Assembly: GCA_002753735.1 (NCBI GenBank)
Contig: PEAN01000045.1
Span: forward strand, 1 to 32,773
DNA length: 32,773 nucleotides
Direction of reading: 5' to 3'
DNA from: Magnetococcales bacterium DCbin4
GTDB lineage: Bacteria > Pseudomonadota > Magnetococcia > Magnetococcales > UBA8363
A program made the position numbers and the translations under genes. The notes under the pieces were generated by a model that was not told the origin of the DNA, did no database searches, and saw only the letters and a list, made by a program, of their open reading frames with translations. How positions within the stretch are numbered: position 1 is the first letter of the stretch; every line of letters begins with the position of its first letter. This document shows positions 1 through 32,773 of the stretch, piece after piece.

Positions 1-25
1 AATCCCCCAGACCCCTTTTTTCTTT
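1..25. repeat. Arm of dispersed palindromic repeat (truncated by window edge)
   Basis: The first 25 bases contain 'cccccagacccctttttt', the same arm as the right arm of the large palindrome at 14714-14754 and the reverse complement of the copy at 32657-32709. It lies just downstream of the TamA-like gene, which ends at 79. Its T-run is oriented for plus-strand transcription, so whether it terminates the minus-strand gene cannot be judged from the part visible. The other arm, if any, is outside the window. Confidence 0.7.
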
Positions 26-78
26 CAATATTAACAAGCAAGAAAGATCCAGACAGCTTTTATTTTTCTATTTGAACA

Positions 79-1881
79 TCAAAAAGCCTGGCCAATGCTC
101 ACATAGATCTGAAACGGATCATCCACCCCATCCCGGCGCCGCAAGGGAATGCCGAAATCCAAACGCAACGGTCCGACCGGAGTCAGATACCGCCCGCCAA
201 TCCCGGCCCCGAACAACATCCCTTCGGAAAAATCGGGAACCTGATCTTCATAACTCCTGGCTCCATCCAAAAATCCCACCAGGCCGACACTCGGATTGAC
301 CAACCAGCGCACCTCCGTTCCCACCGCCAGGAGCGAACGCCCCCCCCTGCGTTTATGTTCCGAATCCAAAGGCCCCGCCAACTGATAACCCACCCCCCTC
401 AAAGTACCACTGCCACCGGCATAAAGACGTTGATCCGCCGCCAGATCATCATGACTTGCACCTACCACGGTATCCGCCTCGGCACGTAAAGCCCAAACCG
501 TTCGCGGTGCCGAAGACAACGTGTGATACAAGCTGCCCCGATTGACCACCCGTGCATGCGGCTGCCCCGCCGCAGACAAGGCGATCACCGGTTTAAGTTC
601 CGACCCCCAACGCCATCCCTGACCCGGATCCAACAAATCATCGCTACGATCCAATTTCAAGGCCATGGGAATGGCCGTCGTGGCAAAAGAGGAACGCACC
701 CCCCCGCTTTTTTCCATGACATCGGCAATCCGCCATTCCACACCCAGGCTGGCCTCGCCTCCGGGCGCAAGCACCGGCCGCAACACATTGGCCCCCAGTT
801 GTATCGACTGACTGATAAAGGCATCCTCCAAGCTGCGTTCCATCTGTAATGCCAACGTCAATTTTTGCCCCGATTGCCGAAAATCAGGGGTCTCATGGGA
901 CAGGGAGATCGACTGGGCCTCAGTACCCAACTCGGTTTTTGTATTGATCCGCTGGCCAATGTGAAACGCATTGCGGTGTTCCCAGAGACCCTTCAGGTTG
1001 ATCCCCTTGTCGGTACTGTATCCCGCGCCGGCGGCAATGGTTTTGTGTTTACGCTGTGTCAGTCGGATGGCCACGGGCCAGAGTTCACCCTGGGCCGGTT
1101 GATCCCCCAACGTCACAGCGACGGAGGAAAAAAGCCTCGTCCCCATCAAGGAACGTTGAATCCGCTCCAGTCGCTTGGGGTGATAGACCGCTCCGGGACG
1201 CCATGCCAGATGCCGCGCCAGGAAAGAGGGATCCAATCCTTCATCGCCGGAAAAATGGACCTGCCCCAGACGAACCCGAGGACCCGGTTGCAGATCGAAG
1301 AGCACATGAAGCAAATGCCGGTCCCGGTCCAGGTCATACCGATGATCCAACTGGCGGATCAAAGGAAATCCTTGCTGACGCGCATGGGTCAACAAGGCAT
1401 CGCCCGCAGCGAACACCAGTGCCGATTCGGCAGGTGCCCCCGCTTTCAAACCCAGCGATTCCAGGGAAGGCGGCTTCAATTCTGGCGCATCCAGCGGCAG
1501 ATGCAACCGTGGCGGCCCAAAATGATACAAAGGCCCGGTATCCGCCAGAAAGGTCACGACCGTTGATGCACCCTCTCCCGACAGGAGTGCCTCAACCCTG
1601 GCATCAAACCATCCCTTCGATTTGAGCGCCTGAACAAAAGCTTCAGCATCCTCCTTGGCCCGACGACGCAACAAAAACAGGTTGGCCGGGGGGTGATCAC
1701 GATGTTTGACGGTGACGGAGACGGATTGGAGCAGCGACTGCAAGGATGGATCAATCCCACGAAACACCACGGAATAGGAGGGTGGTCCATCAGCCGCCCA
1801 AGCGGAAATTGCCCACAGGACTCCCAATAGAAAGAAACACCCTGCAACCACCGACCCCCTGCGAACCCATGACCGCCTCAC
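79..1881 (-). CDS. tamA: TamA-like Omp85 outer membrane translocation/assembly protein
   Basis: This 600-residue protein looks like an Omp85-superfamily outer-membrane beta-barrel of the TamA type, which works with TamB in assembling or transporting outer-membrane components. Residues 1-29 form a signal peptide with a cleavage-like AWA|ADG site. About 230 residues of POTRA-like alpha/beta repeats follow, then a 16-strand-type barrel ending in the classic terminal phenylalanine (IGQAF). The length fits TamA (about 580) better than BamA (about 800). The start is GTG at 1881, 6 bp after the stop of the upstream sugar-nucleotide gene, with AAGGGATGAG as ribosome-binding site, so the two are probably co-transcribed. 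A tamB-like gene would be expected beyond the left edge and cannot be seen. BamA is unlikely because there are too few POTRA domains. Confidence 0.85.
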   Translation of the reverse strand: MRRSWVRRGSVVAGCFFLLGVLWAISAWAADGPPSYSVVFRGIDPSLQSLLQSVSVTVKHRDHPPANLFLLRRRAKEDAEAFVQALKSKGWFDARVEALLSGEGASTVVTFLADTGPLYHFGPPRLHLPLDAPELKPPSLESLGLKAGAPAESALVFAAGDALLTHARQQGFPLIRQLDHRYDLDRDRHLLHVLFDLQPGPRVRLGQVHFSGDEGLDPSFLARHLAWRPGAVYHPKRLERIQRSLMGTRLFSSVAVTLGDQPAQGELWPVAIRLTQRKHKTIAAGAGYSTDKGINLKGLWEHRNAFHIGQRINTKTELGTEAQSISLSHETPDFRQSGQKLTLALQMERSLEDAFISQSIQLGANVLRPVLAPGGEASLGVEWRIADVMEKSGGVRSSFATTAIPMALKLDRSDDLLDPGQGWRWGSELKPVIALSAAGQPHARVVNRGSLYHTLSSAPRTVWALRAEADTVVGASHDDLAADQRLYAGGSGTLRGVGYQLAGPLDSEHKRRGGRSLLAVGTEVRWLVNPSVGLVGFLDGARSYEDQVPDFSEGMLFGAGIGGRYLTPVGPLRLDFGIPLRRRDGVDDPFQIYVSIGQAF

Positions 1882-1887
1882 CCGGGC

Positions 1888-2850
1888 TCATCCCTTTTGG
1901 AACAATTTTCTAAAATAATCGATGGTGGTGACCAACCCTTCATCCAATGGAATCCGGGGTTCCCATCCCAATCGTTCCCGGGCACGCGTCAGATCGGGAC
2001 GGCGTTGCCTGGGATCGTCGGAGGGGAGCGGGTTCATGACGATGGGTGAGGAGGAACCGGTCAAGGCGATCACCTTGCGGGCCAGTTCAAGGATGGTGAA
2101 TTCATGGTCATTGCCCAGATTGATGGGACCAGGGAAATCACCGGGAGAATTCATAAAGGCAATCATTCCAGTGATCAGGTCATCGACAAAACAGAAGGAT
2201 CGAGTTTGGGAACCATCGCCATACAGGGTGATGGGTTCGTTTTTCAGTGCCTGGACGATGAAGTTGGACACCACCCGCCCATCATTGGGATGCATGCGTG
2301 GACCGTAGGTATTAAAAATGCGGACCACCCTGATGGCCAGCCCATGCTGGCGATAATAATCGAAGAACAACGTTTCGGCACAACGCTTTCCTTCATCATA
2401 GCATGCCCGTAACCCAATGGGATTGACATGCCCCCAATAATCCTCCCGTTGGGGATGCTGTTCTGGATCGCCATAGACCTCACTGGTCGATGCCTGAAGA
2501 ATGCGGGCTTTGACCCGTTTGGCCAAACCCAGCATGTTGATGGCACCGTGGACATTGGTTTTGGTCGTCTGAACCGCATCGTGTTGATAATGGATGGGAG
2601 AGGCGGGACAGGCAAGATTATAGATTTCATCCACTTCCAGATAGAGCGGAAAGGTGACATCATGGCGCATGAACTCGAAACCGGGATTTCCCATCAGATG
2701 GACGATGTTCTCCCGATTGCCGGAAAAAAGGTTGTCCACACAAAGGACATCGTTTCCTTCGGCGAGGAGACGTTCACACAGATGTGAACCCAGGAAACCG
2801 GCCCCACCCGTGACCACCACCCGTTTACGCGACCAGGTTCTCAATGGCAC
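1888..2850 (-). CDS. uxs: UDP-glucuronate decarboxylase (UDP-xylose synthase)
   Basis: This is an extended short-chain dehydrogenase that converts UDP-glucuronate to UDP-xylose with bound NAD+, supplying a pentose donor for surface polysaccharide. The Rossmann motif GGAGFLG lies at residues 15-21. The catalytic set is visible: T122 and E124 in STSEVYGDP, and Y151-x3-K155 in [16 protein letters not shown] and the SFCFVDDL segment are typical of UXS. The frame is open back to a TTG at 2865, but GTG at 2850 has GGGAG directly upstream and begins the expected distance before the nucleotide-binding strand, so I chose 2850. The gene is immediately upstream of the TamA-like gene. A dTDP-glucose 4,6-dehydratase is the alternative; the [12 protein letters not shown] segment favours UXS. 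Confidence 0.9.
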
Positions 2851-2905
2851 CGCACTCCCAAACAATCAATGGATGAAAGAAGTTCCCGCCTTCGCGGATC
2901 ATGAC

Positions 2906-2928
2906 GGGGGATTGCCCCCAAGGCTTTG
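2906..2928. repeat. Partial copy of the dispersed palindromic repeat
   Basis: The core 'gggggattgcccccaagg' followed by 'ctttg' matches the left arm of the full palindrome at 14647-14754. It sits in the 256-bp divergent intergenic region between the UDP-xylose synthase gene and the small plus-strand ORF at 3107. It lacks the poly-A/poly-T flanks of the full copy and looks like a decayed remnant. Confidence 0.6.
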
Positions 2929-3106
2929 CGACTGAATTGGGATCTTTCCATCCCCGGCAAGCCCTGTCAAACGAAAAAAACATGCGTTTCCCTTTGCAGG
3001 GAAAAAAATATCGATTTAAATCGGTATTTATGGTAAAAATAGATGATGGGGATTGATTTTTTCCCATGTGGACTTTGTATTCCAAAACAAACATGAGGAG
3101 GATTCC

Positions 3107-3385
3107 ATGCGACAAAACACCAAGGAACTGCTCGCTTCCTGGCGCAGACAGACAGGAATCATTCCCATCCCCCTGTCACAACGGGAATCCAAACTTCCCA
3201 TAGGGGCGCTCGGTGCCGCCTTGACCGCTCGCCCGAGCCCTCAAACCATCGCCTCGGATTCCAACCCGCGGCAGGTCGAAAAATCGTCCCGGCCCCCCCA
3301 GACAGGTCAACCACAGAAGGAAAAACCCCAACCTGCCGCTCCTGCCCTGGCACATCACTTGGCCGCCTATCGCACCCGATCCTGA
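3107..3385 (+). CDS. Small hypothetical protein, probably disordered
   Basis: I do not recognise this 92-residue protein. ATG 3107 is chosen over the in-frame ATG at 3053 because a strong ribosome-binding site, GAGGAG, lies at 3095-3100. The product is rich in Pro, Gln, Arg, Ser and Ala, has no signal peptide or membrane segment, and begins with a short amphipathic stretch (KELLASWRRQ). The middle and C-terminus look intrinsically disordered. It precedes the SPFH/NfeD group on the same strand by 67 bp and may share its transcript. The strong ribosome-binding site is the main argument that it is real. Confidence 0.55.
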   Translation: MRQNTKELLASWRRQTGIIPIPLSQRESKLPIGALGAALTARPSPQTIASDSNPRQVEKSSRPPQTGQPQKEKPQPAAPALAHHLAAYRTRS

Positions 3386-3452
3386 TTTTCTCACCGTTCA
3401 CCTTATGATTTCCGGCCCGTTGGCCAGGAATCGACACGCAGGACTCGCCACC

Positions 3453-4436
3453 ATGACCGAAGAAGCGATCATCGACATCATCTTCAACTTTTGGACCGGC
3501 CTTGCCATCCTCGTCCTGGTCATTCTGAAGAATGGACTCCGTTTTGTGCCACAAAACCGCGCCCATGTCGTCGAACGGTTTGGCAAATATTATACGACCC
3601 TGACGGCAGGGATCAATTTTCTGGTCCCGTTCATCGACAAGGTCGCCTATGATCAAACCCTCAAGGAGATGGCGGTTGATGTCCCCAGTCAATCCGCCAT
3701 TACCAAGGACAACATTTCCCTGGAGGTGGACGGCATCCTGTATACCAAGGTCATCGATCCCTACAAAGCCTCCTACGGCATCGAAAATTTCACCTTTGCC
3801 GTCGCCCAGTTGGCGCAAACGACCATGCGTTCAGAGATCGGCAAGCTGGAACTGGATCGCACCTTCGAGGAACGACTCACCCTCAACGCCAACATCGTCA
3901 GCGCCATCAACGAGGCGGCAGCCCCCTGGGGTATCCAGGTATTGCGTTATGAAATCAAGGACATCAAACCACCCAAAACGGTCCTGGAAGCGATGGAACG
4001 GCAGATGAAGGCGGAACGGGAAAAACGGGCTGCCATTCTGGAATCGGAAGGGTTGCGTGATGCCGCCATCAACAATGCCGAAGGGGAAAAGCGTTCCAAG
4101 GTATTGGCCGCCGAGGCGGACCGTGCCCAGGCGATCCTGCGGGCCGAAGGTGAAGCCCTGGCCATCACCACCGTCGCCGAGGCCAAGGCGCGTGCCTTGA
4201 AGATGGTCGGCGATGCCGCCGCCTCCATGGAAGGACAGAAAGCGGTCCAGTTCGACCTGGCCACCCGTGCCATTCAGGCCAAGGAAGCCATCGCCCGTCA
4301 AAGCTCGGTGGTCCTGATGGACGCACACAGCACCTCCACCGCCCACACCGTCGCCGAGGCGATGGCAATGCTCGCCGCCATCAATCAGAGCGGGGCCATG
4401 AACCTTCAACCGAACCCCTCTGAAGAAAACCGATGA
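3453..4436 (+). CDS. qmcA: SPFH/stomatin (band 7) membrane protein, QmcA-like
   Basis: This 327-residue SPFH-domain protein is of the stomatin/QmcA type, which forms oligomeric scaffolds in the inner membrane and often pairs with an NfeD protein. It has an N-terminal membrane anchor (about residues 5-26), then the band-7 domain beginning FVPQNRAHVVERFGKY. A long charged coiled coil follows (AEREKRAAILESEGLRDAAI), and then an Ala-rich C-terminal segment. ATG 3453 is preferred over the upstream in-frame ATG 3405 because it gives the usual short N-terminus before the anchor. The partner NfeD gene is at 5211, with a TPR gene inserted between them. Confidence 0.9.
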   Translation: MTEEAIIDIIFNFWTGLAILVLVILKNGLRFVPQNRAHVVERFGKYYTTLTAGINFLVPFIDKVAYDQTLKEMAVDVPSQSAITKDNISLEVDGILYTKVIDPYKASYGIENFTFAVAQLAQTTMRSEIGKLELDRTFEERLTLNANIVSAINEAAAPWGIQVLRYEIKDIKPPKTVLEAMERQMKAEREKRAAILESEGLRDAAINNAEGEKRSKVLAAEADRAQAILRAEGEALAITTVAEAKARALKMVGDAAASMEGQKAVQFDLATRAIQAKEAIARQSSVVLMDAHSTSTAHTVAEAMAMLAAINQSGAMNLQPNPSEENR

Positions 4437-4535
4437 TATCCTGGAGAAATATCAGTATCCCGTTACTGCTGAAGGATATGCAGGACATGAATCGATTGAC
4501 AAATCAGGCGCTGAAAGGGTAGAGCGGAGAAGGAG

Positions 4536-4559
4536 ATGGATTGGGATTCCTCTGGATGA
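4536..4559 (+). other. Possible 7-codon leader ORF coupled to the TPR gene
   Basis: An ATG at 4536 follows the purine-rich ribosome-binding site GGAGAAGGAG and encodes MDWDSSG. Its TGA (4557-4559) abuts the ATG of the TPR gene at 4560 with no gap. The TPR gene has no good ribosome-binding site at its own start, so translation may reinitiate from this mini-ORF. This is inference from sequence layout only. Confidence 0.35.
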
Positions 4560-5123
4560 ATGACCAGAAACGCATGGAAGGACCGACCCTTGGATACCGC
4601 AATCGCAATCATCGGAGTGGTTGTCACGGCCATCGGCACGTTGACCGCGATCCTGGCCTTTGCCGAATTTCACACCCTTCGTCAACTGCGGAAAAATTTT
4701 GAACAGTTCGAGGCCAGGATCCGACGGGAACATTTTCAAAGGGAAAAGGCCGCCCACCGGATCATTGCCAGTTATCAGATCAAGGACGTCGATCAAAAAA
4801 TCGGCTTGCTCCAGGCGGCCATTTCTGCGCATCCGGATGCATTCAACGGCTACAATGCATTGGGTTACGCCTTTCTTGAAAAAGGCGACACCGCTGCGGC
4901 CATGGATGCGTTTAATCATGCCATTCGCCAGCATCCTGACGCCAAGGAGGGATACTTTGACCTGGCCGGGATCCATTCCAGGGAAGGCAACGACGATCTG
5001 TGCATCAAATACCTCATCCAGGCCATTCAGGTGGATCCCACGTCCAAGGATGACCTTGTCAATGATCCAAGGTTCCATGATTTGGCCCGGGACGACCGTC
5101 TCAAGCGCCACATGTTCATGTGA
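4560..5123 (+). CDS. Membrane-anchored TPR protein
   Basis: This 187-residue protein has one N-terminal transmembrane segment (about residues 12-34, IAIIGVVVTAIGTLTAILAF). A basic/charged linker follows, then TPR-like helical repeats from about residue 70 to 155, including NAYNALGYA-type helices (NGYNALGYAFLEKGDTAAAM) and the related A-x-H-P-D-A spacing. TPR units bind partner proteins, so a scaffold or adaptor role at the inner membrane is likely. It lies between the SPFH gene (124 bp upstream) and the NfeD gene (87 bp downstream) on the same strand, which suggests a link to the SPFH/NfeD microdomain. The exact function is unknown. The start at 4560 directly follows the TGA of a mini-ORF that carries the good ribosome-binding site. 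Confidence 0.75.
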   Translation: MTRNAWKDRPLDTAIAIIGVVVTAIGTLTAILAFAEFHTLRQLRKNFEQFEARIRREHFQREKAAHRIIASYQIKDVDQKIGLLQAAISAHPDAFNGYNALGYAFLEKGDTAAAMDAFNHAIRQHPDAKEGYFDLAGIHSREGNDDLCIKYLIQAIQVDPTSKDDLVNDPRFHDLARDDRLKRHMFM

Positions 5124-5210
5124 TTCCTGCCTGACGTGATCAACTGCGATGGCGCGACCGATGCAGGCGGAACGGAACAAATAAAACCTCCAATCTCATG
5201 TAGGATCGTC

Positions 5211-5696
5211 ATGAATCTTGTAGCCTATTTTACCGACCATCGTGATGCCCTGTGGTTTACCCTGGGTTTTGGATTGCTGGCCATCGAGGCGGGCATTTTT
5301 GGATTTGCCTCCGGCATGCTGTTGTTTACCGGGATGGGAGCAGTGGTTACCGGTTTGATGATTTACACCGGAGTACTGACCGGGGCCACCATCCCGGCCA
5401 TTGCCAGCTTCGCCATCGTCTCCATGGTATTGGCATGGTTGTTCTGGAACGTGTTTCATCGCTCTCAGATCGGAGCCTCAGCACCCCCGCCTCCCGTCAG
5501 CGATTTGGTGGGATTGCGTTTTACACTCAAACAAGACATTTCTTTGACCCAAAGCACCACCGAACGCTATTCCGGAATTGATTGGAAGGTGGTTGTGGAT
5601 CCTTCGGCGGAACCTGGAATCATGCGTCAGGGAACTCAGGTCGAAGTGGTCTCCCTGGATGCTGGAATCTTCCGGGTGCGTTCTGTCGCGACGTAA
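5211..5696 (+). CDS. NfeD-family membrane protein (partner of SPFH protein)
   Basis: This 161-residue protein has the short NfeD/YbbJ layout: a hydrophobic N-terminal half with three to four membrane segments (about residues 13-32, 34-54 and 60-82), a Pro-rich linker (APPPPVSDLVG), and a C-terminal OB-fold beta domain (about 98-160) with the usual G-x-W-x-V segment (GIDWKVVVDP). NfeD proteins cooperate with stomatin/QmcA-type SPFH proteins in membrane quality control, and qmcA is two genes upstream. ATG 5211 follows TAGGAT closely and begins right at the membrane domain. The upstream in-frame ATG 5136 would add 25 polar residues and is less likely. Confidence 0.85.
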   Translation: MNLVAYFTDHRDALWFTLGFGLLAIEAGIFGFASGMLLFTGMGAVVTGLMIYTGVLTGATIPAIASFAIVSMVLAWLFWNVFHRSQIGASAPPPPVSDLVGLRFTLKQDISLTQSTTERYSGIDWKVVVDPSAEPGIMRQGTQVEVVSLDAGIFRVRSVAT

Positions 5697-5788
5697 CCAT
5701 GTTGCGGGAATCGTCATCGACGCCGATCCGTTTTTCGATGAACAAAAGATGGTTCGTGATCATCCCTCAAAAACAATCACTCCGCCCC

Positions 5789-5817
5789 AAAAAAACCGGG
5801 AGCAACAACGCTCCCGG
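5789..5817 (-). terminator. Rho-independent terminator of the SulP operon
   Basis: Read on the minus strand, an 8-bp perfect stem CCGGGAGC/GCTCCCGG (5796-5803 with 5810-5817) with a 6-nt loop is followed by seven T (5789-5795). It lies 40 bp beyond the stop of the SulP gene. The NfeD gene converges from the other side; no T-run follows the hairpin on the plus strand. Confidence 0.9.
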
Positions 5818-5856
5818 TCTTGAATCATCAACCCGAAACATCCTATTGAAAAAAGC

Positions 5857-7578
5857 CTACCCCACCGGCATCAACGGACAGGCTTCCTTGGCATTGCCGA
5901 TACGCTGGTAGATGGTTTTGAGTGCGATGTCGTCCGTCGCAAAAATATTGGCATCCCCACCCAGCAATTCGAACAACCCCGTTTTGCGCATGACATTGAG
6001 GACCTGCCGCTTCAGGCCGGAGAAAACCAGTTCCATTCCATGTTCACGCAGACGCTCCGACAGGTGGCGGATGACTTCTTCGCCCGAAGCATCCAGTTGA
6101 TTGATCCCGTCACCGACCACCAACAGATATTTTGCCTTGGGTTTGATCGCCAGGGCGGAAAGCAACTTGTCTTCGAAGTAGGCGACATTGGCAAAATAAA
6201 GTTGCCCGTCAAACCGGATCACGATGATCCGATCATCATCGGGAAGATGCGGATGGATCGCCATATCCCTCAGGCTGCCATCCTGAAACCGACCCAGAAA
6301 GGCCACTCTGGGCTGCATGGTACGGTACAGGAACAGCAGGATGGAGAGTCCCGCCCCCAGGAGGATGCCATGGTCCAGATGGGGCGCGAAACCCAGCGTC
6401 GCCACAAAGGTCACCACGGCGGCTGCACCATCATGGTGTGAAGCGTGCCAGGCATGGGCAATGGCCTTGAAGTTGATCAGACCAACCACCGCCATCATGA
6501 TCACTGCGGCCAACACCGCATCGGGCAAGTGATACAACAGCGGCGTCAGAAACAACAATGTGATCAAGACCGTCATGGAAGTGAACAAGGAAGAGGCACC
6601 GCTGGACGCCCCGGCATTGATATTGACCGCCGAACGGGAAAATGATCCCGAGGTCGGATAGGCCTGGGTAAAGGATCCGATCAGATTGGCCATCCCCTGA
6701 CCAATCAGTTCCTGATTGGGATCCAACGAAGTTTTGGTACGGGCTGCCATCGCCTTGGCGATGGAAATCGCCTCCATGAACCCGACCAGAGAAATGATCA
6801 CCGCGCTGGGCAACAGGGAAGCAATCATGGCGCCATCAATCTGAGGCATGGAGAAGCCGGGCAACCCTTCGGGAATTTTTCCCACGACCTTGCCGCCCAT
6901 CGCTTCGAACCCCAGCAGCCAACTGGCCAGCGTGGTCATACCAACGGCAATCAGCACGTTGGGCAGTTTGGGATGTTTTTTCTTGAGAAACATCATGAGG
7001 GCAAAAGCGATCACACCAAAGATCAGACTGGGGAAATGGGTTTGGCCGATCTGTTTGACCACCCCAAAGACATCCACGAGAAAATGCTCGCTCCGCCCCA
7101 TCTTGACCCCGAAAATTTTCGAAAGTTGCGACAGGCCGATGATGAGTGCGGCGGCATTGGTGAACCCGATGATGACCGGATGGGACAGAAAATTGACCAC
7201 CACCCCCAACCGCAGGAATCCCAGGCCGATTTGTACAACTCCGACCATCAGTGAAAGCGCGACCGCCATCGCCACGTAGCCATCGGAACCAACGGCCGCC
7301 AAGGGTGCCAGCGCCGATGCTGTCAGCAACGAGACCACAGCGACCGGTCCCGTGGCCAATTGACGGGAAGATCCGAACAACGCCGCCACCGCCCCGGGCA
7401 GAAATGCGGCATAGAGGCCATAGTAGGCGGGCAATCCCGCCAGATTGGCGTAGGCCATGGATTGCGGAATCAACACCAGGGCCACCGTAATCCCGGCAAT
7501 GAAATCATTGCTCAGATTGTGGCGATTCAGTTGCGGCATCCAGGATAGAAAAGGGAGAAATTTGTTTATTGCGCTCAT
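5857..7578 (-). CDS. SulP-family anion transporter with STAS domain
   Basis: This SulP (SLC26-like) inner-membrane transporter moves sulfate, bicarbonate or another anion, probably with H+ or Na+. From ATG 7578 it has 573 residues. It begins FLPFLSWMPQ and continues into the first membrane helices with the signature LIPQSMAYANLAGLPAYYGL. The family motif TSGSFSRSAVN lies near the middle. About a dozen hydrophobic segments are followed by a cytoplasmic STAS domain in the last 130 residues (DRIIVIRFDGQLYFANV...). A longer form starting at GTG 7626 is possible; the ATG fits the usual N-terminus better. It is the last gene of a three-gene operon with a sigma-54 promoter and ends in a good terminator. 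The substrate cannot be decided from sequence alone. Confidence 0.88.
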   Translation of the reverse strand: MSAINKFLPFLSWMPQLNRHNLSNDFIAGITVALVLIPQSMAYANLAGLPAYYGLYAAFLPGAVAALFGSSRQLATGPVAVVSLLTASALAPLAAVGSDGYVAMAVALSLMVGVVQIGLGFLRLGVVVNFLSHPVIIGFTNAAALIIGLSQLSKIFGVKMGRSEHFLVDVFGVVKQIGQTHFPSLIFGVIAFALMMFLKKKHPKLPNVLIAVGMTTLASWLLGFEAMGGKVVGKIPEGLPGFSMPQIDGAMIASLLPSAVIISLVGFMEAISIAKAMAARTKTSLDPNQELIGQGMANLIGSFTQAYPTSGSFSRSAVNINAGASSGASSLFTSMTVLITLLFLTPLLYHLPDAVLAAVIMMAVVGLINFKAIAHAWHASHHDGAAAVVTFVATLGFAPHLDHGILLGAGLSILLFLYRTMQPRVAFLGRFQDGSLRDMAIHPHLPDDDRIIVIRFDGQLYFANVAYFEDKLLSALAIKPKAKYLLVVGDGINQLDASGEEVIRHLSERLREHGMELVFSGLKRQVLNVMRKTGLFELLGGDANIFATDDIALKTIYQRIGNAKEACPLMPVG

Positions 7579-7644
7579 TGTTTTTGGTCTCGATACATTG
7601 GCTTTGAGTATGGATTGACCCCTCACGGGTGATCGCGCTTCGCC

Positions 7645-8019
7645 TTACGATTTGAATGAAACCAGGGTAATCGGAAATCCGCTTCGGTTAAGCATTCTTA
7701 TTTCCTTCATGTTTTTTTTCGCCAGTTCACGCAGACCGATTGCCGCCATGGGGGGTGGGGCGTTCAGGTTCAGATATCTACGCACCTTGTCCCAGGGAGA
7801 GCTTCCTTCGGGAAAGCGAAAATTCAGCCGGATCCCTTGACGCGCCGCCTTGGTGGTGCATGTCCCCAGAGCTTCAACGGCATCCTCCGGATGGGCCAAC
7901 CAGAGAAGATCCAGGTCGGCTTCCATGCGCGCACCAAGGTTCAAGGCGTAATCAAAAAGCCTGCCCTCTCCCGGCATGCCCATGAGCAACACCAGAAGTC
8001 GTTGTGAACGTACCAACAT
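7645..8019 (-). CDS. UspA-like small protein
   Basis: This is a soluble alpha/beta protein of 124 residues starting at ATG 8019, two bases after the TAG of the upstream small ORF, which suggests translational coupling. It begins with a hydrophobic beta strand (QRLLVLLMG) followed by a helix (FDYALNLGARMEADLDLLWL) and ends with another strand (FPITLVSFKS), an order that resembles one UspA/HUP fold unit. No clear ATP-binding G-x2-G-x9-G(S/T) motif is visible, so the family call is tentative. It lies between the small ORF and the SulP gene. UspA-like proteins often accompany SulP transporters, so a regulatory or stress-linked role in transport is plausible. A longer form from 8124 would overlap the upstream gene and is less likely. 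Confidence 0.6.
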   Translation of the reverse strand: MLVRSQRLLVLLMGMPGEGRLFDYALNLGARMEADLDLLWLAHPEDAVEALGTCTTKAARQGIRLNFRFPEGSSPWDKVRRYLNLNAPPPMAAIGLRELAKKNMKEIRMLNRSGFPITLVSFKS

Positions 8020-8021
8020 TG

Positions 8022-8207
8022 CTAATGGATGTGCGGGGTCACCGCTGGCAAGGAAGGGGAGGTGGTCTCCTGGGAGCGGGGCTGGACGAAGACCTTCTGC
8101 TCCTTGTTGTCCGAATCCAACCATTCCCGGGCGGAATCAGGAAGTCCACCTTCGGCCATGGCAGCCGCCGTCAACAGATCCTCAAGTCGAATCATCATGG
8201 ATTTCAT
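8022..8207 (-). CDS. Small hypothetical protein, first gene of sigma-54 SulP operon
   Basis: I do not recognise this 61-residue protein. ATG 8207 follows GAGAGAGATA. An in-frame earlier start at 8276 is excluded if the sigma-54 promoter at 8254-8268 is correct, because transcription would begin near 8242. The N-terminus is a short amphipathic helix (MIRLEDLLTAAAMAEGGL) and the C-terminus is polar and Pro/Ser/Thr-rich. No cysteines or membrane segments are present. It overlaps nothing and ends 2 bp before the UspA-like gene, so it probably belongs to the same transcript. Confidence 0.5.
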   Translation of the reverse strand: MKSMMIRLEDLLTAAAMAEGGLPDSAREWLDSDNKEQKVFVQPRSQETTSPSLPAVTPHIH

Positions 8208-8253
8208 GGGATATCTCTCTCTCAAAGGTGATGGAGTCATCACCTGGGGAATC

Positions 8254-8268
8254 GCAGGTTCCATGCCA
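8254..8268 (-). promoter_or_regulatory. Sigma-54 (-24/-12) promoter for the SulP operon
   Basis: On the minus strand the sequence TGGCATGGAACCTGC has GG and GC separated by exactly 10 nt, matching the TGGCAC-N5-TTGC consensus closely. The predicted start near 8242 leaves about 35 nt before ATG 8207. Two palindromic activator sites lie upstream (8342-8358 and 8450-8470), and an AT-rich tract suited to bending lies between at 8281-8320. Confidence 0.75.
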
Positions 8269-8341
8269 GGGACCATGACGGTCTATCATGTTGTTATATT
8301 TATATTTTATCCAAGGCTTATCCTGATCGGAACCGGCCTGT

Positions 8342-8358
8342 TGTTGCATTTGGCAACA
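8342..8358. promoter_or_regulatory. Proximal activator site TGTTGC-N5-GCAACA
   Basis: A 17-bp inverted repeat with TGTTGC at 8342-8347 and GCAACA at 8353-8358. Its centre is about 108 bp upstream of the predicted sigma-54 start. It shares arm sequence and spacing with the distal site, so both are likely bound by one dimeric enhancer-binding protein. The NtrC-type regulator encoded at 8483-9844 is the nearest candidate. Confidence 0.7.
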
Positions 8359-8430
8359 GAGAAATCAGAGGAGGGGGAATAAACTACGGAAGGCATTGAT
8401 ATAATTATATTATTCCAACTAATACATCAA

Positions 8431-8470
8431 TGTTGCAAACTGTTGCTGAACTGTTGCGACATGCAACAGT
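8431..8470. promoter_or_regulatory. Distal activator site with tandem half-sites
   Basis: TGTTGC occurs at 8431-8436, 8441-8446 and 8452-8457, spaced 10-11 bp and so on one helical face. The last pairs with GCAACA at 8463-8468. The palindrome extends to 8-bp perfect arms, ACTGTTGC (8450-8457) and GCAACAGT (8463-8470). It lies between the end of the response-regulator gene and the SulP operon, about 218 bp upstream of the predicted start site. Confidence 0.7.
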
Positions 8471-8482
8471 CGTCATGCGCAA

Positions 8483-9844
8483 TCAGTCCCCTGCCGCCTG
8501 GTACCTTTTCAGTTTGCGCCACAACGAAACCCGGTCAATCCCCAACATTTGCGCAGCCAAGGTTTGGTTACCCCCTGCCTTATGCTGGAAAACCCATAAA
8601 ATATAATCTCTTTCCCGTTCTTCCAAGGTGGAGACCTGTCCCTCCGCAGAGCGCAAAGTCAACAGTACCACCTCCCGCAAATCTTCGGGCAGATGTGAGG
8701 ACAACAGCGTTGCTCCGGAAGCCATGGCAACACCGCGTTCCATGATGTTGCACAGTTCGCGGACATTGCCGGGAAAATCGTAACCGGAAAGCAAGGTGAA
8801 CACTTCAGGATCGATTTCCTGAATATTTTTCTGGAACCGTTGATTGAACAAGCGCAGAAAATGGGCACAAAGCAAAGGGATATCCCCCTTGCGCCGTACC
8901 AAGGGTGGAATTTCCAGACGGGCGACGTTCATGCGGTAAAACAAATCCTGCCGGAAACGCCCCAGGCGCAACTCCTCGTTCAGATTGCGGTTGGTGGCAC
9001 CGATGAACCGGACATCGACCATGATCGGCGTGACATCGCCCAAACGGCGCAACTCCCGTTCCTGGATCACCCGCAACAATTTCACCTGCATGGAAGGGGG
9101 CATTTCGGTGATTTCATCCAGGAACAGGGTTCCGCCATGGGCCGACTCAATCAACCCTTTGCGTTCCGACACCGCACCGGTGAAGGCACCCCGGGCATGG
9201 CCGAACAATTCATTTTCCAGGACCCCTTCGTTGAACGTGGAACAATTGATGGCGACAAAGGTTTCGGGCTTGCGGCGACTGGCACGATGGAGGAAACGGG
9301 CAAACAATTCCTTGCCCACACCGCTTTCCCCGGTCAACAATACATTGCATCCGGAAGGGGCGATCTGACGTGCCGTTTCGATCAAGGCCAACATGGTGGG
9401 ATCACGGGTAATGATCACCCCCTCATCCGGGGATGAAGTCATCGCCGCACCCAGCTGGGACAGTTCCTGCTTTCTGTGTACCTTTTCCAATGCCTCGGCA
9501 GTGACCTTGCGCACCTCGTCCAGACGGAACGGTTTGGCCAGATAGGAAAACGCCCCACGTTTGACCGCCTCGACCGCCGAAGCCAAGGTGGCAAAACCGG
9601 TGATGATGATGACCTCGGTCCGAGGATAACAGCGTTGGCAGACATCGAGGATCCCCATGCCATCGACCTTGTCCATGCGCAGGTCGGTGAGTACCACATC
9701 GAAGTGCTGCTGTTCCAACAAGCGCAGAGCACCTGCGCCACTGCCCACCGTCACGACCTCATAGCCTTCCTTGCGCATGACATAGCCCAGATTTTTGACT
9801 GCGATCTTTTCATCATCAACAATCAGCAGACGTGCCGTGTTCAT
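8483..9844 (-). CDS. NtrC-family sigma-54 response regulator
   Basis: This 453-residue enhancer-binding response regulator activates sigma-54 RNA polymerase by ATP hydrolysis. Its receiver domain (residues 1-120) has the acidic pair in VDDEK, the phospho-acceptor D54 in LTDLRMD and K104. The AAA+ domain follows, with Walker A GESGVGKE (172-179) and the sigma-54 contact loop GAFTGA (219-224) intact. A Fis-type helix-turn-helix ends the protein (TLAAQMLGIDRVSLWRKLKRY). It starts 12 bp after the histidine kinase gene, forming a two-component pair. Palindromic sites and a sigma-54 promoter sit directly downstream, in front of the SulP operon, making that operon its likely target. The signal sensed is unknown. 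Confidence 0.95.
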   Translation of the reverse strand: MNTARLLIVDDEKIAVKNLGYVMRKEGYEVVTVGSGAGALRLLEQQHFDVVLTDLRMDKVDGMGILDVCQRCYPRTEVIIITGFATLASAVEAVKRGAFSYLAKPFRLDEVRKVTAEALEKVHRKQELSQLGAAMTSSPDEGVIITRDPTMLALIETARQIAPSGCNVLLTGESGVGKELFARFLHRASRRKPETFVAINCSTFNEGVLENELFGHARGAFTGAVSERKGLIESAHGGTLFLDEITEMPPSMQVKLLRVIQERELRRLGDVTPIMVDVRFIGATNRNLNEELRLGRFRQDLFYRMNVARLEIPPLVRRKGDIPLLCAHFLRLFNQRFQKNIQEIDPEVFTLLSGYDFPGNVRELCNIMERGVAMASGATLLSSHLPEDLREVVLLTLRSAEGQVSTLEERERDYILWVFQHKAGGNQTLAAQMLGIDRVSLWRKLKRYQAAGD

Positions 9845-9856
9845 GCGCGCATCTCC

Positions 9857-11341
9857 TCAATGCGACCTGGATGGGTGGGGAAGATACATCTGAAAGGTTG
9901 ACCCACTTCCGGGTTGGGAGTCAATGACCAGACAGCCCCCCTGTTCCTCAATGAGTTTATGCACCACGAACAAGCCCAGACCAAACCCCTTCCCCGTCTC
10001 CTTGGTCGTAAAAAAAGGGTCGAGAATCCGTGGCAACAGTGCGGGTTCGATCCCCGTGCCATTGTCCTGGATCACGATCTCCACCACCGGTCCCATGGCG
10101 CATGCGGCAAGATTGCCCACCACCAGCAGATTGGGCGATCCAGTATTCACATCAGGGACATGCGACAGATACCGGCTTGTGATCGTGATCTCGCCACACC
10201 CCGGCAGGGCATCCAGGGCATTTTTGATCAGATTGAGCAAAGCCTGTTGCAAACGCTGCCGATCCGCCATCACCACCAGGTCTGGTTCCACCCGCACACC
10301 CACAGTGATTTCAGGAACCAGGTGGGCACGCAACAATCGCAATGTTTCCTGCACAAGCCCCTCCAACAGGATCGATTGCCGTTGAAATGGCTGGTCCCGG
10401 GCAAAATCCAGCAGAGAACGGACAATGTCGCGTGCCCGAAACGTCTGGGAATCAATCTGGTCCAACAATTCCCGATGAAACGAACCGCTGGGGATCTCTT
10501 CCATCAGAATCTGACATGAGGTGGCAATGTTGGACAATGGATTGTTCAGTTCATGGGCCACCCCGGACAGCATGGTTCCCAGGGATGCCAATTTTTCGGA
10601 ACGGACCATCTGTTTCTGCCGGGCACTCAATTCCAGAAGCATACGGTTGAACGCCTGAATCAATGATCGGATTTCCTGGTCTCCCGACTCCAGGTCGATC
10701 CGGTTCGTTTCCCCCTGGGCAATGCGCTGCATGGTCTGCTCCAGGTTCTGCAGTGGAACGGTAATCACCTTGGCCAGAATACGGCCCATGATCCAGCCGA
10801 CCACCGCCAACAGAACAATGGCCAGCAAAAACATTTTCTGGTGCCGTTCCAAAGTTTGAGACAAGTAGATCTTTTCCGCGACCGCCATCTCTTCGGCAAT
10901 GGTCGCCAATACCTTGCCCGCCTGGCGAACCTGTTCCTTCCGCGTCATCAGGGTCACATCAGATTGACTCCAGGTCTGATATTGAACGCCCATGAGCTGC
11001 CGATACCGGGTCATGTGACGGATCAATTCGGTCCGTTTCCCAGCTACCCCGATCAGGTTCATGATGCGGTCGAAAAGAATCGCTTCCGCCTGGTTCAACC
11101 ATTCGTGATTGGACTCCCAATCCGATTTCTGGCCATAGAGAAAGAAGTTCTTCTCATAACGCCTCAATTCAAGAACCGCGTTCAGAAAGTCGGTGATGCC
11201 GCTGACGCTATGAATCCGGGTTTCCATCTGATGCAATTCAAGAAAGGCCATGCTCGCCAATGACATGATCAAACCACCGATGATGATATATCCCAGGGTG
11301 ATCTTTCGGCGCAAAGAGGAAGGGGACTTGAAAAGTTCCAT
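9857..11341 (-). CDS. Membrane sensor histidine kinase
   Basis: This 494-residue sensor kinase has a transmembrane segment at about residues 15-35, a mostly helical periplasmic region of about 130 residues, a second transmembrane segment at about 170-190, and a HAMP domain. The HisKA domain carries the phospho-acceptor H263 in VAHELNNPL. The catalytic domain shows the N box (LNLIKNALDA), the G1 box (DNGTGIEP), the F box (FFTTK) and the G2 box (GFGLGLFVVHK). The HELNNPL form is typical of kinases paired with NtrC-type regulators, and the next gene is one. The helical sensor region resembles four-helix ligand-binding modules; no specific ligand can be named. Confidence 0.93.
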   Translation of the reverse strand: MELFKSPSSLRRKITLGYIIIGGLIMSLASMAFLELHQMETRIHSVSGITDFLNAVLELRRYEKNFFLYGQKSDWESNHEWLNQAEAILFDRIMNLIGVAGKRTELIRHMTRYRQLMGVQYQTWSQSDVTLMTRKEQVRQAGKVLATIAEEMAVAEKIYLSQTLERHQKMFLLAIVLLAVVGWIMGRILAKVITVPLQNLEQTMQRIAQGETNRIDLESGDQEIRSLIQAFNRMLLELSARQKQMVRSEKLASLGTMLSGVAHELNNPLSNIATSCQILMEEIPSGSFHRELLDQIDSQTFRARDIVRSLLDFARDQPFQRQSILLEGLVQETLRLLRAHLVPEITVGVRVEPDLVVMADRQRLQQALLNLIKNALDALPGCGEITITSRYLSHVPDVNTGSPNLLVVGNLAACAMGPVVEIVIQDNGTGIEPALLPRILDPFFTTKETGKGFGLGLFVVHKLIEEQGGCLVIDSQPGSGSTFQMYLPHPSRSH

Positions 11342-11498
11342 GAACCATCATGACCTTGAACGAGCGAACGTCCGGACACCATGCGAATTAATGAAAGTTA
11401 TAATATAAATAACCATAAACAACAGAGATAATGCTGTTTATTATATGGATTTATTTATTACTTTTGTTAAATCACTTTGTCCGCACGAAAAAAATGGG

Positions 11499-11711
11499 TC
11501 AGGGGAGGTCGTTTGCCGAAACAATTTTTAGGAGACGGTTGAGGTCGCTGGCAGACAATTCGGTATTGAAGGAAAGCGGGATCAAGCGGGTCTGAACCTT
11601 GGAATCCGTTGCGGAAACCTCGGGACAAACGGTGGTTTGATGGGGATGGGCGTGGCTGGGAACGGCGTCGAAACGATTGGCTACGATATTATTATTATTG
11701 ATATTTTCCAT
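11499..11711 (-). CDS. Small hypothetical protein
   Basis: This is an unrecognised 70-residue protein. ATG 11711 follows an unusually strong ribosome-binding site, GGAAGGAGG, which favours it over the earlier in-frame start at 11747 and argues that the gene is expressed. The N-terminus is Asn-rich (MENINNNNIVANRF). A His/Pro-rich stretch follows, and the C-terminus has a probable helix (SASDLNRLLKIV). There is one cysteine, no membrane segment and no signal peptide. It is 157 bp upstream of the kinase gene on the same strand. No terminator is obvious between them, so co-transcription with the two-component genes is possible. Confidence 0.55.
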   Translation of the reverse strand: MENINNNNIVANRFDAVPSHAHPHQTTVCPEVSATDSKVQTRLIPLSFNTELSASDLNRLLKIVSANDLP

Positions 11712-12011
11712 TTTCCGTACCTCCTTCCAATCGGTCAGCGTTTGCATTCAAACACGCCTGGATCCTAGCAGAGGATGCGCCCCAATACCCGGAAATTCGA
11801 TCATCAAACCACCGTCAATCGGGCAAAGAAAAGATAACCCCTTGAGGATAGAGGCAAAAAAAAATTGGCCTCTTCAAACCGGTTCCGGCACCGGAAATGC
11901 ACTGAAAATCGGGCGCACGCCCAAGTGACGTTCATTAATTAAAGCATGTTTTCGGTTGTTCCGCGAGCGAACCTTCCGCAGGGAACCATTTGCCCTTATA
12001 ATGACGGCATC
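11712..12011. other. Divergent intergenic region
   Basis: This 300-bp region separates the minus-strand small gene from yejE. Near the yejE end, TATAAT at 11997-12002 is a perfect -10 box, with a weak -35 (TTCCGC at 11974-11979, 17-bp spacing). Further left, GAGGC at 11851-11855 and GCCTC at 11868-11872 flank an A-rich run. I see no gene, RNA or repeat. Confidence 0.4.
11974..12002 (+). promoter_or_regulatory. Candidate sigma-70 promoter of yejEF
   Basis: TATAAT at 11997-12002 with a weak -35 element 17 bp upstream. Transcription would start near 12008-12010, only a few bases before ATG 12012, which would make the yejE message almost leaderless. No ribosome-binding site precedes that ATG, in agreement with this reading. 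Confidence 0.4.
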
Positions 12012-13040
12012 ATGTGGCCATCCATTTCACCCATAGCCCAAAGGCGTTGGCGGCGATTCAAAGCCCATCGTCGCGGTTACGTTTCGTTGTGGCTGTTCTC
12101 GGTTTTGTTTCTGCTGTCTCTGGGCGCAGAATTCATCTCCAACGACAAGCCGATCATTCTGAGTTATCAGGGTCGACTGTATGTCCCGTTGTTCAACAAT
12201 TACCCTGAAACCGAATTCGGTGGATTTTTCCAGACCGAGACCGACTACAAGGATCCGTTCATTCAGGAGACGTTGCATGGCAACGGCAACTGGGTGGTGT
12301 TCCCCCCCAATCCCCACAGCTTTGATTCCATCAATGCCCATTTGACCAGTCCGGCCCCCTCGCCCCCGGATGCCACCAACCTGTTGGGGACCGATGATCG
12401 GGCACGGGATGTCCTGGCGCGATTGATTTATGGTTTTCGCCTGTCGGTTTTGTTTGCCCTGGCACTGACGGCCATTGGCGTTGCGATCGGCATCCTGGCG
12501 GGTGCGATTCAGGGATATTTCGGCGGGCGCACCGATCTGCTGCTGCAACGCTTCATGGAGCTGTGGGGCAGCATGCCGGAATTGTATCTCCTGATCATCT
12601 TTGCCAGCCTGTTTGAACCGAGTATCTGGTTGCTGGTGGGATTGCTTTCCCTGTTCGGCTGGATGGGTCTGGCCGATTACGTCCGGGCCGAGTTTTTGCG
12701 GGCACGCAATCAGGTTTATGTCAAATCGGCACGCGCCATGGGGGCGACCGATACCGCCATCATGTTTCGTCACGTCCTCCCCAATGCCATGACGCCGGTG
12801 ATCACATTCCTGCCCTTCCGCATTTCCGGTTCCATCCTTGCGCTGACCAGTCTTGATTTTCTCGGTTTGGGGGTTCCGCCATCCACCCCCAGCCTGGGGG
12901 AACTGCTCAGTCAGGGCAAGGCCAACATTGAGGCATGGTGGTTGTCACTGGCGGCCTTTGTGGTTCTGGTGGCAATGATGCTGCTGCTCAACTTCATCGG
13001 CGAGGCCCTGCGCGACGCCATGGATCCGCGCAAGGAGTGA
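12012..13040 (+). CDS. yejE: Oligopeptide/microcin-type ABC transporter permease YejE
   Basis: This 342-residue inner-membrane permease follows the YejE layout closely: an N-terminal RRW..HRRGYVSLWLF segment with the first membrane helix, a long periplasmic loop (NDKPIILSYQGRLYVPLFNN...), then about five helices in the C-terminal half. It includes the LLGTDDRARDVLARLIYG entry motif and the EAA-type loop (YVKSARAMGATDTAIMFRHVLPNA) that contacts the ATPase. YejABEF imports oligopeptides. ATG 12012 gives the family N-terminus; the frame stays open back to 11946, with no ribosome-binding site at either start. yejF follows after 5 bp. No yejA or yejB precedes it here, so those partners must be elsewhere or absent. 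Confidence 0.9.
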   Translation: MWPSISPIAQRRWRRFKAHRRGYVSLWLFSVLFLLSLGAEFISNDKPIILSYQGRLYVPLFNNYPETEFGGFFQTETDYKDPFIQETLHGNGNWVVFPPNPHSFDSINAHLTSPAPSPPDATNLLGTDDRARDVLARLIYGFRLSVLFALALTAIGVAIGILAGAIQGYFGGRTDLLLQRFMELWGSMPELYLLIIFASLFEPSIWLLVGLLSLFGWMGLADYVRAEFLRARNQVYVKSARAMGATDTAIMFRHVLPNAMTPVITFLPFRISGSILALTSLDFLGLGVPPSTPSLGELLSQGKANIEAWWLSLAAFVVLVAMMLLLNFIGEALRDAMDPRKE

Positions 13041-13045
13041 CCCCC

Positions 13046-14683
13046 ATGAATCTGTTGGAAGTCACCAACCTTTCCATCTCCTTTGGTGAAGGAAAAGAGC
13101 GGGTTCAAGCGGTTGACCGGATCTCCTTTTCCATGGCCCCGGGAGAAACGTTGGGGCTGGTCGGGGAATCGGGCAGTGGCAAGACCTTGGCGGCAATCGC
13201 CCTCCTGCGACTGCTTCCCCCTTCCGCTCGGATGCAGGTGGATGACCTCCGCTTTCAGGGACGTTCCATCTCCTCATTGAAAGAGCGGGAATTGTTGCAG
13301 TTGCGTGGCCGTCACATCGGGATGATTTTTCAGGAACCGATGACCGCCTTGAATCCGGTGTATCCAATTTTTCGGCAGTTGGCGGAGAACATCGCCCGTG
13401 ACCAGATCATGGACACCAAACAACTGCGGGCTGAAGCGGCACGCTTGCTTGACCTCACAGGGATTGCCAATCCCAACGACCATCTGGACGCCTTTCCGCA
13501 CCAGTTGTCCGGGGGGCAACGACAACGGGTCATGATTGCCATGGCCTTGGCGCAAAAGCCTGCCTTGTTGATCGCCGACGAACCGACCACCGCCTTGGAT
13601 GTCACCATTCAGGCGCAGATCCTCGATCTCCTGGCATCCATCCAGGAACGCTTGGGGATGGCGATGCTCTTGATTTCCCATGATCTGCACATGGTTCGCA
13701 AGGTGGCCTCCCGGGTGGTGGTCATGAAGAACGGGCACATCGTCGAACAGGGGACCACGGCGGCCATTTTTCAATCGCCGCAACATGCATACACCCGCAT
13801 GTTGATCGACAGTCTCCCCGATCCCCAGGGACCTCCGCCCGTCCCCGAGGCCAAACCGTTGTTGCATGCCCAACATCTGATCTGTCATTTCCCTGTAAAA
13901 AAAGGATTGTTCCGCCGGACCGTCGGCATCATCAAGGCCGTGGACGGGGTTTCGCTCACCCTCAACCGTGGAGAAACCCTGGGGGTGGTCGGGGAATCGG
14001 GCAGTGGAAAAACCACCCTGGGTGAATTGATCCTGCGCCTGAACGAGGGACGGGGTGTTCTCCAATTTGACGGGATGGATCTGTTTGCGCTCAAGCGTTC
14101 GGCGTTACAGCAGATGCGGCGACGGATCCAGGTTGTGTTCCAGGATCCTTTTTCCTCGCTCTCTCCACGTTGGACCGTGGGTCGTATTTTGGAGGAGGGG
14201 TTGATCATCCATGGCATGGAGAAGCAGCCGGAACAGCGGCAGACGTTGGTTCGGGCAATGATTGAGGAGGTTGGGTTGGATCCGTCAGTTCTGGAACGCT
14301 ATCCGCATCAGTTTTCTGGTGGACAACGACAGAGAATCGCAATTGCCCGGGCCATGGTCCTCAATCCCAGTCTATTAGTCCTTGACGAACCCACCAGTGC
14401 CCTTGATTTGACGGTTCAGGCGCAAATTCTCAGACTATTGAAAAAACTACAGCAAAGTCATAAGCTTTCATACTTGTTCATCTCCCATGACTTGCGCGTT
14501 ATCCGGGCCATGTCGCATCAGGTGATGGTCATGTGGCAGGGAAAAGTGGTGGAATCGGGGCCGACCGAAGCCTTATTCCAGGCCCCTCGGCATCCCTATA
14601 CCCAAAAACTGTTGCAGGCCGCATTGGATCTGTCCACTGGCGAGAAAAAAAAGGGGCCTGGGGGATTGCCCCAAGGACTTTGA
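13046..14683 (+). CDS. yejF: Duplicated-domain ABC transporter ATPase YejF
   Basis: This 545-residue protein carries two ABC ATPase domains that power the Yej peptide importer. Walker A motifs GESGSGKT lie at residues 40-47 and about 316-323. Signature motifs are LSGGQRQR (about 154-161) and FSGGQRQR (about 423-430), with Walker B segments LLIADEPTTALD and LLVLDEPTSALD. Each half ends with the oligopeptide-type extension (Q/APxHPYTxxL). ATG 13046 follows AAGGAG, which overlaps the yejE stop region. The stop codon (14681-14683) lies inside the left arm of a palindromic repeat, so the last residues (EKKKGPGGLPQGL) are repeat-encoded and not part of the ABC fold. Confidence 0.93.
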   Translation: MNLLEVTNLSISFGEGKERVQAVDRISFSMAPGETLGLVGESGSGKTLAAIALLRLLPPSARMQVDDLRFQGRSISSLKERELLQLRGRHIGMIFQEPMTALNPVYPIFRQLAENIARDQIMDTKQLRAEAARLLDLTGIANPNDHLDAFPHQLSGGQRQRVMIAMALAQKPALLIADEPTTALDVTIQAQILDLLASIQERLGMAMLLISHDLHMVRKVASRVVVMKNGHIVEQGTTAAIFQSPQHAYTRMLIDSLPDPQGPPPVPEAKPLLHAQHLICHFPVKKGLFRRTVGIIKAVDGVSLTLNRGETLGVVGESGSGKTTLGELILRLNEGRGVLQFDGMDLFALKRSALQQMRRRIQVVFQDPFSSLSPRWTVGRILEEGLIIHGMEKQPEQRQTLVRAMIEEVGLDPSVLERYPHQFSGGQRQRIAIARAMVLNPSLLVLDEPTSALDLTVQAQILRLLKKLQQSHKLSYLFISHDLRVIRAMSHQVMVMWQGKVVESGPTEALFQAPRHPYTQKLLQAALDLSTGEKKKGPGGLPQGL

Positions 14684-14754
14684 TTTTGGGCGCGAAAAAT
14701 CAAAGTCAAAACCAAAATCAAAGTCCTGGGGGCAATCCCCCAGACCCCTTTTTT
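14647..14754. repeat. Full palindromic repeat, 41-bp arms; likely bidirectional terminator
   Basis: The left arm 14647-14687 and right arm 14714-14754 are reverse complements over 41 bp with two mismatches, around a 26-nt centre. Poly-A and poly-T ends flank the arms, so the hairpin is followed by a T-run on both strands and should terminate both yejF and the convergent Crp/Fnr gene. Single-arm or partial copies occur at 1-25, 2906-2928, 27201-27224 and 32657-32709. The left arm provides the yejF stop codon. Confidence 0.9.
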
Positions 14755-14757
14755 CTT

Positions 14758-15438
14758 TTAATAGTTATTTAAAATATCAACAGATTTTGTTTCCCCCTCT
14801 TCCTCCACGACCACCCACCACCCATCACGCTCACGGACCCTCCCCTCCTCCTTCAAGGCCCGCAACAATCGCGACAAGGTTTCAGGCTGAATCGTCAACC
14901 GTGCCGCCAAATCCTTTTTGGAAATGTCCAGCCGAAATTCATGGTTGGTCCCCCGCGTCGCCGCCTCGTGCCGCAACCACGACAACAAACGCTCACGCGC
15001 CGACTGCAACGTGATCCGATCCAACTCGAACAATAAATGATGCAGGCGCATGCTCAACCCGGCAAGCAACGCAAAACAACGTTCCGGACGTTCATGGAGC
15101 AGATCAATATAATCCCGCGTCGGAATCAAGATCACCCGCACCCGGGTCACCGCCTGCGCCGATACCGGATAACGCTCCATCCCCGAAAACATGACCGCCT
15201 CGGCAAAGGTTTCCCCCGCACGCACCAGTTCGATGATTTTTTCCTCCCCCGATTCCGACAGACGAAACAGTTTGATCGTCCCACGCACTACGAAAAAAAA
15301 ATGGTGACACCCATCTTCCTGGTGAAAAATCGCCTCGCCCCGCCCAAAATCCCGGGTCACCAAACGCTGCGCCAATCGTTCCCGGAACGACGGACCCAGA
15401 CCGACAATCAAAGGATGCTGTTCGATCCCCCGCACCAT
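14758..15438 (-). CDS. Crp/Fnr-family transcription regulator (Dnr/HcpR-like)
   Basis: This 226-residue regulator has a cyclic-nucleotide-binding-type beta-roll (about 20-120, with GEAIFHQEDGCHHFFFVVRG), a long dimer helix and a C-terminal winged helix. The recognition helix PETLSRLLR retains the E-x2-S-R residues that in FNR read TTGAT half-sites. There is no N-terminal cysteine cluster, so it is not an oxygen-sensing [4Fe-4S] FNR; Dnr- or HcpR-type proteins of this build respond to nitric oxide, often through heme. ATG 15438 is preferred over the adjacent GTG 15441 because AAGGGTGAGG is better spaced for it. It is divergent from hcp, with an FNR-type box between, so it probably controls hcp in response to nitrosative stress. 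Confidence 0.88.
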   Translation of the reverse strand: MVRGIEQHPLIVGLGPSFRERLAQRLVTRDFGRGEAIFHQEDGCHHFFFVVRGTIKLFRLSESGEEKIIELVRAGETFAEAVMFSGMERYPVSAQAVTRVRVILIPTRDYIDLLHERPERCFALLAGLSMRLHHLLFELDRITLQSARERLLSWLRHEAATRGTNHEFRLDISKKDLAARLTIQPETLSRLLRALKEEGRVRERDGWWVVVEEEGETKSVDILNNY

Positions 15439-15476
15439 CACCTCACCCTTCCCCGAAGTAAAAAACCGACATACCC

Positions 15477-15490
15477 ATGATCCAGATCAA
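15477..15490. promoter_or_regulatory. FNR/Dnr-type operator in the hcp promoter
   Basis: ATGAT-CCAG-ATCAA matches the TTGAT-N4-ATCAA consensus at all but one position. The centre is 41.5 bp upstream of about 15525. A plausible -10 element, TAAACT, sits at 15513-15518, giving class II activator geometry for hcp. The regulator gene starts 39 bp to the other side and may be autoregulated. Confidence 0.75.
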
Positions 15491-15591
15491 GCCCATCCAC
15501 CCCACACCCCCGTAAACTTCGCGCCATGGATCAATTCTCCCCACCCCTTCTCCCACCCATACGTGGTGTCGGACAGACAAGGATACCCCAC

Positions 15592-16953
15592 ATGAGCACG
15601 GATAAGAATAAAATCACCCTCCCCATGTTTTGCAACCAATGCGGACTGAGCGCACCCAACGGCTGCGGCTCCAGCGGCCAGGATCAGGGAACCTGCGGCA
15701 AAAGCGATACCATCGCCCGCCTTCAGGATATCCTGATTTTCGGCATCAAAGGATTGGCCGCCTACCGGGAACATGCCCGGGAACTGGGTGCTGACACCCG
15801 CCCGGTCGATGACATCATCGCCGAAACCCTGTACTTCACCATGACCAATGTCAATTTTTCCTTCGACCTCCATATTGAACAATTAATGAAGGTTGGACGG
15901 GTCGGTGTCGAAGTCATGAACCTGTTGAGCGATGCCCATACCCAGGCCATGGGAATTCCCACCCCGGTCAAGGTGTCCCAAAACAAGGCGGAAGGACATG
16001 CCATCCTGGTCACGGGACACAACCTGACCATGTTGCAGAAACTTTTGGCAGCCACCGAAGGCAAAGGGATCAACGTCTACACCCACTCGGAAATGCTACC
16101 CGCCCACGGATATCCTGAACTACGCCGCCATGCGCACCTCAAAGGAAACATTGGTGGGGCGTGGCACGATCAGAACAAACTGTTTTCCGCCTTTTCCGGC
16201 ACCATCATCGCCAGCACCAACTGTCTCGCCCCGCTGAAGAAAAACGCCAACTACGCCAATCGGCTCTATGGATACAAGATCACCAGCATCGAGGGCATCA
16301 AACACATCGAAAACGATGATTTCGCCCCCCTCATCGCCCAAACCCTGGAACTTCCCCCCGTGACCGGATTCAACGTGGAACACCATATCACCACCGGCCA
16401 CCATTACAAAACCATCCTGACCCTGGCCCCCCGGGTCGTTGAGGCGGTGCAACAGGGAGCTTTGCGGCAATTCTTCGTCATCGCCGGTTGCGACAGCCCT
16501 GGAAGTGCCGGCGATTATTATCGCAAACTCGCCCAATCCCTCCCCGACGATTGTGTCATCCTGACGACCAGTTGCGGCAAATTCCGGTTCAACGATCTGG
16601 ACTTCGGCACGATTGGCAATACCGGCATCCCCCGTTTCCTCGATCTGGGGCAGTGCAACGATTCCATTGGCGCGGTTCATCTGGCCCTGGCGCTGTCCCA
16701 GGCACTGAACCTCCCCCTGGAACAACTGCCGGTTCGAATCGTATTGAGTTGGATGGAACAAAAAGCGGTGATCATTCTACTGGCGCTCTTCAGCCTGGGC
16801 ATCAAAAACATCGCCATCGGTCCCAAACCACCACAATTCCTCAATGACGGAATTTTTGAGTTCCTGGCACAAAATTTCAACCTGAAAATGATCGGCGATG
16901 TCGAAACTGATTTGCAGGAAATGCTGATCAAGCGGGCAGATAAAGCGGCATGA
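15592..16953 (+). CDS. hcp: Hybrid cluster protein, short (class III-like) form
   Basis: Hcp is a cytoplasmic iron-sulfur protein that reduces nitric oxide and hydroxylamine and takes part in S-nitrosylation chemistry. All expected hybrid-cluster ligands are visible: H143, E167, C211, C300 (the persulfide position, IAGCDSPG), C328 (TTSCGKF), C355 (LGQCNDS) and E389 (SWMEQKA), with spacing close to the Desulfovibrio protein. The length (453) is about 100 residues less than class I/II proteins; the missing part lies between the N-terminal cysteines and H143, as in class III. The N-terminal cluster motif is C14-x2-C17-x7-C25-x9-C35, an unusual spacing. ATG 15592 follows AAGGAT and replaces the longer reading from 15526. 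Confidence 0.93.
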   Translation: MSTDKNKITLPMFCNQCGLSAPNGCGSSGQDQGTCGKSDTIARLQDILIFGIKGLAAYREHARELGADTRPVDDIIAETLYFTMTNVNFSFDLHIEQLMKVGRVGVEVMNLLSDAHTQAMGIPTPVKVSQNKAEGHAILVTGHNLTMLQKLLAATEGKGINVYTHSEMLPAHGYPELRRHAHLKGNIGGAWHDQNKLFSAFSGTIIASTNCLAPLKKNANYANRLYGYKITSIEGIKHIENDDFAPLIAQTLELPPVTGFNVEHHITTGHHYKTILTLAPRVVEAVQQGALRQFFVIAGCDSPGSAGDYYRKLAQSLPDDCVILTTSCGKFRFNDLDFGTIGNTGIPRFLDLGQCNDSIGAVHLALALSQALNLPLEQLPVRIVLSWMEQKAVIILLALFSLGIKNIAIGPKPPQFLNDGIFEFLAQNFNLKMIGDVETDLQEMLIKRADKAA

Positions 16954-16962
16954 GCAAGCAGG

Positions 16963-17023
16963 ATGGATCGGAACGATCCATGATGTCACCACGTCCGGGA
17001 AGGGAAAACATCCCTTCCCGGAC
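16963..17023. terminator. Two hairpins in the hcp/csrA convergent gap
   Basis: First, an 8-bp stem with a GAA loop, ATGGATCG (16963-16970) with CGATCCAT (16974-16981). Second, a 13-bp perfect stem, GTCCGGGAAGGGA (16993-17005) with TCCCTTCCCGGAC (17011-17023), loop AAACA. The second is flanked by direct repeats of CATGATGTC (16979-16987 and 17024-17032). No T-run follows on either strand, so termination may be weak or Rho-assisted. Confidence 0.5.
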
Positions 17024-17066
17024 CATGATGTCTGAAGCGAACCCAACAAACACCATCAAGCGACGC

Positions 17067-17303
17067 TCAACTGCCACCGGAAAGGATGCGAGAAGCCTGA
17101 TCCAGCACCGAATCGGACATGCGCCGGTTGGCCTTTCGGGTCTCGCGTTTGATCTTGTCGTAAATTTCTTCACGATGCACCTGGACATCGCGTGGCGCTT
17201 CGATGCCGATGCGTACCTGATTGCCTTTGATCCCCAGAAGGGTGATCTTGATGTCGTCGCCGATATTCAGGCTTTCACCAATTCTCCGCGTCAAAATCAA
17301 CAT
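17067..17303 (-). CDS. csrA: Carbon storage regulator CsrA
   Basis: This 78-residue RNA-binding translational regulator starts with the invariant [27 protein letters not shown] pattern (read as [11 protein letters not shown] then DDIKITLL). It carries the conserved second RNA-contact segment ([19 protein letters not shown]). It binds GGA motifs in mRNA leaders and often controls flagellar gene expression. It is the last gene downstream of flgN on the minus strand, separated by 227 bp. GGGGA lies about 10 bp before the ATG. The C-terminal extension beyond about residue 60 is somewhat longer than the E. coli protein, which is common. Confidence 0.97.
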
Positions 17304-17482
17304 GGTTCAAGTCCCCGCATCAAAGCTTGTGCCAATGGGAATACCGCAGCAGGATCCGCTTTTGCCGGGGAAATCATGGTCTGTATCAGGAATTGAGGTA
17401 CGCGTTCCATGAGTTCACAAGCTTTCAGGCCACATCCTGTGCCCCGTTCAAAGATTAAAAAGCAAATACCATTCCAAACCAT
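17297..17482 (-). CDS. Possible small ORF overlapping the csrA start
   Basis: This open frame of 61 codons lies between flgN and csrA. Its TGA (17299-17297) overlaps the csrA ATG by several bases (ATGTTGA), a layout used for translational coupling. A shorter form could begin at the in-frame ATG 17410. No strong ribosome-binding site precedes either start, and I recognise no family, so this may be a chance frame or a leader for csrA. Confidence 0.22.
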
Positions 17483-17530
17483 GATTCCAATACCGATGAA
17501 CCCTGCCCAGGGAATTCTCGAATAATTGAA

Positions 17531-18061
17531 TTATAATTGTTTGGAAATGAAATGAAATCTGGAACCGGAAGCGTGGCGCGCCCCTTTCCTGTTGTAGGAA
17601 GCGACGGGTCCCTGGGTACTTTCCTTCATGGCGCGCAACATCGACTCGGTGGCGGCCAGCACTCCCTTGAATACCGCCTGATTGTGCCGGTTGGTTTGAT
17701 CCGCCTTTTCAATCTCACTTTTAAGCTTTTCCCGCAAAGGCAACAAACCCGTATTCCCTCCCATGGCCTGGTCAAGCGACATGAGATTGAGCCGATCACC
17801 CGCAAGTCCGAAACGGGCACCCAACTGTCGGGTGATTTTCTGCCTGAGTTGGTCGCTCGCCTGAATTTCCTCCAGGATCCGTCCGATCTGGATGGCCAGA
17901 TGCTCCATCAATTCAGGCTTGCGTTGCTCCAAGGCAACCCGTTCCTGCTCAAGCAACCGGGAAAGATCCCGATACAATTCCACCAGGGGCATCACCACCG
18001 TCAAAAGCTTGTCCAACTCGGTCCTGTGGGTGGGATGCGTGTCGGATTGGGAAGCAACCAT
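17531..18061 (-). CDS. flgN: FlgN-type flagellar export chaperone
   Basis: This 176-residue, almost fully helical protein has the FlgN pattern: a heptad-rich first half (LDKLLTVVMPLVELYRDL...LEQERVALEQRKPELMEHL) and a second long helix. It includes RLNLMSL, close to the flagellar chaperone N-domain spacing. FlgN binds the hook-filament junction proteins FlgK and FlgL and delivers them for export. The assignment rests on fold, length and position directly after flgM in a flagellar gene run. ATG 18061 is 8 bp after the flgM stop. The C-terminal 25 residues are basic and polar. Confidence 0.8.
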   Translation of the reverse strand: MVASQSDTHPTHRTELDKLLTVVMPLVELYRDLSRLLEQERVALEQRKPELMEHLAIQIGRILEEIQASDQLRQKITRQLGARFGLAGDRLNLMSLDQAMGGNTGLLPLREKLKSEIEKADQTNRHNQAVFKGVLAATESMLRAMKESTQGPVASYNRKGARHASGSRFHFISKQL

Positions 18062-18069
18062 GGCGTGTC

Positions 18070-18381
18070 TTACATGACCTTTCTGCGTTCCAACAGCACC
18101 TGACGCAAAATTTTATCGGCAACCGCCACACTGTCCACCTGGTATTCACCATTGGCAATGGCTTCACGAATGGGGGCAACAATTGCCGCCCGGATGTTCG
18201 GTGCCGAATGCGCCACCTCATCGGCGATATTGATGGTGCGGGAGATTCTGGAGACTGCGACATCATCACGACGATCTGACGATGTGGTCTTGGAAGCGGT
18301 CTTTCCCTTGGATCCTGTAACCCGCCGACCGGTGATGCGGCCAAGACGGTTGACATCGGAACTCTTGATTTTCGTGACCAT
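18070..18381 (-). CDS. flgM: Anti-sigma-28 factor FlgM
   Basis: This 103-residue negative regulator holds the flagellar sigma factor FliA until the hook is finished and FlgM is exported. The N-terminal half is basic and probably unfolded (MVTKIKSSDVNRLGRITGRR); the C-terminal half has the typical sigma-binding helices (VAPIREAIANGEYQVDSV, then ADKILRQVLL). ATG 18381 has GAGGG six bases upstream and gives the normal length; the frame is open back to 18483 without a better ribosome-binding site. It lies between flgJ and flgN. Confidence 0.88.
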   Translation of the reverse strand: MVTKIKSSDVNRLGRITGRRVTGSKGKTASKTTSSDRRDDVAVSRISRTINIADEVAHSAPNIRAAIVAPIREAIANGEYQVDSVAVADKILRQVLLERRKVM

Positions 18382-18516
18382 GGAATCCCTCATCTCTCGA
18401 TTTGCGGGCGATCTGCGGGCGACCCGCGGAAGCGTCGCATTGTAGTGGGCGGCCAGGTATTCGGGCCATTCAGACGTCAACAATCCACCGCTCGATACCC
18501 TGGTTGCGTCTTGTCA

Positions 18517-18969
18517 TTATTTTGATGCAGTTTTTGGACCAAACTGACTTGCCTGCATGGCGTTCGTTCCCGACTGCAATTGTTTCAATTCCCGCTCCGC
18601 CGTCAACGCCGCCGGTTGACCTCCGGCCATGGGTTGATTTGCCTGAAGCTGGTAACGTTTCACCAACTGCTGAAACATCATTTCACCCAGTCCCATCCCC
18701 CGGCCACCACGATGGCTCATGATATTAGCATACTCGCCATCCAACATATCACGAAATATTTTTTCACCCTGGCTTTCGCGGATCAAGCCTTCACCATTTT
18801 CATCCTTGGGCACCGTCTTACGCATTGAAGTCAACATTTGCTGGATGAACAAGGATTCGAAGTCTGCGGCGGCACTGCGCAGACGCTGTTCATCCCTGGG
18901 TGACAGCGTCGTTTGCCTGGGCGCTGCCGCAGAGGTGGTTTTAGGATCGAAAGCGATGGGTTGACTCAC
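18517..18969 (-). CDS. flgJ: Flagellar rod-binding protein FlgJ (no muramidase domain)
   Basis: This 150-residue protein contains only the rod-binding domain: SAAADFESLFIQQMLTSMRK followed by a GLIRESQGEKIFRDMLDGEYA-like segment (here split by the glycine) and an amphipathic C-terminus. FlgJ caps or scaffolds rod assembly. The peptidoglycan-hydrolase domain of enterobacterial FlgJ is absent, as is usual in Alphaproteobacteria, so a separate rod muramidase is expected elsewhere. The start is GTG 18969, overlapping the flgI stop as GTGA, which implies translational coupling. Confidence 0.9.
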   Translation of the reverse strand: MSQPIAFDPKTTSAAAPRQTTLSPRDEQRLRSAAADFESLFIQQMLTSMRKTVPKDENGEGLIRESQGEKIFRDMLDGEYANIMSHRGGRGMGLGEMMFQQLVKRYQLQANQPMAGGQPAALTAERELKQLQSGTNAMQASQFGPKTASK

Positions 18970-20066
18970 AGGATCTCCAATTCGGCCTGCAAGGCACCGG
19001 CAGCCTTGATGGATTGCAAAATCGTGATCAAATCACGGGGGGTCACACCAATCTTATTCAAATTGCGCACCAGATCTCCCAGGGTCACCCCCTGGTTCAT
19101 CTGAATGATACGGGCTTCCGCTTCCTGCATCTGCACGTCGGTATTGGGCACCACGGCCGTTTCACCCGAACTCAACGGCCCCGGCTGACTGACGGCGGGA
19201 TTTTCGGTCACTTTGATGCTCAGATTGCCATGGGCCAGGGCGACGGTGGAAACCCGGACGTTTTCCCCCATGACGATGGTACCGGTCCGTTCGTTGACCA
19301 CCACCCGTGCCGGTTGATCAGGCTCGACCTGGAGGTTTTCCATGCGGGAAATCAACGCCACCATCTTACCCTGATAGTTCGGTGGAACCACCAACTGCAC
19401 CGTTCCCGAATCCAAAGCGGTTGCCTGGGTGCCCCCCAACATTTCGTTGATACTCGAGACCACGCGGTTGGCGGTGGTGAAGTCGGGGTTTTTCAAGGAA
19501 AGTTGCAAGGCATTTTCCCGATTCAGCGCAAACGGGATTTCGCGTTCGATAATCGCCCCATCCGCGATCCGGGCCACGGTGGGATGATTTTTCTGCTGCG
19601 TCTGATTGGCCCCGGCGGCAAAGGATCCCCCCAGGACCACCCCCCCCTGCGCCACCGCATAGACCCGGCCATCCGCCCCCTTGAGCGGCGTCATGATCAA
19701 CGTCCCCCCCTGCAACGATTTGGCATCCCCCACCGACGACAATGTGACATCGAGCCGGGATCCCTGACGGGCAAAGGGGGGCATGGTCGCGGTGACCATC
19801 ACCGAAGCGACGTTGGCCATGCGGCTCGCCTCTTCCATGGAAATGCCCAGGCGTTCGAGCATCACCCTCAAGGATTGATTGGTGAAGACCGCACTGCTGT
19901 CGCCGGTGCCGCTCAAACCCACCACCAGACCAAAACCGGTCAACGGATTGTCGCGCACCCCTTCAATATCCACGACATCCTTGAGACGTGCCGCCTCGGC
20001 AGACCCGATGGCAAAGATCGGCATCAGCATCACAAACAACCGCAACCAGGAGGTTTTCATCTTCAT
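18966..20066 (-). CDS. flgI: Flagellar P-ring protein FlgI
   Basis: This precursor of the periplasmic P-ring forms a bushing around the flagellar rod in the peptidoglycan layer. It has a signal peptide (WLRLFVMLMPIFAIGSAEA|ARLKD), then the family-typical start ARLKDVVDIEGVRDNPLTG and the conserved GLVVGLSGTGDSS motif. The C-terminus GVTPRDLITILQSIKAAGAL is also typical. Length is about 366. The start could be GTG 20075, ATG 20066 or ATG 20060; none has a strong ribosome-binding site, consistent with coupling to flgH, which ends at 20072. I list ATG 20066. Confidence 0.95.
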   Translation of the reverse strand: MKMKTSWLRLFVMLMPIFAIGSAEAARLKDVVDIEGVRDNPLTGFGLVVGLSGTGDSSAVFTNQSLRVMLERLGISMEEASRMANVASVMVTATMPPFARQGSRLDVTLSSVGDAKSLQGGTLIMTPLKGADGRVYAVAQGGVVLGGSFAAGANQTQQKNHPTVARIADGAIIEREIPFALNRENALQLSLKNPDFTTANRVVSSINEMLGGTQATALDSGTVQLVVPPNYQGKMVALISRMENLQVEPDQPARVVVNERTGTIVMGENVRVSTVALAHGNLSIKVTENPAVSQPGPLSSGETAVVPNTDVQMQEAEARIIQMNQGVTLGDLVRNLNKIGVTPRDLITILQSIKAAGALQAELEIL

Positions 20067-20071
20067 GGGGA

Positions 20072-20773
20072 TCACAACAGGTTGAGCGTGGACAAGGCAC
20101 GGAAGATCAGATTGGGTCTTTGCACATCCGACAGATCCCCTTCGCCCGAATATTCGATACGGGCATCAGCGATCATGTCGGAATTGATGGCGTTCTTGTT
20201 GTCGATATCCTCGGGACGGACGATTCCCGAGATGATGATGAACTGATTTTCATTATCCATGGTGATGTCGCGCCGACCTTCAATCCGCAGGTTGCCATTG
20301 GCCAACACTTCGGTCACCAGGCAGGAGATGGTTGCCGTCAATTTGGCGGCCCGTTCGCTTTTGCCATCCGCCTTGCTTTCGCCCGATCCGGTCGCCTGGG
20401 CGATCTGGTTGAGCGAGATCCCCTTGTTGGCGTCGATCTTCAACAATTTATCGAGATCGGGACTGGTCACGCCAAAGGTGGTTGTATTGTCCTTGGAGAC
20501 ATCGGTCTTGGCCTTGTTGGTGGAGGAGGCGCTTTCAAGAATCCGCACCTTGACAATGTCACCGACATAGCGGGCCTTGTTGTCCTCGAACAACGAATTA
20601 CGCCGCGTCGTCTGCCAGATCGACCCCTTGTTGGGGGCCAGGGTTTCGGGAGGGGTCGGCTGAATGATGGCCACCGGATCGGACGGACGCTGGGAAGCCC
20701 GGGTCATGCCACAACCACTGAGCGGCAACGCAAGCACCAATGCCACACCGACCGCAAGATCCAACTGTTTCAT
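20072..20773 (-). CDS. flgH: Flagellar L-ring lipoprotein FlgH
   Basis: This 233-residue lipoprotein forms the outer-membrane L-ring. ATG 20773 follows AAGGGAG and begins a lipoprotein signal peptide with lipobox LSGC (LALPLSGCGM). The mature part has the family motifs GSIWQ, RNSLFEDNKARYVGDIVKVRI and the C-terminal NENQFIIISGIVRPEDI segment. The longer frame from 20923 has no signal sequence and is rejected. It lies between flgA and flgI, as is normal. Confidence 0.95.
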   Translation of the reverse strand: MKQLDLAVGVALVLALPLSGCGMTRASQRPSDPVAIIQPTPPETLAPNKGSIWQTTRRNSLFEDNKARYVGDIVKVRILESASSTNKAKTDVSKDNTTTFGVTSPDLDKLLKIDANKGISLNQIAQATGSGESKADGKSERAAKLTATISCLVTEVLANGNLRIEGRRDITMDNENQFIIISGIVRPEDIDNKNAINSDMIADARIEYSGEGDLSDVQRPNLIFRALSTLNLL

Positions 20774-20792
20774 GTTCAATGCTCCCTTGCCT

Positions 20793-21503
20793 TCACCACG
20801 TTCCCACCCGAACCATTCCCGGAGCCGCGATACGCGCTTCATATCGCATCTGACTGTCGGGATTGCGCAACTGGATGACATCCCCCACCCGCCCCTTGTC
20901 CAGGGCCACCGCCATGGCTTCAATCGTCAAGCCCGGTCCCTGCGCCACCACCACCCGGACCCGCTCACCCCGTTCCACCGCCAATGGCCGCTCGAACCAT
21001 GCCCCCTGCAACGGCACGCCAGGAGCGATGCGCCGAGTCGTGGCCTGACCCAATACCTCCGCCGCGTCCCGCACCATGTCGGCGGGGTTGCGAATCAGGG
21101 AGACCGTGCGCCATTCAAGGTCGCCCGCGCTCACCACCTGACCCCGTTGCAACGTGTTCCGGGCTACGGGAATCTTGAATTCCAGTTTCAGATTGACCGG
21201 AATCCGCAACCTTTTTTCAGTCTGACCATCCACCTTCAAGGCCACCGCCACCGACTGCGGCCCCGCAGTCGATAAAGAACCCGTCTCCACCACACATTCC
21301 AGTTCCCCATCCGGCAACCGCAATGAATAACGATAGCTGACCTCTTCGACCCGCAATTCGGAACCCTGACGTGCAAGGATCGTTTGCAATTTTTCAGCCA
21401 CCATCCGGTTGATCGTGTCGGAATGGACCTCCTGCGACCAGGCCAAGCCGGTCACCAACAGTTGCAAAAAAACAAAAAATCCTGCAAGTCCAAGACGAAA
21501 CAT
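20793..21503 (-). CDS. flgA: Flagellar P-ring assembly chaperone FlgA
   Basis: This 236-residue periplasmic chaperone helps FlgI form the P-ring. It has a signal peptide (about residues 1-24) and a C-terminal SAF/FlgA domain with the recognisable segment VARNTLQRGQVVSAGDLEWR. The downstream part includes ERGERVRVVVAQGPGLTIEA and GRVGDVIQLRNPDS. ATG 21503 is one base after the flgG stop, with AAGAGG inside the flgG end as ribosome-binding site, so the genes are tightly coupled. Confidence 0.95.
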   Translation of the reverse strand: MFRLGLAGFFVFLQLLVTGLAWSQEVHSDTINRMVAEKLQTILARQGSELRVEEVSYRYSLRLPDGELECVVETGSLSTAGPQSVAVALKVDGQTEKRLRIPVNLKLEFKIPVARNTLQRGQVVSAGDLEWRTVSLIRNPADMVRDAAEVLGQATTRRIAPGVPLQGAWFERPLAVERGERVRVVVAQGPGLTIEAMAVALDKGRVGDVIQLRNPDSQMRYEARIAAPGMVRVGTW

Positions 21504-21504
21504 A

Positions 21505-22314
21505 TTACCTCTTGAGTTGGGTCACATATCCCAACATGTTGTCAGCGGTCTGAATCGATTTGGTCCCGATTTCGTAGGCGCGTTGCGTGGTGATCATGTC
21601 CACCATCTCCGTCACCATATTGACATTCGATTGCTCCAACGCATGTTGCTTGATGCTTCCCATCCCATTTTCCATCGGATTGGACACGATGGGGGTCCCC
21701 GAGGCGATGCTTTCGACGAACAGGTTGTTGCCGATGGCCGTCAATCCCGATGGATTGACAAAGTTGGCCAGTTGCAACTGTCCCTGATTGGCAAGAAAAC
21801 CCGGGTTTTCGTTGGTGGCGAAACCGATGCTCCCCCCCTGTTCAATGGAGATGCGGGTATGGGTATTGGGATCGACCCCGACCTGGCCGCCGACCAAGGG
21901 GTATCCATCGGATGTGACGATGTTGCCATCCTTGTTGATCTGAAAGCTGCCATCACGGGTATAGGCAGTCGTCCCATCGGGCAGTTCAACCTGGAAGAAC
22001 CCCTGGCCAGTCACCATCATATCGACATTGAACGGTGCCTCGCTGGTGGGGACGGCACTTCCCTGGGAAAATTCCTTGCTCACCCCGGAAACCTTCACCC
22101 CATGCCCCAGTTGAATCCCCACTGGCACCTGGGTTCCGCTTTGAGAGGTTTCGCTGCCGGCAGGGCGAAGGTTCGCATACAGCAAATCCTGAAAGTCGGT
22201 CCGGGATTGCTTGAAGCCGGTGGTATTGACGTTGGCCAGGTTGTTGGCAATCGTATCGATGCTCGTCTGCTGCGCCTGCATGCCGGTGGCGGCGGTCCAA
22301 AGTGCGCGAATCAT
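21505..22314 (-). CDS. flgG: Flagellar distal rod protein FlgG
   Basis: This 269-residue distal-rod subunit has the N-terminal helix shared by rod/hook proteins (MIRALWTAATGMQAQQ..., IANNLANVNTTGFKQ) and the C-terminal helix MVDMITTQRAYEIGTKSIQTAD. In the middle it has GQGFFQVELPDGTTAYTRDG and QGGSIGFATNENPG. It lies 42 bp downstream of flgF and just upstream of flgA in the same direction. Confidence 0.97.
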   Translation of the reverse strand: MIRALWTAATGMQAQQTSIDTIANNLANVNTTGFKQSRTDFQDLLYANLRPAGSETSQSGTQVPVGIQLGHGVKVSGVSKEFSQGSAVPTSEAPFNVDMMVTGQGFFQVELPDGTTAYTRDGSFQINKDGNIVTSDGYPLVGGQVGVDPNTHTRISIEQGGSIGFATNENPGFLANQGQLQLANFVNPSGLTAIGNNLFVESIASGTPIVSNPMENGMGSIKQHALEQSNVNMVTEMVDMITTQRAYEIGTKSIQTADNMLGYVTQLKR

Positions 22315-22356
22315 TCACTCGTACTCCTGAGCTGAAATGGATGCAATCCGGTTTCC

Positions 22357-23160
22357 TCAACCCAGCCGACCGATCTGGTTGGCCTGGGCATCCAAGCCAT
22401 CCAGACTTTGGATGGCTTTCATATAACTTTCAAAGGCGCGGTTGGCGTCAATCATCTGGGTCATGCCACGGACGACGTTGGCGTTGGAGGCTTCAAGATA
22501 GCCCTGATGGAATCCACCCTTGGCATCCGTCAGATTGGTGACCTGGTTGTCGGGGACCTCGAACAGATTCTGCCCTGCCCGTTTCAAGGATTCTTCCGGA
22601 AGTCCGACACGGAGAAGCTTTCCAATGGTACCATTTTTATTGGAAATAGTTCCATCTTTGGCTATGGAAATCGGATCACTGCCGATGACCAGCGGCCCTT
22701 CATTGTCGCCGAACACCTGAAATCCATCCTTGTTGACCAATTCGCCGAAACTGTTGACTTCAAATGCCCCATCACGGGTATAACGGCGCCCTTGCGGCGT
22801 ATTGACCACGAAAAAACCATCCCCCTCGATGGCCACGTCCAAGGGATTACTGGTCAACTGCAACGCCCCCTGATTGACTTTGGTGACCGTACTCGGGGCG
22901 GCGGGATAGGTAATGGCGACGGCGTTGGTCGCCGGACTGCTGAACGGAAATGGGATATCTCCCGGCCCGCGCAGTCCCAGGAAACTTTGGTCGGGCATGG
23001 GAAACTGTTCAGGACCCGGACCCGTCAGGTAGGAATCGAACGTAATATCATTCTCCTTGTAACCGTTGGTACTGACGTTGGCCAGGTTGTTGGCCAGGAC
23101 ATCCAGGCGCATTTCAGTTCTCAGGGCACCGTTGACGGCGGCCCACGCACCACTATCCAT
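22357..23160 (-). CDS. flgF: Flagellar proximal rod protein FlgF
   Basis: This 267-residue proximal-rod subunit starts with MDSGAWAAVNGALRTEMRLD and has LANNLANVSTNGYKEN; the core shows GDGFFVVNTPQGRRYTRDG. ATG 23160 has the strong ribosome-binding site AAGGAGG, so the longer frame from 23211 is rejected. It is the first gene of the flgF-csrA run, and a near-consensus sigma-54 promoter is 66-80 bp upstream. Confidence 0.96.
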   Translation of the reverse strand: MDSGAWAAVNGALRTEMRLDVLANNLANVSTNGYKENDITFDSYLTGPGPEQFPMPDQSFLGLRGPGDIPFPFSSPATNAVAITYPAAPSTVTKVNQGALQLTSNPLDVAIEGDGFFVVNTPQGRRYTRDGAFEVNSFGELVNKDGFQVFGDNEGPLVIGSDPISIAKDGTISNKNGTIGKLLRVGLPEESLKRAGQNLFEVPDNQVTNLTDAKGGFHQGYLEASNANVVRGMTQMIDANRAFESYMKAIQSLDGLDAQANQIGRLG

Positions 23161-23225
23161 AACAGGGTCCTCCTTGGCGTGCGGAAGTTTTTGTTGCCAC
23201 GCGATCATCAATCCATGTTGTCAAA

Positions 23226-23240
23226 GCAATCATTGTGCCA
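23226..23240 (-). promoter_or_regulatory. Sigma-54 promoter of the flgFGAHIJ operon
   Basis: On the minus strand TGGCACAATGATTGC is a full match to TGGCAC-N5-TTGC with correct GG-to-GC spacing. The predicted start near 23214 leaves about 54 nt before ATG 23160. Sigma-54 control of rod and ring genes is known in several flagellar hierarchies; the activator (FleQ/FlbD-type) is not in this window. Confidence 0.88.
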
Positions 23241-23363
23241 CAAAACCAACGCCATTCCGAACCGGATGCCGATCTCGACACGAACGCCATTCAAACCTTC
23301 TTTCCTGGCGCGATTCATGGCACACTCCCACCCTTTCAACAAACTTCGGACGCCATCGCCCCC

Positions 23364-24194
23364 ATGAGTACCCCTCCCCACCCGAATCACACCGTCACCC
23401 AATCCATGCAGGCATTGATCCATCTCATGGACCGCCTGCGGAGTCCCGGTGGCTGTCCCTGGGATCAGGAACAAACCTGGAACTCCCTGCTCCCCTTCAC
23501 CATCGAGGAAGCCTATGAGGTGGCCGAAGCGGTGGAAACAGGCCATTGGCAGCACCTGCGGGACGAACTGGGGGATCTTTTGTTTCATGTGGTGTTTTAC
23601 AGCCGGATCGCCCAGGAGCAAAAACTTTTTGACATGGATGATGTCATCCGTGGGGTCACCGAAAAAATGACCCGCCGTCACCCTCATGTATTTGGTGGCA
23701 CCGGAGAAGAACGGATCGCGGCCAGTGAGGTTCCGGGACGGTGGGAAGAGATCAAGCGTCAGGAAAAAACCGCCCTGGCCATGGAAGCACAAAAGATTCC
23801 ATCGGTGTTTGATGACATCAACAGCCGACTCCCCGCTTTGCTGTGGGCCGCCAAGGTACAACGGAAAATGGCCCAGGTCGGCTTCGACTGGACGGAAATT
23901 CATGAGGTGGTCGGCAAGGTACGCGAAGAATTGGATGAACTGGCAGAGGGTTGGGCACGCCAGGATCAGGCCAATATTGAGGAAGAAATCGGCGATGTCC
24001 TGTTCACCATGGTCAACCTTGCCCGCCATCTCAAGGTCGATCCCGAAACCGCACTGCGCGCCTCGACCCGAAAATTCCAGAACCGTTTCCGCTACATGGA
24101 AGAATGTTTGTACCGGGAAGGGCGTCACCCCCGGGAGACACCGCTGGACCGGCTCGAAGCCCTGTGGCAAGAGAGCAAAAAACATCTCCCTTGA
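23364..24194 (+). CDS. mazG: Nucleoside triphosphate pyrophosphohydrolase MazG
   Basis: This 276-residue house-cleaning enzyme hydrolyses (d)NTPs to monophosphates and pyrophosphate. Two MazG domains are visible. The first has LRSPGGCPWDQEQT and the metal-binding EEAYEVAEAV...LRDELGDLL pattern; the second has REELDELAEG...IEEEIGDVLF. ATG 23364 gives the normal N-terminus; ATG 23406 is also possible. The frame is open to 23235, but that upstream part overlaps the flgF promoter and looks non-coding. It is divergent from the flg operon. Confidence 0.95.
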   Translation: MSTPPHPNHTVTQSMQALIHLMDRLRSPGGCPWDQEQTWNSLLPFTIEEAYEVAEAVETGHWQHLRDELGDLLFHVVFYSRIAQEQKLFDMDDVIRGVTEKMTRRHPHVFGGTGEERIAASEVPGRWEEIKRQEKTALAMEAQKIPSVFDDINSRLPALLWAAKVQRKMAQVGFDWTEIHEVVGKVREELDELAEGWARQDQANIEEEIGDVLFTMVNLARHLKVDPETALRASTRKFQNRFRYMEECLYREGRHPRETPLDRLEALWQESKKHLP

Positions 24195-24208
24195 GGATTG
24201 CCAACCTT

Positions 24209-24499
24209 TCAGATAAAAATGACATCTCCCTCCTTCCAGAGTATCTTGACCAGCACTCCCATGATCCAAAACCCTACCACCATGAGGCCACCCGGGCGGG
24301 TGATGATGCGGTATTCCAATTCCTTGAGATCCTGTTGCATGTCCCGGCGTAGATCGACAATCCCCGGTTTGGTCGCCAACCGTTCCTCGATGAGTTCCGC
24401 CCGGGATTGGGCCAAGGCTTCCGCCTGTTCGTTGGTAAACCCCGATGCTTTCATCCCCTTGGTATACGCTAAAGGATTAAATACAATCGCGCTCGCCAC
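24209..24499 (-). CDS. DUF1640-like coiled-coil membrane protein
   Basis: This is a 96-residue protein from GTG 24499, which has a strong AGGGAGGA ribosome-binding site; the longer frame to 24640 would run into the typA leader. It has the DUF1640-like order: a short N-terminal motif (GFTNEQAEALAQ), a coiled coil (ELIEERLATKPGIVDLRRD, then QQDLKELEYRI) and a single C-terminal membrane helix (GGLMVVGFWIMGVLVKILW). Function is unknown. Bacterial members of this group are small C-tail-anchored proteins. It converges with mazG, ending 14 bp away, and is divergent from typA. Confidence 0.7.
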   Translation of the reverse strand: MASAIVFNPLAYTKGMKASGFTNEQAEALAQSRAELIEERLATKPGIVDLRRDMQQDLKELEYRIITRPGGLMVVGFWIMGVLVKILWKEGDVIFI

Positions 24500-24628
24500 G
24501 TCGTTCCTCCCTGGTCGGCAGATGGAATTTCCCCTTGGCAGAAGTATCGCATAAAAAAAGATCAGCCCCATCAATGAATTTTGCAGCGAACGCCCAAGAA
24601 AACAACTTATCAGTTCAGGACAGCAACC

Positions 24629-26449
24629 ATGATTGAACATTTACGCAACATCGCCATCATCGCCCATGTCGATCATGGCAAAACCACCCTCGTGGATCGG
24701 CTGCTGCAACAGTCGGGGACCTTGCACTCCCGTGGGGAGATCAAAGAGCGGATCATGGATTCCAATGACCTGGAACGGGAACGGGGAATCACCATCCTGG
24801 CGAAAAACACGGCGATTCGCTGGAAAGACTTTCACATCAATATCGTCGATACCCCGGGGCATGCCGATTTTGGCGGCGAAGTGGAACGGGTATTGTCCAT
24901 GGTCGATTCAGTGCTGCTGCTGGTGGATGCGGTCGATGGCCCCATGCCCCAAACCCGTTTCGTCACCCGCAAAGCCTTCGCCATGGGATTCAAACCCATC
25001 GTCGTCATCAACAAGGTGGACCGCCCCGGTGCCCGACCGCATTGGGTCTACGAACAAACCTTCGAATTGTTCGACCGCCTGGGGGCTACCGAAGAACAAC
25101 TCGACTTTCCCGTGATCTACACCTCGGCACTGGAAGGTTATGCCTCACGCGACGAACATGTCCGTTCCGGCGACATGACACCGCTCTTTGAAGCCATCGT
25201 CGGCTATACCCCGCCCCCGACCGCCGATTTCTCCGGACCGTTTCAGATGCGGGTCTCATCGCTGGACTACAGCCCCTATGTCGGCCTGATCGGCATTGGG
25301 CGCGTCCACCGCGGCCGGTTGACCACCAACAGTACCGTCACCATCATTTCTCCTGAAGGGGAACTCCGAAGCGCCAAGATCAACCACATCTATGGGTTCC
25401 TCGGCCTGGAAAAAGTGGAAACCCAGGAGGCCCATGCAGGTCAGATCATCTGCTTCACCGGTTCCGACCGCCTGGTCATTTCCGATACCCTGTGTCATCC
25501 CGAACATCCCGACCCCCTCCCCCCGCTCACGGTGGATGAACCAACCGTGGTGATGACCTTTCAGGTCAACGATTCCCCACTGGCAGGACGCGAAGGGAAA
25601 TACGTCACCTCACGCAAGTTGAGAGAACGCCTGTTCCTCGAAGCGATCCACAACGTCGCCCTGCGGGTCGAAGAAACAGAAAACCCCGACCGGTTCCGGG
25701 TTTCGGGGCGCGGAGAACTGCATCTGGGAATCCTCATCGAAAACATGCGGCGCGAAGGCTACGAACTCGGAGTATCACGGCCCGAGGCGATCATCCGCCA
25801 GATCGATGGCGCCCCGATGGAACCCTACGAACAGATGACCGTCGATGTCGAAGATCGGCACCAGGGGGCGGTCATGGAAGCGTTGGGAGAACGCAAAGGA
25901 TTGATTCAAGACATGGTGCCCGATGGACGGGGACGGGTCCGACTGGATTACATCATCCCCGCCCGGGGACTCATCGGGTTCCAGACCGAATTTCGTACCA
26001 TGACCTCCGGCACCGGCATTCTGCACCACCTTTTCGACCATTACGGTCCCCTGGTCCACAAGACCATCGGTCAACGTAAAAACGGCGTCCTTATTGCCAA
26101 GGAGGCGGGACGCGCCGTTGCCTACGCCCTGTGGAACCTTCAGGAACGGGGACGACACCTGATCGGCCCCGGCGAAGAGGTCTATGAAGGGATGATCATC
26201 GGATTGCATACCCGCGACAACGACCTGGTCGTCAATGTCCTCAAAGCCAAGCAGTTAACCAATATTCGCGCCGCCGGTTCCGATGAGAACATCGTCCTGA
26301 CCCCCCCCATCCGCCTCGGATTGGAACAGGCGCTGGAATTCATCGACGACGACGAGTTGGTTGAGGTCACCCCGAAAACAATCCGCCTGCGCAAAAAACT
26401 GTTGAAAGAACATGAACGCAAACGGGATCGCCGCGGGGTGAGCGTGTAG
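24629..26449 (+). CDS. typA: Ribosome-associated GTPase TypA/BipA
   Basis: This 606-residue translational GTPase acts on the ribosome in stress and low-temperature assembly. G motifs are G1 [10 protein letters not shown]2 RGITI, G3 [15 protein letters not shown]4 NKVDRP and G5 TSALEG. EF-G-like domains II, III and V follow, and the BipA-specific C-terminal domain begins around [14 protein letters not shown], with [21 protein letters not shown] 24629 follows CAGGA and gives the standard [19 protein letters not shown] start. A hairpin terminator follows. Confidence 0.97.
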
Positions 26450-26481
26450 GCGGTGTATTGCGATTCAAACAAAGAACCATG

Positions 26482-26513
26482 AAAAAAGGGTTCCCACGCA
26501 AGCGGGAACCCTT
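26482..26513. terminator. Hairpin terminator between typA and the Rieske-fusion gene
   Basis: A 10-bp perfect stem, AAGGGTTCCC (26486-26495) with GGGAACCCTT (26504-26513), loop ACGCAAGC. On the minus strand six T follow, so it should end the gene at 26541. On the plus strand it is followed by AATTTCTT, a weaker tail for typA. Confidence 0.85.
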
Positions 26514-26540
26514 AATTTCTTGAACCATCCGACAAACGAA

Positions 26541-27176
26541 TCAGTCCACCCGGATCAACCTGCCCCCTTCCACGCGAACCTTGCATTCAATCAAACCCGC
26601 TTTGCCCTCGGGATCGGGACCCAGGCAGCGTCCAGAAGCCAGGTCAAACACCCAGTTATGCATCCGGCATTCCACCCGATCCCCATGATCGACCCCTTTG
26701 CACAATGTCGTCTTGGAATGGGGACAACGGCTCAAATAGACCTTCGCCGTTTCAGGACCGGTGCGAAACACGATCAGGTCGCCATCGGGTCGGTGAACAC
26801 ACGTCATTTTATTCATGGGAAATGAGGTGATCACCCCCAAAACATGGTCACCCACCTCCTTTTGTTCACCCGGAGCCTCCGGCAACAGATCCAGGTCACG
26901 CAATACCTCGATGGCATCGAGCAATTTATTCAACCCCGATGCAGGAAACGCCATCATCACCGCATCCAGAATTTCTTCCTTGCTGGCACCCGCCTTCAAC
27001 GCCTTGGGGGCATATTGCCGCAATCCCCGTTCCGTACCCACCGCCACCTTGGTAACGATCTGGATCAAAAAGCGGGTCTTGTCATCCAACGCCTTGACAC
27101 TGTGTTTGTAGAACCCCAGCAAATGACCTGCCGCCTCGGGACGAACCGCCCCGAGATATCGTAATGCTTTGGACAC
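26541..27176 (-). CDS. CMD/AhpD-fold domain fused to Rieske [2Fe-2S] domain
   Basis: This is a 211-residue two-domain protein. Residues about 15-95 fit the all-helical carboxymuconolactone decarboxylase/AhpD fold, but the redox-active CxxC...H positions are replaced by T48, G51 and Y55 (VGTERGLRQYAPKALKAG), so thiol peroxidase chemistry is not expected. Residues about 108-211 form a Rieske-type ferredoxin domain with ligands C151-P-H153 and C170-x2-H173, plus a typical GRCLGP segment. The start is GTG 27176 with AAAGGAG. This may be an electron carrier tethered to an oligomerising helical platform; the partner is unknown. It sits at the border of the accessory region and has its own terminator. 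Confidence 0.8.
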   Translation of the reverse strand: MSKALRYLGAVRPEAAGHLLGFYKHSVKALDDKTRFLIQIVTKVAVGTERGLRQYAPKALKAGASKEEILDAVMMAFPASGLNKLLDAIEVLRDLDLLPEAPGEQKEVGDHVLGVITSFPMNKMTCVHRPDGDLIVFRTGPETAKVYLSRCPHSKTTLCKGVDHGDRVECRMHNWVFDLASGRCLGPDPEGKAGLIECKVRVEGGRLIRVD

Positions 27177-27200
27177 AAGCGTCTCCTTTCAGAAGAGTGA

Positions 27201-27224
27201 AATCAAAACCCCGGGGGCAATCCC
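27201..27224. repeat. Partial copy of the dispersed palindromic repeat
   Basis: The stretch 'aatcaaaaccccgggggcaa' plus 'tccc' resembles the right arm of the full copy at 14714-14754 with several changes. It lies just upstream of the Rieske-fusion gene and beside the transposase remnant. Confidence 0.55.
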
Positions 27225-27252
27225 TTAGATGACATCCGGCTTCTAATTTGCG

Positions 27253-27519
27253 TTAACTTGTAAAATCCTCCGGAACACAATTAGCGCACAAGCAAGCTTG
27301 ATCATTATCGGATAGTTCTCCCCATGCATGGAATATCGGGTGGGGAGTAGGTTGTGGACGTTCAACGACGACAACATCCAACGTGGACCCCACCAAACGA
27401 CCATCATGCACATTAGCCCCGACCATTTCAATGCCCAACGGAATTCCGACCAAATCAACGAGAAGGTGTAGCTTGCTTCCACTCCTGCCTCGGTCAGTCG
27501 GATTCTTTCCCTGTCCCTT
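27253..27519 (-). pseudogene. IS5-family transposase remnant
   Basis: Read on the minus strand, one frame gives KGQGKNPTDRGRSGSKLHLL followed by a VGIPLGIEMVGANVHDGRLV segment. This matches the conserved core of IS5-family (IS427/IS1031-type) DDE transposases (NPTDRGKxGxKxxLL...GANxHD). The reading frame is stopped just upstream and ends prematurely at 27253, so both ends are missing. Neighbouring sequence to about 27860 is low in coding signal and may be further decayed transposon. No terminal inverted repeats were identified. Confidence 0.75.
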
Positions 27520-27881
27520 CCGGCTGGTTCATCCGCCCAAATTTCGACGGGATTGAAGCCAATTTTGACAAATTCCATTGGACTGGAGAAGTAAAATCCT
27601 GGACAATTCAGAGTGTAGAGGAACCGTTTCCGCGTGGCCATACGCCAGAGTCTCGGATTTCGGACATGGACCGTCGGAACCGCCTTCTCTCGGACAGCTC
27701 TTTGAAGATCAAAATTGGTACGAATTCAGACCACTTTTCGCAGGTACCAGTGATGTAAGCCGCCCAGGTGCGGAATGATGACGATCTTTTCCTGAATCTT
27801 TTGTCGGACTGGCCGATGCTCAGGACAATCCTTGTGCAGACCCGAGTGGGTGCGTGAATTGTGGTGATGCCTCATAGATCC

Positions 27882-28868
27882 ATGAGCAAGATCACCCACC
27901 CACATGACCGTTTCCTGAAGATCCTTCTCTCGGATCCAGAAAGGGCGGCATACCTTCTGCGTGAGCGTCTTCCGGTCGAAATATCGGAATTACTGTCTGA
28001 TGAATTCCCGGAATTGGTTGAGGGGTCATTCGTTGACCAGGAACTCCAAGAGTACCTGACGGATCGGCTTTTCCGGGTGAGGACCGTTCATGGACAAGAA
28101 GCCTTTTTGTATACCTTGATTGACCATAAAAGTTATCCGGATCGGTTTGTAGCGTGGCAATTATTGCGGTATATGGTCAGAGCACTTGAGCAATGGGAAC
28201 GAGAAAATCCCAAATGGAAACGGCTACCAGCCATTGTTCCATTTGTCGTGTACCATGGAGCGGACAAATGGCGAATTCCGAATCATTTCCTGGCACTGGT
28301 GGATGCACCAACAGGATGGCGGTCGTACCTGCTGGACTTCAAGTTTTCCCTTTTCGATTTGGGCCATGTTGAGGATCACCAGCTTTCCAAACAGCCGTAT
28401 CTGAGGGCATGGCTATTGGCTGCCAAGTATGCGACGAGGGACGGAAAGCAACTTGAGATCAAGGACTTTCTCGTTGAGGTTTTGACAGGGGTTCCCGCTG
28501 ATGACTTCATGGTCATCATGAGATATGTAGTGGAAACATATAGGCATTACGATGAAATGGATGTCCGGGAGATTATTCGACGTGTGCGTCCAGAGGAGGA
28601 AGAGAAAATGATGTCACAATTCGCGCAAAGCGTTATTGAGAACACGAATCCGAAGTGGGCTCAGATGGTTCGTCAGGAAAGCGAACAGAGAGGTGAACAG
28701 AAAGGAATGGCAGAAATGCTGACTCGCCTGTTACAACGCCGATTTGGGACCGTGCCTGATTGGGCCAGCGAAAAAATCGCCAAGGCCGAGCTTCCCTACT
28801 TGGAGGAGTGGAGCCTTCGCATCTTCGATGCCCAGTCACTGGACGACGTTTTCTTGGACAAAGTATGA
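27882..28868 (+). CDS. Rpn-family PD-(D/E)XK nuclease / putative transposase
   Basis: This 328-residue protein is of the recombination-promoting nuclease (Rpn, PF04754-type) family. It begins SKITHPHDRFLKILLSDPE, the usual N-terminus, and has a PD-(D/E)XK-like core (LTDRLFRV...FLYTLIDHKSYPD). The rest of the Rpn domain follows (LRYMVRALEQW...IVPFVVYHG). The C-terminus (LTRLLQRRFGTVPDW...LEEWSLRIFDAQSLDDVF) fits the DUF4351 module often attached. Rpn proteins are DNA endonucleases linked to horizontal transfer and phage defence. ATG 27882 is preferred over GTG 27861; neither has a clear ribosome-binding site. It lies between an IS remnant and the AT-rich defence-like genes. Confidence 0.88.
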   Translation: MSKITHPHDRFLKILLSDPERAAYLLRERLPVEISELLSDEFPELVEGSFVDQELQEYLTDRLFRVRTVHGQEAFLYTLIDHKSYPDRFVAWQLLRYMVRALEQWERENPKWKRLPAIVPFVVYHGADKWRIPNHFLALVDAPTGWRSYLLDFKFSLFDLGHVEDHQLSKQPYLRAWLLAAKYATRDGKQLEIKDFLVEVLTGVPADDFMVIMRYVVETYRHYDEMDVREIIRRVRPEEEEKMMSQFAQSVIENTNPKWAQMVRQESEQRGEQKGMAEMLTRLLQRRFGTVPDWASEKIAKAELPYLEEWSLRIFDAQSLDDVFLDKV

Positions 28869-29124
28869 TGCGACCAAGGAGATTTCTCGGCGAATTCTTT
28901 TGGTAACCGGTCGATACCCAAAGCGAATTTTATCTTTTCGCGTGTATTGGTATTTTAGAAAATATTTCATTACAATCATATAGTAACATTTCCAACTCCC
29001 ATTCACCCACTGAAGCGGATTCGGAATTTTCCCATGCTGCATGGCAACAAAAACAGGGAATAGTTTGAAATTGGGTACACTCGGTCCACCATTTTGAATT
29101 TGAAGGTTTTCTTCGTCTGTCGCC

Positions 29125-29144
29125 GCCCTTCGGGGCTTTTTTTT
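29125..29144 (+). terminator. UUCG-loop intrinsic terminator
   Basis: GCCC-TTCG-GGGC (29125-29136) followed by eight T (29137-29144) on the plus strand. It is 257 bp beyond the Rpn gene stop, which is far for its own terminator, so an untranslated RNA ending here is conceivable. Confidence 0.75.
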
Positions 29145-29290
29145 GTGATTAAAATAACTCAAATATTTCATTTGTCGTGCTTGATGGTTCAAAAATTCAA
29201 CTGGTTAAATTTTGGACTTGCAGGAGTTGAAATGGGCGGATATTATTCACTCCACGGTGCCATTTTCTAAAACCTGTGGACCAAGCCCTT

Positions 29291-29315
29291 GCGGGTCCGG
29301 AAATTACGGACCCGC
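29291..29315. other. Perfect 9-bp hairpin in intergenic region
   Basis: GCGGGTCCG (29291-29299) pairs with CGGACCCGC (29307-29315) around a 7-nt loop, with no T-run on either side. The GC-rich stem stands out in an AT-rich background, suggesting a structured RNA or recombination/operator site; purpose unknown. Confidence 0.45.
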
Positions 29316-29470
29316 TTAACGAATAATATTGGGAGAATATCATTAACTTCTTCTTCTGGACTGGTTCGATATGAAATTTGGTTGCAGAGAATGGAGAAAG
29401 GATTTGAAATTGGGTCTGGAAGCCGGACTTTCTATAGGCGAATATAAATATGTGGATAAGCGCATTAACC

Positions 29471-30124
29471 ATGATTGATCTATATGAGTTTTTTCAAATA
29501 TTTGTATTTATTGCTGCCGTTATAGTGTCAGGTGCTACAGTCATTGGCGCTACAAAATCTGGAGCTTTTAAAAGTGTTCGGCAGGGGAATATTCAATTAG
29601 AAAAAGTTTCTGATAAGAAAGGATTTGGAGAATTTGAGAATAAAATTAATTTTAGTAAAGATAATGAAGGCATGCTCAAAGAAGATCTTTCATTTGAGAC
29701 GGAGCAACTTGCCAGATATTACTCTCAAGTATTAGCCCAGTCGAAAATAAGCTTCTGGTTTAGCCTTGTATTTGCCTCTCTCGGTTTTACGGTTATAATA
29801 ATGGCTGCTTTTATGTATAAAGAAGGAAGTTTCACGTCAACTTCTATACAAGCCTTTGCAGGTGTTGTAATGGATTCTGTTTCAGCATTATTTTTTATAC
29901 AATCAAAGAATGCTCAAAAGTCAATGGGGGAGTTTTTTGACAAACTTAGGAATGATAGACTGCATCTTGAATCTCGGAAATTATGCGATAACATAACAAA
30001 TCAAATTGGAAGAGACGGGGTTAAAATGCATTTAGCATTACATTATGCAGGGTTGCCAGAGGCAATAACTACTGCTCAGAAAATTCTTGAACACTGTTTA
30101 GAAAAAGACACGAAGAAAATCTAA
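29471..30124 (+). CDS. TRADD-N-associated-type transmembrane protein
   Basis: This is a 217-residue membrane protein. A first hydrophobic helix (about 5-28) is followed by a charged cytoplasmic stretch, then the segment EQLARYYSQVLAQSKISFWF leading into two more membrane helices (about 94-115 and 125-145). After these come FFIQSKNAQKSMGEFFDKLR, then a soluble helical tail ending HYAGLPEAI. This order and these residues match my memory of the TRADD-N-associated transmembrane family described in bacterial immunity/apoptosis-like systems, where it is thought to be a membrane effector. No TRADD-N domain is visible here. The gene is far more AT-rich than the core genes, suggesting transfer. ATG 29471 is chosen; an in-frame start at 29450 adds seven residues. 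Confidence 0.7.
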   Translation: MIDLYEFFQIFVFIAAVIVSGATVIGATKSGAFKSVRQGNIQLEKVSDKKGFGEFENKINFSKDNEGMLKEDLSFETEQLARYYSQVLAQSKISFWFSLVFASLGFTVIIMAAFMYKEGSFTSTSIQAFAGVVMDSVSALFFIQSKNAQKSMGEFFDKLRNDRLHLESRKLCDNITNQIGRDGVKMHLALHYAGLPEAITTAQKILEHCLEKDTKKI

Positions 30125-30177
30125 AAAGTTTGAATCGAACAGAGTCGGAAATTGCAAATTTGTAACCAATTATACTA

Positions 30178-30194
30178 AATCTGGTGACACCATA
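30178..30194. repeat. 17-bp direct repeat, left copy
   Basis: AATCTGGTGACACCATA is identical to 31284-31300, and the match ends abruptly on both sides. The two copies bracket the gene at 30356-31177 and its leader hairpin, like marks left by insertion of a roughly 1.1-kb unit. Confidence 0.7.
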
Positions 30195-30225
30195 TCTATT
30201 CTTCTTTTATCCATAATGAAATCCC

Positions 30226-30281
30226 GGGGGCACCTTACCGTTCAAATTGATGGCCATAAAAGAAATCGTCAAGGTGCCCCC
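30226..30281. repeat. Hairpin with GGGGGCACCTT arms
   Basis: GGGGGCACCTT (30226-30236) and AAGGTGCCCCC (30271-30281) form an 11-bp perfect stem around 34 nt. The flanking AAATC/GATTT extends it imperfectly. It lies upstream of the gene at 30356. No T-run follows, so it is probably a repeat element and not a terminator. Confidence 0.6.
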
Positions 30282-30355
30282 AGATTTAAAACGTCCCCGG
30301 ATTTCGCTAGTGAACTCCAACTCCCGCAGGCCGTAAGACTGGTGGAGGAAGTCAC

Positions 30356-31177
30356 ATGATGTTCTCGCCCCAGAACAATGCGCTACTGCGCGAGGCCGGC
30401 ATCGCTTCGGAAATGCTTGGCGAGGGTTTGACGACGCTGCGCAAGGCGGACATGAACCGGAGCGGCCTGTACAATAAGGCGTTCTTCAGCCTCTCCATCG
30501 GCCTGGAGCGGCTTGGCAAACTGATCTACATCCTCGACCACCTCCATACCCATGCAGGTCAGTTCCCCAGCAATGCGGACCTGAAACAACTCGGCCACGA
30601 TATTGCCGTCCTATTTCCACACATGATGGAGATCCGGCAGCGCCACCCCATTGATCGGCCTGAGGAAGCCTTTCCAGATTCAGACATCACTCGGGCCATC
30701 ATTACGTTTTTGTCCAAGTTCGGGAAATCGACCCGCTATTACAACCTGGATCATATCACTGGAAAAAACACCATCCACGACGATGATCCGTTGAATGCGT
30801 GGTTCAGTACTGTGGGCAATCTCGTGCTGGCCAAACATTACTCCAACAGACAGAAAGCCAAGGATCAATTGGTAGCCGCTAATCGGGAAGCAGCGATTGG
30901 CGACCATTGCGCAGTCTTCTTGTCCACTGAGCAGGGACGCCCCCTTACAAATATCTATGACATGATTGCCCACGCCGCCAAAGTGGCAGTAATTCAGAAA
31001 TGGGGCACCTTCCATACTGCCACCATCGTCCGATTTCTTTGCTTTATTATTGATGATTTGAATGTAAAAATTATGAGCGAATCACATGATTTCCCATTTA
31101 TTTATGAGTTTTTTTATCCATTTATAATGGATGATGCCATGCTAAAATCCCGCAAAACGTTCTATCCCGATGCGTAG
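30356..31177 (+). CDS. Unrecognised helical protein in defence-like cluster
   Basis: I do not recognise a family for this 273-residue protein. ATG 30356 follows GGTGGAGGAA, a strong ribosome-binding site. The N-terminal third looks helical, with a segment (LYNKAFFSLSIGLERLGKLI) that resembles HEPN-type four-helix proteins. A possible R-x5-H (R in STRYYNLDH) recalls the HEPN RNase motif, but position and spacing are uncertain. The first two-thirds are GC-rich like the core genome, while the last part (after about 31030) is AT-rich, suggesting mosaic origin. No signal peptide or membrane helix is clear, although ATIVRFLCFIIDDL is hydrophobic. It lies between the TRADD-associated membrane gene and the SLOG-TIR gene, flanked by 17-bp direct repeats. 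Confidence 0.6.
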   Translation: MMFSPQNNALLREAGIASEMLGEGLTTLRKADMNRSGLYNKAFFSLSIGLERLGKLIYILDHLHTHAGQFPSNADLKQLGHDIAVLFPHMMEIRQRHPIDRPEEAFPDSDITRAIITFLSKFGKSTRYYNLDHITGKNTIHDDDPLNAWFSTVGNLVLAKHYSNRQKAKDQLVAANREAAIGDHCAVFLSTEQGRPLTNIYDMIAHAAKVAVIQKWGTFHTATIVRFLCFIIDDLNVKIMSESHDFPFIYEFFYPFIMDDAMLKSRKTFYPDA

Positions 31178-31512
31178 GCAGCAGCAGCAAGAAAACCCGG
31201 AATCGGTTTCGGGAGATCCAGGTAAGTTGGGTGGTCCGCGAAATCGAGATGCTGTTCGAAGAGGCAGGTGTTGGCTTTGATAGAATCTGGTGACACCATA
31301 ATAAATCCGGTGACAGGATATAATAATCTTCCAACGAAGAAATACGGGGGGCATATACATTTCAGTGAAGGTTGATCAGATCGATACGCTGTTTCCGAAA
31401 TTTTTTCAGATCTACCGGAACTCAAAAAAAGATTTTATTCAATACCAATCACTTAGACTACAGACACTTAGAACTGGATATTCTGTCACAAATCTTTCAG
31501 CTTAAGGCTTAA
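31178..31512. other. Intergenic stretch with possible remnant coding tail
   Basis: This 335-bp stretch lies between two converging genes. One frame, ending with TGA at 31291-31293, reads EIEMLFEEAGVGFDRIW and could be the tail of a lost gene; the stop lies inside the right copy of the 17-bp direct repeat (31284-31300). A degenerate copy of that repeat follows at 31304-31320 (three mismatches). No terminator with a T-run is clear. Confidence 0.4.
31284..31300. repeat. 17-bp direct repeat, right copy
   Basis: Identical to 30178-30194 over 17 bp. A related sequence, AATCCGGTGACAGGATA, follows at 31304-31320, so the right side carries one exact and one diverged copy. Confidence 0.7.
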
Positions 31513-32541
31513 TTAACTTACTTCATCACGCGTCATTTTCAATATTGCAAGCTCTCTATCGCGACGAGTTGTTGCAGGTTCAGAAAGCTGGTTCGCTTGA
31601 AGAAGTGATAAAGGATGATTGTCGAGATTCAACAATATAACACGCTTAATTTTTTTGGTATGCAGAAGTTTTGCAGCATATTCTAATTCTGCAGTGCACC
31701 ACTGACTTTGTGAATATTGTGAACTCCAAAGAGCGATGAAAGTGTCGCACACTTCTATGAGGGCATGGACTCTGTTCGAAATCGGTTCTCCAGCCTGAAT
31801 GTCTGCCTCGTCTCGGAGGATGGGCCGATGTTCACGGCGAAGAAGTGTCTCTATGTGGTCGGCTGAAACACAATCTTTCCATGAGTAACTAATAAAATAT
31901 GTATGAGATGATTGTGTCTGATGTTTCTTGAAAAGGATTTCTGCAATCTTGACAACCTGTTCGTCCGTGCCATTCCTCCATGAACCAAGTAATGCATCTA
32001 CCGGCTTGTCATCGACCTTTATTTTTCCGTAACGATAACGGAAAAATTCAAATAAATCCTCAGACGTTCCCCCAAAGCACGGAATTGGAATTATCGGCTT
32101 TCCTTTGTCCATTGCGAGATGGCCAACAAGGCGAGTACTAGTCGCACCAGCCATAGTAATTATGATATCAGCTTCTTCAGCCGCTCGTGCATGGGCAACA
32201 ATCCATTTATGCGGGCTACTCGGATCTGCATGATGGGTGTGGGGCAATAAATGGAGATTTGGAATATCTTGTGGAATTGTTTCTGGTTCTCCTTGAGGAC
32301 GGTGGATCTCTATATGAACAGACTTTTCAGGATGTTGGCGACAAAAATCGGTCGCTCCATTAATGATGTAAGCGTCAACTGTACGAGGACTCGTGCTTCC
32401 AATGATGATCCGATGCCCTGCCTTGGAAATTGCACGTCCCAGGTTTTTCGCAGCATCAAATAGTAATTCATGTTGAGGTAAAACCTCTTGATTTATCCCG
32501 GGAACATGGGAAGGAATCGATCCAATGACCATAATTCGCAT
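31513..32541 (-). CDS. SLOG-TIR fusion protein, putative immune NADase/sensor
   Basis: This 342-residue protein has a Rossmann-like SLOG/LOG-type domain (about 1-165) with the opening strand MRIMVIGSIP, GHRIIIGSTS, and the nucleotide-pocket region (ADIIITMAGATSTRLVGHLA, then GKPIIPIPCFGG). A linker leads to a C-terminal TIR domain from about residue 213 (TYFISYSWKD). It retains a BB-loop-like segment (LRDEADIQAGEPISNRV) and WCTAELEYA with E285 in the place of the NAD-cleaving glutamate. In Thoeris and related systems TIR enzymes make NAD-derived signals sensed by SLOG domains; here both are on one chain. ATG 32541 follows GGGGG. AT-rich, with no membrane segment. A function in phage defence is inferred, not shown. 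Confidence 0.82.
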   Translation of the reverse strand: MRIMVIGSIPSHVPGINQEVLPQHELLFDAAKNLGRAISKAGHRIIIGSTSPRTVDAYIINGATDFCRQHPEKSVHIEIHRPQGEPETIPQDIPNLHLLPHTHHADPSSPHKWIVAHARAAEEADIIITMAGATSTRLVGHLAMDKGKPIIPIPCFGGTSEDLFEFFRYRYGKIKVDDKPVDALLGSWRNGTDEQVVKIAEILFKKHQTQSSHTYFISYSWKDCVSADHIETLLRREHRPILRDEADIQAGEPISNRVHALIEVCDTFIALWSSQYSQSQWCTAELEYAAKLLHTKKIKRVILLNLDNHPLSLLQANQLSEPATTRRDRELAILKMTRDEVS

Positions 32542-32656
32542 TTTGAACCCCCATAAAAATCAGTCACATTAATCTTGTTCTGATTCATAGGAAATTTATC
32601 TAATTCTACTTTGTCACATTCATTAATCAGGGATTATTGACACTCAAAAAATTATT
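32542..32656. promoter_or_regulatory. Upstream region of SLOG-TIR gene with direct repeats
   Basis: GTCACATTAATC at 32563-32574 recurs as GTCACATTCATTAATC at 32613-32628, about 50 bp apart, in the AT-rich leader of the SLOG-TIR gene. The pair might be an operator. No convincing -35/-10 pair could be fixed. Confidence 0.3.
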
Positions 32657-32709
32657 GAAAAGAAAAAGGGGTCTGGGGGATTGCCCCCAGGACTTTGACT
32701 TTGATTTTG
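32657..32709. repeat. Copy of the dispersed palindromic repeat (one arm)
   Basis: The core 'ggggtctgggggattgcccc' with its poly-A flank and following 'aggactttgactttgatttt' matches the left arm of 14647-14687 and the reverse complement of the element at 1-25. No matching second arm follows before the window ends at 32773; the remaining bases show no gene start. Confidence 0.8.
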
Positions 32710-32773
32710 TTTTTGTTTTTCACGCGCCATTTTACCCGGAGCAAGAGTTTCGCGTGGTTTTTGCGGGAATCTT

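Follow-up and report, generated by a model that had tools for sequence, protein, structure and literature searches.

Is a SulP anion transporter operon in a Magnetococcales genome controlled through sigma-54 by the two-component system encoded beside it, and, if so, which DNA sites would be used and which anion moved? The window (the whole stretch of DNA that was analysed, 32,773 nucleotides) lies within contig C30 of a draft genome of 4.52 Mb (4,521,331 bases). Its preliminary description had proposed a sigma-54 promoter, paired TGTTGC-N5-GCAACA operators, and activation of sulfate or bicarbonate transport by an adjacent NtrC-type regulator. The results below make it very likely that the locus is a complete sigma-54 control unit with a paired-enhancer regulatory mechanism. 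This degree of confidence applies to the regulation and leaves the transported substrate aside.

Organisation of the locus

In the regulator tree a named Magnetococcales record (L084) is nested in the clade formed by same-order genomes, which makes this order the probable one. On the minus strand the kinase gene is followed by the NtrC-type regulator gene, 275 bp of intergenic DNA, a 61-aa ORF, a 124-aa ORF, and the SulP gene (Table 1). The AAA+ domain of the regulator was detected by PF00158 (E=6.4e-66) and its GAFTGA loop is intact; a regulator of this type next to the operators, as originally described, is therefore confirmed, and the kinase adjoins it. The recognition segment IDRVSLWRKLK in the Fis-type HTH is nearly invariant across the regulator family, which fits one common DNA code. 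The genome contains one intact copy of rpoN (a single PF04552 match, 527-aa open frame). In the very AT-rich region 5' of the kinase gene (11380-11500) no palindrome was seen, hence no autoregulation site, in contrast to loci with divergent genes.

The transporter has both SulP (PF00916, E=1e-106) and STAS (E=1.6e-16) domains. It scores above the cut-off of the NCBIfam model TIGR00815 sulP and below that of the NCBIfam model for DauA.

The first gene of the target operon (7645-8207) is Usp-like and divided into two ORFs in different frames. The same division is present in locus L142 of the same-genus genome G007, which contains the same operon (82% identity in SulP, 81% in the regulator), which makes a sequencing error less plausible. 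The gene is one ORF in other loci, some of them from Magnetococcales. The 61-aa ORF resembles the N-terminal segment of this gene in related operons. Its likely start is the ATG at 8207, since the longer ORF 8022-8276 would begin 5' of the predicted transcript. The 124-aa protein has no Pfam match. It occupies the position equivalent to that of the cluster 3 protein, the first gene product of the related loci, which has a weak Pfam Usp match (20.8 bits, cut-off 24). The earlier UspA-like reading is supported by these relatives, at a score under the Pfam cut-off and with the window protein itself unmatched.

Table 1. Features of the SulP control locus (window coordinates)
Feature	Position	Strand	Basis or remark
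Membrane histidine kinase	9857..11341	-	N-terminal sensor region (unclassified), HAMP, HisKA, HATPase
NtrC-type response regulator	8483..9844	-	receiver, AAA+ with GAFTGA, Fis-type HTH
Distal enhancer palindrome TGTTGCGACATGCAACA	8452..8468	.	TGTTGC-N5-GCAACA, centre ~ -218
Further TGTTGC half-site	8441..8446	+	sequence; not conserved in L142 in alignment
Third element, half-site TTGCAACA	8431..8438	-	13 bp from distal palindrome
AT-rich tract between enhancer sites	8397..8429	.	sequence
Proximal enhancer palindrome TGTTGCATTTGGCAACA	8342..8358	.	TGTTGC-N5-GCAACA, centre ~ -108; kept in L142 and Betaproteobacteria
Predicted -24/-12 element TGGCATGGAACCTGCG	8253..8268	-	GG-N10-GC spacing; predicted transcript start near 8242
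61-aa ORF MKSMMIRLEDLL...	8022..8207	-	separate ORF in L142 too (48% identity); motif comparison
124-aa Usp-like protein, C-terminal part	7645..8019	-	frame differs from 61-aa ORF; open up to 8124
SulP anion transporter with STAS domain	5857..7626	-	likely start ATG at 7578

Operators and promoter

The genome search for the 17-bp palindrome that had been suggested as a check was performed. TGTTGC-N5-GCAACA has two exact matches in the 4,521,331 bases, both between the regulator gene and the SulP operon, at a chance expectation of about 0.3, and a reversed control pattern has none. The two palindromes are 110 bp apart and, given a transcript start near 8242, their centres fall near -108 and -218, in full agreement with the preliminary description. 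The extra half-sites that it listed are also present (TGTTGC starts at 8431 and 8441). A pattern scan allowing two mismatches returned 268 matches against 148 for the control, too many for a regulon to be called from that scan alone. In the genomes of 100 relatives the exact palindrome occurs mostly as single, scattered matches, so exact-match counts away from the locus are no evidence. No palindrome was found in the regions examined around the four other SulP genes of this genome.

The -24/-12 element agrees with the consensus at 9 of 12 positions and its spacing is correct. Its score is ordinary, because 21 sites in the window reach 9 or more; a sigma-54 scan by score alone was for this reason rejected as uninformative. 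What makes the element convincing is its position and conservation: a 23-bp block containing it (TCCCTGGCATGGAACCTGCGATT, 8250-8272) is identical in L142, in which the flanks have diverged. The proposed element is thereby upheld, with its start corrected from 8254 to 8253.

Conservation in related loci

A scan of named genomes with the regulator yielded 80 relatives (46-65% identity), and an order-level search about 27 more, 20 of which were taken into the analysis. The closest comparison, L142, keeps the two palindromes at the identical 110-bp spacing, while most of its other intergenic DNA has diverged. Across 101 loci from several phyla (here and below, shared ancestry is ignored and the counts are not independent, as the related loci share ancestry), 52 palindromes with at most one mismatch were found upstream of the kinase gene. 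This is about 250-fold over permuted controls: 25 sets of permuted arms with the same composition gave a mean of 0.2 matches in the same zone. Palindrome density in these loci is 5.1 per 10 kb upstream of the kinase and 0.1-0.7 elsewhere. The relatives L056, L057, L067, and L161 have weak upstream palindromes or none.

Palindromes and promoters also occur at regular distances. Of 79 loci, 46 have on the target strand a sigma-54 match (score at least 9) at 40-140 bp from a palindrome. Shuffled consensuses gave 6.2 such loci on average and 12 at most, and the strand towards the kinase gave 16; about 40% of the palindrome-bearing related loci have no sigma-54 site at the threshold used. In the 30 loci with the full set, the sigma-54 site and the proximal palindrome are separated by 78-83 or 88-94 bp, and the proximal-distal spacings cluster near 66, 88, 110, and 121 bp, with a strong periodicity of about 11 bp (R=0.73). 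The half-site TTGCAACA is found 12-13 bp after the distal palindrome in half of them (15/30), while five control octamers were not found at this position in any of the 30. The position of this third half-site and the steps of about 11 bp support enhancers of the looping type. In an alignment of eight sequences the invariant columns fall into four blocks, which correspond to the distal site, the half-site, the proximal site, and the promoter.

Proposed mechanism

From the sequence we infer the following chain of events, which leads from signal to substrate. The membrane kinase would perceive some signal and phosphorylate the NtrC-type regulator, dimers of which would bind the TGTTGC-N5-GCAACA sites. 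Occupied sites would be the distal palindrome, along with the accessory half-site at a distance of two helical turns, and the proximal palindrome, which precedes the -24/-12 element by about 89 bp; the AT-rich tract is a possible bend region. An AAA+ ring would then assemble, reach sigma-54 RNA polymerase through DNA looping, and open the promoter near 8242. The transcript activated in this way would comprise the split Usp-like pair and the SulP transporter. The locus would be one variant of a module found widely, with the regulator, the operators, and the Usp-like gene fixed and the transporter exchanged.

The earlier proposal that the pair activates anion transport has strong comparative support, because the kinase-regulator pair, the operators, and anion transporters recur linked across several phyla. 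This backing extends to the promoter, the enhancers, and the control of a SulP/UspA-like operon; sulfate and bicarbonate are both candidate substrates.

Transporter exchange and substrate

In many Magnetococcales and in many Betaproteobacteria (Thiobacillus, Sulfuritalea, Sulfurisoma, Sulfuricella, Rhodocyclaceae), SulP and the kinase-regulator pair are arranged divergently. Genomes of Nitrospirota and of the Desulfobacterota type have in the same position genes for a Usp-like protein, a small membrane protein, TauE/SafE, and a tandem Usp, and a few of these loci contain CitMHS/DASS with Usp. Across loci the regulator and the Usp-like gene are thus constant and the transporter varies between SulP, TauE/SafE, and CitMHS/DASS. 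The regulator tree requires at least four changes of transporter type. In L146, which is near the window in this tree, TauE is found exactly at the place of SulP, with the co-directional kinase, regulator, palindromes, and target retained.

We lean slightly towards a cross-phylum regulon, in which one regulator family and one code (palindrome pair, half-site, and 11-bp steps) would serve non-homologous, interchangeable SulP, TauE/SafE, and CitMHS/DASS transporters. If this is true, these transporters would all deal with one and the same anion, or stress, in sulfur- and energy-limited autotrophs, and three unrelated transporter families would be tied to one common signal. Many uncharacterised sigma-54 regulators of uncultured sulfur and nitrogen cyclers would gain a concrete DNA code. 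If the signal were then identified in a single tractable member (Thiobacillus or D. vulgaris), transporter annotation in many phyla would benefit.

Members of the SulP family transport sulfate, bicarbonate, and further anions. The role of the window operon is most likely the movement of an oxyanion across the membrane under anion or energy stress, with sulfate or sulfite as the best guess. A sulfur oxyanion is favoured because of the TauE/SafE and DASS replacements and because many carriers metabolise sulfur.

Several related loci have additional features. A hexapeptide-repeat protein (cluster 8) is encoded beside the regulator or SulP in L033, L034, L041, L073, and L106; it resembles gamma-class carbonic anhydrases and scores below the NCBIfam cut-offs. 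Genes for hydrogenase-4-like membrane subunits (HyfB-type and NuoH-type, clusters 4 and 9) follow SulP in L034, L035, L038, L046, L049, L106, and others, which suggests in Betaproteobacteria an energy-coupled complex tied to anion transport. Betaproteobacterial SulP proteins (L101 2-2068, minus strand, and others) contain between the transmembrane halves a charged-rich insertion of about 130 residues, which is absent in the window SulP.

A further operon of TauE/SafE, a 162-aa membrane protein, and tandem Usp is present in the same genome as the window (L168, G000:C97, 162-2599). A one-mismatch palindrome, TGTTGCAAAATGCAATA, is located 64 bp upstream of its TauE ORF, and of 11 related genomes about half have comparable sites upstream of operons of this type. 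The upstream region of the L168 operon, which is a possible second target of the same regulator, showed no clear sigma-54 element.

Alternative explanations

The palindromes could be the sites of some other regulator that controls the SulP operon without involvement of the adjacent two-component system. Their role is read from sequence, and other NtrC-type paralogues exist in relatives (46-49% identity). However, the palindrome travels with the present regulator family across phyla while the targets change, and the more distant Magnetococcales homologues in other gene contexts (L108-L110) have no close palindrome match upstream, which makes a different regulator quite improbable. Even less credible is that the inverted repeats are RNA hairpins, the distal one, 14 bp past the stop codon of the regulator gene, being a terminator or RNA stabiliser. 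Although ACTGTTGC-N5-GCAACAGT could give an 8-bp stem directly after that gene, no T-run follows the repeat. In most relatives, moreover, the palindromes lie between divergent genes, 5' of both transcripts and at fixed helical distances from a sigma-54 site; the hairpin or terminator reading was rejected on these grounds. The -24/-12 match might also have arisen by chance, with transcription of the operon starting at a sigma-70-type promoter or running on from the regulator gene. The abundance of sites with a like score and the co-directional genes would allow this, but the block shared with L142 is identical despite its diverged flanks and a corresponding site and distance recur in dozens of loci, so a chance match deserves as little credence as the hairpins.

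The remaining alternative is unlikely to a lesser degree. It is about the substrate alone and does not conflict with the regulatory mechanism: promoter and enhancers would be real, and SulP would carry bicarbonate for carbon fixation. The possible carbonic-anhydrase-like neighbour in the betaproteobacterial loci named above keeps bicarbonate among the candidates, an Acidithiobacillus SulP near a carbonic anhydrase has been proposed as a bicarbonate transporter, and many carriers are probably autotrophs. Beside the window operon, however, no carbonic anhydrase was identified, the window SulP reaches 145 bits with the NCBIfam BicA model (cut-off 880), and replacement by TauE and CitMHS/DASS better fits sulfur oxyanions or organic acids. 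A sigma-54 control unit with paired enhancers, with a sulfur oxyanion as the favoured substrate, is the preferred reading.

Comparison with known systems

The window SulP has its transmembrane domain and STAS domain in common with SulP/SLC26 structures (sulfate transporter 4.1, 7lhv; 6ki1). In the literature outside subscription journals, no description of a SulP operon with sigma-54 control of such design was found. The statement in the preliminary description that sigma-54 control of a SulP/UspA-like operon is undescribed needs to be narrowed: the kind of circuit is known (DVU3305, DVU0539/0540), and it is the SulP target for which no description was found. The SulP-controlling version, its DNA code, and the spread of this code look undescribed.

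As far as the available part of its description goes, NmpR of the Myxococcus xanthus NmpRSTU system resembles the window regulator in being NtrC-type and in having two N5-spaced inverted repeats 5' of a sigma-54 site, with which its two GCGCA-N5-TGCGC sites act jointly (PMC11841059). The same part of that paper also treats universal stress proteins. It differs from the window in the consensus and in its low-oxygen regulon, and no anion transporter is reported there. For the regulatory mechanism proposed here NmpR is an experimental precedent, as are DVU3305 and DVU0539.

In Desulfovibrio vulgaris, DVU0539/DVU0540 control DVU0542-0545, which encode Usp proteins and a putative sulfate (anion) exporter of the PSE family, and the DVU0542 promoter was activated in E. 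coli by the regulator of this system. By description it is like the window in combining a kinase and a sigma-54 regulator with Usp and anion transporter genes, in D. vulgaris divergent from the pair. It is unlike the window in its transporter family, and its authors link it to lactate and molybdate.

DVU3303-3305 of D. vulgaris, with Usp genes and an anion transporter under its control, is the closest known system (PMC3333781, PMC10102598, also PMC4641369). DVU3305 targets its own operon and DVU3302-3298, which encode Usp-domain proteins (Rajeev et al. 2011), and DVU3299 is a putative anion transporter important under chlorate (PMC10102598). As in the window, a kinase and a sigma-54 regulator adjoin Usp-like and anion transporter genes. 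The window differs in its target, a SulP gene with a split Usp-like pair, in the loop of its regulator (GAFTGA, in DVU3305 GAFSGA), and in that no receiver-Lon protease gene adjoins the locus; none was found in the window genome either, where Lon matches cover query residues 234-663 only, with no receiver, and represent ordinary Lon.

Rajeev et al. (2011) reported DVU3305 orthologues whose sites are conserved, and which mostly neighbour a receiver-Lon gene, in Thermodesulfovibrio, Thioalkalivibrio, and Dechloromonas. These hosts are the same kinds of organisms as the carriers of the present family, and a DVU3303-like receiver-Lon gene lies beside regulators of this family in 12 loci (L032, L036, L037, L039, L056-L059, L067, L087, L090, L104), its product being a receiver fused to AAA+ and Lon protease. 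The likeness is one of description, and probable kinship rather than proven membership is meant, but with receiver-Lon genes beside 12 of its relatives it is very probable that the window system is part of the broader DVU3305-type family.
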